Source: Sinorhizobium terangae (GTDB taxonomy: Bacteria; Pseudomonadota; Alphaproteobacteria; Rhizobiales; Rhizobiaceae). Taken from it: a stretch of 64,000 nucleotides of DNA. The stretch is from contig NZ_CP121659.1 in NCBI RefSeq assembly GCF_029714365.1, positions 1,240,001 through 1,304,000 on the forward strand, in the 5' to 3' direction. Shown piece by piece: positions 1-64,000 of the stretch (the first letter of the stretch is position 1; every line of letters starts with the position of its first letter). Made by a program: the position numbers and the translations under genes. The notes under the pieces are model-generated. The model ran no database searches. It was not told the DNA's origin and saw nothing but the letters and a program-made list of their open reading frames with translations.

Positions 1-423
1 GATGATCGCAAGATCCCATTCCTTCGGCGGCAGCCCGGTGATCTCCTCGCGGACGACCGTGATCAAAGGGTGACTGTCGATCGCGGCGCTGACGGCTGCA
101 GAGAAGCCGTCGCGATCGACGGCGAGCGCTCCACCGGCGGGCACCTGGTTGCGATCGGCAGCCTCCATGATCAGCGAGCCCGCGAGTCGCATTTCCGCAT
201 GCAGCACGCCCACAGCATTGCTGGTCGCGTCGTCGGAACGGAACGAGTTGGAGCACACGAGTTCGGCAAGACCGTCGGTCTTGTGGGCATCGGTGCCGCG
301 CACGCCGCGCATTTCATGCAGGATCACCGGCACGCCGGCTTGGGCAATCTGCCACGCGGCTTCTGATCCGGCGAGGCCGCCGCCGACGACATGAATGGGG
401 GAATAGGAAGTGTTTGCAGTCAT
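1..423 (-). CDS. trmFO: TrmFO tRNA (uracil-54-C5)-methyltransferase, 5' part
   Basis: Folate- and FAD-dependent enzyme that makes 5-methyluridine at position 54 in the T-loop of tRNAs. Only the first 141 codons lie in the window; the gene runs off the left edge. The start at 423 is followed by a Rossmann FAD-binding signature, [12 protein letters not shown], at about residues 10-21, and then by the family-typical stretches [22 protein letters not shown] and [11 protein letters not shown]. These are diagnostic of TrmFO (GidA-related, but with the folate-dependent TrmFO motifs). No other protein family fits this N-terminus. Confidence 0.95.
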
Positions 424-472
424 GGGCGGCTTCCTATCACAGCCGCGTTCTGGTTCCAATTGCGAAGAAACG

Positions 473-495
473 AAAACGGCGCCATCAGGCGCCGT
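473..495 (-). terminator. Rho-independent terminator of the first DUF1127 gene
   Basis: Perfect 8-bp stem (476-483 pairs with 488-495) with a 4-nt loop. On the minus strand it is followed by a short T run. It lies 27 bp past the stop codon of the DUF1127 gene at 522-665. Confidence 0.7.
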
Positions 496-521
496 CTTGG
501 ATGTTTGGATGTTCGTTCCGA

Positions 522-665
522 TTAGCGGAAGGAACGGGCCGCAATGTTGCGGATATCGTAGCGGGTAATGCCGATATCGCTGAGCGCGTGGTTCGAGAGG
601 CTGCCGAGCTCGGCAACGGTGCGGCGATAGTTGATCCAGCTTTTTGCAATGCGAATCGGGTTCAT
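522..665 (-). CDS. DUF1127 small protein (47 aa), copy 1
   Basis: Short, basic, arginine-rich protein of the DUF1127 (YjiS-like) family. The 47-residue frame starts at ATG 665 behind a GAGG ribosome site. It carries the core pattern W-x-x-Y-R-R-T-x-x-E-L, then [16 protein letters not shown], the usual DUF1127 helix ending in a D-I-G-x-x-R-x-D-I signature. An upstream in-frame extension exists but has no ribosome site and would spoil the standard length. Family knowledge: DUF1127 proteins in Agrobacterium affect phosphate and carbon metabolism through protein contacts, and Rhodobacter CcaF1 binds RNA. A second copy lies 420 bp upstream on the same strand. Confidence 0.9.
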
Positions 666-1024
666 GGTCGTATCCTCAAGATCGGTTTGTCGCGACAGTG
701 ATTTGTCTGCGTCGTTGAGGTTCTTATACGCTTGTCTAATTGGAAGATGGAGTGCAAAGAAAATGCATCTGCTATGCGTTTGTGCAGTGCATCGCCGATT
801 TCGTGAGCACCGCACTCCCGCCGCTCGAAAACGCGTCAGAAGTTAACAGTGCCTAAATTCCACGGCTGCGCGTTAAACTCTTGGGGTTTTAAACAGTTTT
901 TCGTGCTGCGCCGGCACTGAAGAGCTTGCGAACCCGAGCAGTCGATGGGCGCTCGATTGGGCGTCGAGAACCGCTTTCGCACGTGCGAAGCGGGCGCTTT
1001 CACGCGATGGTCGAGGACGAAAGA
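666..1024. other. Intergenic region between the two DUF1127 genes
   Basis: About 360 bp between the start of DUF1127 copy 1 and the terminator of copy 2. It must hold the leftward promoter of copy 1, since a terminator separates the two genes, but I could not identify -35/-10 boxes with the right spacing. No convincing coding frame or RNA was seen. Confidence 0.5.
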
Positions 1025-1055
1025 AAAAACGCCCTCCGGGTGGCCGGAGGGCGTT
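1025..1055 (-). terminator. Rho-independent terminator of the second DUF1127 gene
   Basis: Perfect 11-bp G+C-rich stem (1030-1040 with 1045-1055) with a 4-nt loop, followed on the minus strand by six T residues. It starts 28 bp past the stop codon of the DUF1127 gene at 1084-1227. Confidence 0.9.
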
Positions 1056-1083
1056 TCAGAAATGGGGTATTCGGTGCTCGGGC

Positions 1084-1227
1084 TTACTTGACGGCCTGGC
1101 GCGCGACATAAGGAATGTCGCTGCGGCCGATGCCGAGGTCGTTCAGCTCACGGTCGCTCATGCGGCCGAGTTCGTTGCAGGTCTGACGATACTTGCGCCA
1201 GTTGTTGAAAGAACGTGCGAGGTCCAT
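1084..1227 (-). CDS. DUF1127 small protein (47 aa), copy 2
   Basis: Second DUF1127 (YjiS-like) micro-protein, 47 residues from ATG 1227. It has the family pattern NWRKYRQTCNELGRMSDRELND followed by LGIGRSDIPYVAR in shortened form. It is clearly paralogous to the copy at 522-665 (same length, same W/YR/EL/D-LGI-RxDI spacing) but differs at most other positions. It has its own strong terminator. It lies directly downstream, on the same strand, of two sRNAs with CCUCCUCCC loops, an arrangement that recalls the DUF1127 protein CcaF1 and the CcsR sRNAs of Rhodobacter. A longer in-frame extension runs into the sRNA region and is not credible as protein. Confidence 0.9.
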   Translation of the reverse strand: MDLARSFNNWRKYRQTCNELGRMSDRELNDLGIGRSDIPYVARQAVK

Positions 1228-1466
1228 GATCCTATCCTTTCTAGGGTCGTTTGCCAGCGCTCTATCTCTCTTGCTGGCCGTCATCTGATGGTCTGAAATA
1301 TAATCGATTTGATCGGCAGATACAGAGACAATGCTGCATCGCACCCATGCGCCGATTGCAATCCTTCGTCTGGCCGTTGACTCGCCCCTGACGGCAACCG
1401 TGGGCTCGGCGTCGCCGACCTGCATCGACGGTCGCAGGTGCATGAATCCAACAGCGAAAAGAGGCG

Positions 1467-1600
1467 CAAAAAGCAACGCCCGCTGGGGGAGGAGGTCCAG
1501 CGGGCGTTGCTTTGTTCTGATTGGCAACCGGGAGGAGGAGTGTCGCCAATCCGTATCGGGGTGCGCTGGGAGGAGGAGTGCGCCGCCCCGATCGATGGCT
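1467..1600 (-). ncRNA. Anti-Shine-Dalgarno sRNA, alpha-r14/NfeR1 type, copy A
   Basis: Three successive hairpins on the minus strand, each showing CUCCUCCC in its loop. The 5' hairpin is at about 1555-1592. The middle one has stem 1519-1525 with 1545-1551. The 3' one is a perfect 16-bp stem (1471-1486 with 1497-1512) followed by a T run, so it serves as the terminator. Three CCUCCUCCC-loop hairpins describe the rhizobial alpha-r14 family (NfeR1 in S. meliloti), which pairs with ribosome-binding sites of many mRNAs, and also the wider 'cuckoo' RNA group. The 3' end is well defined; the 5' end near 1600 is an estimate. Confidence 0.85.
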
Positions 1601-1755
1601 GTAAGGTAAGCTGCGATACGCGTTTTGTGTAGAGGCGCGCACCGAATGGCACCCATGCATAATGCGCATGGCTTGAGAGCGCAATGCCGTGGAACTGCTT
1701 CAATATTGTGCAAATGGGCTCTCGCGAGCTAATGGTCAGGCGGAGCGGCAAACAG

Positions 1756-1878
1756 CAAAACGCCCGCTGGGGGAGGAGGTCCAGCGGGCGTCATGTAAGT
1801 GATTGGCAACCGGGAGGAGGAGTGTTGCCAATCTTATCGGAGAAGCGTTGGGAGGAGGAGTACGCTGCTCCGAATTCG
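1756..1878 (-). ncRNA. Anti-Shine-Dalgarno sRNA, alpha-r14/NfeR1 type, copy B
   Basis: Tandem homologue of the sRNA at 1467-1600 with the same three-hairpin plan. The 5' hairpin is at about 1837-1873. The middle hairpin has a 10-bp stem (1801-1810 with 1824-1833), and the terminator hairpin an 11-bp stem (1760-1770 with 1781-1791) and a short T run at 1757-1760. All three loops show CUCCUCCC on the minus strand. The loops and the inner stem of the terminator match copy A exactly, while the 5' hairpin stems have diverged with compensatory changes. The 5' end is estimated. Confidence 0.85.
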
Positions 1879-2193
1879 TCGAGCTTTCGCTCGGGTCTTT
1901 CCGGGGTTTCCGGAGGCGGGCGACCAGTCCCGCCAGCGTCCGTTCGGCTCGTCACCTCTCGTCGCCTTTGATGATTTGAATATAGCCATCTTAAATCGAT
2001 TTGTGCAGTGCAATATCCGCATGGAAGATATGCGGCGCGCGCAATCCCGCTACGGGGCCCCCGACAAGTGAAATCATCTCGCGGCAGGGAAATAGCTCCG
2101 TTGATTTTTCTCGCCATTTTCACCGATTTGCTGTTCTCTAAAACCGGCCGGGCGTCGGGAAGGCGTCGCCGAGAGTACGGATCCGGAGGTGGG
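1879..2193. other. Intergenic region, divergent promoters
   Basis: About 315 bp between the leftward sRNA copy B and the rightward DUF2157 gene. It must contain their promoters. A possible leftward -10 (CTATAT) ends at 1979 with an imperfect -35 (CTGCAC) 17 bp away. It would start transcription about 90 bases before the first sRNA hairpin, so the link to the sRNA is uncertain. Confidence 0.35.
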
Positions 2194-3297
2194 ATGTATC
2201 GCGGACGCATGGAACGAGATCTGAAGCGCTGGGTGGATCTCGGCCTGCTTCCGCATTCCTCCGCAATTGCAATGCTTGCGGAATATGATGCGCGCGAATC
2301 CACGTTCAGCGTCGGCCGGGTCCTCCTGGCGCTGGCAGCGCTTCTGCTATCGGCCTCGCTCTTGCTGCTCGTCGCGGCGAACTGGGAAGCATTGCCGCGT
2401 CTTGCCAGGGTCGCAGGCGTTGTCCTGTTGATCTGGCTCTTCCATTTTCTCGCCGCCTATTTCCTCGGGCGCGGAGCCAAGGCGGTCGGCGCGGCTCTGC
2501 TTATTCTCGGCACGATGTCCTTTGGTGCCGGCATCGCGCTGGTCGGGCAGATGTATCATCTCTCTGGCGACGCGGCGGATGCGATGCTTCTCTGGTTCGC
2601 CGGGGCATGCCTGTCGGCGGCGGCCTTCGCGTCGGCTGCGGTCACGACGATTGCCGCGTGCCTTGCCTGGGCGTTTCTCATTACGCTGTTCGAAAGCGGA
2701 GGACTTGTTCCGGCGATCGAATCTTATTTCTGGCTCGTGCCGGTCCTGGCGGTCATCGTGCTCACGCTGGTCCGGTATACCGATGCGGGGCGCACGCGCC
2801 ATTTGGCATATCTTCTCTGCGTTGCATGGCTCGGCGCGCTCTACGTCGACAACCCGGAGCTCTGGCTCGCAATCACCTTCTTCGCCGCCGGGTTCATTGC
2901 CTTTCTGCTCGCGTCGCTGCCGCGATCGCCGTTTTACCGTCTGGCGTCCGAGACCGGTTCCGCGCCTTCGTTCTACTCCTTCGCAGTCGCCGTCATCGGC
3001 CTTGTGGCCCTGCAAAGCGAAGCAGAAGGCGCGTGGGCGGAGACCGCCGTCGGCGTCGGCCTGCTTGCCTTGGCCCTCGTAGGCATCGGTCTTGCGGGCG
3101 CGCGTAACGGGGCAATTCGTTATTTGGCCTACGCGGTATTTGCAGCGGAGATCTTGTATCTAGCGTTCGAGACGCTCGGATCGATCCTCGGAACATCGGG
3201 ATTCTTCCTGATTTCAGGGGTGGTCGTTGCACTTGTGGCGTGGCTCGTCATCCGTGTCGAGCGCAGGCTTGGGCGAGTGGGGGAGGCTTCTCAATGA
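2194..3297 (+). CDS. DUF2157 domain polytopic membrane protein
   Basis: A 367-residue inner-membrane protein. The soluble N-terminus (about residues 1-40, with DLKRWVDLGLLP) is the DUF2157 hallmark. It is followed by about ten hydrophobic segments, the first near residues 45-65 and the last at about 340-358 before a basic tail. ATG 2194 was chosen because GGAGG lies 4 bp upstream; an ATG 15 bp downstream is the alternative. Its stop overlaps the start of the next gene (ATGA), so the two are translationally coupled. DUF2157 and GDYXXLXY proteins commonly occur as a pair of unknown function. The biochemical role is unknown. Confidence 0.85.
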   Translation: MYRGRMERDLKRWVDLGLLPHSSAIAMLAEYDARESTFSVGRVLLALAALLLSASLLLLVAANWEALPRLARVAGVVLLIWLFHFLAAYFLGRGAKAVGAALLILGTMSFGAGIALVGQMYHLSGDAADAMLLWFAGACLSAAAFASAAVTTIAACLAWAFLITLFESGGLVPAIESYFWLVPVLAVIVLTLVRYTDAGRTRHLAYLLCVAWLGALYVDNPELWLAITFFAAGFIAFLLASLPRSPFYRLASETGSAPSFYSFAVAVIGLVALQSEAEGAWAETAVGVGLLALALVGIGLAGARNGAIRYLAYAVFAAEILYLAFETLGSILGTSGFFLISGVVVALVAWLVIRVERRLGRVGEASQ

Positions 3298-3887
3298 GCG
3301 GTGCTTTGCCTGTCTTCCGCTGGCGCAATCCCTTCGTTGCGGCCCTGGTGGTCGCTGTGCTGCAGACCGCCGTGCTTGGATACATGATCGAAAGCCGCGC
3401 TTCGATCCTGCGCAACGGCAAGGATGTGCTCCTGCGGAGCGCACCTATCGACCCGCGCGATCTCCTGCGCGGCGAATGTGTAACCCTGACATACGATATT
3501 TCCCGCATTTCGCCCGACATCATTGTGGCCGGTTTGCCTGACGAGGCTGTGAAGGCGGAGCTGTTCGTGCGGCTAAAGCAGCAGCCGGATGGTTTCTGGG
3601 GTCCGGTAGAGGCATCGTTTGGGCCGCTCGCGCAAACTGCGGACAGCATCGTCATCAGATCACTACCGTTCTCTTACTATCCGTCAAATGGCGCGCCGCC
3701 GCCAACGCTCTATCCGAATTTCGGTATCGAGCGCTATTACGTGCCGGAAGGAGAGGGCCGCGTCCTCGAAACGGCACGCAGTGCCCATGCGCTTTCCGTC
3801 AACGTGCGTGTGGATTCGGATGGGCGTGCACAGGTCCGGAAGGTTTCCATAGATGGAACACAGGTCTACGAGGAGCCGCTCTATTAA
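3294..3887 (+). CDS. GDYXXLXY domain protein
   Basis: A 197-residue protein with one N-terminal membrane anchor (about residues 12-32) and a presumably periplasmic domain. The family-naming motif appears in degenerate form as G-E-C-V-T-L-T-Y near residue 60, so D and Y of the consensus are replaced by E and C. ATG 3294 overlaps the stop of the DUF2157 gene by 4 bp. This pairing is usual for the family and supports the assignment. Function unknown; the two proteins probably form a complex at the inner membrane. Confidence 0.85.
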   Translation: MSGALPVFRWRNPFVAALVVAVLQTAVLGYMIESRASILRNGKDVLLRSAPIDPRDLLRGECVTLTYDISRISPDIIVAGLPDEAVKAELFVRLKQQPDGFWGPVEASFGPLAQTADSIVIRSLPFSYYPSNGAPPPTLYPNFGIERYYVPEGEGRVLETARSAHALSVNVRVDSDGRAQVRKVSIDGTQVYEEPLY

Positions 3888-3993
3888 TGGTCCGCGTTAC
3901 CGCGAAAGAACTTCATTTTATTGCCGGTTTCTTGGTGGAGAATAATCAAGGCAACGGCGAAGACGCGGGCGTGCATTATCGCGCATTTTCTCT

Positions 3994-4021
3994 TTGATCC
4001 GGCAAAAACGAGTGATATAGA
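3994..4021 (+). promoter_or_regulatory. Probable promoter of tRNA-Leu
   Basis: TTGATC at 3994-3999 and TATAGA at 4016-4021, spaced 16 bp, resemble alphaproteobacterial sigma-70 boxes. They lie about 110 bp upstream of the tRNA, which would need a long 5' leader, so the call is tentative. Confidence 0.35.
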
Positions 4022-4128
4022 GACGCCGCGCTCGGGAAAGCCCGAACCCTTCGCATGTCCAGAATATCCGCGGTGCTCCCGCTGGTTGTCTTGCGGGAAA
4101 TGCGATCAGGCGGTGTGGTTGTCTGAAC

Positions 4129-4213
<85 letters not shown>

Positions 4214-4389
4214 GGACAACAACTTGCCAAACGTCGGAATTCGGCGGTGAAGAGGGTAGGCGGAGTGCCATTTTGCTTGCAAAACGGTCAAGGAATTGCG
4301 TAAAGCCACTCCCGGCAAATGGATCGGCTCACGTGCTCGCCAAGCCTTTCGAGGCAAGAGCACTGTCAACGTGAAGTGAAGGTTTGAAC

Positions 4390-5871
4390 ATGCAGGTTAT
4401 CGAAACGCTCGCTCAAGGGCTGAAGCGCGAACTCAAGGTCGTTATCCCGGCCAAGGACATGGAAGCTCGTATGAATGAGCGTCTGGCCGAAGTGAAGGAC
4501 CGCGTCCGCATCAACGGCTTCCGTCCGGGCAAGGTGCCGGTCGCGCATCTGAAGAAGGTCTACGGCAAGTCGATCATGGCTGATCTGGTCAACGAGATCG
4601 TTCGTGAGAAGCCGACCGAAATCCTGACGGAGCGTGGCGAGAAGTCGGCAACCCAGCCGGAAATCGCGATGACCGAGGACGAGGCGGAAGCCAACAAGAT
4701 CCTCAATGCCGAAGCCGATCTCGAATTCACGGTTGCCTACGAGGTCATCCCGAAGATCGAACTCAAGGATGTGAGCGGCATCAAGGTCGTCCGCGAAGTC
4801 GTCGACATCGCCGAAGACGAGGTCAACGACCAGATCCTGCGCATCGCCGAAAGCGCCCGCACCTACGAATCCAAGAAGGGCAAGGCTGCTAACGGCGACC
4901 GCGTCACCATCGACTATCTCGGCAAGGTCGACGGCGTCGCCTTCGACGGCGGCAAGGACGAGGATGCCGAACTGGTGCTCGGCTCGAACCGCTTCATCCC
5001 GGGCTTCGAAGAGCAACTCGTCGGCGTCAAGGCCGGTGACGAAAAGACGATCACCGTAACCTTCCCGGCCGACTATCCGGCCGCAAACCTCGCCGGCAAA
5101 GAAGCGACCTTCGACATTACGGTGAAGGACGTCGCTGCCGCCGCTCCGCTCGAAATCAACGACGAACTCGCCACCAAGCTGGGCCTCGAATCGGCAGACA
5201 AGCTGAAGGAAATCGTTCGCGGCCAGATCGAAAGCCAGTACGGATCGGTCACCCGCCAGAAGGTCAAGCGCCAGATCCTCGACCAGCTCGACGAGCTCTA
5301 CCAGTTCGAGACGCCTGAGCGCCTTGTAGACGCCGAGTTCGAAAACATCTGGCGCCAGATCAACACCGACCTTGAGCAGGCCGGCAAGACCTTCGCCGAT
5401 GAAGAGACAACGGAAGAGGAAGCTCGCGCCGAGTATCGCAAGCTTGCCGAGCGTCGTGTCCGCCTCGGCCTCGTTCTTTCCGAAATTGGTGAAAAGGCCG
5501 GCGTTCAGGTGAGCGACGACGAAATGCAGCGCTCGCTGTTTGAACAGCTGCGCCAGTTCCCGGGCCAGGAAAAGCAGATCCTCGATTACTTCAAGAACAC
5601 GCCCGGCGCCGCTGCTTCGCTGCGCGCGCCGCTGTTCGAAGAGAAGGTCGTGGACCATCTGCTTTCCGAAATCTCGGTAACCGACAAGTCGGTCTCCAAG
5701 GAAGAGCTGATGGCTGACGACGAGGAAGCCGATGGCAAGCCGGCCACCAAGAAGGCGCCCGCCAAGAAGAAGGCTGCGGCAAAGGCCGAAGCTGCTGAAG
5801 GCGAGGAAGCTGCCGCACCGAAGAAGAAGGCTCCGGCAAAGAAGAAGGCTGCTGACGAGAGCGCCGAATAA
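4390..5871 (+). CDS. tig: Trigger factor, ribosome-associated chaperone
   Basis: 493-residue trigger factor that binds the ribosomal exit tunnel, shields nascent chains and has prolyl isomerase activity. The N-terminal ribosome-binding domain shows the signature NGFRPGKVP at about residues 38-46. The FKBP-type domain follows ([14 protein letters not shown] to about residue 250, with [12 protein letters not shown]), then the helical C-terminal chaperone domain. The last 50 residues are a lysine/alanine-rich tail (repeats of APAKKKA), common in rhizobial homologues. ATG 4390 with GAAGG upstream is preferred over a TTG two codons earlier. A strong terminator follows the gene. Confidence 0.97.
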
Positions 5872-5894
5872 TCGGCTTTTCTTCTACGAGAGTT

Positions 5895-5925
5895 CAAAGG
5901 CCGCCTTTCGAGGCGGCCTTTTTCG
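5895..5925 (+). terminator. Rho-independent terminator of tig
   Basis: A G+C-rich stem of about 10 bp (AAGGCCGCCT pairing with AGGCGGCCTT) with a short loop and a T run ending near 5923, starting about 25 bp past the tig stop. Confidence 0.9.
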
Positions 5926-5980
5926 TTGGGAAAAAGCCGCCGAAACGGCGGCTGACGCGAGCGAATTGCCAAGGGCCAGC

Positions 5981-6085
5981 TACAGCGCCGTGCGTCCTTT
6001 AGGACGCACAAAGGACGCTGTAACTCTTTGATTCCACGCATCGTGCTTTCCGAAAATCGGGTCCGATTTTCGGGCCGATGCGCTA
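5981..6085 (+). repeat. RIME-like mosaic palindromic repeat, copy 1
   Basis: About 105 bp built from two palindromes. The first is TACAGCGCCGTGCGTCCTTT followed by its inverted arm; the second is centred on CCGAAAATCGGGTCCGATTTTCGG. A near-identical inverted copy is at 31228-31333. The structure fits the rhizobial intergenic mosaic elements (RIME). Its outer end supplies the TAG stop codon of sthA (6083-6085). Confidence 0.85.
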
Positions 6086-7486
6086 AGCCGTCTTGATTTC
6101 GCCCATGCGGTTCCACGCATCGAGGCCGGCGATCTTGTAGGCTTCGGCGAGAGTCGGATAGTTGAATGTGTTTTCGACGAAGTACTCGACGGTGCCCTTC
6201 AGATTGAGAACCGCCTGGCCGATATGCACGAGTTCGGTCGCGCCTTCCCCGATGATGTGGACACCGAGCAAACGCCGGGTCTTGAGTGAGAAGATCATTT
6301 TCAAGAGGCCTGAATCGAGCCCCATGATGTGCCCGCGCGACGTCTCCCGGAACCGCGCAATTCCACATTCGTAAGGAATGCCGCGCTCTTTGACCTCTTC
6401 TTCAGAGAGGCCGCAGGTGGAGATTTCCGGCACGGCATAGATGCCATAGGGGAAATATTTCTGCGGCTCCTTCGCGATTGCCCCGACGGCGACGCGAGCG
6501 GCGACGCGCCCCTGTTCCATGGAGGTCGAAGCAAGACTCGGGAAGCCGACGACGTCGCCGGCGGCGTAAATGTTCGGAACCGAAGTCTGGAATGTTTCCG
6601 GGTTCACCTTCAGCCGCCCGCGGCTGTCCGCTTCGAGCCCGGCCGCGGGCAGGTTGAGAGCGTCGGTCGCGCCGATCCGGCCAGCGGCAAACAAGACCAT
6701 CTCGGTCGTAATCTTGCGGCCATTGTCGAGCGTAAGCAGAACCTTACCGTCTTCGAGCCGCTCCACTTTCTCCGCCTTCTGGCCGAGATTGAGCTTCATG
6801 TTGCGATCGCGCAATTGATAGGTGAAGTCCTCGACGATCTCCTTGTCGATAAAATCGAGCATCGTTGTCTTGGGATCGATGACCGTGACCTGCGTGTCGA
6901 GGGCGCTGAAGATCGTGGCGTACTCGATGCCGACAACGCCAGCGCCGATCACGACCAGCGAACGCGGCAATTCCCCAATGTCGAGCAACTCGTCGCTGTC
7001 GACGACGGTCTTACCGTCGAAGGGGATGTAGTCCGGGCGGAAAGGTTTCGTTCCGACGGCAAGCAGGATGCTCGTTGCGGAAACGGGAATGCTCTCGCCG
7101 TCGTCCTTGAGGATCTCGAGCGTCGTCGGGCTCACAAAACTTGCCCGGCCGCGGACATGCTGGACGCGGTTTCGCGCGAACTGGTGTTCGAGCACCTCGA
7201 CCTCGTGATTTAGGGTGATGATGAGACGGCGGCGCAGATCGTCGGCGCTGATTTCCTGCTTCACCCGATAGGAGCGGCCGTAGAAGCCGCGCTCGCGCCA
7301 CCCCGACAGGTTGAGCGCGGTCTCGCGAAGCGTCTTCGAGGGAATAGTTCCGGTATGGACGGAGACGCCGCCGACGCGCTTGCCCTGCTCGACGACGAGC
7401 ACCTTCTTACCGAGTTTCGCGGCCTGGATGGCGCCCCTGCGCCCTGCCGGGCCGCTTCCGACGACGATGAGATCGAACTGGTTCAT
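6083..7486 (-). CDS. sthA: Soluble pyridine nucleotide transhydrogenase
   Basis: 467-residue FAD flavoprotein that exchanges hydride between NADPH and NAD+. Visible motifs are the FAD-binding GSGPAGRRGA near residue 10, the segment VGGVSVHTGTIPSKTLRE near residue 40, the NAD-binding GAGVVGIEYATIF near residue 180, the second FAD motif NIYAAGDVVGFPSLAS, and the C-terminal dimerisation domain. The position of the redox-active disulfide of lipoamide dehydrogenases is occupied by V-S-V-H-T-G, without cysteines, which is typical of SthA and separates it from Lpd and glutathione reductase. ATG 7486 gives the standard length; an upstream start adds 14 unsupported residues. The stop codon is contributed by a mosaic repeat. 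Confidence 0.95.
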   Translation of the reverse strand: MNQFDLIVVGSGPAGRRGAIQAAKLGKKVLVVEQGKRVGGVSVHTGTIPSKTLRETALNLSGWRERGFYGRSYRVKQEISADDLRRRLIITLNHEVEVLEHQFARNRVQHVRGRASFVSPTTLEILKDDGESIPVSATSILLAVGTKPFRPDYIPFDGKTVVDSDELLDIGELPRSLVVIGAGVVGIEYATIFSALDTQVTVIDPKTTMLDFIDKEIVEDFTYQLRDRNMKLNLGQKAEKVERLEDGKVLLTLDNGRKITTEMVLFAAGRIGATDALNLPAAGLEADSRGRLKVNPETFQTSVPNIYAAGDVVGFPSLASTSMEQGRVAARVAVGAIAKEPQKYFPYGIYAVPEISTCGLSEEEVKERGIPYECGIARFRETSRGHIMGLDSGLLKMIFSLKTRRLLGVHIIGEGATELVHIGQAVLNLKGTVEYFVENTFNYPTLAEAYKIAGLDAWNRMGEIKTA

Positions 7487-7685
7487 GAACGCTTCCCGTA
7501 TGCGAAGAATCGTTGTGCAATGCGGCAAATTTCATCCGCAGGCGTTTATACCGTCAATTGTGCCGTTTGATGAAGCACCATGCGCATTGTTCTATCGTGG
7601 ATGCGCCCGTGCCGAAATAAAGCTATGTTTGCGTATGACGTCGCCCGTTCGTTTTCTTGCGCGGCGAAGCACAGGTGGAATAGGA

Positions 7686-8732
7686 ATGGCATCAGAAGCG
7701 ACGGCGATCCCCGGCCATTCGGCTGGCGTGATAAAGGTCGAGACGGCGGTTCGGCCGACCCGCCCGGGAGTCGTCGCTGCCGCGGTCTACCAGGACGGGC
7801 AGCGCCTCCGCGACATTGAGATCGAAGAGGCGGGACAATGGCGTGACCGCGAAAACGTCGTCATCTGGATTGGCCTGCATGAGCCGGATGAGGCACTGTT
7901 GCGGCAGGTTCAGGCTGAATTCAATCTCCACGATTTGGCAATCGAGGACGCCGGAAAGGCGCACCAGCGTCCGAAGCTGGAAATCTACGGTGACGCGATC
8001 TTCGTCGTCGCGCGCACGGCCCACATGGCCGACGATCAGATTTCCTTTGGTGAGACGCATCTCTTCGTCGGTCGCGGCTACATTATTTCCGTTCGCCACG
8101 GGGCATCGACCTCCTACATGGCGGTCAGGCAGCGATGCGAATCCTCGCCGGCAGCGCTCGCCCATGGTGAGAATTACATCCTCTATTCGATCCTTGATTT
8201 CATCGTCGACAACTACATGCCGGTGGTCGAAGCGATCCACGGCGAGGTCGAGGAACTTGAGGATCGCTTGTTGCGCGGCCGGTTGGACAAGGCGGACATA
8301 GAACGGCTTTACTTGCTGCGTCGCAACCTTCTGCGCCTGCGCAATGCCGTGGTGCCGTTGGTGGACGTGTGCCGCCGGCACGAACACCTCGAACTTCCGG
8401 GCATGGATGCGGCGATGCAGCCCTTGTTTCGCGATGTGACCGATCATGTTCGACGGGTCCAGGAAGACATCGATGCGCTGCGCGAGGTGCTTGCCTTCAC
8501 CTTCGAGGCGAGCCTGATGATTGGCCAGTCGGAGCAGACGGAAATCTCGCGCAAGCTCGCTTCGTGGGCAGCGATCCTGGCGGTTCCGACGGCGATTGCC
8601 GGCATCTACGGCATGAACTTCGAGGACATGCCCGAGCTTCGGTTCCGCTACGGCTATTTTGTCGTGCTGGCCGTCATCATCGGGCTGTGCGTTACACTCT
8701 ACCGCTTCTTCCGGCGTGCGAAATGGCTTTGA
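7686..8732 (+). CDS. CorA/ZntB-family divalent metal ion transporter
   Basis: 348-residue member of the CorA (2-TM-GxN) family. A large cytoplasmic N-terminal domain is followed by two C-terminal membrane helices, and the signature YGMNF sits at the end of the first helix. These channels form pentamers moving Mg2+, Co2+ or Zn2+. Which metal this one carries cannot be read from the sequence; rhizobial orthologues are annotated as either CorA or ZntB. ATG 7686 with upstream AGGTGGAATAGGA is preferred to a much longer open frame. It is divergently arranged with sthA. Confidence 0.92.
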   Translation: MASEATAIPGHSAGVIKVETAVRPTRPGVVAAAVYQDGQRLRDIEIEEAGQWRDRENVVIWIGLHEPDEALLRQVQAEFNLHDLAIEDAGKAHQRPKLEIYGDAIFVVARTAHMADDQISFGETHLFVGRGYIISVRHGASTSYMAVRQRCESSPAALAHGENYILYSILDFIVDNYMPVVEAIHGEVEELEDRLLRGRLDKADIERLYLLRRNLLRLRNAVVPLVDVCRRHEHLELPGMDAAMQPLFRDVTDHVRRVQEDIDALREVLAFTFEASLMIGQSEQTEISRKLASWAAILAVPTAIAGIYGMNFEDMPELRFRYGYFVVLAVIIGLCVTLYRFFRRAKWL

Positions 8733-8829
8733 AGCAAATGCCGGGCACGCACCCACGCTCAGCCACCGGTTCACTTTGTCGATATATCCTAGATAGCCCG
8801 GCAACGATCAGCTGTTACGGCTGCCGAAT

Positions 8830-8904
8830 TCAACCCAATCCGAAGAACGACAAGACAGCTATCACGATCACAACTAGGCCCACGAGGTAAATGATTTGGT
8901 TCAT
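8830..8904 (-). CDS. 24-residue single-pass membrane micro-protein
   Basis: A tiny frame from ATG 8904 behind an excellent ribosome site (AAAGGAG, 6 bp spacing). It encodes 24 residues: MNQ, then an unbroken hydrophobic stretch IIYLVGLVVIVIAVLSFFG, then LG. This is one transmembrane helix and nothing else. Similar 'VGLVVIVxxxLSFFGL' micro-proteins are common and conserved in rhizobial genomes; their function is unknown. It stands alone between corA and radC. Confidence rests on the ribosome site and the clean helix. Confidence 0.65.
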   Translation of the reverse strand: MNQIIYLVGLVVIVIAVLSFFGLG

Positions 8905-9084
8905 CGGTCACTCCTTTCATGGGAATGAACGGACGCCACCGTAGGGAAGTTCCAAGCGAGTTGTTCAACGCGGCCTGCCACTGGATGGAGAGCAACTGTG
9001 GCGCACCTGACAGCTTCAGCGAGATGGCCGTAATGAGAAACAGGGTCGAGCGCGCGCCGTTGCGGGCCGCGGCTCACGACCACG

Positions 9085-9873
9085 CTAGAACAGTCGAAGG
9101 CCCTTGAGGCTCGCGTGCCCGTCCTTGCCGATGATGATGTGGTCATGAAGAGCGATGCCGAGCGGTTTGGCGGCTTCGGCGATCAACTTGGTCATCTCGA
9201 TATCTGCACGAGAAGGCGTCGGGTCGCCGGAGGGATGGTTATGGACCAGGATCAGCGCGGTCGCTGATAGCTCGAGTGCACGCTTGATCACCTCACGCGG
9301 ATAGACCGGCGTGTGGTCGATCGTGCCTCGCTGCTGGACCTCGTCGGCGATCAGCGCATTGCGCTTATCGAGGAAGAGGATGCGAAACTGCTCCTTGGTC
9401 TCATGCGCCATCGCTGCATGGCAATAGTCGATAACGGCGCTCCAGGATGACAGGACCTGCTTGTCGCGCAACTCGCTCTTCAGCATCCGGTGGCTCGCTG
9501 TGGCGATGAGCTTGAGATCAAGCGCGACCGACTCGCCAACACCCTTGACCTCCTGCAACAGATTGAGCGGCGCGCCGAAAACGCCTGCGAGCGTTCCGAA
9601 GCGCGCGAGCAGCGCCTTGGCAATCGGCTTCGTATCGCGACGGGGGATCAGCCTGAACAGAATGAGTTCCAGCACCTCGTAGTCCGCGAGCGCTGCATCG
9701 CCATGTTCGCGGTAACGGTCGCGCAACCGATCGCGATGGCCGTGATAATGTGCCTCCGCGGAAGGAGCAGAGATCACTTCGGGGTCGCCGACGCGCGGCT
9801 TTTGCTGTGCAAAGAACTGCCGCTCGTCCGTCGGCTGCAGTTCGCCTTCGGAGAGGGGCGGGGTCCTCGTCAC
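9085..9873 (-). CDS. radC: RadC/MPN-domain (JAMM) protein
   Basis: 262-residue RadC family protein. The N-terminal half has a helix-hairpin-helix-like region ([15 protein letters not shown], about residues 108-122). The C-terminal half is the JAMM/MPN metallo-domain with the motif [14 protein letters not shown] near residue 213, containing the H-x-H-(x)6-S-x2-D metal ligands. Despite its name, the family's DNA-repair role is doubtful; the fold predicts a Zn isopeptidase-like enzyme. ATG 9873 overlaps the last codons of map, so it is the final gene of the phaC-sfsA-map-radC operon. Confidence 0.95.
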
Positions 9874-10709
9874 GCGTTGCCCACTGCAGCAATGCCGGGC
9901 TTGAACAGGCCGGCTGGCGAAAGCGTGAAGATTTCGCAGCCATCCGCAGTGACGCCGATCGTGTGTTCGTATTGTGCCGAAAGCGAACGGTCGCGCGTGA
10001 CGGCGGTCCAGCCGTCCGACAGAACCTTCACGTGCGGCCGACCCAGATTGATCATCGGCTCGATCGTGAAGATCATGCCTTCGCGCAGTTCAGGGCCTTC
10101 ATTGGCGCGCCCATAGTGCAGGATGTTCGGCGCGTCGTGGAACAGCCGGCCGACGCCATGGCCGCAGAAATCGCGCACGACCGAACAGCGCTCGGATTCC
10201 GCATAAGCCTGTATGGCCTCGCCGATCGCGCCGGTGCGTGCGCCGGGCCGCACAGCCGCGATGCCGCGCATCAGGCATTCGTGTGTGACTTCGAGCAGCC
10301 GCTCCGCGGCACGTTTTACCTCGCCGACGGGATACATGCGGCTGGAATCGCCATGCCAACCATCCACAACATAGGTGACGTCGATGTTGACGATGTCGCC
10401 TTCGCGCAAGGGCTTCTCGTTCGGAATTCCATGGCAGACGACATGGTTGATCGACGTGCAAGATGATTTCGTATAGCCGCGATAGTTGAGCGTGGCGGGA
10501 AGCGCGCCGTGGTCCATGCCGAATTCGAAGACGAAGCGATCGATCTCTTCAGTCGTTACGCCAGGCTGTACGCGGGGCACCAGTTCATCCAGGCAACGCG
10601 CCGTCACCTGACAGGCCTTGCGCATGCCTTCGAAACCATCCGGCCCGTAAAGACGGATGACGCCGGTGTTCTTGTAGGGGGCAGCGCCGGCCTCGATATA
10701 GGTTACCAT
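9870..10709 (-). CDS. map: Methionine aminopeptidase, type I
   Basis: 279-residue cytoplasmic metallo-exopeptidase that removes N-terminal methionine. The metal ligands are all visible: D in [10 protein letters not shown] in [11 protein letters not shown] in [13 protein letters not shown] in FTIEPMIN and E in QYEHTIGV. The length fits type Ia enzymes with a short N-terminal extension. It lies 29 bp downstream of sfsA and overlaps radC by 4 bp, indicating one transcript. Confidence 0.97.
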
Positions 10710-10738
10710 TACAGAACTTTCATTGTTTCAAGCGCATG

Positions 10739-11458
10739 TCATAAATCAGCGAGGGCGGGTTCGTCCACAGCCATCGCCGCAGTGGCTACTATTTGCGAGG
10801 GCGATATCGTGCATTTGATGGCATAAGCCTCAACGCCGCGTGTCGCAGCGCGCTCGAATGCGCGAGCATAGACCGGATCGAGTTCGCGGCATATCCGGAA
10901 GACATCGCAATCGTGTCTTTGGACAAGATAGAGCATGATTGCGCGGTGGCCGCTTTCCACCATGTCGCCGAGTTCTTCCAGATGCTTGGCGCCGCGCGCG
11001 GTCGGGCTATCGGGAAATTCAGCGAGGCCGCAATCGCGGCTGAAGTGGACGTTTTTCACTTCCACATAGGCAAGACCCTTCGTGGGGTCGCTGAGGAGGA
11101 TGTCGATCCTGGAGTTGCGGCCGTATTTCTGCTCGCGCCGCAGTAGCGGGTAGGTATGAAGGTCGCCGACGAGGCCGGCCGCGATCGCTTCCTCGGCAAG
11201 CCGGTTTGGCAGTCCGGTATTGATGCCGACCAATGTTCCGTCCGCTTCGACGATCTCCAGCATATGCCGGTATTTCCGCGTCGGGCTGTCGTGCTCCGAA
11301 AGCCAGATCGGCGATCCCGGGGTGGTCAAGCCGCGCATCGAGCCGGTGTTCGGACACGAGCCGGTAATCCTCGTTCCATCGGCAAGAACGGCGTCAAAAA
11401 GAAAGCGCTTGTAACGCTGCACAAGCGTGGCTGGAACGAGCGGACGGGAGAAGTTCAC
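10739..11458 (-). CDS. sfsA: SfsA, DNA/RNA nuclease family protein
   Basis: About 239 residues from a GTG at 11458, matching the family's usual length. Conserved SfsA stretches are RYKRFLFDA near residue 13, [10 protein letters not shown] near residue 31, and VEVKNVHF with E and K of a PD-(D/E)xK-like core near residue 135. SfsA was named for sugar-fermentation stimulation in E. coli, and the fold suggests a nucleic-acid nuclease. An ATG at 11488 would overlap phaC and lacks a ribosome site; the GTG start is preferred because it falls 10 bp after the phaC stop and begins just before the conserved N-terminus. Confidence 0.93.
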
Positions 11459-11468
11459 GTGTGACCCA

Positions 11469-13316
11469 TCAGGCCCGTGCGCGGACATAGGAGCCCGGCG
11501 CTTCCTCAAGCGAGTTGAGCGGCCCGCCGGGCTTTCGGGCCGGAACGCGTTTCTTGTCGAGCTTTTCAACCCAGCTGTGCCAGTGCGGCCACCAGGAGCC
11601 CGGTGTCTCCTTTGCCTTGCCGAGCCACTCGTCGACGTCGCCCTTGGCGGGACCGCCGGTCCAGTATTGATATTTGCCTTTGTCCGGCGGGTTGACGACG
11701 CCGGCAATATGGCCCGAGCCTGACAGAACGAACGTTACCTTGCCGCCGAAGAAGCTGCTGCCGAGGAACACCGATTTGGCGGGCGCGATGTGGTCTTCCT
11801 TCGTTGCTAGGTTGTAGATCGGTATCTTGACGTCGCCGAGCGAGATCTTCCGGCCGGCAAGCACCATCTCTCCCTTGGAGAGCTTGTTCTCCAGGTAGCA
11901 GTTGCGAAGATAGAAGGAGTGGTTGGCTGCCGGCATCCGGGTTGAATCGGAGTTCCAGTAAAGGAGATCGAAGGGCAGGGGCTCCTGGCCCTTCAGATAG
12001 TTGTTGACGAAATACGGCCAGATCAACTCGGACGCCCTGAGCATGTTGAAGGCGGTCGCCATCTTCGAGCCTTCGAGATAGCCGGTCGCGCTCATCTTGC
12101 GTTCGATTTGGCTGATCTGGTCATCGTCGACAAAGACCTTTAGATCTCCCGCATAGGTGAAGTCCACTTGCGTCGTGAAGAGTGTCGCCGAGCGGATGCG
12201 CTCATCGCCTTCGGCGGCGTGGAGCGCCAGCGTGGCAGCAAGCAACGTGCCGCCAACGCAGTAACCGATGGCATTGACTTCGCGCTCGCCTGTTGCCTGC
12301 TCGATGATGTCCAGGGCAAACCCGATCCCTTCACGGGCATAGGCCTCCCAGTCCTTCGAGGCATGGCGTTCATCGGGGTTGACCCAGGAGATGACGAACA
12401 CGGTGTGCCCTTGGTCGACCGCCCATTTGATGAAGGATTTTTGCGGGTTGAGATCGAGCACATAGAACTTGTTGATCCACGGCGGGCAGATCAGCAACGG
12501 CCGCTTGAGAACTGTCTCGGTGCTCGCCTCATACTGAATGACTTGGCAGACATCGCTCTGGGCGATCACCTTGCCCGGCGTGATTGCGATGTTTTCGCCG
12601 ATGGCGAACTTGCTGGTATCCGTCTGCCGCAACCTGAGATCGCCGCGCCCGGCAGCGATGTCTTCCGCAAACATCTGCATGCCCTTGACGAGGTTGGCAC
12701 CACTTGATGCCACGGTTTCGCGATAGAGTTGCGGGTTGGTCGTTACGAAATTGGTCGGCGACAGGGCGCTCGATATCTGGCGCACGTAGAATGCCGCCTT
12801 ATGCTTGGTATGGTCGTCGAGCCCCTCGGCGTCATTGACCATCCTCTCCGCCCAATCCGAGGTAGCGAGATAGGCCTGGCGAATGAAGTCGAAGAACGGA
12901 TTCCTCACCCAGTCCTCGTCCGCAAAGCGCTTGTCGGTGCGCTCGATGCTCGTCGGATCCGTGGCAACATCGCCGGCCATGCGCTGAAGGCTACGCGACC
13001 AGATGTCAAAGAAACTGCCCATGAGATGTGTCTGGGCTTCCAGCGTTCGACGCGGGTCGGAGAGCCAGTACTCCGAGATCTTCGATAGCGTCTTGACCAT
13101 GTCGGAGACGGGCTCGGCGAAGGTATCGGTCTTCTCGCCAGCTTCGCGCGGAGCAAGCCACGCAGACGCTGCCTTGCCGAGTTGTTCTGCTGCGCGGGCC
13201 AGGTTGACGGCCAAGCTTTCTGGATCCTTGACGATGTAGGGCTCGACCGATTTCGGATCAAAGCCGGCAAAGCCGCTCTTGCCACCGCCGTCCTCGGCCT
13301 TCCTGTCTGCTGTCAC
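11469..13316 (-). CDS. phaC: Class I poly(3-hydroxyalkanoate) synthase
   Basis: 615-residue polymerase that makes polyhydroxybutyrate from (R)-3-hydroxybutyryl-CoA on granules. The catalytic cysteine lies in the lipase-like box GYCVGGT near residue 352. The catalytic Asp is in KEDHIAP and the His in [13 protein letters not shown]. The N-terminal alpha/beta-hydrolase cap (PhaC N-domain) covers about residues 60-250. The length is within the class I range. It is the first gene of a leftward operon with sfsA, map and radC, and is divergent from a lipoprotein and aminotransferase. phaA/phaB are not in the window, as expected in rhizobia, where they map elsewhere. Confidence 0.97.
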
Positions 13317-13528
13317 CCGGCGTCCTCCACAGCATCTTATCTGTTTTGCATTTTTACATTCTGCCCGAAAATGATTACAAGGGCTAGAGCGTTCAGCTTT
13401 CCAAAGGAATCACAGGAAGCGAGTAAATCGCTTTGAATTCAAGCGGTTAAAGTGTCATTGGCGTGTCTTTTTCGGGCACCCGGTGCACTGGCCATCGTCG
13501 CGCCGGAAAAACAGGGGTCATCGCCAGC

Positions 13529-13834
13529 ATGCTTGTCGTCGGAAAACAGGGCTCGGTTTCTTGGGTTTTGGGATTGCTCCTCGCGGGCGCTCTTACCGGA
13601 TGCAGTTCGACAGCCCAATTGGCCTCGTATCCATCCGTTTATGGGCAAAAGCCGGCCGCGGCCCCCCAGATGACCGAGGAAGAGGCGGTCTCGATGCAAT
13701 CCCGGTTGACGGCGCTTGCCACGGCCCGCCAATCCGGCTCGATCTCCGAGGCCGAATATCAGCGGCGCTTGAAGGAATTGCAGTTGCTGGCCGAGCAACA
13801 CGGGGCCGACACGCTGAAACAGATCGCGAATTAG
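13529..13834 (+). CDS. Small lipoprotein with SHOCT-like C-terminus
   Basis: 101 residues if started at ATG 13529 (CAGGGG upstream); an ATG at 13463 would add 22 polar residues before the signal. The lipobox LLAGALTGCSS at about residues 18-28 predicts acylation at Cys and export. The C-terminal 50 residues, with the pattern SGSISEAEYQRRLKEL, resemble the short SHOCT domain seen in bacterial envelope proteins. Function unknown. It lies between phaC (divergent) and the aminotransferase gene, with about 125 bp to the latter. Confidence 0.8.
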   Translation: MLVVGKQGSVSWVLGLLLAGALTGCSSTAQLASYPSVYGQKPAAAPQMTEEEAVSMQSRLTALATARQSGSISEAEYQRRLKELQLLAEQHGADTLKQIAN

Positions 13835-13959
13835 CGCTTGCCTTTCCGGTGATTTGGACGCAAAGCGTTGAATGGCCGCGATGACGGCCGTTCACCACCG
13901 CGTTTGCTTCCGCGAAAGCCGAACGGCTTGTGGAGGCTTGCGCCAAACGAGGTTTGGAG

Positions 13960-15177
13960 ATGGAAGAGTTTCATAAAGTCCGGCGTTTGCCGCCCTATGT
14001 TTTCGAACAGGTCAACCGTTTGAAAGCAAGCGCGCGAGCGGCCGGTGCTGACATCATCGACCTCGGAATGGGCAATCCGGATCTTCCCACCCCGCAGTCG
14101 ATCGTCGACAAGCTTTGCGAGGTTGTCCAGGATCCGCGCACACACCGTTATTCGTCGTCGAAGGGCATTCCCGGTCTGCGTCGTGCTCAGGCCGCCTATT
14201 ATGCCCGTCGCTTCGGCGTCAAACTCAATCCCGAGACACAGGTTGTCGCGACGCTCGGCTCCAAGGAAGGCTTCGCCAACATGGCGCAGGCGATCACCGC
14301 ACCCGGCGATGTCATCCTGTGCCCGAATCCGACCTATCCCATCCACGCCTTCGGCTTTCTGATGGCGGGCGGCGTTATCCGGTCTATCTCAGTGGAACCG
14401 GACGACAGCTTCTTTCCGCCGCTGGAGCGGGCTGTGCGGCATTCGATTCCGAAGCCTTTGGCGCTGATTCTCAACTACCCGTCGAACCCGACGGCGCAGG
14501 TCGCTTCGCTCGACTTCTACAAGGAAGTCATCGCGTTTGCGAAGAAGCACGACATCATCGTGCTTTCGGATCTCGCCTATTCTGAAATCTACTTCGATGA
14601 CGCGCCGCCCCCCTCCGTGCTGGAAGTGCCTGGCGCGATCGACGTGACGGTCGAGTTCACGTCGATGTCGAAGACGTTCTCCATGCCCGGCTGGCGCATG
14701 GGCTTTGCTGTCGGAAACGAGCGGCTGATCGCGGCGCTGACGCGGGTCAAGTCCTATCTCGACTACGGCGCATTCACGCCGATCCAGGTTGCCGCGACGC
14801 AGGCGCTCAACGGTGACGGCAGCGACATTGCCGAGGTGCGTAACATCTACAGGCGGCGGCGCGACGTGATGGTCGAGAGCTTCGGCAAGGCGGGCTTCGA
14901 AGTGCCGCCGCCGCCGGCGACCATGTTTGCCTGGGCAAAGATCCCCGAGAAGTTCCGTCATCTGGGCTCGCTCGAGTTCTCGAAACTTCTCGTCGAAAAG
15001 GCGGACGTTGCCGTCGCGCCCGGCATCGGCTTTGGCGAGCAGGGCGACGACTATGTCCGCCTGGCGCTCGTGGAGAACGAACACCGGATCCGGCAGGCTG
15101 CACGTAACATCAAGCGCTTCCTGTCCGCGGCCGATGAGACGATGCACAACGTCATCTCGTTTAACGCACACCGGTAG
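13960..15177 (+). CDS. PLP-dependent class I aminotransferase (AlaC/LL-DAP type)
   Basis: 405-residue fold-type I aminotransferase. The PLP-binding lysine is in SMSKTFSMPGWRMGF near residue 238. N-P-S-N-P-T-A and the phosphate-binding R-x-G-F-x-V context are present. The early motif IIDLGMGNPDLPTP is typical of the AlaC/DapL-like subgroup, which transfers amino groups of alanine or LL-diaminopimelate. ATG 13960 just after GGTTTGGAG gives the standard length. It is followed 78 bp later by hom, consistent with a link to aspartate-family metabolism. The exact substrate is inferred. Confidence 0.92.
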   Translation: MEEFHKVRRLPPYVFEQVNRLKASARAAGADIIDLGMGNPDLPTPQSIVDKLCEVVQDPRTHRYSSSKGIPGLRRAQAAYYARRFGVKLNPETQVVATLGSKEGFANMAQAITAPGDVILCPNPTYPIHAFGFLMAGGVIRSISVEPDDSFFPPLERAVRHSIPKPLALILNYPSNPTAQVASLDFYKEVIAFAKKHDIIVLSDLAYSEIYFDDAPPPSVLEVPGAIDVTVEFTSMSKTFSMPGWRMGFAVGNERLIAALTRVKSYLDYGAFTPIQVAATQALNGDGSDIAEVRNIYRRRRDVMVESFGKAGFEVPPPPATMFAWAKIPEKFRHLGSLEFSKLLVEKADVAVAPGIGFGEQGDDYVRLALVENEHRIRQAARNIKRFLSAADETMHNVISFNAHR

Positions 15178-15255
15178 GAAATCGGGTCGGTCCGGTTTCC
15201 AAACCAGAATAGTCCCGCCACGCCTGGCGGGGCCTCTACATGTTAGGAACTTGCT

Positions 15256-16578
15256 ATGTCAGATGCCCTCAAAATCGGCATTGCGGGCTTGGGGACCGTC
15301 GGTGCCTCGCTCGTGCGGATTCTCCAGGATCGTCATGAGATGCTGGCAACCACGTGCGGTCGGGCGATCGAGATCATGGCGGTGACGGCGAGGGACCGAT
15401 CCAGGGACCGCGGCGTGAAGCTTTCGAACATCAAGTGGTTCGATGACGCGGTTTCGCTGGCGTCCGAAGCGGACATCGACGTTTTCATCGAGTTGATGGG
15501 CGGAGCCGGAGATCCGGCCTATTCCGCCGTGAAGGCTGCGCTGCAGCGGGGCATCCATGTGGTCACCGCCAACAAGGCGCTGCTCGCCGCCCACGGCATC
15601 GAGCTTGCGGGAATTGCCGAAGAGCATGGCGCGCTGCTCAACTATGAGGCCGCGGTAGCTGGCGGCATTCCGGTTATCAAGGCGCTTCGCGAGTCCATGA
15701 CGGGTAACACCGTCTCGCGCGTCTATGGCATCATGAACGGCACCTGCAACTACATCCTGACGAAGATGGAGAAGGAGGGGCTTTCGTTCGAAGACTGCCT
15801 GAAGGAAGCCCAACGCCTTGGCTATGCCGAGGCGGATCCGGCCTTCGACATCGAGGGCAACGATACGGCGCATAAGCTGTCGATCCTGACCAGCCTCGCC
15901 TTCGGCACCGCAATCGCCGCCGATGACATCTACCTCGAAGGCATCACCAACATCTCGATCGAGGACATCCAGGCGGCCGCCGATCTCGGCTATCGGATCA
16001 AGTTGCTCGGGGTCGCGCAACGTACCGAAAGCGGCATTGAGCAGCGCGTTCATCCGACGATGGTGCCTTACGATTCCGTCATCGCCCAGGTCGACGGTGT
16101 GACGAACGCGGTTGCGATCGAGTCCGATATTCTCGGCGAACTGCTGATGGTCGGCCCCGGTGCTGGCGGCAATGCGACCGCGTCGGCCGTGCTCGGCGAC
16201 ATCGCCGATATCGCCAAGAGCCGCCCGGGCGCGCAACACGTACCGGCTTTCGGCCGCCCGGCGACCGCACTGTTGCCCTACAAGCGAGCCCGCATACAAA
16301 GCCATGAAGGCGGCTATTTCATTCGGCTGAAAGTTCTCGATCGTACCGGTGTCTTCGCCAACATCGCGGGGCATATGGCCGAAAACGATATCTCGCTCGA
16401 ATCGATCATGCAGCATTCCAAGCACTACGTGGATCCCGCCGAACCGAAGACGATCATACTGGTCACGCATGCCACGCATGAAGCTTCCGTGCGCAAGGCG
16501 ATCGTCGCCGTCAAGGGCGAGGGCTATCTTGTCGGGGAGCCGCAGGTCATCCGAATCGAGCGGCCAAAGGCGGGCTGA
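15256..16578 (+). CDS. hom: Homoserine dehydrogenase
   Basis: 440-residue enzyme reducing aspartate semialdehyde to homoserine for threonine and methionine synthesis. It has the N-terminal NAD(P)-binding motif GIAGLGTVGASLV, the signature TANKALLAAHG, and the catalytic core GGIPVIKALRE followed by GIMNGTCNYILTKM. A C-terminal ACT domain (about residues 350-430, starting FIRLKVLDRTGVFANIAG) points to amino-acid feedback control. The gene follows the aminotransferase in the same direction, and the preceding 78 bp hold a small hairpin (CCCGCC...GGCGGG). Confidence 0.97.
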   Translation: MSDALKIGIAGLGTVGASLVRILQDRHEMLATTCGRAIEIMAVTARDRSRDRGVKLSNIKWFDDAVSLASEADIDVFIELMGGAGDPAYSAVKAALQRGIHVVTANKALLAAHGIELAGIAEEHGALLNYEAAVAGGIPVIKALRESMTGNTVSRVYGIMNGTCNYILTKMEKEGLSFEDCLKEAQRLGYAEADPAFDIEGNDTAHKLSILTSLAFGTAIAADDIYLEGITNISIEDIQAAADLGYRIKLLGVAQRTESGIEQRVHPTMVPYDSVIAQVDGVTNAVAIESDILGELLMVGPGAGGNATASAVLGDIADIAKSRPGAQHVPAFGRPATALLPYKRARIQSHEGGYFIRLKVLDRTGVFANIAGHMAENDISLESIMQHSKHYVDPAEPKTIILVTHATHEASVRKAIVAVKGEGYLVGEPQVIRIERPKAG

Positions 16579-16607
16579 TCGCCCACCGGCACATTAAAAC
16601 TGTTGAG

Positions 16608-16660
16608 AAACGGCTCCGACAGGCCTCTGGCCCGCCGGAGCCTTCTTCATTCGGGTTCTT
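16608..16660 (+). terminator. Possible weak terminator after hom
   Basis: An inverted repeat GGCTCCG...CGGAGCC with a long loop followed by a T-rich stretch lies 30-70 bp past the hom stop. The T tract is broken, so termination may be partial. Confidence 0.4.
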
Positions 16661-16710
16661 CCAGCCTGAAATGTCCGCTAAGAACAGAAGAATGCGGGCG
16701 GACAAATAAC

Positions 16711-18513
16711 ATGGACGTATTGGCGGACCCGATCCAAAGGGCATTTCTCGGCGTCGAGCGCTCGGTCAGCGGGCAGCGCTGGGTGTCGCGTCTGGATCAA
16801 GCCGGGCAAAACCGGGCCTTGGCGATTAGCCAGGTCCATGGCTATTCCGAGATGATCGCCCGCGTGCTCGCCGGCCGCGGCGTAGCGCTCGACGATGCTG
16901 CCGCGTTTCTCGATCCGACGCTTCGCGCGCTAATGCCGGATCCGGACACGTTGACCGATTGTCGCAAGGCGGCCGAGCGACTGGCACTGGCGACGCGCCG
17001 CCACGAAAAGGTGGTGATATTCGGGGACTATGACGTCGACGGCGCCGCCTCTTGCGCGCTGATGGTCCGCTTCCTGCGCCATTTCGGCATCGAGGCCGAC
17101 ATTTACATTCCGGACCGCATCTTCGAAGGTTACGGGCCCAATCCGCAAGCGATCGAACAACTGGTCGACAACGGAGCCGATCTTATCGTTACGGTCGACT
17201 GCGGTTCGACCAGCCACGAGTCCCTTGAGGTTGCCGCCCGCCGCGGCGTCGACGTCGTCGTCATCGACCACCATCAAGTGGGGTCATCCCTCCCGCCGTG
17301 CCATGCGCTCGTCAATCCGAACCGCGAGGACGACCTCTCCGGCCAGGGGCATCTTTGTGCTGCCGGCGTCGTCTATCTTGCCCTCGTCAATACCTTGCGG
17401 GTGCTGCGCGGCCAAAGGGATCCGCGTGCTGCGTCGTTCGATCTGTTGGCGCAGCTTGATCTTGTCGCATTGGCGACCGTCTGCGATGTGGTGCCGCTCA
17501 AGGGGCTCAATCGCGCCTATGTGGTCAAGGGGCTGATCGCCGCGCGTCACATGGGAAATAAGGGCCTCGCGGCGCTTCTCCGCAAGGCTGCAATCGGCGG
17601 CCCGGTGACGCCCTATCATCTTGGATTCCTGATCGGCCCGCGTATCAATGCGGGTGGACGAATCGGCGATGCCGCCTTGGGCAGCAGGCTGTTGGCGCTC
17701 GAAGATGCGGCGGCCGCCGAAACGATTGCCGGCCGGCTCGACGAGCTTAACCGCGAGCGTCAGGCCATGGAGGCGGCGATGCTCGCCGAGGCCGAAGCGG
17801 AGGTGCTGGCGGAATACGGGACCGGCGAGGGGGCTTCGGTGATCGTCACGGCGCGGGAAAGCTGGCACCCGGGAATCGTTGGGCTCATCGCGGCACGCAT
17901 CAAGGAAAAATTCCGCCGGCCTGCCTTCGCGATCGCCTTTGACCCGAGTGGGCGAGGAACGGGATCGGGGCGTTCGATCAATGGTTTCGACATGGGCCGG
18001 ATGGTGCGGGCGGCGGTCGAAAGCGGTCTTCTCGTCAAGGGCGGCGGCCATGCCATGGCTGCGGGCTTGACAGTTGAGCGCACAAATCTCGGCAGGCTTC
18101 GGCAATTCTTCGAAGAGCGGGCCGAAGCGGTGGTGCGCGATCTTGTGTCCACGGAGACCCTGAAGGTTGACGGCGCGCTCGGTGCGTCGGGTGCGACGAT
18201 CGAACTGGTCGATCTCCTGGAGCAGGCCGGCCCCTATGGTTCTGGACATCCGCAGCCGATCTTCGCCTTTCCGCAGCACCGGCTGCGTGACTCCCGACAG
18301 GTCGGCGCCAATCACGTCAAGGTAACGCTCGAGGGCCAGGATGGCAGCCGGATCGACGGCATCGCCTTTCGCGCCACCGAAACGCCTATCGGCGACTTCC
18401 TGCTTGGCAGCCGCGGCTCCACCATTCATGTGGCGGGATCGGTTTCGGCGGACCTCTGGCAGGGAACCCGTCGCGTCCAACTGCGTGTAGCGGACGCAGC
18501 AAAGGCGATCTGA
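16711..18513 (+). CDS. recJ: Single-stranded-DNA-specific exonuclease RecJ
   Basis: 600-residue 5'-3' ssDNA exonuclease of the DHH superfamily. Motif I (GDYDVDGAAS, about residue 105) and motif III (VIDHHQVG, about residue 187) carry the Mn2+ ligands. The DHHA1 domain includes GRSINGFDMG and GGGHAMAAGLTVE near residue 445, followed by the C-terminal OB-like domain. ATG 16711 gives the expected length; an in-frame extension upstream crosses the presumed hom terminator. It acts in recombination and mismatch repair. Confidence 0.96.
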   Translation: MDVLADPIQRAFLGVERSVSGQRWVSRLDQAGQNRALAISQVHGYSEMIARVLAGRGVALDDAAAFLDPTLRALMPDPDTLTDCRKAAERLALATRRHEKVVIFGDYDVDGAASCALMVRFLRHFGIEADIYIPDRIFEGYGPNPQAIEQLVDNGADLIVTVDCGSTSHESLEVAARRGVDVVVIDHHQVGSSLPPCHALVNPNREDDLSGQGHLCAAGVVYLALVNTLRVLRGQRDPRAASFDLLAQLDLVALATVCDVVPLKGLNRAYVVKGLIAARHMGNKGLAALLRKAAIGGPVTPYHLGFLIGPRINAGGRIGDAALGSRLLALEDAAAAETIAGRLDELNRERQAMEAAMLAEAEAEVLAEYGTGEGASVIVTARESWHPGIVGLIAARIKEKFRRPAFAIAFDPSGRGTGSGRSINGFDMGRMVRAAVESGLLVKGGGHAMAAGLTVERTNLGRLRQFFEERAEAVVRDLVSTETLKVDGALGASGATIELVDLLEQAGPYGSGHPQPIFAFPQHRLRDSRQVGANHVKVTLEGQDGSRIDGIAFRATETPIGDFLLGSRGSTIHVAGSVSADLWQGTRRVQLRVADAAKAI

Positions 18514-18608
18514 CGAATTCGAGAATGGTGGAGCGTGATACTCCTCGCTTGGTCCAAAGCCCTTCCAACCATGCCGACCCGGCGGTTATCTCAGTAGCGT
18601 GACCGCCT

Positions 18609-18881
18609 CTATCGGAAAGCGAATCCCCCGGGTGCACCGCTCTGCGGTACGATAGTCGGGTCGGAGAAATTGCGGTAACCGAGCAGCGGAACGTCGCATT
18701 TCAGATCAAACTGGCCGACGGGCGCCTTGCGGACACAATCATTCGTCGTGCGGTACGGATGGCCTGCTATCTGATGGGTTCCAGGCGTAGGCCCGATGCT
18801 GCCGGTCGTGGTGGTGCACGAGACGAGCGCTGCACTGGAAAGCACGCTGGCCGTAATCAATGTCGAAGCGCAATAATTCAT
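18609..18881 (-). CDS. Small lipoprotein, unknown function
   Basis: 90 residues from ATG 18881 behind GGGGGGAA. The signal peptide (residues 1-22) ends in a lipobox VLSSAALVSC, so Cys 22 should be acylated. The mature part has two cysteines (TTNDCVRKAP and DLKCDVPLLG) that could form a disulfide. The spacing resembles small 'DUF2846-like/Omp10-like' rhizobial lipoproteins, but I do not recognise the family. It stands alone, convergent with recJ. Confidence 0.8.
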   Translation of the reverse strand: MNYCASTLITASVLSSAALVSCTTTTGSIGPTPGTHQIAGHPYRTTNDCVRKAPVGQFDLKCDVPLLGYRNFSDPTIVPQSGAPGGFAFR

Positions 18882-19064
18882 GGATTCCCCCCAATTTCGT
18901 TTTCCGGCTGGTCAGCAGTCGGATCAGGCTTCCAATATATCAGAAAGTGCTCAAATATAGGGGCAAGGCCTAAGTACAGTATTCCTAAGGCGAATTGCTA
19001 TCTGGCCGGAACCTTTGGTCAGGTTGGCTTACGCCTGTGTAACTGTAAGATTTGATTGGGATTA

Positions 19065-19140
19065 TGGCACGCCCAACGGGACTCGAACCCGTGTTTCCGC
19101 CGTGAAAGGGCGGCGTCCTAGACCGCTAGACGATGGGCGC
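19065..19140 (-). tRNA. tRNA-Glu (UUC), copy 1
   Basis: 76 nt including encoded CCA. The acceptor GCGCCCA pairs with TGGGCGT, and the anticodon stem-loop CCGCC-CTTTCAC-GGCGG gives anticodon UUC. The sequence is identical over the tRNA to the copies at 36471 and 36721. Confidence 0.97.
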
Positions 19141-19155
19141 CCAAGACGACGTGGC

Positions 19156-19184
19156 TTATAGTAAGCGCCTCGGATTCCCGCAAG
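19156..19184 (-). promoter_or_regulatory. Promoter of tRNA-Glu copy 1
   Basis: On the minus strand a -35 box CTTGCG (19179-19184) and a -10 box CTATAA (19156-19161) are separated by exactly 17 bp. The same boxes and spacing precede the tRNA-Glu(UUC) copies at 36.5 and 36.7 kb. Confidence 0.8.
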
Positions 19185-19294
19185 TGATGAAGAGCCATTA
19201 AATTCAAATTTTTGCGGAAAACTTGTAGTGGTTCGACGTCATCAAGCCGCGAGCGTTCGTCGCGCCATGTTTAGCGTCAAGAGCGAGATGGGAT

Positions 19295-19369
19295 TGGTAC
19301 GCCCAACGGGACTCGAACCCGTGTTACCGCCGTGAGAGGGCGGCGTCCTGACCGCTAGACGATGGGCGC
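19295..19369 (-). tRNA. tRNA-Glu (CUC)
   Basis: 75 nt including CCA. The acceptor GCGCCCA pairs with TGGGCGT, and the anticodon stem-loop CCGCC-CTCTCAC-GGCGG gives anticodon CUC. It is close in sequence to the UUC copies, so it probably arose by duplication. Confidence 0.95.
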
Positions 19370-19831
19370 GCGGGACGAATTGCACATATAGCTCAAGCCT
19401 TGGGATTTCCCAAGCCCCGGCGCGAGCGGCGACGGTAAAAATCACTCGGCAACATACAATAATTGGGAAAACGGGAGGAGTGGCACGCCCAGCAGGCGTG
19501 CCACCACCTTTGGGAACATTTTCTCGGGGACATTCCGGCCCATCCTTTCCAGTGCTTCCAATGGCCTGCGGACGCCACCGCAGCCGTGCCCACCGGAGTG
19601 CCGGCACTGTTTCTTGTATCACGAGGAAGAACTAGAGCCGCTGTCTCTCAGGCCATAATCCTTACCGCGCGACGGCGGATGCTTACTTGAATGAAACACG
19701 CAGTCTTGGCGAAGACGCGGCTGGCAAGTAATTACATCGTGCAACTCGCTCGTACTCACCCACCGCGGCCGCGTCGGCCTCCTTGAGAGAGCAAGCAAAA
19801 AGATGCTGCGGAAAAGCGCAGCCGGCTAGGA
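19370..19831. other. Non-coding stretch at the left edge of the glycan island
   Basis: About 460 bp between tRNA-Glu(CUC) and the first island gene. It contains the tRNA promoter and an inverted repeat with 10-bp arms (19480-19489 with 19495-19504). Short frames present here lack ribosome sites and family likeness. No integrase remnant was seen. Confidence 0.6.
19386..19414 (-). promoter_or_regulatory. Promoter of tRNA-Glu (CUC)
   Basis: Minus-strand -35 CTTGGG (19409-19414) and -10 CTATAT (19386-19391) with 17 bp between them, about 17 bp upstream of the tRNA 5' end. Confidence 0.75.
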
Positions 19832-20686
19832 ATGGAGCAAATGACTACAAGCGTGTTGGCAGCCAGCGGCGGCGTTAAACAAGTGATCTGCATCAATTGG
19901 GGAACGAAGTATGGAGCCCCGTTCATAAATCGACTTTACGCGATGGTGGCTCGCAACATTACGCCGCCTTTCACCTTCACTTGCTTTACCGACAACCGCG
20001 CAGGTTTGAACCCGGAAATAAGTTGCGAGGACCTACCGCCACTCGACGTGGAGAACATGCCGATAAATACCAGAGGCATCTGGCCAAAGGCCCGACTCTG
20101 GGGGGCGACGTTGGGAAAGCTGAGAGGTCCAGTTCTTTTTCTCGATCTGGATCTCGTGATCGTTTCCTCTCTCGACGGTTTTTTTGAGGTTGGTGAGGCG
20201 GATGACATCGTCATGACGAGAAATCAGACGACGCCCTTTGAGCGCCTAGGGCAAACGTCACTCTTCCGTTTTCCGGTTGGGAAGCTCGTGCCGCTGCAGG
20301 AAAGGTTTCGATCCGATCCACAGGGTGTGGCCGACGAGTACCGTTACGAGCAACGCTTCGTAAGCCGCAACGCGCCCGGGGGGATAACATTCTTTCCACG
20401 AAAATGGGTTCTCCACTTTCGCCAGGACTGCCGTTGGCCATTCCCGCTCAACTATCTTCTTGCTCCACGTCTGCCGAGCGATGCGCGTGTCATTATTTTC
20501 CCGCGCGGTCTGCACCCACAGCACGCGATCGAAGGGCGATATGGAACCAAGGCTCCCCATAAGACGGCGTTCAAGCACATAGCGGGTGTCTTCGATCCGA
20601 AGCAAAGGAAGAACAAGGGCGCGCTGCAGTACCTGCGGCACTATATTCGTCCGACGCCTTGGGTGGCCGAGCACTGGCGCGAATAG
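19832..20686 (+). CDS. Putative glycosyltransferase (GT-A, GT8-like)
   Basis: 284 residues. The segment VLFLDLDLVIVSSLDGFF near residue 100 carries a D-x-D metal/nucleotide-sugar motif preceded by a hydrophobic strand. This is typical of GT8-like GT-A transferases, as is the start VICINWGTKYGAPFINRLY. A late segment FPRGLHPQHAIEG may complete the active site. There is no signal peptide or membrane helix, so it is cytoplasmic or peripheral. A second ATG at 19841 has a better-placed GGAG and could be the true start. The acceptor is unknown; context suggests a surface polysaccharide or LPS core. Confidence 0.8.
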   Translation: MEQMTTSVLAASGGVKQVICINWGTKYGAPFINRLYAMVARNITPPFTFTCFTDNRAGLNPEISCEDLPPLDVENMPINTRGIWPKARLWGATLGKLRGPVLFLDLDLVIVSSLDGFFEVGEADDIVMTRNQTTPFERLGQTSLFRFPVGKLVPLQERFRSDPQGVADEYRYEQRFVSRNAPGGITFFPRKWVLHFRQDCRWPFPLNYLLAPRLPSDARVIIFPRGLHPQHAIEGRYGTKAPHKTAFKHIAGVFDPKQRKNKGALQYLRHYIRPTPWVAEHWRE

Positions 20687-20712
20687 GCGTGCGGATGGCC
20701 GCACTTGAGGTC

Positions 20713-21681
20713 TTACGGGCGATTGAGCTGCGAACGGATTACCGAGGCGATACGGCGCGTTTCGTCGAGTGGCTCGTAGCTGTAGGGTTCGATTTTTCCT
20801 TTGAACGGCCGCGTCAGCTGCAGAGTTTCGTTGAGGTCCCTGTGATAGCGCTCGAACTTGTCCAGCCGCGGACCCACGACGGGGGTTAGGTCAAGCGTAA
20901 AGACCGGCTTGCCCGTCGCCAGAGCCTCGCAGGGCATTGTGATCGAGTCCTTGGCGATCACGAAGGCGTCGGCGGCGGCCATATAGTCGAGGTAGGGGTT
21001 TTCGCTTCGCCTGTCCCACACGGCAATGCTTTCGCTGTTGAGTGCCGACAGGGCCTGCTGAGTGTGGTCTTCAGATCTGCGTGAGACCGACACAACGATG
21101 CGCCAGCCTTCTTTCTCCAATTGCTCGATGGCCCTCTTTATATTCTGGTGCGTTCTGTCGTCATAAACATATGCGCCATTCGAGCCGCCTACGAAGACGG
21201 CAGCTATTGGCTGCCCGTCCGGCGACAAACGTCTGCGCGCGGCATCCCTAAGAGGTGCCAGCCGCGCCGAGGTGATCTGATGCGGTACTCCGACCATCGA
21301 ATGATAATTCGGCCGCTCGTTCAATTCGTCGACCCAATCGTGGCGAGAGACGAAGACGAGATCATATCCTTCGATGCGCGGCCGCTGGAGGTGCACGGTC
21401 AGAGGCTTGCCGCCATAGGCCGCCTTGATGTCAAGAACTGCGGGTTCTGCCCGAAAACCGCAGGAGATTACCAGCTCGGGACGCTGTTCCCTTTTGCGAA
21501 AGAGCCTGGGTTCGAACAGTTTTCTCAAGCCGCGGGCCCGACTGATCAATTTGACGACCGGCTCGTGGTGAAACTCCTTTCCAACGCCAAGGCACTGCGT
21601 AAGCGTTCCCGCCTTGCTTTCTGCCACCGCCCACACGCAGCGCTCCGACGCTTTCGTCGCCTTGTCGTCGTTGTCTTGCAA
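20713..21681 (-). CDS. ELM1-family protein (GT-B-like)
   Basis: 322-residue member of the 'mitochondrial fission ELM1' family. Supporting stretches are SKAGTLTQCLGV near residue 22, VISCGFRAEP near 72, VGVPHQITSARL near 132, AVFVGGSNGAYVY, and ADAFVIAKDSITMPCEALATGKPVF near 240. The last is a glycosyltransferase-B-like donor-site pattern (D-S-x-x-M-x-x-E-A). In bacteria the family is often found with LPS or capsule genes and is probably a glycosyltransferase; the plant homologue works in mitochondrial division. It is leftward, facing away from the GT92 gene's downstream end. Confidence 0.85.
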   Translation of the reverse strand: MQDNDDKATKASERCVWAVAESKAGTLTQCLGVGKEFHHEPVVKLISRARGLRKLFEPRLFRKREQRPELVISCGFRAEPAVLDIKAAYGGKPLTVHLQRPRIEGYDLVFVSRHDWVDELNERPNYHSMVGVPHQITSARLAPLRDAARRRLSPDGQPIAAVFVGGSNGAYVYDDRTHQNIKRAIEQLEKEGWRIVVSVSRRSEDHTQQALSALNSESIAVWDRRSENPYLDYMAAADAFVIAKDSITMPCEALATGKPVFTLDLTPVVGPRLDKFERYHRDLNETLQLTRPFKGKIEPYSYEPLDETRRIASVIRSQLNRP

Positions 21682-21733
21682 ACCTGAACTCCGAATCTGA
21701 CGCTATTTTGTACCGCGCGTGCCTTGCGCCGGC

Positions 21734-22648
21734 TTACTGACCGAGATCGATCCCATTTTTGTCGATGAATTCGAGCATGCCGCGGTCTTCGACGACATTG
21801 GTTTCGATATACCTGATGGTGGTAGCGACCTTGTTTCGGTATTTCGCCGTTGATCCATCGAAAGACCAGCCTCTGTCTGTCTTTTCCTTCAACTCCTCGA
21901 TCGACTTCGCGTAGTAGTGATTGAGCTGTACGAACTCTGCAGAGTAAAATTCGGCAGCCTTCCGCTTATTCCTTGGTACCACTTTTCCCGCATCATTTGC
22001 GGTTCTGTCGCCATAGGAACGTGTTTGAAAGTGGTGCACGCCCACTTTCGTCACCTCGACCGGATCGACAATGCATTTGAAATTACTTGCGTCGAGGTTC
22101 TGCTGCATCGGATCGGAGACCCGCATTTTGTAATTGAGGCATACGGGCCCTGCTGGTCGCGAGACGTGACCGCTATGGCCGAACATGTGCCACGGCAAGG
22201 AAATATTCGGAAATCCGCCTGCTCCTCGCAGGGCTTCTTCTAACGTCCGGCCTTTCTTGGGAAGCAAGAATTCATCGACGTCGATGAACGCCATACGATC
22301 GTACCTGCCGCCAAAGTTTAGAATCGCATGTGCGAAGGCAATCGTCTGCCCGTTCAAAAACTCACCACTTTCCTCATCCCGCATGCGAAGTTTCCAGGGG
22401 ACGACAGTCAGTTCCTCGGGCTTCAACGCCCGCTGAAGCACCTCGCGCGTGCCATCAGTCGAGCCGTCTTCATAGATGTGAAAATGTCGAACCCCGACGG
22501 CTTGGTGAAAACGCACCCACTCCTCGATGTAGCTAGCTTCGTTTTTCACGCAGGCGACGATCGCAATGCCGTGCCGGCTCAACTCTGCTGGCGGAGGTGT
22601 GATGGCAAGTTCTCTAGTAAGATGCCGATTAGCCTTCAGTCCAAACAT
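21734..22648 (-). CDS. Glycosyltransferase family 92 protein
   Basis: 304 residues. It shows the GT92 (DUF23) hallmarks: CVKNEASYIEEWVRFHQAVG near residue 32, HIYEDGSTDGT for nucleotide binding, the catalytic-metal motif FIDVDEFLLP near 118, and a conserved histidine block VGVHHFQTRSYG near 210. GT92 enzymes transfer galactose or related sugars. It has no signal peptide. It is transcribed leftward toward the ELM1 gene with an 52-bp gap, so the two probably form an operon. Confidence 0.9.
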   Translation of the reverse strand: MFGLKANRHLTRELAITPPPAELSRHGIAIVACVKNEASYIEEWVRFHQAVGVRHFHIYEDGSTDGTREVLQRALKPEELTVVPWKLRMRDEESGEFLNGQTIAFAHAILNFGGRYDRMAFIDVDEFLLPKKGRTLEEALRGAGGFPNISLPWHMFGHSGHVSRPAGPVCLNYKMRVSDPMQQNLDASNFKCIVDPVEVTKVGVHHFQTRSYGDRTANDAGKVVPRNKRKAAEFYSAEFVQLNHYYAKSIEELKEKTDRGWSFDGSTAKYRNKVATTIRYIETNVVEDRGMLEFIDKNGIDLGQ

Positions 22649-22800
22649 CTACGACCCTTGGTTGCTAACATGGAGTGGCTCTTTTGTTGGCCGCACCCTA
22701 GGTCGGCGCAGAAGGATGAGGAACGTTGCGCCTACTTGAACATGCATTTTCTGGTCTTATCAACTGTGCTGCTTTGATTTGGATAGATCACCATTTATAG

Positions 22801-23715
22801 ATGGGGCAAGCCGGACTTCGAATCCGAGCCTCGGTAATATGGAGAAAGCGCGCTGAAAGCACGTTAAGGTTGGGATGGGTGTCCATGGACTTTCCCGCTT
22901 CCGGAACGACGGAGAAGTTGACGACAACGGAGCAATGGCGTGCACTGTTTTCCACGTTCTCACACATCGTTCTCGTCGCCAACAGCGACGAGGTTAGCGT
23001 CAAGGAACTTCAGGCCGAATACCCGCGGACGGCTCTCTTTGTATTCTTCAACAAGGTCTACAAGGTTCTTGACGAACAATTTTCCGGGCGCTCCCTACTG
23101 ATATCACGCGCTCAACCGCGAGGCGCCAACATCGTCTACCGACAGGAAGTCGCTGACGTCCTCAAGCTGTTCGCGCCCCAGGAGTTCCTGGGTATCATGA
23201 ACATCCGCCTGGCCGCGAGCGAGAGGTTGAACACAAGCTCGGATTACTTGGGAACGCCCACCGGACATTTGGACTTGACGGGCTTCTGCGCTGACTTTTA
23301 TCCGCAGGATAAAGTTCCTACGAGCGGCTTCGCCATCGCCCTGTGGCTGGTGGACCAGGCACTTCCGGCCGAGATCGTTCTGGCGGGCTTCTCGGCAAAG
23401 CGCAGCGAAAAGTGGCGGGTGGTGGCTGTGCACGACTGGACTTTCGAGCAGGTCTTCTTGCGCCTCTTTGCAAGAGTGGGCAAACTGACAATGCATGGTG
23501 GTATCTCGACAAACAGTTACAACTCACTCGCTTCGCGTTTCCCGGAGTTGCCCGCTGCTGAAATCTCCTCGACGATCGCCGAAGTCTTGTCGTCGCGACT
23601 GAGCCAGACCGATGCGCAAGTTGACAAGTTAATTTCTTTAACAAACGTATTGCGGTCCATTGACGAATATCTACGACGGCTGAAGCCGAAGTTTCTGAAG
23701 AAAACGAAGGTGTAG
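22801..23715 (+). CDS. Sialyltransferase-like protein A, unknown substrate
   Basis: 304 residues, or 276 if ATG 22885 is used. The pattern VPTSGFAIALWLVDQA, then EIVLAGFSAKRSEKW and VHDWTFEQVFLRLF near residue 180-220, resembles GT42-type sialyltransferases. There an S-G loop, a G-x-D/S strand and an H-x6-E/D block build the active site. The sequence also has an early strand HIVLVANSDE in place of the usual G-x-G-P-S. Three further genes in the island (23756, 24546 and 28041) share this plan with little sequence identity. It is followed 40 bp later by the second of them. Confidence 0.65.
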   Translation: MGQAGLRIRASVIWRKRAESTLRLGWVSMDFPASGTTEKLTTTEQWRALFSTFSHIVLVANSDEVSVKELQAEYPRTALFVFFNKVYKVLDEQFSGRSLLISRAQPRGANIVYRQEVADVLKLFAPQEFLGIMNIRLAASERLNTSSDYLGTPTGHLDLTGFCADFYPQDKVPTSGFAIALWLVDQALPAEIVLAGFSAKRSEKWRVVAVHDWTFEQVFLRLFARVGKLTMHGGISTNSYNSLASRFPELPAAEISSTIAEVLSSRLSQTDAQVDKLISLTNVLRSIDEYLRRLKPKFLKKTKV

Positions 23716-23755
23716 TAGTATTACATTGGCAAGTGCCGATTTCTGGTGAGGATAA

Positions 23756-24487
23756 ATGGGGTCATGGGTCTCCGACGCGCGCAAGCGCATATACCGAAAT
23801 CTGAAGTACCGCATCATACGCCCGGATCCGCCGGCTGCCCCGTTTCGATTCAATAGCCCCGTTGTGGTCGTCGGGTCCGCTCCTGTGTCCCATAAGCCGG
23901 CCGGATTGGACGGGAGCTTCAGGATCATTACCGTGAACGGCTCGCAATCGGTCATCGCCAAGTGGGGCGTCGATGCGCCTGACATAACGATGATGATGTT
24001 CAACCAGGTCGAAGGAACCACCCCGAACGCGGTTGAAGTCAGGCGTGTGCTGACGAGACAACGCACCGGCACGCTCTATGTATTTCTCTGGCGAAAGGAC
24101 GATCGCGCGCGGCTGGAGGAGGGATTGCGGGCGTTCGATTATCAATACGACCGACTGGAGATCGTTGATCGCTACGAGCGGATGGCGTTGCTGGACCGCG
24201 TGGCGAATTTGCGTTCCCTTGAGATGGACGCAGATTCCAAATGCTCAAATGGAATGAACGCGGTTCTCTTTGCCCTTTATAACGGAGCCCCCGCCGTCAT
24301 CATAACCGGGATAAACCCGAACTCAACGGGCCATGTCTACAATTCAGCGGGCCTGACTCGACTTCATGTCCACATGGACAAAGTCCTCGTTTCGAAGCTG
24401 GTTAGTGAGGGGCGCCCGGTCTTCACGGCGGATCCATCGGTTTCGGAAGAGTTGGGTATACCATTGTGGACCGCTACAAGCCGCTGA
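23756..24487 (+). CDS. Sialyltransferase-like protein B, unknown substrate
   Basis: 243 residues with a good ribosome site (GAGG). The N-terminal strand-loop VVVVGSAPVSHKP near residue 36 is the nucleotide-sugar G-x-x-P-x-S pattern. The middle SNGMNAVLFALYNGAPAVII followed by TGINPNSTGHVYN (about 165-195) matches the S-G / G-I-x-x / H arrangement of GT42-like enzymes. The C-terminus LHVHMDKVLVSKL supplies another conserved histidine. It lies between proteins A and C in a three-gene rightward run. The donor and acceptor are not predictable. Confidence 0.65.
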   Translation: MGSWVSDARKRIYRNLKYRIIRPDPPAAPFRFNSPVVVVGSAPVSHKPAGLDGSFRIITVNGSQSVIAKWGVDAPDITMMMFNQVEGTTPNAVEVRRVLTRQRTGTLYVFLWRKDDRARLEEGLRAFDYQYDRLEIVDRYERMALLDRVANLRSLEMDADSKCSNGMNAVLFALYNGAPAVIITGINPNSTGHVYNSAGLTRLHVHMDKVLVSKLVSEGRPVFTADPSVSEELGIPLWTATSR

Positions 24488-24545
24488 AATTACTTGAAAC
24501 TTACGTTGCTGCATTTGCCTGATCAACGCCTGCGATAGGAAATCA

Positions 24546-25448
24546 ATGCGTTCAAACCGTCCCTTTTCCCGTTCTTGCATCAAGATCGCCGTCCGCCTGC
24601 TGTTAGGACGATCAAGGGCACATGTGCAGGACTGGTTTCCCGGCCTCAAGATCGAGCGTGCGACTGCAGATCGAAAGGGCGCGATCCGGTATCGGGGCAA
24701 GTTGGTGGGACATCTCACGAGCTCACGCGCTTTGGAGGCAAAATCCTCGAGGGTGCTTATCGTCGGCTCCGGTCCCTCGATCGCGCAATGCGACCTCACC
24801 CGCGCAGAGGAGTATTCCTGCCTTCTTTTGAACGGCGCGGTGCATCTTTTTCCCGCCGTAATAGCAAAGCCTCTGGCAGTCGCAATTGAAGACGAGCGGT
24901 TCGTATGGAGACACTTCGATCTCATGAAGCGGATCCCGGCCGGATGCGTGTGTCTCTTGTCAGTGAGCGTCATAAGGGCAATCTGTGAATTGGACAGCAC
25001 ATGGTTGCGAGACAAGCCGATCATATTGATCGATAACTTGCGAAAGCCATATGGGCTGCCACGCCGAGACGCCGCGGAACTGCGCAAGCGGTCCCATGTA
25101 AGGCTGAGCGAGGATGGTGCGATAGGGTTTTCTGAAGATCCCTCCGCCGGCATCTTCCAAGCAGGTTCAGTGGCCGTTTCAGCGACACAGTTTGCTGTCG
25201 CCTGGAAGCCTCGCGTGATCGGGTTCGTGGGGATCGACATCAGTAATGCCGATGAGCCCAGGTACTATGAAACAACCGATAAAGCCTATTCGGGCATCAT
25301 CACGGCCCAAAAGTGGATTATCGATCATCTGGTAATGGCCCGGAGCATAGCCGTTGAAAGCGGCATCGAGATTGCAAATTACTCGCCTGTCTCGGCGCTC
25401 ATCGAGGTGGGCTTTGGCTACGACCCCACCTTTGCAAAAACTGACTGA
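24546..25448 (+). CDS. Sialyltransferase-like protein C, unknown substrate
   Basis: 300 residues, start ATG 24546 behind AGGAAA. RVLIVGSGPSIAQCDLT near residue 78 is a strong match to the G-N/S-G-P-S nucleotide-sugar loop of GT42 sialyltransferases and DUF115 proteins. Later AGSVAVSATQFAVAWKPRVI and GFVGIDISNADEPRYYE reproduce the S-loop and the G-I-D strand. This is the clearest of the four related proteins in the island. It is the last gene of the A-B-C run; a G+C-rich inverted repeat (about 25493-25525) lies between it and the convergent gene. Confidence 0.7.
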   Translation: MRSNRPFSRSCIKIAVRLLLGRSRAHVQDWFPGLKIERATADRKGAIRYRGKLVGHLTSSRALEAKSSRVLIVGSGPSIAQCDLTRAEEYSCLLLNGAVHLFPAVIAKPLAVAIEDERFVWRHFDLMKRIPAGCVCLLSVSVIRAICELDSTWLRDKPIILIDNLRKPYGLPRRDAAELRKRSHVRLSEDGAIGFSEDPSAGIFQAGSVAVSATQFAVAWKPRVIGFVGIDISNADEPRYYETTDKAYSGIITAQKWIIDHLVMARSIAVESGIEIANYSPVSALIEVGFGYDPTFAKTD

Positions 25449-25492
25449 CCTTTAGCGGGGATTGGAAGCGGAAGGTGCATCGAAGAACTGAG

Positions 25493-25525
25493 ATCGGGGC
25501 GGCAGTTCGTCTCCACCGCCCCGAT
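25493..25525. repeat. Inverted repeat between convergent genes
   Basis: Arms ATCGGGGCGG and CCGCCCCGAT, 10 bp perfect, loop about 13 nt, placed between the 3' ends of two convergent genes. It may act as a bidirectional terminator, although neither strand has a long T run. Confidence 0.5.
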
Positions 25526-25548
25526 GAAAATGGCTCATGGTGCTGCGG

Positions 25549-26238
25549 TTAAGCCGAGCGCTGCGTCACATGAAGAACGCGATCACGTGCAGCGAACCAC
25601 TCCTCGGCGTAGTCATCGTTCCTGTACTCATCGAAGTAAGGCCCGCCATCTGTGAAATGGACAAGCTTTGCATCCGGCGAGTATTCGTACTCGTTGACGA
25701 GCCAGTTCCAACTCGGCGGCAGTTCGCCGATAAGGTCGTCGGAATCCAGCCATTTGAACTGATGCAATTCAAGCCCAGTAGCAGTGTTGACGTAGTTCAG
25801 ATCCAGCTTTCGGCACGTGGCATTGTTGAACAGGATCACGCTCGACCAGTTCTTCTTTTCGTACTTGGTTTGGACTTGCCCCAGGAATTTCGTTTCGACT
25901 TTCGGAACATAGTTGTGCTTTACGCACATCGCGGCATAGCGATCGTCTCTCAACTCCCACAACTGGGCGATGTCAGTTCGCATCAGCATATCGCAGTCAA
26001 CGAAAAGCGACCAACCTTCGTAGCCGCTCAAATAAGGTACGAGGAATCGCGAAAAGGAAAACTCGGTAGATTGGAGAGGATTCCGCTCGCGTGTAAAAAT
26101 CCTCTCGACGTTGTTCAAGGATATCGGCGTGAACGAGACCGGGATGGAGCTCTTTTCCAGAATACTTTGGCAAAGAACATGATAGGCAACGACTTCCTTG
26201 CTATCGAAGCCGATGAAAATGTGAGCATTTTGCGTCAT
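25549..26238 (-). CDS. Putative GT8-like glycosyltransferase
   Basis: 229 residues. It begins HIFIGFDSKEVVAYHVL, then EFSFSRFLVPYL and the metal-binding LFVDCDMLM near residue 78 (D-x-D). Later LDSDDLIGELPPSWNWLVNE and VHFTDGGPYF complete the GT8/glycogenin-like pattern, with the histidine as a metal ligand. It is short but complete. It is leftward and convergent with sialyltransferase-like protein C. The acceptor is unknown; context suggests a surface glycan. Confidence 0.85.
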   Translation of the reverse strand: MTQNAHIFIGFDSKEVVAYHVLCQSILEKSSIPVSFTPISLNNVERIFTRERNPLQSTEFSFSRFLVPYLSGYEGWSLFVDCDMLMRTDIAQLWELRDDRYAAMCVKHNYVPKVETKFLGQVQTKYEKKNWSSVILFNNATCRKLDLNYVNTATGLELHQFKWLDSDDLIGELPPSWNWLVNEYEYSPDAKLVHFTDGGPYFDEYRNDDYAEEWFAARDRVLHVTQRSA

Positions 26239-26574
26239 TACACCTCCGATTATAGGTAGGCTTCAAAACGTCCTGGGCCTGGCTTGTTCCTCTATGCGGC
26301 GAAACGACTTGAACTGACTTTGATTTGCGTCTCGTCCCGATATCCGGTTTATCCAAAAAAGGCGTCGGCGTGAAGCCTTGGGGCAGCGGATAACGTTCGC
26401 CGGCGACAGTGCTTCCGTGTCGCATTGTCTCGTCCTGCCAATGAAGCGAAATTTTGCGCTTTGTAGTTCACAGCCACAGGAGGGCGTCTGGCAAATTCCT
26501 CGAACTTCGCCTAGTAGCTTGTCGCTTGCCCGTGCTATTGCGACCAGTATGGGCGAGGACGATGGGGAGGGGGA
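26239..26574. other. Divergent intergenic region in the island
   Basis: About 335 bp between two divergent genes. It should contain both promoters. Short frames here have no ribosome site or recognisable product. A GGGAGGGGGA ribosome site at its right end precedes the membrane glycosyltransferase. Confidence 0.5.
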
Positions 26575-28065
26575 ATGCGCAGTCTCCTGGTGCGAAGACC
26601 GGATCTCTTGTACGTTCTGATTGCCGGTTATTGCCTGCTAAGCATCGTCTTGAAAATTCTGCGCCCGGACTCGCTCGAGATCGATGAGTCAGAGCAGGCT
26701 CTGCTCTCTCAATATCTGCTGCTCGGATACGGAGCCCAGCCGCCCCTCTACAATTGGCTTCAATACGGAGTCGTGGCCCTATTTGGAATCTCCGTCGCGT
26801 CGCTGACTGTCGTAAAGAACGTTCTTCTGTTCCTCTTCCTTCTATTTTACGGCTTTACCGCGCGTGTACTCTCCCGAAGCCAGTTGAGTCCTGCGGTGGC
26901 GGTGCTGGGTGTGCTGACGTTACCGCCGGTTTTCCTTCTGTCGCAGCGCGACCTGTCCCACACCGTCGCAGCGCTATTTGCGGTGTCGCTCTTCCTCTAC
27001 GGCTTCTTCCGAGCTCTCAAGAAACCGCCCAATCTTGGCGACTACTTGCTCGTCGGCGTTGCCATAGGGCTCGGGGCGATCTCGAAATACAATTTCGTGA
27101 TACTCCCGGTCGCGGCGTTGCTTGCCATTTTGCCGGAAGTGACGCTGCGCAAACATTTGTTTGACTGGCGTGTACTCGCTTCGGCTGCAGTTTGCGCGGT
27201 AATCGTGGCACCCCATGCCTTCTGGATCGTCAACAATATAGGCCATGCCACGGGTGTCACTGTGGCCGAGATGAAGGAGGGGGCGGGCAGCGCGCTGCCG
27301 CACGCCATCCAGGGGCTTGTCTCCCTGACGGTTGCGGCACTCAAGGGCGTCGCACTGACGCTTGCCGTCTTCGGGTCGATCTTCTTTGCGGATCTGGGGA
27401 AGATCCTGCGCGCCGAAAGTCTATGGACGAGGGTGGTCGGCAGGATGCTTCTTGCCTGCTTCGTCATGGTGGCGTTCATCGTGGTCGCAATGGGTGCGAC
27501 CCACATTCGTCCGAAGTGGCTGGCGCTTTTTACGGCGCTTCTCCCGCTTTATCTGACGCTCAAAATCGATGCCGCAGGTCTGAATCCCGCCCGGCGCTTG
27601 CCCGCGCTCCTTTCGATAGCGGGCGTCCTCTCAGTCGGCGTCATCCTGATGCTTTGGGCAAGGGTCTTCATCGGTCCAATGATCGGCGACTATTCTTTCG
27701 CACACACGCCTTACAACGGTTTCGCCCACGCTGTGCGCGCTGAGGCCGGCCCGCCCCCGGTCGCCATTGTAGTCGACGACCGGATCGTGGCGGGCAACCT
27801 CAGGATTCAGTTTCCCGACACCCCGATTATACTGACCGGGTTTTCTCAAGGGGCGGAAAAACGGCTCCCGGCAGGGCGAATTATGGCTGCTTGGTCGGCA
27901 GAGAGTAGCGGGCGAGAAGCGATTCCTCCTCGCATTGCGGCCCTGCTGGAATCCATGCTCGTTCGAATGGCCGATTCGAAGCCCACGATCATCTCAGTTC
28001 CCTACAACGCTGGGCGCCCGGGCGACGTGTACACCTTTGCCTATGTTTGGGCGGACCTCCGGTGA
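26575..28065 (+). CDS. Polytopic glycosyltransferase (GT39/GT83, PMT/ArnT-like)
   Basis: 496-residue integral membrane protein with about ten to twelve hydrophobic segments. The first periplasmic loop carries IDESEQALLSQYLLLGYG near residue 36, the acidic D-x-E motif of the GT-C class, followed by QPPLYNWLQ, a PMT-family marker. Such enzymes take a sugar from a polyprenyl-phosphate carrier and transfer it in the periplasm; in rhizobia the RgtA-F group adds galacturonic acid to LPS core and lipid A. Whether this one uses galacturonate is inference. Its 3' end overlaps the convergent gene by 25 bp. Confidence 0.88.
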   Translation: MRSLLVRRPDLLYVLIAGYCLLSIVLKILRPDSLEIDESEQALLSQYLLLGYGAQPPLYNWLQYGVVALFGISVASLTVVKNVLLFLFLLFYGFTARVLSRSQLSPAVAVLGVLTLPPVFLLSQRDLSHTVAALFAVSLFLYGFFRALKKPPNLGDYLLVGVAIGLGAISKYNFVILPVAALLAILPEVTLRKHLFDWRVLASAAVCAVIVAPHAFWIVNNIGHATGVTVAEMKEGAGSALPHAIQGLVSLTVAALKGVALTLAVFGSIFFADLGKILRAESLWTRVVGRMLLACFVMVAFIVVAMGATHIRPKWLALFTALLPLYLTLKIDAAGLNPARRLPALLSIAGVLSVGVILMLWARVFIGPMIGDYSFAHTPYNGFAHAVRAEAGPPPVAIVVDDRIVAGNLRIQFPDTPIILTGFSQGAEKRLPAGRIMAAWSAESSGREAIPPRIAALLESMLVRMADSKPTIISVPYNAGRPGDVYTFAYVWADLR

Positions 28066-28778
28066 AGCCGGTCCGGCCCGATCGAGCCGTCCATGTTGGC
28101 GGCGATGTCGCTTCTATCCCGAACGAAACGCAGGCCGATATGCTCAGAGAGCTCCAACTCGGTCGTGAAGACATTTCCGCGATCTCTCAAGCGCGTCAGA
28201 ACGAAGGTGTCTTCAGCGATCTGCCGCCGAATTCTCCCCTTATCGTCGTAAGAATGGCCCATCTTCGTGACTGAGAACCCCGCGAGGGTCACAGACGGCA
28301 CGCCCATGAAAAGTCCGTAGCAGACGGCGGCAACTCCGTTCGTCACTTTGCCCAACTCTCCAATATCAGGGGGTAGCCCGCCACTCACGACTTCGACGAT
28401 CGCCTCGCGCTCATCTTTGGTGGCGCGCATCAGGCTCTTGTAACGCACGCGCGGCATTGAAAGAAGTTTCAGGTACATCACCCAAAGAGGCTTCGTATGG
28501 AGCCATAGAAGCCCTCTCGTCCTTACATAGGGATGCTCTTCCCATGACTTCTTCCGTTTTCGGAACGTCAAATCGGCGGGTGGCAGACCGAGTGCGTTGG
28601 CTGTCTTGCCCGAGTTATTGACGTCGACGCGTGCGCAATGTCCTATTAGGTCCGGCGGTATCGTGGGGTCCGGCGCGGAGCCGAGGATCAACCACGGCTT
28701 ATCGAGAATCCCGAGCCGCGAGAGCCAGCGACGGTGTTTTTCCCGCAGTGTTTCAAGCGCGTCAGGTTCAATCGTCAT
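28041..28778 (-). CDS. Sialyltransferase-like protein D, unknown substrate
   Basis: 245 residues. WLILGSAPDPTIPPDL near residue 30 mirrors the G-S-x-P loop of proteins B and C. TNGVAAVCYGLFMGVPSVTL, then AGFSVTKMGHSYDDKGR (about 155-190), repeats the S/T-N-G, G-F-S and H features of protein B closely enough to call them homologues. The C-terminal ELSEHIGLRFV recalls VSEELGIPLW of B. It lies on the opposite strand from A-C and overlaps the end of the GT39/83 gene. Function unknown beyond likely glycosyl transfer. Confidence 0.65.
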   Translation of the reverse strand: MTIEPDALETLREKHRRWLSRLGILDKPWLILGSAPDPTIPPDLIGHCARVDVNNSGKTANALGLPPADLTFRKRKKSWEEHPYVRTRGLLWLHTKPLWVMYLKLLSMPRVRYKSLMRATKDEREAIVEVVSGGLPPDIGELGKVTNGVAAVCYGLFMGVPSVTLAGFSVTKMGHSYDDKGRIRRQIAEDTFVLTRLRDRGNVFTTELELSEHIGLRFVRDRSDIAANMDGSIGPDRLHRRSAQT

Positions 28779-29088
28779 CGCGAATCCATTGACCAGGTAT
28801 CGAGGCGAGATTTACTTAGCGGCTGTCATCCCATTTCTCGCACAAGCTCGGCTAAGTGTCCATTCGCCGCCGCGTCATCGTCTTTGGGAGGCCAGTGTGG
28901 CAATATCTCGAACCTTCTGGCGGTCACGCCCAAGAAGGCATGGGTACCTCTCAAACGCACAATTTGGCCGTCTTTATTTGATTTCGAGCGCTTCACGCCG
29001 ATCATCGATAGATTCGCGCAGGTGTCCCAGGGAGAGCACCGCACCATTCCGCGGTGAACGTAAACGCTCTGGCTTTCGGCGGTAGGTC
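28779..29088. other. Intergenic region before the acyltransferase
   Basis: About 310 bp with divergent flanking genes. A leftward 73-codon frame (28826-29047) is present, but it has no clear ribosome site or family match. I see no RNA or repeat. Confidence 0.4.
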
Positions 29089-31140
29089 ATGGCAACGGGG
29101 AGCAGCGTGGCAGGAACCCATCAGAGCTTCGAATATCGGCCGGACCTGGACGGTCTGCGCGCCGTAGCGATCTTGCCGGTGCTCCTCTTTCACGCAGGCT
29201 TCAGGTCGTTCTCCGGAGGATTCGTCGGCGTTGACGTTTTCTTTGTCCTGTCCGGCTTTTTCATGGCGAGGATCATCCTGACAGAGCTCGAGCGCGGCAG
29301 CTTCAGTTTCGGGGCGTTCTATCTCCGGCGGATGAGGCGTATTTTCCCGGCTTTGTTCTCGATGATCGCGGTTTCGACTGTGGCGGCGTGGTTTTTGCTC
29401 ATGCCGCAAGAGTTCCGTTACTTCGGCGATAGTGTCCAGGCGGCTGCGTTATTCACTTCGAACATTCTGTTCCGTGGCGAAAGCGGTTATTTTGATGTCG
29501 CCGCAGAGATGAAGCCGCTGCTTCACACCTGGTCTCTGTCTGTCGAAGAGCAGTTTTACCTGATTTTTCCCGTCGCCGTATTTCTTGGCTACAAATTCGC
29601 ACGCAGGCACATTCTCACGGTTGTGCTGGTGGTGGCACTCCTGTCCTTCGGGGCCAGCACTTGGGGGGTCGCACACGCTCCGGAAAAGACATTCTACTTG
29701 CTCCATTTCCGCGTTTGGGAGTTGCTGACCGGAGCTCTTGTTGCCATTGCTCCGCGTCCGGCCTATGCGGCCCGCGGGTCAAAGGCATTGGCGGCACTCG
29801 GGCTGCTGGCGATTTTGCTGCCCGTTTTTACCTATTCTCCTGATACGCCCTTTCCCGGTCCCCATGCCGCCGTGCCCTGCCTCGGTACGGCCCTCGTGAT
29901 CCATGCGCACTGTCGAGGCGGGTTGATCGCGCGCTTTCTAGGTAATCCCGTTTCTGTCTTCATCGGACGCATCTCATATTCCCTTTACCTCTGGCATTGG
30001 CCCACAATTGTGTTCTTGCGCTATGGCCTCGGCCACGAGCTGACAACCGGGTGGGCGCTGACCGCGGTGGCGATGTCCTTCGCGCTGGCCTACGTTTCGT
30101 GGAAGTTCGTCGAGCAGCCTGCGCGGTATGGCGGACTGGTATCCTCGCGCGGCGCGATCGTCGGCGTGAGCAGCGCTGCGATTGGTTCGGCGGTCGTCTT
30201 CGGAAGCATCGTAAACGGTCTGCAAGGCATTCCCCAAAGGTTGCCAGAAGAGGCCCGCACGCTCTACCAGGCCACCTATGATGAGAGCCGATTCTCTTCA
30301 GCGCGGTGTTTCGCCGACACAAATGGAGAAGGATTGACACCGGCGCAGATAAGGAGAGGGAAGCTTTGCAGGGTGGGCGTCGAGACGGCAAGCGAGCCGC
30401 AGTTCCTTGTATGGGGCGATTCTCATGCCGCGGCCATCGCTCCGGCAATCGACGTTGCAGCTCGTCAAATGGGCATGTCGGGCATGTTCGTGGGGCGCGC
30501 ATCGTGCCCGCCTTTGCCGAATACGGATTTCGGTCGTCCGGCAGCGGTTAAGCGGTGTATCGAGCACAATTCCGCCGTGATGTCGCTGATTGAGCAGAAG
30601 AAGTTCGCCTTCGTTTTCATGGTTGGCTATTGGCCGAAGTACGTTCACCGGGCGGGGCTTCCAGGCGAGGGCGTCTTTTTTGATCCTCGCGTCAAACCCT
30701 CCTGGACAGATTGGTCCGCGCCGGTCAAGGCGGGACTCAACACGACGTTAACGAAGCTCGCTCGGCAGGGAACGAAGGCGGTTCTGGTGATGGATGTGCC
30801 AGAGATGGGATACGAAGTCCCCGAAGCCCTCGCACGAGCCGTTGTTTCGGGGCGCCCGCTCGACATAGCTCCTCCTCTTGATTACACGAAAATGCGCCAA
30901 GCACTGGCTCGGCGAGTTTTGGAGGAAGCGGCAAAATCCAGCGGAGCTTTGGTCGTCGATCCGATGAGTGTGATGTGCGACGCCGCCAAGTGTCACGTTA
31001 TGCGTAAGGGCACCGTTCTCTACAGGGACGGAGATCACCTGTCTGCGAAAGGCGCGGAAAGTCTCTCGGCACTCTTCCACCCCGTGCTGCACATAGTGCG
31101 AGAGGGTGCCCAATCTTGGGTCTCCGCACCGAGATCTTGA
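29089..31140 (+). CDS. O-antigen/polysaccharide acyltransferase with SGNH domain
   Basis: 683 residues. The N-terminal acyltransferase-3 (OafA/YrhL) membrane domain, about residues 12-370, starts YRPDLDGLRAVAILPVLLFH with the catalytic-type histidine. It contains GFVGVDVFFVLSGFFM, the arginine-rich loop FYLRRMRRIFPAL and the segment SLSVEEQFYL. A periplasmic SGNH hydrolase-like domain follows, with the Ser block WGDSHAAA near residue 442 and the D-x-x-H pair in DGDHLSAKGAE near 647. Such fused proteins O-acetylate or otherwise acylate LPS and capsule. It is a complete gene on its own promoter. Confidence 0.95.
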   Translation: MATGSSVAGTHQSFEYRPDLDGLRAVAILPVLLFHAGFRSFSGGFVGVDVFFVLSGFFMARIILTELERGSFSFGAFYLRRMRRIFPALFSMIAVSTVAAWFLLMPQEFRYFGDSVQAAALFTSNILFRGESGYFDVAAEMKPLLHTWSLSVEEQFYLIFPVAVFLGYKFARRHILTVVLVVALLSFGASTWGVAHAPEKTFYLLHFRVWELLTGALVAIAPRPAYAARGSKALAALGLLAILLPVFTYSPDTPFPGPHAAVPCLGTALVIHAHCRGGLIARFLGNPVSVFIGRISYSLYLWHWPTIVFLRYGLGHELTTGWALTAVAMSFALAYVSWKFVEQPARYGGLVSSRGAIVGVSSAAIGSAVVFGSIVNGLQGIPQRLPEEARTLYQATYDESRFSSARCFADTNGEGLTPAQIRRGKLCRVGVETASEPQFLVWGDSHAAAIAPAIDVAARQMGMSGMFVGRASCPPLPNTDFGRPAAVKRCIEHNSAVMSLIEQKKFAFVFMVGYWPKYVHRAGLPGEGVFFDPRVKPSWTDWSAPVKAGLNTTLTKLARQGTKAVLVMDVPEMGYEVPEALARAVVSGRPLDIAPPLDYTKMRQALARRVLEEAAKSSGALVVDPMSVMCDAAKCHVMRKGTVLYRDGDHLSAKGAESLSALFHPVLHIVREGAQSWVSAPRS

Positions 31141-31227
31141 TTGCCCTCGCTCAAGGAAGACGCCGAAATGACACGCGTGCGCGTGTTTGTCGTCTAATCA
31201 TCGACCGATGGGCCCATTTCGCTCCTC

Positions 31228-31333
31228 TAGCGCATCGGCCCGAAAATCGGACCCGATTTTCGGAAAGCACGATGCGTGGAATCAAAGAGTTACAGCGTCC
31301 TTTGTGCGTCCTAAAGGACGCACGGCGCTGTAA
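31228..31333 (-). repeat. RIME-like mosaic palindromic repeat, copy 2
   Basis: Near-identical inverted copy of the element at 5981-6085 over about 100 bp, including both palindromes and the outer TAG. It lies in the gap after the acyltransferase gene and is the only repeat of this family seen inside the island. Confidence 0.85.
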
Positions 31334-31407
31334 GAGGCTTTGCCTCCAATCAAGACCGCGAGTCTAAATTGCAAACGATAAACGCCGCTGTTAATCTGCA
31401 AGCATAA

Positions 31408-31728
31408 GTGCAACCACCGGGGGACGGAAGTTTGCATATCGACGATGACCGGCTGCGGGTTGCGACCCTCGAGTTACTGGTGAAAATCCTAGTAACCAGT
31501 AAGGTCAGGGACAACTCTTTTGCAGAACTGAAGCACGAAGTTCTCAATGCTCTTGAGCGTATTTCGCCGCAATGCGCCTCCAATGAAGTTGAGGCGGCCG
31601 AGATCAGAGCAAGGATGCATGCCGAAGCGGATGCAATTCTGAGATGGGCAGTGGGTGGGCGGACGAACACGATTTCACCGATTGAGGGTAGGCCATTGTC
31701 TGGCGCCCACTATCGCCAATGGCGATAG
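31408..31728 (+). CDS. Hypothetical small protein
   Basis: 106 codons from GTG 31408, or 98 from TTG 31432, which has GGAAG just upstream. The middle part, LRVATLELLVKILVTSKVRD and then LKHEVLNALERISPQ, is a plausible amphipathic helical protein, and the composition is unlike a random frame. No family recognised. Its stop codon lies inside a perfect palindrome with 14-bp arms (31704-31734). It may be a rhizobial small protein or a remnant. Confidence 0.45.
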   Translation: MQPPGDGSLHIDDDRLRVATLELLVKILVTSKVRDNSFAELKHEVLNALERISPQCASNEVEAAEIRARMHAEADAILRWAVGGRTNTISPIEGRPLSGAHYRQWR

Positions 31729-31734
31729 TGGGCG
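31704..31734. repeat. Perfect palindrome with 14-bp arms
   Basis: CGCCCACTATCGCC, a 3-nt spacer, and its exact reverse complement. No T run follows on either strand. It overlaps the stop codon of the small frame at 31408-31728, so it could be a hairpin in the mRNA or a protein-binding site. Confidence 0.7.
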
Positions 31735-31932
31735 AAAAGCGATGGCACCGGCCTTGACGACGCAGCGTCTGCTGAGGTCGGGCGTCATCATCGAAAATCT
31801 TGCCTTGACCAGACCTCACGGCGTCCGGCGACTCCCAGGCGTCGCCGCTCTCATATGGGAGAGTTGTCAGTGAGAGAGGGACGACAGGCGAGAGAATTCA
31901 TCGGACCCTTCGACTTCCGAGCATGGCGCGGC

Positions 31933-33261
31933 TCAACAATAGGCGCCTTTCAGGAAACGAAGATATTTATCCGCCATATCTGTTTCGCGATGGTACTGGG
32001 ACACGCCATCCCTCAGTGTAACGGCTGCCGCCGCGAGATCTGTGTGCGGATGCACAAGTTTTATCAGAGATGAGTATTGCTCTAGCCATTGGTTTTTGTG
32101 CGTTTTGACGTCGAAGAGGAGAGAAGGGACGCCACAGAGGAGACTGAATATCGCCATGTGGTAGCGGCCACCAATATGCAGGCGGCATTTTGAAATCGTC
32201 CCGGCGGCATGTTCTATGCCGGCTGTCTCAGCAAAAACGCCGCCCCGAGCAATGATCTCGGCCTCATGAGCGTTGAAGCGCTCAACCGCATGCGTAAGAA
32301 CAACAGGCCGAAGCCTCAACGCTTCGCAAGCTCTCAGTGCAGCCTTGAGGATTCCAACATCTTCCTCGGCATTGTTTCTGGCCCCGGTGGTTATCAGGCA
32401 ACCATCGCGTTCGGCCGAGGGCCCTGGCGATATCCGAAGGAATGCAGCATCCGCCAGAAATTCGATTCCGTAAAATTCCGCTGAGATTTCGTCGCGGGCG
32501 GCGACATGCCCGAGTTCGTGGAAGAGCGTTCTGAGATAGCCGGATCGTTCATCGTCGTAGATCGGTATCGTTCCGTTCAATACCGCGAATGGTTTCCCCA
32601 GCTTTCTCGCGGTAAGGACAGGAGTGAAGAACGTCGCAAGTCCTTCTGCCGTTGTCCTGTGGTCCAACGATCCCTCTGGCTGAAGAATTACGAAATCGGC
32701 GGCCGTTATATGATCTATGGCGTCTTTGCCATACGCAGCTGAAAGTCGGTTTCCGATGTCCGGGAGCTCAAACGGTTCAGTGGATGTGTTCCTCTCGAAT
32801 TCCTGTCTGAAGGCTGCGAAGTTGAAACTGATGGGCGTTATCTCGGCCTCCGGGAACGCATGCAGAATCTGTCGCTTCAGACCCTGGCTCGTCAGCCGGC
32901 ATCCGATATTCACTCTGAAGTCTGTATCGTTGAACAGGGCAACCTTGATTTTCGAGCGGGACCCTTTCTGGTGTCGGAAAGAGCTTCCGAGCTCTTCGAC
33001 AAAGGTCTCGTAATGTCGCCAAAAGCCGGACGGATCGCCTCGAGAAATATGCTCTCGGCAAATAGTGCGAGCGTCCGAGTACCTTTTGTCTGCAACCAGA
33101 AATCCAACGGCCCGCCTGGCTTTGGAAACGTCGGCGCCGCGTGCCGTTGCTGCCAGCAACAGGTGCCGTGCAGCCTTGTCAGGATCCGATTTCCTCAGGT
33201 CCTTCGCCAGCCGCCAATGTATGGCGGACTTTATCCCCTCGAACAATTTTCTTGCTTTCAA
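31933..33261 (-). CDS. Polysaccharide pyruvyl transferase family protein
   Basis: 442 residues. The C-terminal two thirds form the pyruvyltransferase (CsaB/WcaK-like, GT-B-like) domain. It starts NDTDFRVNIGCRLTSQGLKR near residue 110 and has ADFVILQPEGSLDH near 185 and a late HIGGRYHMAIFSLLCGVPSLLF near 385, where the G-R-x-H block is the family's substrate site. The N-terminal 100 residues are helical, possibly a TPR-like region. Such enzymes add ketal-linked pyruvate to sugars of exopolysaccharide or capsule. It is divergent from the ABC exporter with almost no intergenic space. Confidence 0.85.
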   Translation of the reverse strand: MKARKLFEGIKSAIHWRLAKDLRKSDPDKAARHLLLAATARGADVSKARRAVGFLVADKRYSDARTICREHISRGDPSGFWRHYETFVEELGSSFRHQKGSRSKIKVALFNDTDFRVNIGCRLTSQGLKRQILHAFPEAEITPISFNFAAFRQEFERNTSTEPFELPDIGNRLSAAYGKDAIDHITAADFVILQPEGSLDHRTTAEGLATFFTPVLTARKLGKPFAVLNGTIPIYDDERSGYLRTLFHELGHVAARDEISAEFYGIEFLADAAFLRISPGPSAERDGCLITTGARNNAEEDVGILKAALRACEALRLRPVVLTHAVERFNAHEAEIIARGGVFAETAGIEHAAGTISKCRLHIGGRYHMAIFSLLCGVPSLLFDVKTHKNQWLEQYSSLIKLVHPHTDLAAAAVTLRDGVSQYHRETDMADKYLRFLKGAYC

Positions 33262-33275
33262 AGAGTTGAGGATGA

Positions 33276-35378
33276 TTGCTGTCTTATAGAGTGCATAAAA
33301 TATGGTCCGACATCAAGAAATTGCGGAAAGGATCCTTCAAATCCTTCCCTCTCGGCAGAATCGACGCGACGAAAGCATGGGAAGACACAAATTATTGGCA
33401 AAGCGAAAGCCTCTTCGACCTTTCCCGCGCCGAGAGATTGCGGGAGTGGCGCCAGTGCAAGCTGCGCGGTTGGGCTCTGCCAAGACTCGCCAAAATGGTA
33501 TCAAGGCACTATAGAGACGCGGAGCGCGGCGCCAGTGCACAGAACGCAATGGATGGTGGCAGGGACGGCTTTTTGAACGTCAAGGATCGAAAACAGCGCG
33601 AGATCGATTCCGAAACGACCACCGGGATCCTGAAGCGCGTCATTGCCGAAAACGGCCGCGACCATATCCGCGGCTACGCTTTTGCGGTCGCCTGCCTGAT
33701 AGTCGTGGCTGCAACGACGGGCTTCATCGCCTGGATCAGCGAAACGGTGATCAACGAAGCTTTCGCCAACAGGCGGGGCGACACCGTTATTCTTATCTGC
33801 TTCTCGATTTTTGCTGCCTTCGTGCTGCGAGGCTTGGCGACTTACGGACAAGCCGTCGCTCTATCAAAAATCGGCAACAGCATTGTCGCACGCTACAAGC
33901 GCCGTCTCTATGTGCACCTGATGGCGCTGAGCGTCGGCTACTTCCAGGAGAAGCGCTCGGCACAGCTCACCGCCAAGATCAACCAAAACGTCGCCGGCAT
34001 CCGCGACGTGCTCAACATGACGGTCACGTCGATCGCTCGCGATCTCCTGACGTTGATCGGTCTCGTCGCCGTCATGGTCAGCAAGGACTGGCTGCTGTCG
34101 CTTATCATCGTTCTTGTGGCTCCGCCGTTGCTCTTCGGTCTTCGCTACATTTCCAGGCGGCTGCGTCTGGCGACGCGCGAAGCGGTCGAGGCCAACAGCC
34201 GCGTGCTAGGCGCGTTGCAGGAAACCATTCAAGGTATTTCCATCGTCAAAGCCTTTACGATGGAGGACGAGTTGCGCCGCAAGGTCGACGGGATCATCGG
34301 GCGCGCGGAAGGACGCGCCAACCGCATCGCGCGCTTGAGCGAGCGGACAGCGCCATTGACCGAGACCTTCGCAGGACTGGCGATCTCGAGTGTGCTTGCT
34401 TATGCCGCGCTCCGCACAATCTACGGCGGCGTGGCCCCGGGTGCCTTGTTTGCCTTTGTGACCGCTCTTCTCATGGCCTACGATCCGGCCCGGCGCCTGG
34501 CTCGCCTGCAGCTGTCCCTGGAGCGCGCCGCCGTCAACGCGCGCATGCTTTATGAAATTCTGGACACGGTGCCGCATCAGCGAGACCTGCCCGGCGCCAA
34601 CGAACTGACCTTCAGCAAGGCGACCGTCGGGTTTCGCGACGTGCGGTTCTCCTATGGCAATGGCGAGGAAATCCTGAAGGGGGTCAGCTTCCATGCGGAA
34701 GGTGGCAAGACGACCGCGCTTGTCGGCCCGTCCGGCGCCGGCAAGTCGACGATCATCAGCCTCATTCCGCGCTTCTACGATCCGCAGTCGGGCGCGATCC
34801 TGATCGACGGGCAAGACATAGCAACCGTCACCAAGCAGTCGCTACGCAGCGGACTCGCCTATGTCTCGCAACAAGCTTACCTTTTTGAAGGTTCTATCCG
34901 CGACAACATCCGCTACGGCCGACCGGAAGCAACGGACGCAGAAGTCGAAGAAGCGGCGCGACTTGCCTATGCGCATGATTTCATTCTCGCGCAGCCACAG
35001 GGCTACGATACGCCGGTCGGTGAACAAGGCATGACTCTTTCCGGTGGCCAGCGCCAGCGCCTGTCGATCGCCCGTGCGCTCCTTCGCGACGCGCCCATTC
35101 TGCTTCTGGACGAGGCAACCTCGGCCCTTGATACCGAGTCGGAAGCAACGGTCCAGAAGGCACTCGATGAGGCGATGAGCGGCCGCACTGTCATCGTCAT
35201 CGCCCACCGGCTTTCCACCGTCGTTAATGCTGACAAGATCGTCGTGATGAAGGAGGGCATGGTCGTTGAGGAGGGGACGCACGAGGAACTTTCGCACCGT
35301 CCGGGCGGTCTCTACGCTCGCCTCCACAATCTGCAAGGTAGCGCTTTGGAATTGTCCGTGAGGGCCGATGTCACCTAG
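33276..35378 (+). CDS. ABC exporter, MsbA-like fused permease/ATPase
   Basis: 700 codons if TTG 33276 is the start; the GTG at 33291 and ATGs at 33495 or 33549 are alternatives. The core from about residue 115 is a complete half-transporter with six membrane helices. Then come Walker A GPSGAGKST near 484, the signature LSGGQRQRLSIARAL near 588, Walker B ILLLDEATSALD near 608 and the H-loop IAHRLSTV near 643. The family exports lipid A, lipid-linked glycans or glucans. The first 110 residues are a soluble, charged, tryptophan-rich extension not usual for MsbA. No start has a good ribosome site, so the N-terminus is uncertain. Confidence 0.9.
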   Translation: MLSYRVHKIWSDIKKLRKGSFKSFPLGRIDATKAWEDTNYWQSESLFDLSRAERLREWRQCKLRGWALPRLAKMVSRHYRDAERGASAQNAMDGGRDGFLNVKDRKQREIDSETTTGILKRVIAENGRDHIRGYAFAVACLIVVAATTGFIAWISETVINEAFANRRGDTVILICFSIFAAFVLRGLATYGQAVALSKIGNSIVARYKRRLYVHLMALSVGYFQEKRSAQLTAKINQNVAGIRDVLNMTVTSIARDLLTLIGLVAVMVSKDWLLSLIIVLVAPPLLFGLRYISRRLRLATREAVEANSRVLGALQETIQGISIVKAFTMEDELRRKVDGIIGRAEGRANRIARLSERTAPLTETFAGLAISSVLAYAALRTIYGGVAPGALFAFVTALLMAYDPARRLARLQLSLERAAVNARMLYEILDTVPHQRDLPGANELTFSKATVGFRDVRFSYGNGEEILKGVSFHAEGGKTTALVGPSGAGKSTIISLIPRFYDPQSGAILIDGQDIATVTKQSLRSGLAYVSQQAYLFEGSIRDNIRYGRPEATDAEVEEAARLAYAHDFILAQPQGYDTPVGEQGMTLSGGQRQRLSIARALLRDAPILLLDEATSALDTESEATVQKALDEAMSGRTVIVIAHRLSTVVNADKIVVMKEGMVVEEGTHEELSHRPGGLYARLHNLQGSALELSVRADVT

Positions 35379-35596
35379 CTCGAACGCTTAAACCAAAAGG
35401 TGGTGTGGGCATGGGGGAGAAAAGTTTCCATTGGCGCTCAAGCAGAAATCTAGGGTGGGGCGGCCGCCCCGCGGCTTACGGAACCGAGACAATGCACAGG
35501 ATGCGGATACGGAGCATTGGTGTCAGCTTGCTGTCGTCGCCGCTTTTCATAACCACCAGCGGGTTCAACGTTCCGGGCTAAGGAGTTGGCCAGGTA

Positions 35597-36337
35597 ATGA
35601 TCATATCCCATCGCCATAAGTTCATTTTCATCCACGTACCAAAAACCGCCGGCAGCACGATCTCTGCGTATCTCGCTCGTGAATTCGGGCCTTGGGACCT
35701 GCAACTGGGGTCCTGGAAGGATGCGCTCGGCAATGGAGCGAGTCCCAATCGGCTGGCGATGATCGCAATCTTCCGCCATCTCTCTCCATTCAGGATCGCG
35801 CAAACGCTCGTCCGCAATGGCAAAGTCGATTCATTGGCGGGTGCTGCTCTCAGCCAGCGCTTTGCAGGCAAGCTCGCGGATCATTCGGGCGCGAGTGAAA
35901 TCGAGGCCTTCGATCCTTCTGCCTGGAAACAGTATTTTAAGTTCTGCTTCGTGCGCAATCCGTTCGAGCGCGCCGTTTCTCTTTACAATTGGCACTACAG
36001 GAAATCGGAAACCCGACCCAGCTTCTCGCAAATGCTCCGCTTGATCGAAGAAGGCGCCGCCGAGAGGGAGCGTATCAACTGGAAGTCCTGGCAGCTTTAC
36101 ACCAAGAACGACGAGATCGTCGTGGATTTCGTAGGCCGGCAAGAGTGCCTGTCGGATGATCTACGCAGCGTATGCGACAGACTCGGCTTGCCGTTTGATG
36201 ATCGCTTTCTGGTCAGAGCGAAGGCGAGCGCAACGAGGCCCGATATCCGCAGCTACTATAAACCGGGTGATCGTGAACGCATCGAACGGCTTTTCGGCCC
36301 GGAGATCGAGCATTTTAAATACCGCTTCCCCGATTAG
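35597..36337 (+). CDS. Sulfotransferase family 2 protein
   Basis: 246 residues. The 5'-phosphosulfate-binding motif HVPKTAGSTI at about residues 13-22 and the 3'-phosphate-binding segment FCFVRNPFERAVSLYNW near 116 are both present. These are the two PAPS-binding elements of sulfotransferase family 2. The enzyme should transfer sulfate from PAPS to a carbohydrate. Known sulfated surface glycans of Sinorhizobium (LPS, Nod factor) make this plausible in the island. The ribosome site (AAGGAG at about 35579, AGG near the ATG) supports 35597. Confidence 0.9.
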   Translation: MIISHRHKFIFIHVPKTAGSTISAYLAREFGPWDLQLGSWKDALGNGASPNRLAMIAIFRHLSPFRIAQTLVRNGKVDSLAGAALSQRFAGKLADHSGASEIEAFDPSAWKQYFKFCFVRNPFERAVSLYNWHYRKSETRPSFSQMLRLIEEGAAERERINWKSWQLYTKNDEIVVDFVGRQECLSDDLRSVCDRLGLPFDDRFLVRAKASATRPDIRSYYKPGDRERIERLFGPEIEHFKYRFPD

Positions 36338-36470
36338 CGTCTGCATCCTTGGAGAGGATGGGTGCGCGGCTACATTGCCTGTGCGGCGCTTCAGTTGCAC
36401 CGGAAATGCCTGAGCTCGCGGCCAAAAGCCGATGCCGGCACATCTCTAAGTTTTTGATAAATAAAGACAG

Positions 36471-36546
36471 TGGCACGCCCAACGGGACTCGAACCCGTGT
36501 TTCCGCCGTGAAAGGGCGGCGTCCTAGACCGCTAGACGATGGGCGC
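36471..36546 (-). tRNA. tRNA-Glu (UUC), copy 2
   Basis: 76 nt including CCA, identical to copy 1 over the tRNA (acceptor GCGCCCA/TGGGCGT, anticodon UUC). The next 12 bp upstream on the minus strand are also conserved. Confidence 0.97.
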
Positions 36547-36561
36547 CCAAGACGAGCTGGC

Positions 36562-36590
36562 TTATAGAGAAGCCTTTTCATTCCCGCAAG
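36562..36590 (-). promoter_or_regulatory. Promoter of tRNA-Glu copy 2
   Basis: -35 CTTGCG at 36585-36590 and -10 CTATAA at 36562-36567, 17 bp apart, matching copies 1 and 3. Confidence 0.8.
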
Positions 36591-36720
36591 GGATCAGTTG
36601 TCGCCAAATCGATTTTACTTGCGGAAAAGCTCTTGAAAGTTTCCTGTCTTCTTCGGGCAAGCATAAAGGCGATGCGAAATCGCAACACCAAAGTATCCAG
36701 CAACTATATCGAAGAAGGAA

Positions 36721-36796
36721 TGGCACGCCCAACGGGACTCGAACCCGTGTTTCCGCCGTGAAAGGGCGGCGTCCTAGACCGCTAGACGATGGGCGC
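36721..36796 (-). tRNA. tRNA-Glu (UUC), copy 3
   Basis: 76 nt including CCA, identical to copies 1 and 2 over the tRNA. It lies 174 bp from copy 2, so the pair is a tandem duplication. Confidence 0.97.
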
Positions 36797-36811
36797 CCAA
36801 GACGAGGTGGC

Positions 36812-36840
36812 TTATAGAGAGGCCTTTGGATTCCCGCAAG
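36812..36840 (-). promoter_or_regulatory. Promoter of tRNA-Glu copy 3
   Basis: -35 CTTGCG at 36835-36840 and -10 CTATAA at 36812-36817, 17 bp apart. Confidence 0.8.
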
Positions 36841-36937
36841 CGGCTAAATTCATTTTTCTCAAAAAAATGACAGCGCGATCGAGCGGGCTTTCTTCGCGCT
36901 CCATACGGCCTTTTGGCGCCCCGCCGTTCGGCAGCCG

Positions 36938-38320
36938 TCAGCCCTTGCGCCGGCGGCAGCGCCAGTTCCAGTCCCGTTCGGGGCCGATATCGATGTGAAC
37001 TGATTCCGTATGGCAATAGGTGCCGACGCCGCCGCGGCCCGGAATGCTGCGCAGGAAGCTCGCAAGCTCCCACTTGTTGACGCCCTTGACCTGGATGTCG
37101 GCGGCTTCGCATCGCGTGTGGAGAGACTGGCGTTTCCGGTTGACCTTGATCGCCCTCAGTCCGGACGTCACCATGACCTTTTGGCCGTAGTGCCTCTCGA
37201 CCGTCTTCAACATCTCGAGAAGTTCCGGCCTGAAGCAGCCGGTTTCTACTTTCTCTGTCTGCAGGATGAGGCCGTTTGGCGCCAGGCGGGCGAGACCGGA
37301 TAGCGCCGCCGTTTCGACTGGTGCATCCTCCTCGTCGGCGACATGATCTTCATGCTCCATGCTGAAAAGCGGATTCATGTTGACGCCAGGCAAGGAGGTG
37401 TAGGCGAGCGAGGCGACTTGCGGCTGGCTCGCATTGCTCGTCGTCATCATCTTCTTCTCCGCCCGCCGGACGGTGCTTTCTGCGTCGGCGCGGGGCTTCT
37501 CCTTCCGCTTCGGGGCAAAGAGGCCCGCGAACGTCCAGGTCTTGGTCCTTGGCTGCGTTTCGCTTTCTTCCTTCGCCGGATCGGCCGGTTGACCGGAATT
37601 CGCTTGCGGAAGCGTCGCCGCATCCACCGAGGCAACTTCTACCGGTTGCAACTCGACCGGCATTTTGCCGGTGAGTGCCGCTTGCGCGCTGAACGGCAGC
37701 GGGACGACCAGCGGAAGTTCGTTTCCGGCCGCTGTCGCCGGTCCGTTCGCGGCTTTGTCTGCGACGGTTTGCGCTTCCGTTGGTGCCTCGTTGGTCGCGC
37801 CCTGTTGCAACGGGGCGGCAGGCTCGAGCATGGTTTGGCCGTTGCTGAAGAGGCTGCTGCTTGTCGCATTGACCGCTGATGGCTGCGGCAGGATAGCGCC
37901 GCCGGATGCTGCAACTGCCGGCTGGTTGGTTTGGCTATCAGCCGTGTTCGCGGGTGCTTGTCCGTAAATGCTGGACGAGGCGGCGCGGAGCCCAGTGCTC
38001 TGCATCGTCAAGGACTGCTGTGTCGCTGCCGCGTCGGTCTCGGCGGCAACGCTCGCAGCCTGCGGCGCGATTGTTCCGGGGTTGGTCGCTGCCTGATTCT
38101 CGCCGGCATCGCCTTCGGTCTCGGCCGTCTCGGATAGCGTCGCCGATTGCTGCGTCTTCAGGGAAGCCATCTCGTCGCCGGTCGACGACATGCAACCTGC
38201 CAAAGCGAATAATGATACGGATAACACGGCCGCGCGTCCGTACGTCACGAACGCGCATTTCCCCTCCAGATGTTGCAACGTCTTATCCCCGCTCTCCGTG
38301 CACGTCCGAGGCTTCGCCAT
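36938..38320 (-). CDS. M15A/YcbK-like peptidoglycan lipoprotein with long linker
   Basis: 460 residues from ATG 38320. The signal peptide ends in lipobox LFALAGCMSS near residue 42. A low-complexity, Ala/Gln/Pro/Thr-rich linker follows to about residue 320. The C-terminal domain (residues 345-455) has the peptidase M15A/DUF882 features TSGLRAIKVNRK, SLHTRCEAADIQ and THIDIG-like TESVHIDIG, which give the H/D/H zinc ligands. It is predicted to act on peptidoglycan cross-bridges in the periplasm. It is a single gene next to the tRNA-Glu pair. Confidence 0.88.
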   Translation of the reverse strand: MAKPRTCTESGDKTLQHLEGKCAFVTYGRAAVLSVSLFALAGCMSSTGDEMASLKTQQSATLSETAETEGDAGENQAATNPGTIAPQAASVAAETDAAATQQSLTMQSTGLRAASSSIYGQAPANTADSQTNQPAVAASGGAILPQPSAVNATSSSLFSNGQTMLEPAAPLQQGATNEAPTEAQTVADKAANGPATAAGNELPLVVPLPFSAQAALTGKMPVELQPVEVASVDAATLPQANSGQPADPAKEESETQPRTKTWTFAGLFAPKRKEKPRADAESTVRRAEKKMMTTSNASQPQVASLAYTSLPGVNMNPLFSMEHEDHVADEEDAPVETAALSGLARLAPNGLILQTEKVETGCFRPELLEMLKTVERHYGQKVMVTSGLRAIKVNRKRQSLHTRCEAADIQVKGVNKWELASFLRSIPGRGGVGTYCHTESVHIDIGPERDWNWRCRRRKG

Positions 38321-38548
38321 CGTACATGCATTAAGTCTCAGTTCCGAAACATCGCCCCAGAACAAACAACTCATTTTCCTCGCGGTGAGCAAAAGCCACA
38401 CCACGGGAAAGGTCAGGCCAAGTAAAGGGCTTACGCCGCAATCGATTGCGAAGCAGAACCCCGTTTCAACGTCTGGTGCGCAAAGTAATGAACATCGCGC
38501 AATTTGTAAACCTGCACTAACCTTTTTGTGCCTTCACAATAGATACGC

Positions 38549-38573
38549 AAAGGCCCGGCACCTGGCCGGGCCT
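38549..38573 (-). terminator. Probable terminator of the glyoxalase-fold gene
   Basis: AGGCCCGG(C) pairs with (G)CCGGGCCT around a short loop (38551-38573), followed on the minus strand by TTTGCG. It lies about 110 bp past the stop of the gene at 38683. Confidence 0.6.
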
Positions 38574-38682
38574 AAGATCATTCGTCGATATTTCCGATCT
38601 TTGGGCTTCGCCTTGGGTGCCGCGCCGGACGGACCGAGCCGAAGGCACGGCTGGACGCTAGTCAGCGGGAATTGCGCGGAGC

Positions 38683-39123
38683 TTACCAGCTGCCGGTATT
38701 GGCCATCGAAGCCCAGGGCTCCTGCGTAGGCAGATGCTCGCCCTTCTGCAGGATCTCGATCGAAATTCCATCCGGTGAGCGGACAAAGGCCATATGGCCG
38801 TCGCGCGGAGGACGATTGATGGTCACGCCATTGTCCATCAGATGCTTGCAGAAGCCGTAGATGTCGTCCACTTCGTAGGCGAGATGGCCGAAGTTGCGGC
38901 CGCCGGTGTATTCCTCCGGGTCCCAGTTATAGGTGAGTTCAACGCAGGGGGAGCCTCCTTCCTTGGCCTGGTCGAGGTCGCCGGGCGCGGCAAGAAAGAC
39001 CAGCGTGAATCGGCCTTTTTCGTTTTCGTACCGGCGGATTTCCTCGAGGCCGAAGAGCGTGCAGTAGAAGTGAAGAGCCTTGTCCAGGTCCTTTACACGA
39101 ACCATCGTGTGCAGATAGCGCAT
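38683..39123 (-). CDS. gloA: Lactoylglutathione lyase, glyoxalase I
   Basis: 146 residues from ATG 39123. It is a vicinal-oxygen-chelate protein: the start [19 protein letters not shown] carries the first metal-binding histidine, CVELTYNW supplies a glutamate, [14 protein letters not shown] the second histidine, and [14 protein letters not shown] the final glutamate. Together these are the glyoxalase I ligands (H, E, H, E). The length is that of bacterial Ni2+ GloA. It detoxifies methylglyoxal with glutathione. It is divergent from the cold-shock protein gene. Confidence 0.92.
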
Positions 39124-39317
39124 TGGGTTGTCCCTGTTTTTGAGAATATGGCGTATACTTAGCCTGCAGCAAGCCAGAGGCAAGGCTGCGTCCCCATAAA
39201 TGACCCCGGCCAAAATATGTCGAGGGACTTGCGCAGGCGCGGCGGGACGATGTTATTCTGGTCAATAAGAATCAGTTAACCGTATCAAGAGTTGCGCGTA
39301 AACGAGGGGCTGGGAGA

Positions 39318-39896
39318 ATGGCGGATAGAACATCTTCGAAAGACGTCATCCATAATGACGACTTTGGCAACGACGCCCTTGACCTCATCGAAATTACCGG
39401 CGTTATCAAGTGGTTCGACGTTGCGAAGGGCTTTGGTTTCATTGTGCCCGACAACGGCATGCAGGATGTATTGCTGCACGTTACTTGCCTGCGGCGCGAT
39501 GGCTACCAGACGGTTCTCGAGGGCGCGCGCGTCGTCGCACTTGTTCAGAAACGGGACCGCGGATACCAGGCTTTTCGCATTCTCTCCATGGATCAGTCGA
39601 CCGCCGTCCATCCGTCGCAACTCCCCCCGGTCAGAACGCATGTTCAGGTCACGCCGACCAGTGGCTTGGAGCGCGTGCTCGTCAAGTGGTTCAACCGCAC
39701 GAAAGGTTTTGGTTTCCTGACGCGAGGCGAGGGGACCGAAGACATCTTCGTGCATATGGAGACGCTGCGCCGCTTTGGGCTCACGGAACTGCGGCCAGGA
39801 CAGGTGGTGCTGGTGCGTTTCGGCGACGGCGAAAAGGGTCTCATGGCAGCAGAGATTCATCCCGACGGCCCGACGCCAACCAACCGGTCGCACTGA
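39318..39896 (+). CDS. Double cold-shock-domain protein
   Basis: 192 residues with two CSP/OB folds. The first (about residues 25-90) has GVIKWFDVAKGFGFI and an altered RNP2 (DVLLHV). The second (about 118-182) has RVLVKWFNRTKGFGFL and DIFVHMETLRR. Single-strand nucleic-acid binding and RNA chaperoning are expected. Two-domain CspA proteins of this length are typical of alphaproteobacteria. Its TGA shares one base with the ATG of the DUF192 gene, so translation is coupled. Confidence 0.93.
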   Translation: MADRTSSKDVIHNDDFGNDALDLIEITGVIKWFDVAKGFGFIVPDNGMQDVLLHVTCLRRDGYQTVLEGARVVALVQKRDRGYQAFRILSMDQSTAVHPSQLPPVRTHVQVTPTSGLERVLVKWFNRTKGFGFLTRGEGTEDIFVHMETLRRFGLTELRPGQVVLVRFGDGEKGLMAAEIHPDGPTPTNRSH

Positions 39897-40375
39897 TGGC
39901 TTTGTCTCTCCGCATATTTGCAAGAAGCGCCATCGCGGCGCTTTTTTTGTTGTCGCTTTTCGTTTCCGCGGTTTTTGCCGACGTCTCATTTGGGCGTGAC
40001 AAGCTCCGCCTTTTGACGGGCGCGGGCACCCATGACCTGACGGTCGAACTCGCGGTCGATCCTGGCCAGCGCGAGCAGGGGCTCATGTATCGCCGCCAGA
40101 TGGCGCCGGATCACGGCATGCTGTTCGATTTTGGCGAGACGCGCCGGGTGATGATGTGGATGAAAAACACCTATCTGCCGCTGGACATGCTCTTTGTCGC
40201 GCGCGATGGAACTGTGCGTACGATTCATGAAAACGCCGTGCCGTTGTCCGAAGCGATCATCGATTCCGGTGAACCGGTTGCTTTCGTGCTCGAACTCAAC
40301 GCCGGTACGGTGAAACGACTCGGCATAAAGCCGGGCGACCGCCTGGAAGGGGCCCGGATCCCGGCCGCAAACTGA
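39896..40375 (+). CDS. DUF192 family secreted protein
   Basis: 159 residues. A signal peptide (about 1-28, ending SAVFA) is followed by the DUF192 domain. It shows the family pattern TVELAVDPGQREQGLMYRR, MLFDFGETRRVMMWMKNT, PLDMLFV, and FVLELNAGTVKRLGIKPGD in order. The family's function is unknown; the mature protein should be periplasmic. It begins at the stop of the cold-shock gene (TGATG), an arrangement conserved enough in rhizobia to suggest one transcript. Confidence 0.93.
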   Translation: MALSLRIFARSAIAALFLLSLFVSAVFADVSFGRDKLRLLTGAGTHDLTVELAVDPGQREQGLMYRRQMAPDHGMLFDFGETRRVMMWMKNTYLPLDMLFVARDGTVRTIHENAVPLSEAIIDSGEPVAFVLELNAGTVKRLGIKPGDRLEGARIPAAN

Positions 40376-40421
40376 GCGCGTCACGGTTTGCCACGCACAC
40401 CCGCCGGGCACAAAATTCATG

Positions 40422-40450
40422 TTGCAGGCAAGAGGCGAAGCGTGTATCTC
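40422..40450 (+). promoter_or_regulatory. Probable promoter of tRNA-Pro
   Basis: TTGCAG at 40422-40427 and TATCTC at 40445-40450 with 17 bp between, 15 bp upstream of the tRNA. The -10 is imperfect. Confidence 0.5.
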
Positions 40451-40465
40451 CGGGCCTCGTTGGTA

Positions 40466-40542
<77 letters not shown>

Positions 40543-40945
40543 TCTAACTTCACGAAAATAATTGATATTTTGGCGTCTCATTTGACGACTTCAGCACGCC
40601 TGCGTGTGAGAGCACCGGGAGCGCTTTGCCGCAGAAGAGAAGCTCTCCTTTGGTCCGCTTCAGCCGGATGCAACCAATCGATTCTCCGCGCGGTCGCGCA
40701 TTTTCAACGCGGCACGGGACGTTGTCGGAAAAGCTTCATTTTCCGATCATCGGTCATTCCGTTTTACGTCAATCTGCGCTAAGGGAAGACGCACGGCGGG
40801 GCCAAAGCCGGCTGTGCCGCTGCACAATTCCTTAATTGGAGTCGATCTAAACTCAGGAATTATGCAGCAAATAAACGAGTTTCAGCGATCGCCGGCGTGT
40901 GAGAGCCGCGGCGCTGCGATGGATAAACGGGAGTCGCTCGAAACT

Positions 40946-41251
40946 ATGTCCGCGAAGATCTATCGTCCCGCAAAGACGGCCATGCAATCCGGCAAGGCCA
41001 AGACGCATCTGTGGGTGTTGGAATTCGATCAGGAAAAGCCGCGTACCATCGATCCGATCATGGGATATACAAGCTCTGGCGACATGCGCCAGCAACTGCG
41101 GCTCACCTTCGAAAGCGCGGAACAGGCAATCGCCTACGCTGAACGCAACGGCATAGACTATCGCGTGATCGCGCCGAAGGATTCGACGCGCAAGAATGTG
41201 TCCTATTCGGACAATTTCCGTTTCAACCGGATGCAGCCCTGGACCCACTGA
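40946..41251 (+). CDS. NDUFS4-like complex I accessory subunit
   Basis: 101 residues from ATG 40946, the usual start (MSAKIYRPAKTAMQSGK) of the alphaproteobacterial 'ETC complex I subunit conserved region' protein. The conserved blocks WVLEFDQEKPR, MGYTSSGDMRQQLRLTF and DNFRFNRMQPWTH match NDUFS4, the mitochondrial 18-kDa subunit whose bacterial relatives accompany the respiratory NADH dehydrogenase. ATGs at 40922 or GTG 40814 would add unconserved residues. It is isolated between two tRNA genes. Confidence 0.9.
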   Translation: MSAKIYRPAKTAMQSGKAKTHLWVLEFDQEKPRTIDPIMGYTSSGDMRQQLRLTFESAEQAIAYAERNGIDYRVIAPKDSTRKNVSYSDNFRFNRMQPWTH

Positions 41252-41287
41252 GGTCCTTGGCAAGTCCGCAAGAGGGTATCGCCCAAC

Positions 41288-41364
<77 letters not shown>

Positions 41365-41472
41365 TCTCGCCATCTAAGTAATTGATTTTGCTATAGATGT
41401 GACCAGGCAAGTTGCTGATGCGACTGAGGTCTGTTCGCAAGGCGCTCCGAAGCGGGCTTCGCGAGCCGCTTC

Positions 41473-42384
41473 CTATTGGCTTCCTTCGGGCAGACCTCGG
41501 CCATCACGAGCCGAGTCCAGCCGTACAGAGCAACGGTCGGTTTCGGGTTCGTCTATGGCTGGTCGCTCATCGGAGGCGCCGCGTATTCCTTTGGGCTGTG
41601 CTCGGCCGGTACGAACATCGCCGGCAGCGGCCTGACTGAATTTGAGCGGCAGTCCTTCCTCCTCGAACTTCCTTACGTGCTGGTCGTAGTTTGGTGAAAT
41701 CGTGCCGAGCACGCGGTCCCAGAAGGAGAAATAGTTACCGTAGTTGTATCGAAATCCCGAATGATGCTGATCGTGGAAAGTCGTGCACAGCAAGGGGGAC
41801 GGATAACGCGTTGTCGATGAGGCGAAGTACTCGAAGCCACAATGTCCGATCATGCCGTTGAAATGCTCGAACAGCCTTTGTCCGATGAGAATCGCTGGCG
41901 GAAACGGCACGATGAAAACGATCACGCCTGAGAAGCCTTGCAATAGAAAATTGTCGAAGACATCCTCCGAATAGGTGCTCCAGATCGTCGGGGCGACGCT
42001 CTTATGGTGAAGTGCGTGCAGTGGGTAGAGCCACTTGGTGTGCAGCAGCCGGTGCATGAAATAGAACCAGGTATCGTAGAGAAACATGCACAGGACAAAG
42101 AGCGGTACCGCCGCCCACCAATTGAAGGTCCACGGTGCCGGTGCCCAGCCCTTTTGCTGGGCGTAGAGGCCGATGGTCAGCGGCAGGCAAGCGCTGAACA
42201 TCGAAGCCAGGCTCTGGCGAATCTCCGCATTGCGACGTTTGTCGGAACCGCGCCCCTTCTGGATCTTTCGCCCAGCATTGCAGTTGTTGACCCAGGTGAG
42301 GCCATAGCCAAAGGCGAAGTAGGTAACGACTGTCGTGGCGTAGAATCCGAACAGAAACAGAAGATGGAAAGTTTCGTCCGACAT
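41473..42384 (-). CDS. Sterol desaturase/fatty acid hydroxylase family membrane protein
   Basis: 303 residues from ATG 42384 (AGGTG upstream). It has about four membrane helices and the di-iron histidine clusters of the superfamily: HRLLH (residues about 112-116), HALHH (about 124-128) and HDQHH (about 205-209). It should hydroxylate or desaturate a lipid; the substrate is unknown. The last 40 residues are polar and probably cytoplasmic. An upstream in-frame extension has no support. Confidence 0.9.
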   Translation of the reverse strand: MSDETFHLLFLFGFYATTVVTYFAFGYGLTWVNNCNAGRKIQKGRGSDKRRNAEIRQSLASMFSACLPLTIGLYAQQKGWAPAPWTFNWWAAVPLFVLCMFLYDTWFYFMHRLLHTKWLYPLHALHHKSVAPTIWSTYSEDVFDNFLLQGFSGVIVFIVPFPPAILIGQRLFEHFNGMIGHCGFEYFASSTTRYPSPLLCTTFHDQHHSGFRYNYGNYFSFWDRVLGTISPNYDQHVRKFEEEGLPLKFSQAAAGDVRTGRAQPKGIRGASDERPAIDEPETDRCSVRLDSARDGRGLPEGSQ

Positions 42385-42784
42385 CGGCACCTGCAGCCCC
42401 CGAGCCAAAACTGCGCCGTCGCAACATGCCATGCCGGTTTGGCAATTCAAAGTGGAAACGCGCGCGTCGGCAAGACAGCGTCGCGGCCCCCGCGGACGAG
42501 CCCGATGCGTTCGGCCTGGTCGTCGTAGCGGGACAGGCCGCAGTCGGCACTACAGCTTCAGCTGTTCACGTTGACAAATCTAAATTTAGCGCTCTCTAAA
42601 CGTTGAATGAACGCAAGGCGAACAATCGCCAAACGGTTGCGGAACATTCGGAATTCGTGACATTGGTGTAATGCCAGCGCGTATGCATGGTTCCACGTGC
42701 AGGCCGCGACCACTAAAATCTGGGAGTTGAGCCCAGGCGATTGAACCGCCAAAATCTCTCGTGCCTAAATTCGGGGAGATGACT
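42385..42784. other. Intergenic region
   Basis: About 400 bp between the leftward hydroxylase gene and a rightward micro-protein gene. No convincing frame, RNA or repeat was found. Promoters for both neighbours must lie here. Confidence 0.5.
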
Positions 42785-42916
42785 ATGGACGCCGATCTGA
42801 CCGAGTTGTTTATGGGAATAGGTGCGGCATTGCTTGTGCTTGCGACATTGGTCGCGATTGCACCCGAGCTCGGAACGCCGACGGATACGATTGCAGTGTC
42901 TATTGCCTCTGCATAG
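42785..42916 (+). CDS. 43-residue membrane micro-protein
   Basis: ATG 42785 follows GGGGAG by 6 bp; an ATG two codons earlier abuts the ribosome site. The product is MDADLTELFMGI, then a hydrophobic helix GAALLVLATLVAIA, then a short polar tail. It is a likely single-pass inner-membrane peptide of unknown function. Short length limits certainty. Confidence 0.45.
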   Translation: MDADLTELFMGIGAALLVLATLVAIAPELGTPTDTIAVSIASA

Positions 42917-42976
42917 TAGGAGGTCTTTTCCCGCTGGCATTTCGACGTGTTGGTCGACCGGGTCGAAGCGTTGCAT

Positions 42977-43034
42977 TACAGCGCCCTCCGTCCAATCGAC
43001 GCACAAAGGTCGCTGTGGCACTTTGGATTGCTGC
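42977..43034 (+). repeat. Mosaic repeat, partial copy
   Basis: TACAGCGCCCTCCGTCCAAT followed by the inverted arm ...AAAGGTCGCTGTGGCACTTTG resembles the first palindrome of the family seen at 45164 and 63462. The second palindrome is missing. Confidence 0.65.
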
Positions 43035-43040
43035 GAAGAA

Positions 43041-43088
43041 GGTCCCAGAGCGGGGCAGAAGGGACTATTGGGGCGTCGCTCTGGGACC
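43041..43088. repeat. Inverted repeat, 12-bp arms
   Basis: GGTCCCAGAGCG and CGCTCTGGGACC separated by 24 nt. It directly follows the partial mosaic repeat. No T run follows on either strand. Confidence 0.6.
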
Positions 43089-43309
43089 TCGCGCTGACGT
43101 GGGCATTGGGGACAACCCGCCGTTGGCGCTCAACGGTTGCAATATGTGTCAGGAGGAACATTCCGCAACGGCCCTAGGACCTATGGCTGCGCCATTTCGG
43201 ACTAAGGTCTGATACACGCGCTTTTTGGCTGCCTTCGGCGGGGATCGCGGGAACACTCTTGAGCCCGACTGGTTCGGATTCAGAAGGGACTTTATTTGGA
43301 GTACTTCTG

Positions 43310-44098
43310 ATGAAAGGTATCCTCATAAAGAGCGCAATTGCATTGAGCCTGGGCGTCACCTACGTGCCGGCTCTCGCGCAGACCGAACAGCCGGCACAAG
43401 GGCAATCCACCGACTGCCCGGCAGGTACCGAATGTCCGCAGGGCGGTGCCCAGGGCCAGCAACCCGATGCGCAGGGCAGCCCAGATCAAGGTACCGGACA
43501 AGACCAGCAAGGTCAGCCCATGGAAGAACAGCAGCCTGGCGCTGAGCAAGGTGGGACCGGACAGCAAATGCAGCAGGATCAGCAGCAGCAACCCGATACC
43601 GGCACGCCGAAGCAACAACAGCAGCAAGATCAGTCAGAGCAGCCGAGCCAACCCGACACCGAACAGCAGCCTCCAGAAGGACAAACGGATCAGCAGCAAC
43701 CGGATCAAGGGCAGACCAAGCAGCAGCAACCCGATCAGGGGCAGACCAAGCAGCAACCCGATCAGGGGCAGACCGAGCAGCAGCAGGACCAGCCCACTGA
43801 GGGGCAATCGCAGCAGTCCCAGCAGGGCGGGACCAGTGGCGGCGATGTCAACGTGACGGTGGAGCAGAAGACCGAAATCACGCAGATCGTGAAGGAAGAG
43901 AAAGTCGAACCGGTCGACGTTGATTTCAACGTGACGGTCGGCGCAGTCGTGCCGGAAACCGTGGAATTGAGGCCTCTCCCGCAGCGTATCGTGAAGATCG
44001 TCCCCAGATACAAGGGTTACCGCTTCTTCGTCTTGGCCGATGGTCGGATCGTAATCGTCGAACCCTCGTCGCTTAAGGTCGTCGTGGTCCTGGCATAG
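43310..44098 (+). CDS. Secreted DUF1236 protein with Gln-rich repeats
   Basis: 262 residues from ATG 43310 (GGAG 8 bp upstream). A signal peptide (1-23, ending PALAQ) is followed by about 140 residues rich in Gln, Pro, Gly and Asp, including three tandem copies of PDQGQTKQQ-type units near residues 130-160. The C-terminus (about 215-262) is a DUF1236 domain with RPLPQRIVKIVPRYKGYRFF and GRIVIVEPSSLKVV. DUF1236 proteins are common, unexplained exported proteins of rhizobia. The low-complexity linker suggests an extended spacer in the envelope. Confidence 0.88.
   Translation: MKGILIKSAIALSLGVTYVPALAQTEQPAQGQSTDCPAGTECPQGGAQGQQPDAQGSPDQGTGQDQQGQPMEEQQPGAEQGGTGQQMQQDQQQQPDTGTPKQQQQQDQSEQPSQPDTEQQPPEGQTDQQQPDQGQTKQQQPDQGQTKQQPDQGQTEQQQDQPTEGQSQQSQQGGTSGGDVNVTVEQKTEITQIVKEEKVEPVDVDFNVTVGAVVPETVELRPLPQRIVKIVPRYKGYRFFVLADGRIVIVEPSSLKVVVVLA
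43690..43790 (+). repeat. Intragenic tandem repeat
   Basis: Three to four units of about 27-30 bp (CAACCCGATCAGGGGCAGAC with short variable ends) inside the DUF1236 gene, in frame. Unit length varies by one codon. Confidence 0.8.
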
Positions 44099-44253
44099 TG
44101 CTCACGAGGTCCGGTGCAGTTTGCAGCGAGCCTCGACTTCGCACCCAACCAATGCGATCTATCCGCCTTGACGCACAGACAGCCGGCAGGCTGGTGCAGC
44201 AAGGCGGCGGAACTTCTGGGCTTTGGTCTTGTTAGGCTGGTGAGGAGGAGCGC

Positions 44254-44487
44254 ATGCCACCGCCAAAAGAGATGGATTTTGTGTTGGCCAGTCTTCCCCT
44301 GAGGATAGGCACCTATGTCCCCGACGATCTCATCGAAGACTGGTTCGGTCCAGGCACCGGAATGAATCCGCTGGCTCCTGCAGCACTGGCGGAAGCTGTG
44401 TCTTACGGTCGTCGTTTCGAGTGTGAATTCAAGCATTATCCCGAGCGCAAGGAGGGCGTTTTCTGGAAATGGGTACCAGCGATCTAA
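44254..44487 (+). CDS. Hypothetical protein (77 aa)
   Basis: Start ATG 44254 with GAGGAGG 6 bp upstream. The protein is rich in aromatic residues near its C-terminus (GVFWKWVPAI) and contains VPDDLIEDWFGPGTGMNP. It has no signal peptide, and I do not recognise a family. It overlaps the next gene by 19 bp, so the two may be co-translated. Confidence 0.7.
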   Translation: MPPPKEMDFVLASLPLRIGTYVPDDLIEDWFGPGTGMNPLAPAALAEAVSYGRRFECEFKHYPERKEGVFWKWVPAI

Positions 44488-44669
44488 ATCAGGGCGCACT
44501 GGAGGCGAAGGCGATCGCTGCGGTCACCGAAGAACTTGAACGGCAGGCCGCAGAAAATCCCTCAAAACTCAGTGTCCGCCGAACAGGAGGCAAACTCACC
44601 GTCAATGGTGAAATCGATGTCGACGCGGTGGTGATGGTGGTCGTCGGATCGATGGCAGGTGGCCCCTGA
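44469..44669 (+). CDS. Hypothetical protein (66 aa)
   Basis: ATG 44469 lies inside the end of the preceding gene, in another frame. The product is acidic at its start, KAIAAVTEELERQAAENPSK, then LSVRRTGGKLTVNGEIDVDA and a hydrophobic VVMVVVGSMAGGP end. No family recognised; the beta-hairpin-like middle and the overlap suggest a small partner of the upstream protein. Confidence 0.6.
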   Translation: MGTSDLNQGALEAKAIAAVTEELERQAAENPSKLSVRRTGGKLTVNGEIDVDAVVMVVVGSMAGGP

Positions 44670-44832
44670 GAGACAGCATGACAGTCCGAGGGACCGACGC
44701 GCCGCCACGGTATTCACGAAACGGTGCGCGATGAAAGGGCCGCCCTGACTTGGGGCGGCCGCATCTGGAACTTATCCGTCGCAGCACCGTTCAGCCTTAG
44801 CAACAACTTAATAAGGACATGGAGGAGAAGCC

Positions 44833-45159
44833 ATGAACATCGGCAAGGTTCTCGCGACCGGATTAACTGTGGCCGGTGCCCTTATGGCCCTGCCATCTGC
44901 TTCGCCGGCCCAGTCTCTGGACTTGTATCTTGGCCCGGGCGGCCCCGACGTGCGAATGCGCGATCGAGATTATGACCGCGATTATCGTCGCGGTTGCAGC
45001 GAACGCCAGGCCATTCGCCGCGCCTACAGCCTGGGGTTGGACGATCCTGAGATTGAATCCGTTACCCGCAGGCAGGTTGTCGTCGACGGAGTCGGCCGCC
45101 GCGGCCGATATACGACGGTGTACTTTGCAAATCGACCAGGCTGCCCTCGCATAGGCTAG
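44833..45159 (+). CDS. Secreted small protein, unknown function
   Basis: 108 residues with a very strong ribosome site (GGAGGAG). A signal peptide (about 1-27, ending SASPAQS) is followed by a short Arg/Asp-rich stretch (RMRDRDYDRDYRRG). A folded-looking tail follows, SERQAIRRAYSLGLDDPEIE, then VDGVGRRGRYTTVYFANRPGCP. The tail resembles the small 'antifreeze/DUF-type' secreted proteins of rhizobia with two cysteines, but I cannot name the family. Confidence 0.78.
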   Translation: MNIGKVLATGLTVAGALMALPSASPAQSLDLYLGPGGPDVRMRDRDYDRDYRRGCSERQAIRRAYSLGLDDPEIESVTRRQVVVDGVGRRGRYTTVYFANRPGCPRIG

Positions 45160-45163
45160 GGCT

Positions 45164-45360
45164 TACAGCGCTGCGCGTCCAATCGGACGCGCCAAGGCCG
45201 CTGTAGCACTTTGATTTGCTGCATGATTTATCCTTAAATCGATTCCGATTTAAGGAATCATGCAGTAGAGCGGCGCGCAAACGCGAAGGTCGCTGTAGCA
45301 CTTGGAACCGCTGCATGATCTTGTCCTCAAACCGATACCGAGGACAAGAACATGCAGTGG
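45164..45360 (+). repeat. Mosaic palindromic repeats, tandem pair
   Basis: Two units. The first (45164-45275) has the TACAGCG...CGCTGTA palindrome and then TGCATGAT...ATCATGCA, whose inner arms are CCTTAAATCG and CGATTTAAGG. The second (to 45360) has a decayed first palindrome and a TTGTCCTC...GAGGACAA core. They are related to the elements at 47030 and 63462. Confidence 0.8.
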
Positions 45361-45535
45361 CGATCGTCTCCCGATCTGCCAAGCCGTAGGGCGTTGGGCG
45401 CCGAGCCAGGCCCGGGGCACCATTGGTCGCCAATTCTTGCGGGATCGCACCTTCATCGACTTCTGTGGACGTTCATGCCCGGTTCAGTCACGGCAGGGAA
45501 AGATCGCCCGATCGGAAACAGAATCGGTGAAATGA

Positions 45536-45994
45536 ATGAAGAAGGTCGGTGTATTCATCCTTGCGGCGGTTACGGCATTCACAGGCTACGCTCCGGCTCA
45601 GGCCATGCCCTTTGCGCCCGTATCGCAGTCCAACCCGAGCGGGATAGAACTGATCCACCATAGGCCATGGCACCAGGGCGGACCGCGTCACGGTTGGCAT
45701 GACGACGGGGTCCGTTACGGCCATTACAACGGTTATCGCGGTTATCGTTATCGTCGGGAAGGATATCGTCGGCATAGCGACGGATGGTGGTATCCGTTGG
45801 CGGCGTTTGGAGCGGGCATGGTCATTGGAGGCGCGATTGCAGCGCCGCCACCACCGCCTCGACGCGTCTATACCAATGCCAGCCGGGCTCATGCCGATTG
45901 GTGCTATGCACAGTACCGCTCCTACCGAGCGTACGACAACAGCTTCCAGCCTTATTACGGGCCTCGCCAGCAGTGCGTCTCGCCCTACTACTGA
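45536..45994 (+). CDS. BA14K family secreted protein
   Basis: 152 residues. A signal peptide (1-23, ending APAQA) precedes a His/Arg/Tyr/Gly-rich region (residues 40-82). A short hydrophobic stretch ([14 protein letters not shown]) follows, then the BA14K signature [19 protein letters not shown] with QQCVSPYY at the end. BA14K proteins were described as immunoreactive, lectin-like proteins of Brucella; many rhizobia carry several. It is likely periplasmic or surface-exposed. Confidence 0.9.
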
Positions 45995-46015
45995 GCGTGC
46001 CGAAGCTCCTCGGAT

Positions 46016-46114
46016 GCTTCCTTAAATCGCACCGAATTCAGGGATAAAAACATGCAGCAATCCAAAGTGTTGCAACGTCCCTCTGCGCGTTTGATAAAAC
46101 GCACGGCGCTGTAA
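46016..46114 (-). repeat. Mosaic palindromic repeat
   Basis: Inverted copy of the family: a decayed CCTTAAATCG...CATGCAG arm pair followed by TTGCAACGTCC and GCACGGCGCTGTAA. It lies between the BA14K gene and a convergent gene. Confidence 0.7.
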
Positions 46115-46157
46115 GTATCGCGTGATTTCCGGAATCGGTAGCAGTTCAAAGTGATTC

Positions 46158-46189
46158 CGCGCCGCACGTCTCAAAAGACGTGCGGCGCG
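46158..46189. repeat. Perfect inverted repeat with 14-bp arms
   Basis: CGCGCCGCACGTCT, CAAA loop, AGACGTGCGGCGCG. It lies 38 bp past the stop of the leftward gene at 46227, so it could terminate it, though no T run follows. Confidence 0.7.
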
Positions 46190-46226
46190 GTCTCATGCAG
46201 CAAGCGAACGCAGCGATTAAGAAAAC

Positions 46227-46442
46227 CTACTGTGCCGGAGCAGCTGGCTGCTGTGGCGTCGCGGGCTGCTGTGGCGTTGCGGGCTGCGCTGGTGCAGCGG
46301 GTTGCTGCGGCGTTGCTGGTTCCGTCGTCGTCGGAGCGGGAGTCGTTTCGGTTGTCTGTGGGCCCGACCCTGGCATCAGATACACTACGGCAAGGATGAT
46401 GAGTGCGACAACAATAATGCCGATGACCACATTTCTGTTCAT
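46227..46442 (-). CDS. Small membrane-anchored Pro/Ala/Thr-rich protein
   Basis: 71 residues from ATG 46442 with GAGGAG upstream. One N-terminal hydrophobic helix (VVIGIIVVALIILAVVYLM) is followed by a disordered tail built from PATPQQPAAPAQ repeats. Small proteins with this plan are common in rhizobia. Function unknown; the tail probably extends into the periplasm. Confidence 0.8.
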   Translation of the reverse strand: MNRNVVIGIIVVALIILAVVYLMPGSGPQTTETTPAPTTTEPATPQQPAAPAQPATPQQPATPQQPAAPAQ

Positions 46443-46640
46443 GGCGACTCTCCTCGGGTTGGTCGTCTCAATGTGAATATTGGCCCAGCATTCGGATTTT
46501 TCAACCAATAGAATTGAAGGCGTCTCCAATCTACCGAAGACTGCACCCGCGTTCTCAGGCCATGCAATGCAAGTGGTAGAGGGGTCTGCGACCAACACGC
46601 GCGAAACACGCATCGCGGGAGGTCACCCGCATTCAGCCTC

Positions 46641-46904
46641 TCATTCGGTCTTTGGCGGAGCGCGGCGATCCAAGAGTTTCTGGAAGATCTCCGCCTGCTG
46701 TTCCGCAGCTGAACGAATCGCGGCAAGATGGTCGAGCATCGAGCCGAAGGCTACCAGAATGAGCCCGCCGGCTATAGCCGGGAACGCCCAAGGGAGCACG
46801 GCCAAGAGGGTCCTGATATCGAGAGAGGGTATCAGCGTCATTGCCAGCAGTGCGAGCGTGCCGATCGCGATGACACCGCCCAGAAATTCGAGAAACTTTC
46901 CCAT
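46641..46904 (-). CDS. Small two-helix membrane protein
   Basis: 87 residues, ATG 46904 behind GGGAGGAACA. Two membrane helices (about residues 8-27 and 33-53) are followed by a charged, helical tail (LAAIRSAAEQQAEIFQKLLD). No family recognised. Confidence 0.78.
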   Translation of the reverse strand: MGKFLEFLGGVIAIGTLALLAMTLIPSLDIRTLLAVLPWAFPAIAGGLILVAFGSMLDHLAAIRSAAEQQAEIFQKLLDRRAPPKTE

Positions 46905-46982
46905 TGTTCCTCCCGTTTTCGATTGCCTTCGTGTGTTGCTCCCCAGTCCTAGTACCTGTCTTCCGGTTTATCCGGTCCTCAG

Positions 46983-47012
46983 AAAAAACCCCCGGTAGTG
47001 GGGCCGGGGGGC
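46983..47012 (-). terminator. Rho-independent terminator of the Omp25-like gene
   Basis: Stem CCCCCGG with CCGGGGG, 8-nt loop, and six T residues on the minus strand. It lies 120 bp past the gene's stop, beyond an inserted mosaic repeat. Confidence 0.8.
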
Positions 47013-47029
47013 GTCGATCAAAACGATCT

Positions 47030-47131
47030 TACTGCATGTTTCCTTAAATCGTAGCCGATTTAAGGAAACATGCAGTAATTCAAAGTGCTGCAGCGTTCTT
47101 TGCGCCTCTGACAGGACGCACGGCGCTGCCG
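47030..47131 (-). repeat. Mosaic palindromic repeat
   Basis: The core TTACTGCATGTTTCCTTAAA and its exact inverted arm form a 20-bp-arm palindrome. This is followed by GCAGCGTTCTTTGCG...GCACGGCGCTG. It is inserted between the Omp25-like gene and its terminator. Confidence 0.8.
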
Positions 47132-47134
47132 CCG

Positions 47135-47779
47135 TCAGAATTTCACCCCCACGCCGATCGTGAATTGATGCTGGTCGAGATCGACATCGACGCCACCGAC
47201 ATCCTTGTCGCCAAAATCGTTGTAGCGATACTCTGCACGACCGAAGACGCTGTCGGTGAAGCCGTAATCGACGCCGGCCCCAATGGTCCAGCCGTTAAAG
47301 GTCTCCTTCTCCTTCGGCGCGCCGGCAACATCGACGAAGCCGCGAGTTACCGCCCAGCCGCCGGTTGCGTACAGCAAAGCCTTTTCGTTCAAGGTGTAGC
47401 CGACGCGACCGCGCACCGATCCGGAGACGTCGGTTCCGACTTCAGTGTTCGCGCCGAAGACGTTGAAGGTCTTGTCGTTCCAGTTGTAGGCAACGTCTGC
47501 TTCGATACCGAGAACCCAGTCACCCTGCTGGTAGTTGTAACCGGCGAAGGCGCCGAACAGGCCGCCGTTGAAGTCCCTCGAGGCGCTTGCGCCGGGGACG
47601 CTTAAATCGCTGTTGAGCCATCCGCCGCCGCCCTGAAGGCCGACATAACCGCCGGTCCAGACGAATGTGGGGGCTGCTTCGACAACCGGCGCTGGTGCTG
47701 GAGCTTCCGTCAGGTCTGCTGCGTAAGGCGTTCCCGCCAGCAGCGACGCGCCGAAGATCGCAACAAGCACGGTTCTCAT
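47135..47779 (-). CDS. Outer membrane beta-barrel protein, Omp25/RopB type
   Basis: 214 residues from ATG 47779. A signal peptide (about 1-21, ending TPYAA) precedes a short Pro/Ala linker and an eight-strand barrel. The family features FVWTGGYVGLQGGGG, GAFAGYNYQQGDWVLGIEADV, GRVGYTLNEKALLYATGG and the terminal HQFTIGVGVKF (C-terminal Phe) are present. Omp25/Omp31/RopB proteins are major rhizobial and brucellar outer-membrane components. Confidence 0.93.
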   Translation of the reverse strand: MRTVLVAIFGASLLAGTPYAADLTEAPAPAPVVEAAPTFVWTGGYVGLQGGGGWLNSDLSVPGASASRDFNGGLFGAFAGYNYQQGDWVLGIEADVAYNWNDKTFNVFGANTEVGTDVSGSVRGRVGYTLNEKALLYATGGWAVTRGFVDVAGAPKEKETFNGWTIGAGVDYGFTDSVFGRAEYRYNDFGDKDVGGVDVDLDQHQFTIGVGVKF

Positions 47780-48053
47780 TCCCGATGCCTCCTGTTGTCT
47801 AGTCGCGAAGAGTATCAACTAATGGAGAACGAGTCTGCCAAAAATCAGTTCAGTCGAATCGCACGCAGGGCGCAAAGAAAAAACGGACCGGCGGGTTGGA
47901 TCCGACCGGCCCGTCCCGGAAAATCGCGGAAAGGGGAACGTCTCTGCGCGGGGCTGCAAAATGCCGCGCGAAGGGAGATCGATTGCCCGTTGATAATGCC
48001 TGAACGGCGATTTTGGAATTGACATATCGCGCACAAAATTTGACGTTATCCGC

Positions 48054-49094
48054 ATGTCACAACGCGTCGAAAAACAATCTCCGATTGAGGTCGTGGTCGT
48101 CGTCCTGCCTGAGTCGTCGATCATGTCGCTGGCCTCGGTACTGGATCCGATGCGCGCGGCAAATCGCGTGGCCGGCAGGCAGGTCTTTCGCTGGCGGCTC
48201 CTGTCCGGCGACGGAGAGGCGCCGATACTGACCTGCGGCGTTCCGATCAATGTGGAAGGTCGGTTCACAACCCCGCTCGGCGGCGACCTTCTCCTGGTGA
48301 TCGGAGGCTTCAATCTCCACAAGCATGCCGGCAAGCGGTTCGTCGCGACACTGCAGGAGTGCGCCCGCCATTTCGATATCGTCGCGGGAATCGAATCCGG
48401 CTGCTGGCTGCTCGGGCGGTCGGGGCTTCTCAATGGCCGCAAGGCAACCGCCCATTGGGAAGAACTCGAGGATTTTAGCCAGACTTTTCCGGCGCTTACC
48501 GTCATCGGCGAACGCTTCGTAACCGACGGCAAATATTGGACCTCAGGCGGCGCTTCGCCGACGTTCGACATGATGCTGCATCTGATCACCGAGCGGTTGG
48601 GGCCGGCTCTGGCGCTCGATGTGGCGAGCATCTTTGTCTACGACCAGATGCACAGCCCCACCGATGTGCAGCCTTTCGTGTCGCTCGGCCGCATCGAGGC
48701 GCGCGATCCGGAACTTGCCGGCGCGATAAGACTGATGGAACGCACGCTGGAGCGGCCGTTGACTGTCGCGGCGCTGGCGCGGCGGTTGTCCATCTCTCGG
48801 CGCAAGCTCGAACTTCTCTTTGCAAGGGGGCTCTCGATCAGTCCCGCCGCCTATTATCTCCGCCTTCGACTTCAGGTCGCGCACCGGCTTGTTCGCGATT
48901 CGGCGGTTCCAATACGGGACATCGCGTTGCGTTGCGGCTTCGACAGCCTCTCGGCCTTTTCGCGTGCTTACAGCCGCGAATATCAAGCGAGCCCGTTGAA
49001 GATGCGAAGTCTCACCCGCGGAGAAACTTCACTGCGCTCTGAGGTGGCCCGCGGTGGTGGAGGGAACTCCCTCCCGGTTTCAGACGCGGGATGA
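48054..49094 (+). CDS. GlxA-family AraC-type transcriptional regulator
   Basis: 346 residues. The N-terminal half is a DJ-1/PfpI (class I glutamine amidotransferase-like) domain with VVVLPESSIMSLASVLDP and GIESGCWLLGRSGLL, the cysteine being at the nucleophile elbow. The C-terminal half has two AraC helix-turn-helix units: VAALARRLSISRRKLELLF and IRDIALRCGFDSLSAFSRAY. Relatives control choline, carnitine, arginine or other amine catabolism. No such target genes are adjacent here, so the regulon is unknown. Confidence 0.93.
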   Translation: MSQRVEKQSPIEVVVVVLPESSIMSLASVLDPMRAANRVAGRQVFRWRLLSGDGEAPILTCGVPINVEGRFTTPLGGDLLLVIGGFNLHKHAGKRFVATLQECARHFDIVAGIESGCWLLGRSGLLNGRKATAHWEELEDFSQTFPALTVIGERFVTDGKYWTSGGASPTFDMMLHLITERLGPALALDVASIFVYDQMHSPTDVQPFVSLGRIEARDPELAGAIRLMERTLERPLTVAALARRLSISRRKLELLFARGLSISPAAYYLRLRLQVAHRLVRDSAVPIRDIALRCGFDSLSAFSRAYSREYQASPLKMRSLTRGETSLRSEVARGGGGNSLPVSDAG

Positions 49095-49098
49095 GGCG

Positions 49099-49398
49099 TC
49101 AGCGGGACGATCTCGCCGACACACTCGCTGCGCAGGCCTGTTCGAACTCCTTGACCGTTTCCGGCGTGTTGTCCTCAGGCAATACCGCGTCGGCGGCATC
49201 GGCCTGTGCAGCGGAATCGCCTTCATAGACATAGGACTGAATGTAATAGGCGATTTCACCCTTCCAGACCTTGCGGCCATCTATCTGCTCGCAGGCGACG
49301 GCGTGTTCGAAGTCCGCTTGCAAGTCGTCGACCGAGGCGACATTCGAAAGCGCGTTCGTGGGAGCCAGGAGCGAAGCGACGAGCAGGGCGGTAAACAT
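49099..49398 (-). CDS. Secreted small protein, unknown function
   Basis: 99 residues, ATG 49398 behind AAAGGACAG. A signal peptide (1-17, about ending TNA) leads to an acidic mature protein with two cysteines (HAVACEQIDG and FEQACAAS), likely one disulfide. No family recognised. It is convergent with the GlxA-type gene. Confidence 0.72.
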   Translation of the reverse strand: MFTALLVASLLAPTNALSNVASVDDLQADFEHAVACEQIDGRKVWKGEIAYYIQSYVYEGDSAAQADAADAVLPEDNTPETVKEFEQACAASVSARSSR

Positions 49399-49723
49399 GA
49401 TGGCTGTCCTTTTGACGCAGGCTGCGGTGGGAAACAGTTGGAGGGCTCGTTGGTTCCATTTGATAGAGAACGGATTGCGCGGTTACGGAAGGGCGAATTT
49501 CGCCAGCCCGAGCTTTATCCGCCGCGCGATGTGTATGAGCCACAGTTCGAGATTCGTCGAATGTTGGGCGTCGCCATATGGGGCGTGCGCCGAGGGGAGC
49601 CAAAGGGGCTTCGCCGTAAGCGCGCTGTCGCTATGAAGTTTCGTCATCACCCAAATGTCGCCTTTATGCGAAAGCAAAGATGACGCTTTACGTGAACTAT
49701 CTTCGATATATCGTTGATTTTTT
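49399..49723. other. Intergenic region
   Basis: About 325 bp between the small secreted-protein gene and tRNA-Lys. I see no supported gene, RNA or repeat. The secreted protein's promoter must be at the left end. Confidence 0.5.
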
Positions 49724-49799
49724 TGGTGAGCGCGCAGGGATTCGAACCCTGGACCTACTGATTAAAAGTCAGTTGCTCTACCGACTGAGCTACGCGCTC
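49724..49799 (-). tRNA. tRNA-Lys (UUU)
   Basis: 76 nt with CCA. Acceptor GAGCGCG pairs with CGCGCTC; anticodon loop CTTTTAA gives UUU. Confidence 0.97.
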
Positions 49800-50100
49800 C
49801 CGCGCCGCGGCCGCAAAGCCCGGTGGAAGTGGGCGGACATATGCACGCGAGCTTGGCTGCGGTCAACCTAAAAAATGCATATATCACGCTTATGGATCCG
49901 GAGCGAGGCGACCGGAAAGCGAGAATGCAGTGGATTTGTATAAATGGCGTGGCTGCACTCCGCGGACGTCGACTCCATCGATCGCGCTTCGATCAAAGGG
50001 CCGGGGCGCGTGCGGCAAAATGATCGCCAAAAGGTGATTGGTTTCACTGTATACGTATATTTATAGAGAGGCGATATGCCGAGTGCCGGAGTTCTAGCCG
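49800..50100. other. Intergenic region between tRNA-Lys and ccdA
   Basis: About 300 bp. It holds the tRNA-Lys promoter and an A+T-rich patch (TATACGTATATTTATA near 50050) just before the ccdA ribosome site. No other feature was found. Confidence 0.5.
49838..49866 (-). promoter_or_regulatory. Probable promoter of tRNA-Lys
   Basis: On the minus strand TTGACC (49861-49866) and CATATG (49838-49843) are 17 bp apart. A start near 49831 would leave a leader of about 30 nt. Confidence 0.65.
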
Positions 50101-50847
50101 TTGTCGATTGCCGATATTTCCATCTGGACCGCCATCCTCGCGGGCGCCCTGTCCTTCCTTTCGCCCTGCGTCCTGCCGCTTGTTCCGCCTTACCTCTGCT
50201 ACATGGCCGGCGTCTCCGTCGACCAGTTTCGCGGTGGTGACACCGTCGCAGTTGCCAGTACCCGGCGCGCCGTGCTGCCGGCGGCTCTGTTCTTTACGCT
50301 CGGCTTTGCGACGGTCTTTGTGGCGCTCGGGGCAGGGGCATCGTCGATCGGCCTCTTGCTGCGACAATATATGGATCTGCTGTCGCGCATCGGCGGCATC
50401 ATCATCATCGTCATGGGGCTGCACTTCCTCGGCGTCTTCCGCATCGGCCTGCTTGCTCGCGAGGCGCGCTTTCAGGGCGGCGGCAAGCCCGCGACGCTCT
50501 CCGGGGCCTATATCATGGGCCTTGCCTTCGCCTTCGGCTGGACACCCTGCATCGGCCCTGTTCTCGGCACGATTCTCGGGGTCGCTGCGGCGCGCGACAC
50601 CGTAAGCGACGGCGCGTTGCTGTTGGCGATCTATTCGCTTGGTCTTGCCGTTCCGTTCTGGATCGCTGCCGGGTTTTCCGGGGCGTTCATGCATTTTCTC
50701 TCGCGCTTCCGGCGACATCTCGGTCTCGTCGAGAAACTGATGGGCGCGCTGCTCGTTTTGGCGGGCCTCGCCTTCCTCTTCGGCTTCATCAGTTCGGTCG
50801 CCATCTGGTTTCAGCAGACCTTTCCCATCCTGATGCAAATCGGCTAA
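50101..50847 (+). CDS. ccdA: Cytochrome c biogenesis protein CcdA
   Basis: 248-residue membrane protein with six hydrophobic segments. It moves electrons from cytoplasmic thioredoxin to periplasmic thiols for cytochrome c assembly. The two active cysteines are visible: FLSPCVLPLVPPY near residue 20 and FGWTPCIGPVLG near 145. A TTG start at 50101 with GGAG 9 bp upstream is needed; no ATG gives the conserved N-terminus. Confidence 0.95.
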   Translation: MSIADISIWTAILAGALSFLSPCVLPLVPPYLCYMAGVSVDQFRGGDTVAVASTRRAVLPAALFFTLGFATVFVALGAGASSIGLLLRQYMDLLSRIGGIIIIVMGLHFLGVFRIGLLAREARFQGGGKPATLSGAYIMGLAFAFGWTPCIGPVLGTILGVAAARDTVSDGALLLAIYSLGLAVPFWIAAGFSGAFMHFLSRFRRHLGLVEKLMGALLVLAGLAFLFGFISSVAIWFQQTFPILMQIG

Positions 50848-50874
50848 GCACCGCCGCAAGCAAGGGGAGGGGAC

Positions 50875-51837
50875 ATGACGGAAATTGCGGGCCTGGTGCT
50901 GCCCTTCTTCGGGCTGATCTTTCTCGGCTATCTCACTGCTCGCCTTGTCGATCATCCCGGCGAGGCGATGGGTTGGCTGAACACGTTCATCGTCTATCTC
51001 GCCTTGCCCGCGCTGTTCTTCAAGCTGGTCTCGCGCACACCCGTCGAAGAGCTGACGCGCGCAGAGTTTATCTTGACCAGTGTGGGGGCGACCTATGTGG
51101 TCTTTGCCCTGATCTTCTCGGTCGGCCTGTTTCTACGGCGCAACACCGTCGCGGAGGCGACGATCCAGGGATTTGCTGCCGCCTATGGCAATATCGGCTA
51201 TATGGGACCGGGCCTGGCGCTGCTTGCGCTCGGTGAAGCCGCGGCCGTTCCGGTTGCCCTGATCTTCTGCTTCGAGAACGCGGCGCACTTTACTGTTGCA
51301 CCGGCAATGATGGCGACGACGGGCGGCCGGAAAGAGCGGCCCGCCGTCCTCGTGCTCGGCATTGTGCGAAGGATCGCGCTGCATCCCTTCATTCTGTCGA
51401 CATTGGCCGGTGTCGTCGCGGCGTTCCTTGCCGTACAGCCACCAGTGCCGGTTCAGCGGCTGATCGACTATCTGGCGCAGGCGGCTGCTCCGTGCGCGCT
51501 GTTTGCCATGGGCGTTACCCTGGCGCTCAGGCCGATCAAGCGGATCCCGGTCGAAATCGGCTACATCGTTCCGATGAAGCTCATTCTTCACCCGATCATG
51601 ATGTATGTCGCGCTCAGCCTCGGCGGTGGGTATGATCCCGTCTGGGTGCAGACGGCAGTGCTGCTCGCATCGCTGCCGACCGCGACGAACGTCTTCGTGA
51701 TCGCGCATCAGTATCACGTCTGGCAGGAGCGCGCCTCGGCGACAATCCTCATCACGACGCTGCTTTCGGTCGCGACCGTGACCGGCTTGCTTTTTCTGAT
51801 CCGGTCAGGCGCTCTTCCGGCTGATCTTTTCCCGTAG
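50875..51837 (+). CDS. AEC-family transporter (auxin efflux carrier-like)
   Basis: 320 residues with about ten membrane segments in two five-helix halves. The start LVLPFFGLIFLGYLTARL and the second-half ALFAMGVTLALRPI are family-typical. Bacterial AEC members carry small organic acids such as malonate or malate; substrate unknown. A GGGGAGGGG site precedes ATG 50875. Its last 33 bp overlap the convergent monooxygenase gene. Confidence 0.92.
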   Translation: MTEIAGLVLPFFGLIFLGYLTARLVDHPGEAMGWLNTFIVYLALPALFFKLVSRTPVEELTRAEFILTSVGATYVVFALIFSVGLFLRRNTVAEATIQGFAAAYGNIGYMGPGLALLALGEAAAVPVALIFCFENAAHFTVAPAMMATTGGRKERPAVLVLGIVRRIALHPFILSTLAGVVAAFLAVQPPVPVQRLIDYLAQAAAPCALFAMGVTLALRPIKRIPVEIGYIVPMKLILHPIMMYVALSLGGGYDPVWVQTAVLLASLPTATNVFVIAHQYHVWQERASATILITTLLSVATVTGLLFLIRSGALPADLFP

Positions 51838-53016
51838 GCTCTCCTTGATCGCGTGAATGGCGCTGCCAGGATGAATGCCTTCGCGCATCAGCAGCCCGCG
51901 AAGCGGACCGGCGGAGGAGAGCAGGTGCAGGCCGACGGCACGCAGCGCCTGAACCGGAAGAAATCCGGAGAGCAGCGAACGATTGAGAAGGTCGACGCTT
52001 GCAGTTCTGCTGACAATATCGATCCGCCTGCGGCTGTCGAACCGATCGCCGGTATTGGCCGGCAATTTACCGCCGGTTGCCGGTCCCACGAGTTCTACGA
52101 GCGTCATGACATCGCGCAGGCTCAAGTTGAGGCCCTGGGCGCCGATCGGCGGAAAGGCATGGGCCGCTTCGCCAACCAGCATCGTGCGCCTGTTGCCGAA
52201 ACGGCGGGCCGTCATGCCCGAGAGCGGGAAGGATTGCGGGATGCCTGCTGCTGTAACCTTGCCGAGTATCGATTGCAGCCGATCCTCGATCGTCTGCGAA
52301 AGCACGTCCGGCGCGAGCATCAGCGTCTCTTCCGCATCGCGTGGTTTCTGCACCCAGACGAGGCTCGAACGGTTGCCGGGAAGCGGAACCTGCGTGAACG
52401 GACCGGCTTCTGTATGGAACTCGGTCGATACGTCCTGGTGCGGGAGCTCATGGCTAAAATTCAGCACGACAGCCGTTTGCGGATAGGACCATGTGTGCAC
52501 GGAGATGCCCGCCGCCTCGCGCACGACAGAGCGCCGGCCATCGGCGCCGATGATCAGGTCAGCAGTGATCGCCCTCCCGTCGTCGAGCCCGATCCGGACC
52601 TGCTCTTCTTCGAAGTCGAAGGTTGTGGCGGCCACCGTTATACGATCGAGCGTCGGCAGGCCGGCTTCGTGCTTCTCCAGAATTTCGAGGAAGGGCGCAT
52701 TTGGAATATTGTAGCCGAAGGCGTCCAATCCCACTTCCGACGCCCGGAAATTGACCGGCGGAGCACGCAGCAGCCGCTTTGTGCCATCAATGATATGAAT
52801 CGCGACGAGCGGCGCCGTCAGCGGCACGGTCTCGTTCCAGAGATCGAGCTTCTTGAGGTATTCGATCGACTGGTCCATGAGCGCGGTCGTGCGCCCGTCG
52901 GCGATCGCGGGCTTCGGGCCGATCAGCGCGACCCGATGGCCGTTCCGCGCCAGCGCGATCGCGGCGAGCGAACCCGCGAGGCCCGCTCCGATGATGACGA
53001 TGTCATAGTGATCCAT
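51805..53016 (-). CDS. UbiH/COQ6-family FAD monooxygenase
   Basis: 403 residues from ATG 53016. It shows the FAD-binding dinucleotide motif IVIIGAGLAGSLAAIALARNG at the N-terminus (quoted loosely), the mid motif LIIGADGRRSVVRE near residue 150, and the second FAD motif MLVGEAAHAFPPIGAQGLNL near 280. These are the signatures of ubiquinone-ring hydroxylases (UbiH/UbiF/UbiL). In alphaproteobacteria UbiL and UbiM-type members replace UbiH, so the ring position cannot be assigned. Confidence 0.9.
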   Translation of the reverse strand: MDHYDIVIIGAGLAGSLAAIALARNGHRVALIGPKPAIADGRTTALMDQSIEYLKKLDLWNETVPLTAPLVAIHIIDGTKRLLRAPPVNFRASEVGLDAFGYNIPNAPFLEILEKHEAGLPTLDRITVAATTFDFEEEQVRIGLDDGRAITADLIIGADGRRSVVREAAGISVHTWSYPQTAVVLNFSHELPHQDVSTEFHTEAGPFTQVPLPGNRSSLVWVQKPRDAEETLMLAPDVLSQTIEDRLQSILGKVTAAGIPQSFPLSGMTARRFGNRRTMLVGEAAHAFPPIGAQGLNLSLRDVMTLVELVGPATGGKLPANTGDRFDSRRRIDIVSRTASVDLLNRSLLSGFLPVQALRAVGLHLLSSAGPLRGLLMREGIHPGSAIHAIKESLREKISRKSA

Positions 53017-53340
53017 AGTCGACGCATTCCCCGCGCAATCTTTTCCTGCAGCCATTCAAAGCGCTTCAGCGATCTTTGCGCGTCCGACTGGACGCTCGGC
53101 GCTGTAAAGTCGCGGTAGTCGTTCTACTCGCATAGCTCATTGAAATAAATGGGCGGAATCAGCGCGGAAGCAAGCGCCGCATGTCCACAGGACAATTCCA
53201 TCGCGATAATTTTGCAGTTGAATTTTGCTGGCGATGCATTGCAAACGGTGCATATTACGGCCAAAGCGCCGGCGATGTGGTCGAGGTGTGGCTTCTTGGT
53301 CGCGCAAAAGCCGGGATGTAGGGGATAGGCGGCGTCGCCC
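53017..53340. other. Divergent intergenic region with mosaic repeat
   Basis: About 324 bp between the monooxygenase and pcs starts. A mosaic repeat lies at 53052-53108. The pcs promoter should be in the right part; no ribosome site is obvious before the pcs ATG. Confidence 0.5.
53052..53108 (-). repeat. Mosaic repeat, partial copy
   Basis: CATTCAAAGCGCTTCAGCGA, then CTTTGCGCGTCC, then GGACGCTCGGCGCTGTAA: one palindrome of the family, inverted relative to 45164. Confidence 0.7.
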
Positions 53341-54066
53341 ATGAAGTTCTTTAACTACAGAAGAGTTCCCTATGCGGAAATAAGGGCCTTCTCCGTACAC
53401 ATTCTGACGGCCTCCGGTTCGTTCCTGGCTTTCCTTGGGGTCGTGGCGGCCGCTGAACATCGCTTCGTGGACATGTTCTGGTGGCTCGGACTCGCCCTGC
53501 TCGTTGACGGCATCGACGGACCGATTGCGCGCAAGGTGCAGGTCAAGGAAGTGCTGCCCAACTGGTCGGGCGACACACTCGACAACGTCATCGACTATGT
53601 GACTTACGTCTTGCTGCCCGCATTTGCGCTCTATCAAAGCGGTATGATCGGCGAGCCGTGGTCGTTCGTGGCAGCCGGCGCCATCGTTGTGTCGAGCGCG
53701 ATCTATTATGCCGACATGGGCATGAAGACCGACGAATACTTCTTTTCCGGGTTCCCGGTCGTCTGGAACATGATCGTCTTCACGCTCTTCGTCATCCAGG
53801 CGAGCGAAGTGACGGCGTCGATCGTGGTTTTCCTTTCCGTCGTGCTGACGTTCCTGCCGATCAATTTTCTCCATCCCGTGCGCGTCAAAAGGCTAAGGCC
53901 GCTCAACCTCGGCGTTTTCCTGGCCTGGTCCGTGCTCGGCATGTATGCTCTGCTTCTGCATTTCGAGACACCCGATTGGGTGGCTATTGGCGTCGTGGTG
54001 ACCGGGCTCTATCTCTACGTCATCGGTTTTGTTCTGCAGATTTTTCCTAATCTCGGCCGCGCGTAG
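53341..54066 (+). CDS. pcs: Phosphatidylcholine synthase
   Basis: 241-residue integral membrane enzyme that joins choline to CDP-diacylglycerol to make phosphatidylcholine, a pathway typical of rhizobia and Brucella. The CDP-alcohol phosphotransferase motif is visible as LLVDGIDGPIAR followed by GDTLDNVIDYV near residues 55-88 (D-G-x2-A-R...G-x3-D-x3-D). About seven hydrophobic segments follow. The length matches rhizobial Pcs. The next gene starts 10 bp later. Confidence 0.95.
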   Translation: MKFFNYRRVPYAEIRAFSVHILTASGSFLAFLGVVAAAEHRFVDMFWWLGLALLVDGIDGPIARKVQVKEVLPNWSGDTLDNVIDYVTYVLLPAFALYQSGMIGEPWSFVAAGAIVVSSAIYYADMGMKTDEYFFSGFPVVWNMIVFTLFVIQASEVTASIVVFLSVVLTFLPINFLHPVRVKRLRPLNLGVFLAWSVLGMYALLLHFETPDWVAIGVVVTGLYLYVIGFVLQIFPNLGRA

Positions 54067-54075
54067 GAGTTGACC

Positions 54076-55053
54076 ATGGCACAGGCGATCGTTGTTCGCG
54101 AACTCGGTGGACCCGAGGTCCTGAAGATGGAAGGGGTGACGCTATCGCCGCCCGGGCCTGGCGAGGTCCAGATCCGACAAGTGGCGGTCGGCCTCAACTT
54201 CATCGACGTCTATTTCCGCACCGGCCTCTACAAGTCGGCAACGGGCTTGCCGTTCATTCCGGGCAAGGAGGGGGCAGGCATCGTCACCGCCGTTGGCGAT
54301 GGAGTGAGCCTGTTCTCGATCGGCGACCGCGTTGCCTACGCGTCGGCCGATGGCGCCTATGCAAGCGAGCGCAACGTCGAGGCATCGCAATTGGTAAAGG
54401 TTCCCGACGGGATAAGCCTGGAAACGGCGGCCGCGATGATGCTCAAGGGCATGACCGCCCAATATCTGCTCAACCAGACCTTCAAGGTCGGCCCGGAAAC
54501 GACATTGCTCTTCCACGCGGCAGCCGGCGGCGTTGGCCTGATCGCCGGGCAGTGGGCGAAAGCGCTGGGCGCGACCGTGATCGGCACGGCCGGCTCGCAG
54601 GAGAAGATCGATCTGGCGCTCGCGCACGGCTACGACCACGTCATCGACTACCGGACTGACAATTTCGTCGCGCGCGTCAAGGAGCTGACGGGCGGTCGTG
54701 GCGTCGACGTCGTTTACGATTCGGTCGGCCGCGATACCTACCCGGCCTCGCTCGACTGCTTGAAGCCGCGCGGGCTCTGGGTCAGCTTCGGCAATTCGTC
54801 CGGGCCGGTCGACGCGTTCAGCATCGGTATCCTGGCGCAGAAGGGCTCGCTCTTTGCAACACGCCCGACGCTCTTCAGTTATGTCTCGACGAGAGCGGCA
54901 TTGGAGGCGTGCGCAAATTCCCTGTTTGATGTTGTGCAAAGCAACAAAGTGCGTATCAATATCAACCAGACCTATCCGCTCGCCGAGGCCGGCCGGGCGC
55001 ATACGGATCTGGAAACAAGAAAAACGAGTGGAACGACGTTGTTGATTCCGTGA
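54076..55053 (+). CDS. qor: Quinone oxidoreductase, zinc-free MDR family
   Basis: 325 residues from ATG 54076 (AGGAG 6 bp upstream). An NADPH-dependent one-electron quinone reductase family member: GLNFIDVYFRTGLY and PFIPGKEGAGIV at the catalytic domain, and HAAAGGVGLIAGQWAKALG as the nucleotide-binding loop. It lacks the cysteine zinc ligands of alcohol dehydrogenases. It lies 9 bp after pcs and probably shares its transcript. Confidence 0.95.
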   Translation: MAQAIVVRELGGPEVLKMEGVTLSPPGPGEVQIRQVAVGLNFIDVYFRTGLYKSATGLPFIPGKEGAGIVTAVGDGVSLFSIGDRVAYASADGAYASERNVEASQLVKVPDGISLETAAAMMLKGMTAQYLLNQTFKVGPETTLLFHAAAGGVGLIAGQWAKALGATVIGTAGSQEKIDLALAHGYDHVIDYRTDNFVARVKELTGGRGVDVVYDSVGRDTYPASLDCLKPRGLWVSFGNSSGPVDAFSIGILAQKGSLFATRPTLFSYVSTRAALEACANSLFDVVQSNKVRININQTYPLAEAGRAHTDLETRKTSGTTLLIP

Positions 55054-55103
55054 CCGAAACCCTGAAGGTGGGCGGGGATCAATAGAGGGGAAAAGAGGGC
55101 AGC

Positions 55104-56678
55104 GTGCCTGGTAAGGGACAAACTGCGAGCGGTCCGTTGTTGGCCGTGAGCAACCTGACGAAATTGTTCGGCTCGTTCGCAGCCTGCAACGCGATCAATC
55201 TGCAGATAGAGCCGGGAGAAATCCACGCCTTGCTTGGCGAGAACGGGGCGGGCAAGTCGACCCTGGTGAAAATGCTGTTCGGCGTGCTCGCGCCCACGGC
55301 CGGCGAGATCGCGTGGCAGGGCGAACCGGTGCGCATCGGCAGCCCCGGTGATGCGCGCAAGCTCGGCATCGGCATGGTTTTCCAGCATTTTTCCTTGTTC
55401 GAGGCGCTGACCGTCGCCGAGAACATCGCACTTTCGATGGATCGGAACGTCTCCCTTGCCCGCGTCGCCGACGAAGCGTCGCGGCTTTCGCGTGCCTATG
55501 GTTTGCCTCTCGACCCAAAAGCGCATGTCGCGGATCTTTCTGTCGGCGAGCGCCAGCGCATCGAGATCGTGCGTGCGCTCTTGCAGAATCCGCAGTTGAT
55601 CATTTTAGACGAGCCGACGTCGGTGCTGACGCCGCAGGAGGCCGACCGCCTGTTCGAGACACTGCAAAAGCTGAAGGCGGAAGGCCGCTCGGTCCTCTAT
55701 ATCAGCCATCGCCTCGAGGAGGTTCAGCGCATCTGCGACCGGGCGACGGTGCTTAGGCACGGCAAGGTGACGGGGAACTGCGATCCGCGTCGGGAAACGC
55801 CAGCCTCGCTCGCCCGCATGATGGTTGGCAGCGACGTGGCTGTCGTCACCGCGGAAGGAACCAATACGAAAGGCGACGTGCAGCTTGAGGCGCGCCATCT
55901 TTCCGTTGCGGCACGCACGCCCTTTGCAGTTGCCCTGAAGAATATATGTCTCAAGGTCCGGTCAGGCGAAGTCCTCGCCATTGCCGGTGTGGCGGGCAAC
56001 GGCCAGAGCGAACTCTTCGACGCCTTGTCGGGTGAGTATCCGGTTGCGGACGACAACGCGGTGCAGATCCGACAGAGGCCCGTTGGAACAAGGAATATCA
56101 ACGCGCGACGCCTGATGGGCGCCGGCTTCGTTCCGGAGGAGCGGCACGGGCACGCGGCCGTCGCAGCGCTGCCCCTGTCGGACAATCTGGTCCTCGCACG
56201 CAATCAATCGGACAAGCGGGCGTTTCTCGGTGGTGGCTTCCTCAGAATCATTCGCCAGAATGCGGTGAAGGCTGCGACGAGGCGGATTTCCGAGGCGATG
56301 GATGTTCGCAAGAGCGGCGAGGACCCGCCGGCAGGATCGCTCTCGGGCGGCAATCTGCAAAAGTTCATCGTCGGCCGCGAACTTGACCGGCAGCCGGCGG
56401 TGCTCGTCGTCAACCAGCCGACCTGGGGCGTCGACGCGGGGGCGGCCAGCCGCATCCGCCAGGCGCTCGTCGATCTCGCCAAGGCAGGTTCCGCTGTGCT
56501 CGTTATCAGCCAGGACCTGGACGAGATATTTGAGGTGGCGACCGAGATCGCGGTGATCAGCGAGGGGCGCCTTTCCGATCCCTATCCGGCGCGCGAACTT
56601 TCGCGCGAGAAGATCGGTCTCCTGATGGGCGGCATACACGGCGAAACCGGAGCCGCAGGAGCTGCGCATGCGCATTGA
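55104..56678 (+). CDS. BMP-type ABC importer, fused ATPase
   Basis: 524 residues from GTG 55104. Two ATP-binding domains in tandem, as in sugar and nucleoside importers (RbsA/YufO-like). The first has Walker A GENGAGKST near residue 44, signature VGERQRIEI near 147 and Walker B LIILDEPTSVL near 165. The second has a degenerate Walker A (GVAGNGQSE near 295) and LSGGNLQKFIVGREL near 415. It overlaps the first permease gene by 11 bp. Confidence 0.95.
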   Translation: MPGKGQTASGPLLAVSNLTKLFGSFAACNAINLQIEPGEIHALLGENGAGKSTLVKMLFGVLAPTAGEIAWQGEPVRIGSPGDARKLGIGMVFQHFSLFEALTVAENIALSMDRNVSLARVADEASRLSRAYGLPLDPKAHVADLSVGERQRIEIVRALLQNPQLIILDEPTSVLTPQEADRLFETLQKLKAEGRSVLYISHRLEEVQRICDRATVLRHGKVTGNCDPRRETPASLARMMVGSDVAVVTAEGTNTKGDVQLEARHLSVAARTPFAVALKNICLKVRSGEVLAIAGVAGNGQSELFDALSGEYPVADDNAVQIRQRPVGTRNINARRLMGAGFVPEERHGHAAVAALPLSDNLVLARNQSDKRAFLGGGFLRIIRQNAVKAATRRISEAMDVRKSGEDPPAGSLSGGNLQKFIVGRELDRQPAVLVVNQPTWGVDAGAASRIRQALVDLAKAGSAVLVISQDLDEIFEVATEIAVISEGRLSDPYPARELSREKIGLLMGGIHGETGAAGAAHAH

Positions 56679-57762
56679 ACTCGAAAAGCGGGCGAAGATT
56701 TCGACCCTGTTATCAATTCTCTCGCCGTTCATCGCCTTCGCGCTGACCATCGTCTTCGGTGGCCTCATGTTCGCGCTGCTCGGCAAGAACCCGGTGACGG
56801 CGCTCTACAGCTTCTTCGTGGAACCGTTGATCGAAGTCTGGTCGCTGCACGAGCTGGCGATCAAGGCCGCACCGCTGATCCTGATTGGCGTTGGTCTCTC
56901 CGTCTGCTTCCGTTCCAACAACTGGAACATCGGTGCCGAAGGCCAATTCATCATGGGGGCGATCGCGGGATCGATCCTGCCTGTCGTCTTCTACGACTGG
57001 CAATCGCCGATGGTGCTGCCGCTGATGCTGCTGCTCGGCATGCTTGGCGGTGCGCTTTTCGCGGCGATACCGGCCTTCCTGAAGGCACATATGAACACCA
57101 ACGAGATCCTGACGAGCCTGATGCTGGTCTATGTGGCTCAGCTGTTTCTCGATTGGCTCGTTCGTGGACCCTGGCGCAACCCACAGGGCATGAATTTTCC
57201 GGAAACCAGAACGTTCGGGCCCGATGCGATCCTTCCCGAAATGCTGGCTTCGGGGCGGACGCATTGGGGCTTCGCCTTCGCTATCATTGCCGCGGTTCTG
57301 GTCTGGTTCATGATGCGTTATACGCTGCGAGGATTCGAGATCACTGTGCTTGGCCAATCCGCGCGGGCAGGGCGCTTTGCTGGCTTTTCGTCGCGCAAGA
57401 TGATCTGTTTTTCGATGCTGTTCTCGGGAGCGCTGGCTGGCCTTGCCGGCATTGCGGAAGTCAGCGGCGCCATCCAGCAATTGCGGCCGGTGATCTCGCC
57501 CGGCTACGGCTTCACGGCAATCATCGTCGCCTTCCTCGGTCGCCTCAATCCGCTCGGCATCATCGCCGCCGGCCTCGTCCTGGCGTTGACCTATCTCGGC
57601 GGCGAGGCAGCTCAGCTTTCGATCGGCGTATCGGAAAAGGTCACGCGCGTCTTTCAGGGTCTGCTGCTGTTCTTCGTGCTCTCGTGCGACACGCTCATTC
57701 ATTACCGCATCCGGCTGGTTTGGCAGAGGCTCGCGGCAATTAAGACGGATGAGGCGCATTGA
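56668..57762 (+). CDS. BMP-type ABC importer, permease 1
   Basis: 364 residues with about nine to ten membrane segments. It belongs to the branched-chain/ribose-type permease family (BPD_transp_2), with GVGLSVCFRSNNWNIGAEGQF near residue 75 (shortened here) and GFEITVLGQSARAGRFAGFS near 225, the cytoplasmic coupling loop. It overlaps both neighbours by a few bases, so the ABC genes are translated together. By its partner protein it likely carries a nucleoside or purine. Confidence 0.94.
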   Translation: MRIELEKRAKISTLLSILSPFIAFALTIVFGGLMFALLGKNPVTALYSFFVEPLIEVWSLHELAIKAAPLILIGVGLSVCFRSNNWNIGAEGQFIMGAIAGSILPVVFYDWQSPMVLPLMLLLGMLGGALFAAIPAFLKAHMNTNEILTSLMLVYVAQLFLDWLVRGPWRNPQGMNFPETRTFGPDAILPEMLASGRTHWGFAFAIIAAVLVWFMMRYTLRGFEITVLGQSARAGRFAGFSSRKMICFSMLFSGALAGLAGIAEVSGAIQQLRPVISPGYGFTAIIVAFLGRLNPLGIIAAGLVLALTYLGGEAAQLSIGVSEKVTRVFQGLLLFFVLSCDTLIHYRIRLVWQRLAAIKTDEAH

Positions 57763-58682
57763 TGGGTATCGTTGCAGCAATCCTCTTGAGCGTAATCACT
57801 GCGGCGACGCCGCTTGTGCTTGCGGCCATTGGCGAGCTCGTCGCCGAGCGATCGGGCGTCCTCAATCTCGGCGTCGAGGGCATGATGATCATGGGCGCGG
57901 TTTGCGCATTTGCCGCCACGCAGCTTACGGGCTCCCCATATCTGGGAGCTCTCGCCGGTACGGCTGCCGGGATGCTGTTTTCTCTTTTCTTTGGTTTCCT
58001 GACGCTGACGCTTGTCGCCAATCAGGTTGCGACGGGCCTCGCGCTGACGCTGCTCGGTCTCGGCGTGTCCGGCATGCTCGGCGAGAGTTTCCTCGGAATG
58101 CAGGGCATCAAGCTGCAGCCGATCGTGATCCCGGTCCTTTCGGAAATTCCGTTTATTGGTCCGCTGCTCTTCAGGCAGGACGCGATCTTCTACGCGTCGG
58201 TCGCGATCGTCGCGGGCGTTCACTGGTTCCTATTCAGGAGCCGCGCGGGGCTGAAGCTGCGCGCCGTGGGTGACAGCCATGCCTCAGCCCATGCCCTTGG
58301 GGTTGATGTCATTCGCACCCGATACCTGGCTGTCTTGTTTGGCGGCGCCTGTGCCGGTCTCGCCGGCGCACAGCTCTCGCTGGTCTATACGCCGCAATGG
58401 GTGGAAAACATGTCGGCCGGCCGTGGCTGGATCGCGCTTGCCCTCGTGGTCTTCGCGTCCTGGCGCCCCTGGCGCGTCGTCGCCGGCGGATATCTGTTCG
58501 GGGCGGTCTCCATCAGCCAGCTTCACGCGCAGGCTTTCGGCATCGGCATTCCTTCGCAATTCCTTTCTTCTCTTCCCTATGTTGCGACAGTTGTCGTACT
58601 TATCCTCATCTCACACAACCGGCGCATGACCCTGATCAACACGCCGGCATCGCTCGGCAAGCCGTTTGTGCCGGACCGGTGA
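57762..58682 (+). CDS. BMP-type ABC importer, permease 2
   Basis: 306 residues with about eight membrane segments. Start ATG 57762 shares one base with the stop of permease 1. Family marks are ERSGVLNLGVEGMMIMGA near residue 30 and GLKLRAVGDSHASAHALGV near 165. It forms a heterodimeric membrane channel with permease 1. Confidence 0.94.
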   Translation: MGIVAAILLSVITAATPLVLAAIGELVAERSGVLNLGVEGMMIMGAVCAFAATQLTGSPYLGALAGTAAGMLFSLFFGFLTLTLVANQVATGLALTLLGLGVSGMLGESFLGMQGIKLQPIVIPVLSEIPFIGPLLFRQDAIFYASVAIVAGVHWFLFRSRAGLKLRAVGDSHASAHALGVDVIRTRYLAVLFGGACAGLAGAQLSLVYTPQWVENMSAGRGWIALALVVFASWRPWRVVAGGYLFGAVSISQLHAQAFGIGIPSQFLSSLPYVATVVVLILISHNRRMTLINTPASLGKPFVPDR

Positions 58683-58726
58683 ACAACAACAAGCCAGACG
58701 GACGTACTCAACCGACAGAGGTAAAA

Positions 58727-59797
58727 ATGAAAAAACTACTGCTCGCCCTCGCAACAACAACTGCCGTGCTCGGCTTTACATCCGCAGCAAGTGCCCAGGA
58801 AAAGGCCAAGATCTGCTTTGTCTACGTGGGCTCGAGAACCGATGGTGGCTGGACCCAGGCGCATGACCTTGGCCGTCAGCAGCTCGAGAAGGAGCTCGGC
58901 GACAAGATCGAGACGCAGTTCCTCGAAAACGTGCCCGAAGGCCCTGACGCTGAACGCGCGATCGAACGCCTGGCGCGCTCCGGCTGCGGCCTGATCTTCA
59001 CGACGTCCTTCGGATTCATGGAGGCGACGGTCAAGGTCGCGCCGAAGTTCCCGGACGTGAAATTCGAGCACGCAACAGGTTACAAGACGCTTCCGAACGT
59101 CGCGACGTACAACAGCCGCTTCTATGAAGGCCGCTACATCCAGGGCCAGATTGCCGCCAAGATGTCCGAGAAGGGCGTTGCCGGCTACATCGCGTCCTTC
59201 CCGATTCCCGAAGTGGTGATGGGCATCAACTCCTTCGTGATCGGCGCCCGCTCGATCAATCCGGATTTCAAGATCAAGGTAATCTGGGCGAACACCTGGT
59301 TCGACCCCGGCAAGGAGGCTGATGCCGCGAAGGCACTGATCGACCAGGGCGTTGATATCCTGACACAGCACACCGACACGACCGCGCCGATGCAGGTTGC
59401 CGCCGAACGCGGCATCAAGGCCTTCGGTCAGGCCTCCGACATGATCGCCGCAGGCCCGAACACGCAGCTCACCGCCATCGTAGACACTTGGGGCAACTAT
59501 TACGTGAAGCGCACCAAAGCCTTCCTCGACGGCAAGTGGGAAACCGCTTCGAGCTGGGATGGCCTCAAGGACGGCATCCTGACCATGGCCCCTTACACCA
59601 ATATGCCGGATGACGTGAAGGCGATGGCCGAGGCAACCGAGGCCAAGATCAAGTCCGGCGAACTGAAGCCGTTCACCGGACCGCTCAACAAGCAGGACGG
59701 CAGTGCCTGGCTGAAGGCGGGCGAAAGCTCGGATGACGCGACGCTGCTCGGCATGAACTTCTACGTTGAAGGCGTCGACGACAAGCTGCCGCAATAG
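58727..59797 (+). CDS. BMP-family substrate-binding protein
   Basis: 356 residues. A signal peptide (1-23, ending AASAQ) precedes the BMP (basic membrane protein/PnrA) domain: KICFVYVGSRTDGGWTQAHD near residue 27, FTTSFGFMEATVKVAPKFPD near 95 and DTTAPMQVAAERGIKAFGQ near 210. It binds the ligand in the periplasm; BMP proteins characterised so far bind nucleosides or purines. There is no lipobox cysteine, so it should be soluble. It is the last gene of the importer operon. Confidence 0.94.
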   Translation: MKKLLLALATTTAVLGFTSAASAQEKAKICFVYVGSRTDGGWTQAHDLGRQQLEKELGDKIETQFLENVPEGPDAERAIERLARSGCGLIFTTSFGFMEATVKVAPKFPDVKFEHATGYKTLPNVATYNSRFYEGRYIQGQIAAKMSEKGVAGYIASFPIPEVVMGINSFVIGARSINPDFKIKVIWANTWFDPGKEADAAKALIDQGVDILTQHTDTTAPMQVAAERGIKAFGQASDMIAAGPNTQLTAIVDTWGNYYVKRTKAFLDGKWETASSWDGLKDGILTMAPYTNMPDDVKAMAEATEAKIKSGELKPFTGPLNKQDGSAWLKAGESSDDATLLGMNFYVEGVDDKLPQ

Positions 59798-59844
59798 GCG
59801 GCCAAGCCTGTTTCAAGCGGTAACGTCATCGATTTTCAGGACCT

Positions 59845-59876
59845 GGCAAACCCCGCGTGGCCACGCGGGGTTTGCC
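59845..59876 (+). terminator. Palindrome after the importer operon, likely terminator
   Basis: GGCAAACCCCGCGTGG and its exact reverse complement, 32 bp without a spacer; the innermost bases form the loop. Only a short T patch (AATTTGG) follows. Confidence 0.65.
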
Positions 59877-60064
59877 AATTTGGACGGTCGTCGTCAGGTG
59901 CGACAAACCGACCTTCGCAATCGTGTCAGTCCGACTTTGAGGAATCGCTTATTAGAACTAGAGTTGAGTTATTTTCGCGCCGTGGATGAAGATGGCGGTG
60001 AACGCCACCCACCGATTGACCAGCGCGCGGCCTCCGCGGAGGTATTCTTGGGAGGGGGAACGGG

Positions 60065-60811
60065 TTGAGCAAGAGCCTGTTTGAAACAGTGATATCCGGT
60101 GCGCCGAAGCGCACCAGCCATGCGCAAGTGGTGGACCAGCTCGGGAAAGCGATCGTTTCAGGGGAGTTCCCGGTCGGCAGCATTCTTCCGGGCGACCCGG
60201 AACTGGCGGCTCGCTTCAGGGTCTCAAGGACCGTCCTGCGCGAAGCAATGAAAACCTTGGCGGCCAAGGGGCTTGTGGTGCCGCGCGCGCGCATCGGCAC
60301 GCGTGTGAGGCCGAGAAATGACTGGAACCTCTTCGACAGCGATATCCTGACCTGGCATTTTGTATCCGGCGTCGATGACGAGTTCCTCTATCACCTGAGC
60401 GAAGTGCGGCTTGCGTTTGAGCCGCATGCAGCGGCGCTGGCGGCGCGAAACGCGACCGATGCGGAGATCGCTGGCATGATGCGCCTTGCGGTTGCCATGG
60501 GCGACGCGAATCACACCGCCGAAAGTCTCGCCGTTGCCGACCTCAAGTTCCATCTTTCCGTACTGGACGCTTCTGGAAACCCCTTCCTGCGCACGGTCGG
60601 TAGCTTGATTGAGGCGGCGCTTGTTGGCGTATTCAAGTTGAGCTCACCCACCGCTGAAAAAAGCGGTATCGATGAGGTGGCCCGCAATCACATTCGAATC
60701 GTCGAAGAGATTGGCAGAAGGAATGAGGCGGGCGCGCGTTCCGCGATGGAACACGTCATCAAGGTCGGGCGCGATCGCATTCGACAGGCGCTGCATGCGG
60801 ATACCGTATGA
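60065..60811 (+). CDS. FadR/GntR-family transcriptional regulator
   Basis: 248 residues from TTG 60065 with GGAGGGGGAA upstream. The N-terminal winged helix has ILPGDPELAARFRVSRTVLRE near residue 38 and TLAAKGLVVPRARIGTRV. The C-terminal FCD ligand domain (about 95-235) has the metal-binding pattern E-x3-A at LAFEPHAAALAARN, DLKFHLSVLDASGN and NHIRIVEEI. It probably controls the adjacent importer, and binds a sugar acid or similar ligand; this is inference. Confidence 0.93.
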   Translation: MSKSLFETVISGAPKRTSHAQVVDQLGKAIVSGEFPVGSILPGDPELAARFRVSRTVLREAMKTLAAKGLVVPRARIGTRVRPRNDWNLFDSDILTWHFVSGVDDEFLYHLSEVRLAFEPHAAALAARNATDAEIAGMMRLAVAMGDANHTAESLAVADLKFHLSVLDASGNPFLRTVGSLIEAALVGVFKLSSPTAEKSGIDEVARNHIRIVEEIGRRNEAGARSAMEHVIKVGRDRIRQALHADTV

Positions 60812-60929
60812 GCCGACCATCGCTCGCCACGAAATTGTAGCGTGACCTTGCCCGATCTCCGCGCGTAGCCTATCTGGGAAACGGTCGTTCCGTTTGGTTC
60901 GGCCTTGCATCAACGGCGACCTGGAGACC

Positions 60930-62222
60930 ATGTCCGAGATTTTCGTAATTTTCGCTTTGCTTTTGATCAACGCTTTCTTTGCGCTCTCGGAAATGGCAAT
61001 CGTCTCGGCAAGCAAGCCACTGCTTCGCCAAATGGTCAAACAGGGGAATCGACGGGCGGAGGCCGCACTGAAGCTGGCCGAGGATCCCGGAAAGTTCCTG
61101 TCCACCGTGCAGGTCGGCATCACCCTTGTCGGCATCCTGGCGGGTGCCTATGGCGGTGCAACGATCGCCGCCAAGATAGCGCCGGTCTTCGATGAGGTGG
61201 CATGGATCAGCCCCTACGGCCACACTGTGTCCGTCGGGCTGGTGGTGACACTCATCACCTTCCTGTCGGTCGTCATCGGCGAGCTCATTCCGAAACAGCT
61301 TGCGCTCAGGAATTCCGAGGCGCTTGCGATGTTTGTGGCAACGCCGATGACGGTGCTCTCCCGCATCGTGGCGCCAGTCGTCTATCTTTTCGAAACATCG
61401 GCTGCAGTCTTTATGCGCCTGTTCGGCATGCGCCCGGACGATCCGGATCACGTGACGGAAGAGGAAGTTCAGGCGATCATGGCGGAGGGCGTCGAAAGCG
61501 GCGCGATCGAAAAGTCCGAGCATGAAATGCTGCGCCGGATCATTCGGCTTGGCGATCGCAACGTGAAGTCAATCATGACACACCGGACGGAGATGCGCTT
61601 CATCGATGCCAATGACGATCTCGAAGCCGTCCGGCGCAAGGTTCGGGAGTTCGGTCACTCCCGCTATCCCGTCGTGGACGGTCCCACAGGCGATGTTCTC
61701 GGCGCGATTCTCGCCAAGGAGGTTCTGAACATCCCGGCGAACGGCTCATTCAATCTGCGTGCCCACGTTCGCGAAATCCTGACCCTGCCGGAGACGGCCT
61801 CGTGCCTGAAGGCGCTCGATGCATTCAAGACAACAAGCATCGACATGGCGATGATCGTTGACGAATACGGCAGCACGGAAGGCATCATCACGACGGCTGA
61901 CATCCTGGAAGCGATCGTCGGCGTGCTGCCGTCGAACTACGACGATATCGAACATGCGCTGATCCGGATACGCGAAGACGGCAGCTATATGGTCGACGGG
62001 CGCACGCCTATAGACGAGATTCATCTGGCAATCGGCATCGAAGGCATCGATGCGGACGGCAATTTCGAAACGATCGCGGGTTTTCTCGTTCAGCAGTTGC
62101 GCAAGACGCCGGAGGAAGGCGACATCGCCGAGGCGCACGGTTACCGCTTCGAGGTTGTCGATATGGACGGACGCCGGATCGACAAGATTCTTGTGTCCCG
62201 CTGCATCGACGACGCAGCCTGA
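60930..62222 (+). CDS. HlyC/CorC family protein (DUF21-CBS-CorC)
   Basis: 430 residues from ATG 60930. The N-terminal DUF21 (CNNM) membrane domain with four helices covers about 1-170 and includes NAFFALSEMAIVSASK and TVQVGITLVGILAGAYGG. Two CBS domains follow (about 205-330; the second has IVDEYGSTEGIITTADILE), then the C-terminal CorC/HlyC domain. The family handles Mg2+ or other divalent ions. Complete and usual length. Confidence 0.93.
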   Translation: MSEIFVIFALLLINAFFALSEMAIVSASKPLLRQMVKQGNRRAEAALKLAEDPGKFLSTVQVGITLVGILAGAYGGATIAAKIAPVFDEVAWISPYGHTVSVGLVVTLITFLSVVIGELIPKQLALRNSEALAMFVATPMTVLSRIVAPVVYLFETSAAVFMRLFGMRPDDPDHVTEEEVQAIMAEGVESGAIEKSEHEMLRRIIRLGDRNVKSIMTHRTEMRFIDANDDLEAVRRKVREFGHSRYPVVDGPTGDVLGAILAKEVLNIPANGSFNLRAHVREILTLPETASCLKALDAFKTTSIDMAMIVDEYGSTEGIITTADILEAIVGVLPSNYDDIEHALIRIREDGSYMVDGRTPIDEIHLAIGIEGIDADGNFETIAGFLVQQLRKTPEEGDIAEAHGYRFEVVDMDGRRIDKILVSRCIDDAA

Positions 62223-62304
62223 GGCGGAGCACATCGCCAAAAAGCAAAAGGCCGGGCGATACCCGACCTTTCCCTCAAACTGTCTTGGCGCCTGCTAGAG
62301 CGTT

Positions 62305-62817
62305 TCAGGTTTTGACAGAAGCATATCCGGCGTTGGCGAAGTAGTTGCTGCATTCGTCGGGCTGGAGTGAGGGGACAAGGCTGCCGAGGTATTTCCATGT
62401 CTCCTCGACGGTTCGCTTCTGAGCCGCCCGCATCCAGTGTTTGATTTTGGCGAAGGCCTGCTCGATCGGATTGAGATCGGGCGAGTATGGCGGGAGATAC
62501 CAGAGCCGCGCGCCGGCGGCTCGGATCATCTGCCGGATGGCCGCCGACTTGTGCGAGCCGAGATTGTCCATGATGACGATGTCGCCGGGTTCGAGCACGG
62601 GCACGAGCTGTTGTTCGACATAGGCGCGGAAACACCGACCGTTGATCGGTCCGTCGAAGACGCAAGGCGCTGCCAGCCGGTCGTGGCGCAAAGCGCCGAC
62701 AAAGGTCAGCGTGCGCCAGTGGCCGTGCGGGGCAAAGCCGCGCAGGCGCTTGCCTCGTGGCCCCCAGCCATAGAGCGGCGCCATGTTGGTCTTGATCCAG
62801 GTTTCGTCAATGAACAC
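62305..62817 (-). CDS. IS630 transposase, DDE catalytic part
   Basis: 170 residues from the first ATG at 62817; the frame is open back to about 62911, where it would join the upstream frame. The catalytic triad is visible: D in VFIDETWIKTN, D in VIMDNLGSHK, and E in SPDLNPIEQAFAKIKHW (the IS630 D-D-34E spacing). It is in another frame from the DNA-binding part and needs a +1 (or -2) shift, or slippage on the A8 run at 62910-62917, to be expressed as a full transposase. Confidence 0.9.
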   Translation of the reverse strand: MFIDETWIKTNMAPLYGWGPRGKRLRGFAPHGHWRTLTFVGALRHDRLAAPCVFDGPINGRCFRAYVEQQLVPVLEPGDIVIMDNLGSHKSAAIRQMIRAAGARLWYLPPYSPDLNPIEQAFAKIKHWMRAAQKRTVEETWKYLGSLVPSLQPDECSNYFANAGYASVKT

Positions 62818-62893
62818 CAGCCGTCTCGGATCGAGACCGGACTGCCAGGAGCGCCAGCGTTGCCGCCGGCGGGCAATATCGGCACGGGCCTGC

Positions 62894-63253
62894 TCAAGGG
62901 CGAACAGCGTTTTTTTTAAACCGCAACCCCTCGCGGCGCAGGAACCGCCAGACCGTATCGTGCGACACCTTCACCCCACGCGCCGCCAGCTCTTCCTTCA
63001 GCCTGTGCAGCGACAAATGCGGCGTCTGGTTGATCCGCTCCGCGATGAACGCACGGTGCGGCTCCAGCACATGCTTGCGGTGGCCGCCCATCTTGCCGGG
63101 CGCCACGGACCCGTTCGAACGATAGCGCTGAGACCACTTCACCGCCGACGATACGGCAATGCCGAAACGAGCCGCCACCGATCGGCAGCTTTCCCCCGCC
63201 GAAATGGCGCCAACAACACGTTCACGAAGATCGTTCGAAAGAGGTCGCGTCAT
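62894..63253 (-). CDS. IS630 transposase, DNA-binding part
   Basis: 119 residues from ATG 63253. It has a helix-turn-helix head (NDLRERVVGAISAGES and SVAARFGIAVSSAVKW) and the second HTH with KVSHDTVWRFLRREGL. It ends a few codons after a run of eight A residues (AAAAAAAA on the minus strand), where the reading frame must change to continue into the catalytic part. Confidence 0.9.
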   Translation of the reverse strand: MTRPLSNDLRERVVGAISAGESCRSVAARFGIAVSSAVKWSQRYRSNGSVAPGKMGGHRKHVLEPHRAFIAERINQTPHLSLHRLKEELAARGVKVSHDTVWRFLRREGLRFKKNAVRP

Positions 63254-63461
63254 CGGATGCTGGCCTCCGCTCCAGCCAGCATCTTGAATCACAAAACGGA
63301 CTAAAACGGAATCCCCTCCGATTCAGTCAAAACCGGAACCGCTCTAGTCCATCCGTAGTCAGCCGCCGCGACCGATGATTGAGTGACTACCTTACTATAG
63401 GCCTTGCATGTCTGCCGTATGACAAAGCAGCGGAAATGGCTCGAGAACGCGACTGTCCGGA

Positions 63462-63568
63462 CTACAGCGCCGCGCGTCCAATCCGCACGCGCAAAGGTCC
63501 CTGTAGCACTTTGAATTGCTCCATGATTTTGTCCTTAAATCGACTCCGATTTAGGAGCCATGCAGTAG
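63462..63568 (+). repeat. Mosaic palindromic repeat
   Basis: CTACAGCGCCGCGCGTCCAA with its inverted arm (...GGTCCCTGTAGCACTTTG), then TTGTCCTTAAATCGACTCCG with ATTTAGGAGCC. It closely resembles the first unit at 45164. It lies 10 bp past the moeA stop. Confidence 0.8.
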
Positions 63569-63578
63569 CTGCGCGTGT

Positions 63579-64000
63579 TTAGCGCAACCGCAGGACGTTG
63601 CATGGATCGCCGTTCGAAGCGGCCTCGGCGTGCGGTGCGCGAACGATGAGCCCGTCGGATTGCGCAAATATATTCATCATCGAGGAATCCTGACGCGCGA
63701 ACGGATGGGCGGCGAGCGAGCCGTCGGGCTCGACTGTCAGCCGCGCGCGGACATAATCCTGGCGGCGATCGTTGGCAGGCAAGGGGGTCGCAAGCCGCGC
63801 CGTCGTCATCCGCGAACGAGGCGGTAGATGCGCCAGGTGCCGCGTCAGCGGTTCGAGGAACAGCAGTGCGCACACGAGGCTCGAGACAGGATTTCCCGGT
63901 AACCCTAGGACGGTCATGCCGGCGAGTCCGCCAACCATCAGCGGTTTGCCCGGACGCATGGCGATGCGCCAGAAATCCAGCACCATGCCGCACGACAGAA
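63579..64000 (-). CDS. moeA: Molybdopterin molybdotransferase MoeA, C-terminal part
   Basis: The last 140 codons are in the window; the gene runs off the right edge. WRIAMRPGKPLMVG and LGLPGNPVSSLVCALLFLEPL are the diagnostic MoeA stretches of domain III. The C-terminal domain IV follows (RARLTVEPDGSLAAHP, QSDGLIVRAP). MoeA inserts molybdate into adenylylated molybdopterin to make the cofactor. The reading frame is open to the window edge. Confidence 0.95.
   Translation of the reverse strand, partial: LSCGMVLDFWRIAMRPGKPLMVGGLAGMTVLGLPGNPVSSLVCALLFLEPLTRHLAHLPPRSRMTTARLATPLPANDRRQDYVRARLTVEPDGSLAAHPFARQDSSMMNIFAQSDGLIVRAPHAEAASNGDPCNVLRLR

Follow-up and report, generated by a model that had tools for sequence, protein, structure and literature searches.

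The association of small DUF1127 genes with CcsR-like sRNAs carries a published label, the CIN1 locus (PMC10253847, citing a 2015 paper). In the ccaF1-CcsR1-4 locus of Rhodobacter sphaeroides, a small DUF1127 gene lies beside several CCUCCUCCC-loop sRNAs on one strand; the locus has one promoter, the protein is encoded first, and the sRNAs are cut from the common transcript (PMC10253847, PMC12501420). The role of the DUF1127 domain, in binding RNA or in binding protein, is disputed and has been called an intriguing puzzle (PMC12501420). Small DUF1127 proteins of Agrobacterium tumefaciens are reported to bind PhoR, and a triple mutant of that species is complemented by a Sinorhizobium meliloti DUF1127 protein and also by CcaF1 (PMC12501420). 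For Salmonella YjiS, PMC11707872 reports no evidence of RNA association.

Two further systems bear on the locus described here. The S. meliloti sRNA NfeR1 (Smr14C2, alpha-r14) has published expression data, with one of six copies reliably visible by northern blot; its loops silence mRNAs, and many of its predicted targets are transporters (PMC7143759). NfeR1 is activated by LsrB and repressed by NtrC, with an LsrB site at -72 to -60 and an NtrC site at -116 to -101 (PMC10746234). The main texts of these two papers on NfeR1 contain no mention of DUF1127. In the VtlR/LsrB regulon of Brucella and Agrobacterium, the box GCAT-N3-TG-N3-T stands before DUF1127 genes, and a LysR-type gene lies beside an AbcR sRNA. 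The box has been confirmed in Brucella abortus and hypothesized in A. tumefaciens, in which VtlR binds the atu1667 promoter (PMC7486931). Three DUF1127 genes are activated by VtlR in Brucella melitensis (PMC12595884), and Brucella orthologues of atu1667 are among them.

Results

Two ar14-family sRNAs precede two DUF1127 genes

We analyzed a 64,000-nt stretch of Sinorhizobium terangae DNA (the window; Table 1). The same minus strand carries all four units, in the transcription order sRNA 1, sRNA 2, DUF1127-A, DUF1127-B, and DUF1127-B, DUF1127-A, and then both sRNAs stand upstream of a GIDA-family gene on that strand. We take this gene to be trmFO; the name is our own, and a length of ~480 residues fits TrmFO. 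Among the best 80 of at least 571 trmFO loci, the window fragment is closest to that of Sinorhizobium sp. 6-70 (97% identity), which makes the window Sinorhizobium-like. Beyond the sRNAs lie divergent plus-strand genes (DUF2157, GDYXXLXY, and trigger factor).

An earlier note on this DNA had described two three-hairpin sRNAs with CCUCCUCCC loops directly upstream, on the same strand, of two DUF1127 genes, and had proposed a covariance search. Rfam, Pfam, and the predicted folds bear out the description. Both sRNAs exceed the gathering score of the ar14 model (58.8 bits for RF02344), and both proteins exceed the PF06568 gathering cut-off of 23.3 bits. The word "directly" is too strong: the sRNAs are upstream and on the same strand, but 243 nt separate sRNA 2 from the DUF1127-A start codon, and this stretch holds a box of its own. 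In the predicted folds, CCUCCUCCC occupies every loop, three hairpins per sRNA and six loops in all. The fold z-scores are -8.6 and -7.5, with 0 of 200 shuffles equally stable. In an alignment of 21 sequences, whose consensus comprises hairpins 2 and 3, two-sided changes preserve the pairing in at least one instance for 18 of the 21 predicted pairs; hairpin 1, which lies outside this consensus, is seen in single-sequence folds. Both DUF1127 proteins are arginine-rich and basic (pI 9.6 and 11.3), and an NCBIfam search returned no family for either. The tetracycline-attenuated duf1127-1 of S. meliloti was considered as the gene present here and set aside; PMC12218461 equates it with a large A. 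tumefaciens DUF1127 gene.

The same note had assigned each unit its own terminator. Predicted hairpins with T tracts bear this out for DUF1127-A and DUF1127-B, as does, by eye, the end of sRNA 2, where a T5 run stands behind a strong hairpin. By eye, sRNA 1 also finishes on a strong hairpin, but its T tract is broken (GTTTTGCTGTTT), so its transcript may run on into sRNA 2. Both DUF1127 terminator hairpins fold better than 200 of 200 shuffles. The overall terminator count proves little alone, because the scan gave 4 sites against 2.0 (sd 1.7) in shuffles; the scanner was limited to loops of 3–8 nt, which places the 10-nt sRNA loops beyond its scoring. A scan with a generic promoter consensus was at chance level (1 site versus 0.9 in shuffles), and the -10-like sequences in Table 1 were chosen by eye. 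The four units look separately transcribed here.

Table 1 Features of the S. terangae locus, with positions in the window
Feature	Positions	Strand	Evidence
GIDA-family gene, here called trmFO	1-423 (window begins inside gene)	-	Pfam GIDA
Terminator of DUF1127-B	473-498	-	Hairpin and T tract, fold
DUF1127 gene B, 47 aa	522-665	-	PF06568, 56 bits
Element CGATGCACTGCACAA before DUF1127-B; -10-like GTATAAG at 723-729	780-794	-	Motif scan, 9.1 bits (just below the 10-bit counting line)
Terminator of DUF1127-A; aligns with last hairpin of the sRNA relic behind DUF1127-A in relatives	1026-1057	-	Hairpin and T tract, fold, alignment
DUF1127 gene A, 47 aa	1084-1227	-	PF06568, 62.7 bits
VtlR box GCAT-N3-TG-N3-T before DUF1127-A; -10-like TTATATT at 1297-1303	1338-1350	-	Pattern match; also a one-mismatch site in the own-genome scan
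LsrB pattern TGCA-N6-GCAT before DUF1127-A	1347-1360	-	Pattern match
ar14-family sRNA, copy 2 (sRNA 2); NfeR1-like by upstream patterns	1471-1596	-	RF02344, 105.1 bits, E 2.3e-18; fold; LsrB/NtrC pattern positions
VtlR box GCAT-N3-TG-N3-T before sRNA 2; -10-like TACCTT at 1603-1608, by eye against relatives	1646-1658	-	Pattern match
LsrB pattern TGCA-N6-GCAT before sRNA 2, -73 to -60 from 1596	1656-1669	+	Pattern match; PMC10746234
NtrC pattern TGC-N11-GCA before sRNA 2, -116 to -100	1696-1712	-	Pattern match; PMC10746234
ar14-family sRNA, copy 1 (sRNA 1), three CCUCCUCCC hairpins	1755-1878	-	RF02344, 120.7 bits, E 8e-22; fold
Element TATTGCACTGCACAA before sRNA 1; 15 nt upstream of -10-like CTATATT at 1979-1985	2001-2015	-	Motif scan, 29.1 bits
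LsrB pattern TGCA-N6-GCAT before sRNA 1	2009-2022	+	Pattern match

ar14 sRNAs and DUF1127 genes are linked across Hyphomicrobiales

We examined linkage in 199 Hyphomicrobiales genomes, the genome of the window included. DUF1127 is present in 170 of them and an ar14 match at E 0.001 in 63, of which 29 have matches over the Rfam cut-off. These 29 genomes contain 72 ar14 matches over the cut-off, and 48 of the matches have a DUF1127 gene no more than 1 kb away, a neighbor missing on a short contig being scored as none. The expected number, calculated from genome sizes and the numbers of DUF1127 genes, is about 0.15; like the expected numbers below, it treats related species as independent, which they are not. 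All 48 pairs are on the same strand, and at least one pair occurs in 24 of the 29 genomes, spanning five family codes of the order. The remaining 24 matches, among them three of the five copies in the window's own genome, are without DUF1127 inside 1 kb. Linkage is also seen where trmFO was not found within ~4 kb (L020, L021, L029, and L030).

Linkage of ar14 and small DUF1127 genes is far above chance. The adjacency for which the earlier note had proposed a synteny check is conserved, and its suggestion that alpha-r14/NfeR1 RNAs and DUF1127 genes are linked is upheld. The window has the CIN1-type adjacency of a small DUF1127 gene and a cuckoo-type sRNA. Since this association is already labeled CIN1, the linkage itself is no discovery. 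The order of the partners differs: DUF1127 comes first in 44 of the 48 pairs and the sRNA in four, all from the family of the window; its own genome supplies two of the four, and two genomes of another genus contribute one apiece.

Gene order is reversed relative to most pairs

The trmFO flank is conserved among loci, and sRNAs (with a model from 21 sequences) and DUF1127 genes (with a profile from 30) were marked at the best 80 of at least 571 confirmed trmFO loci, a selection in which, as the best 80, Rhizobiaceae are over-represented. The sRNA is first in 42 of these 80, and the window makes a 43rd. With S for sRNA, s for weak sRNA, and D for DUF1127, the sRNA-first layouts are SDD (18), SSDD (12), SDsD (8), and SSDsD (3), with a single DsD locus grouped here too. 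DUF1127 is first in 23 loci (DDSS 9, DS 6, DDSSS 4, DSSS 2, DSDS 1, and DSS 1). Twelve loci have DUF1127 without an adjacent sRNA (DD 7, D 5; L073 is cut by a contig edge), and three have neither partner. Some lineages have thus lost one or both partners at this place. Among the 15 sRNA-less loci of the same best 80, an ar14 match over the cut-off lies elsewhere in all 14 genomes searched (L073 left out); for the 8 best such matches, the 8 cases checked, no DUF1127 gene was found within 1.5 kb.

The window therefore has the reverse of the order in most pairs, at the same trmFO-side place and with longer gaps. Gaps were measured between model match ends, not codons. In the DUF1127-first loci of the best 80 of at least 571, DUF1127 and sRNA are 27–77 nt apart (median 32) and successive DUF1127 genes 78–87 nt; in the sRNA-first loci, the corresponding distances are 186–468 nt (median 254) and 276–1134 nt. 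The short gaps of DUF1127-first loci fit one transcript, and the long sRNA-first gaps leave room for promoters. Unlike in Rhodobacter, where ccaF1 leads, the sRNAs come first in the window, each unit seemingly with its own promoter and end; the 186–468-nt gaps go with common elements, and the proteins have 47 residues against the 71 given for CcaF1. The Rhodobacter co-transcription model, which the earlier note had drawn on, does not carry over to these partners, because the order is reversed and the unit seemingly broken up.

In a quick trmFO tree of the best 80 of at least 571 loci, the 23 DUF1127-first loci fall together to one side of a branch supported at SH-aLRT 95 (a single support value), with L119 as a long branch at the base of that side and the window row filling 30% of the columns. 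One change of order is therefore enough, to which the sRNA losses add changes. Since the Rhodobacter locus is also DUF1127-first (PMC12501420), the comparison suggests that this is the older, ancestral order.

Weak sRNA matches offer a trace of such a change. They lie almost directly behind DUF1127-A in 12 of the best 80 of at least 571 loci; the strongest scores 42.3 bits (E 2e-8) and the weakest 20.4 bits (E 0.009), and some are close to the E 0.01 limit. In L015 and L016, from another genus, a single relic hairpin with CTCCTCCC or TCCTCCC remains there, and the window's terminator behind DUF1127-A aligns with the last hairpin of these relics. Given the relics, the locus has the look of an operon that came apart into single genes. 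The simplest account of the layout would be a DUF1127–sRNA unit in which the sRNA decayed to a bare terminator, with upstream sRNA copies that gained or kept promoters of their own.

The units carry common upstream elements

sRNA 2 resembles S. meliloti NfeR1 in belonging to the same Rfam family and in its upstream patterns: with base 1596 taken as the start, the LsrB and NtrC patterns lie at the distances published for NfeR1. The LsrB pattern TGCA-N6-GCAT has five matches in 64 kb on both strands, and three of these are in the upstream regions of the four units. A single NtrC pattern is weak, because the window holds 56 such matches; single VtlR-box matches are likewise weak, as the window holds 17, and their weight comes from the counts across loci. 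In the window, the published VtlR box precedes sRNA 2 and DUF1127-A and is absent in that form before sRNA 1 and DUF1127-B.

The motif TATTGCACTGCACAA was found from 56 non-redundant of the 58 sRNA upstream regions of sRNA-first loci (best 80 of at least 571), with an LLR of 378.6 versus 51–57 in three shuffled sets (60 starts versus 150). At 10 bits or more it precedes 38 of these 58 sRNAs. Because the motif was trained on sRNA upstream regions, only its counts before DUF1127 genes are a test. It precedes 35 of 86 DUF1127 genes in the sRNA-first loci of this set (0.8 expected; 32 in sense) and 18 of 23 DUF1127-first operons (0.4 expected; 15 in sense). In these and the following counts, the 12 relic sRNAs were left out, and DUF1127-first loci were tested at the first DUF1127 gene.

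Among the best 80 of at least 571 loci, the VtlR box stands in sense before 12 of 16 second-position sRNAs (0.18 expected), 17 of 23 DUF1127-first operons (0.39 expected), all seven first DUF1127 genes of sRNA-less DD loci (0.12 expected), and 40 of 43 first DUF1127 genes of sRNA-first loci (0.70 expected). It was found in sense before none of the 42 first-position sRNAs (4 antisense) and none of the 11 DUF1127 genes that are the last or only one in an sRNA-less locus (5 antisense), and it is rare before second DUF1127 genes (2 of 43 sense and 20 of 43 antisense). The second element, TGCANTGCA, occurs in the same best 80 before 26 of 42 first-position sRNAs, 35 of 43 second DUF1127 genes, and 7 of those 11 DUF1127 genes of the sRNA-less loci. 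It was found before none of the 16 second-position sRNAs and none of the 43 first DUF1127 genes. DUF1127-first operons carry it in 12 of 23 cases in sense and in 19 of 23 on either strand. To judge by these predicted sites, operons often carry both elements, and single units divide the elements between them. We gave up reading one box into all four promoters, because some units have the published VtlR box and others the second element. The VtlR box being absent in sense before first-position sRNAs such as sRNA 1 and rare before DUF1127-B, the second element may belong to a different factor. The sRNA-less loci and the DUF1127-first operons do not fit a simple split of the two elements.

Unlinked sRNA copies were scored in the same way. 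Thirty were taken, and one (L046), without the exact loop motif, was dropped. Of the 29 others, 11 have the VtlR box in sense and 13 on either strand; 15 have either element and 14 have neither.

Across the whole S. terangae genome, and with up to one mismatch allowed, a looser pattern, GCATNGCWGNNATGC, matches at 58 places on one strand and 66 on the other, against 15 and 15 for a reversed control. Among the matches listed, seven sites are exact, one of them 47 nt upstream of an AbcR sRNA, and one-mismatch sites precede DUF1127-A, sRNA 1, and two unlinked ar14 copies. The AbcR region contains a thioredoxin-reductase-like frame (by eye) and then a LysR-type gene (by Pfam), the order described for lsrB/vtlR (PMC7486931). 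S. meliloti AbcR sRNAs were not under LsrB control in the conditions of PMC7486931; an LsrB site at AbcR1 is cited in PMC10746234. The locus and its genome resemble the VtlR/LsrB regulon both in the boxes before DUF1127 genes and in the LysR gene beside AbcR. They differ in that the accessible texts of PMC7486931 and PMC12595884 do not name ar14 sRNAs as VtlR targets; regulator binding here is predicted from sequence.

The earlier note had concluded that the partners would be separately controlled. This is half right: each unit looks to be transcribed on its own, but the units have LsrB/VtlR-type upstream elements in common.

Discussion

The locus is probably a Rhizobiaceae form of the CIN1 module in which an operon was split into single units that keep common operators and serve parallel sRNA and protein arms. 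An ancestral operon upstream of trmFO, with DUF1127 followed by sRNA, would have been broken in this lineage into the sRNA 1, sRNA 2, DUF1127-A, and DUF1127-B units, while the sRNA once behind DUF1127-A decayed to a plain terminator. Each unit would have its own promoter, and these promoters would retain the operator elements of the ancestral operon and respond together, most likely to the LysR-type regulator LsrB/VtlR, with NtrC also acting at sRNA 2. The induced sRNAs would silence mRNAs, for example those of transporters, through their anti-Shine–Dalgarno loops. The DUF1127 proteins would work alongside them, most likely as a brake on the phosphate sensor kinase PhoR, a role for which the evidence comes from A. 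tumefaciens and Escherichia coli.

Regulation of NfeR1 by LsrB and NtrC and of DUF1127 genes by VtlR, silencing by the loops, and contact with PhoR are taken from the literature on relatives. What the sequence itself establishes is the identity and structure of the parts, their linkage and reversed order, the relic matches, and the upstream elements that they have in common. We infer the history of the break-up, the separate transcripts, that the same regulation operates in S. terangae, and that the protein and RNA arms run in parallel there. The published data on NfeR1, VtlR, and PhoR lead us to favor a single nutrient-stress response whose two arms run side by side and answer to a common regulator.

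More tentatively, the operon may have been sorted into two matched pairs, each with an input of its own: the VtlR/LsrB box would serve sRNA 2 and DUF1127-A, and the TGCACTGCACAA element sRNA 1 and DUF1127-B. We regard this as possible but doubtful. If it were true, each anti-Shine–Dalgarno RNA would always be made with its own small protein partner, despite the separate transcripts.

It is rather unlikely, in our judgment, that the DUF1127 proteins bind and mature the neighboring ar14 sRNAs, as CcaF1 does for CcsR1-4, and that adjacency is kept for such work. In its favor, CcaF1 and RNase E process the ccaF1-CcsR transcript (PMC10253847), the linkage is strong in five family codes, and both proteins are arginine-rich and basic. 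However, each sRNA looks to be transcribed on its own and to have an end of its own, which would leave no protein–sRNA precursor to cut. DUF1127 also occurs without an adjacent sRNA in 12 of the best 80 of at least 571 trmFO loci, and it is far more widespread than ar14 (170 of 199 genomes against 63 with any match). The reports on Salmonella YjiS (PMC11707872) and on PhoR binding in A. tumefaciens (PMC12501420) likewise count against it. Action in trans is compatible with all of this, and CcaF1 acts on CcsR in trans too (PMC10253847). Direct action of DUF1127 on the sRNAs, in trans included, is possible. As the reason for the genes staying together in this locus it is less likely, since the sRNAs are seemingly no longer cut from a common transcript and since, in the genomes with sRNA-less trmFO loci described above, ar14 sits elsewhere with no DUF1127 gene near the copies checked.

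Genomic hitch-hiking, in which unrelated small genes share a stable spot beside trmFO and have no common function or control, would agree with the conserved trmFO flank and with the loss of one or both partners there in some lineages. We consider it improbable: the linkage extends to loci where trmFO was not found within ~4 kb, and the same elements recur before DUF1127 genes and before unlinked sRNA copies (15 of 29 with either). That the sRNAs silence the neighboring DUF1127 mRNAs by covering their ribosome binding sites, as adjacency and the anti-Shine–Dalgarno loops might suggest, is very improbable and was rejected, because the predicted loop–leader pairing is unremarkable: its energies of -7.4 and -7.2 kcal/mol fall short of the mean of -8.5 for 63 start regions of long window ORFs, 60% and 62% of which pair at least as well.

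The ar14/CcsR–DUF1127 association was known; what appears different here, as read from the sequence, is the reversed order and the splitting of the units with common control-like signals. By titles and abstract openings, the literature searched showed no report of the order switch or of operators common to ar14 sRNAs and DUF1127 genes; subscription papers were mostly outside this search, and part of it may be covered by the 2015 paper or by Eisfeld et al. 2021, on sRNAs under LysR control in A. tumefaciens.

The split lineage is relevant to the dispute over whether DUF1127 binds RNA or protein. With separate sRNA and protein genes under common operators, the two arms could be removed one at a time, which an operon would not allow. 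Under the reading that we favor, two parallel arms with a common regulator, LsrB/VtlR may control a linked set of anti-Shine–Dalgarno sRNAs and DUF1127 genes across Rhizobiaceae, which would join literatures that the papers cited here treat apart.

Results

Two genomes from a different genus within the same family carry a second DUF1127–sRNA pair at a separate site (loci L020 and L021). The DUF1127 gene comes first in this pair and is followed by the sRNA, which has four loops; the spacing between gene and sRNA match is ~250 nt, and no trmFO was found near the pair in 9 kb. Long cuckoo arrays were seen in two further comparison loci, one with eight consecutive CCTCCTCCC loops 3′ of a DUF1127 gene (L032) and the other with its CCTCCTCCC loops grouped as 1, 4, and 3 (L052). 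Because the trmFO of locus L117 clusters with those of Brucella and Ochrobactrum in a quick trmFO tree, the record's title, a Xylophilus MAG, is probably wrong in label or bin.

The window also carries four tRNA-Glu genes, both pairs of which fall within 18 kb.

Coordinates of features in the window, comparison loci, and S. terangae genome
Feature	Location	Detail
Second DUF1127–sRNA pair	L020:4473-4598	
Second DUF1127–sRNA pair	L021:4537-4664	
Cuckoo array	L032:3939-4221	
Cuckoo array	L052:3901-4589	
tRNA-Glu pair	window 19065-19369	ttc, ctc
tRNA-Glu pair	window 36471-36796	ttc, ttc
VtlR-like sites	C1:179600, 884616, 2580660, 2660146, 3079427	exact
VtlR-like site	C3:314966	exact

Among the matches listed for the VtlR-like pattern GCATNGCWGNNATGC in the S. 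terangae genome, six are exact (five on C1, one on C3) in addition to the exact site 47 nt upstream of an AbcR sRNA; these six are candidates for additional regulon membership.
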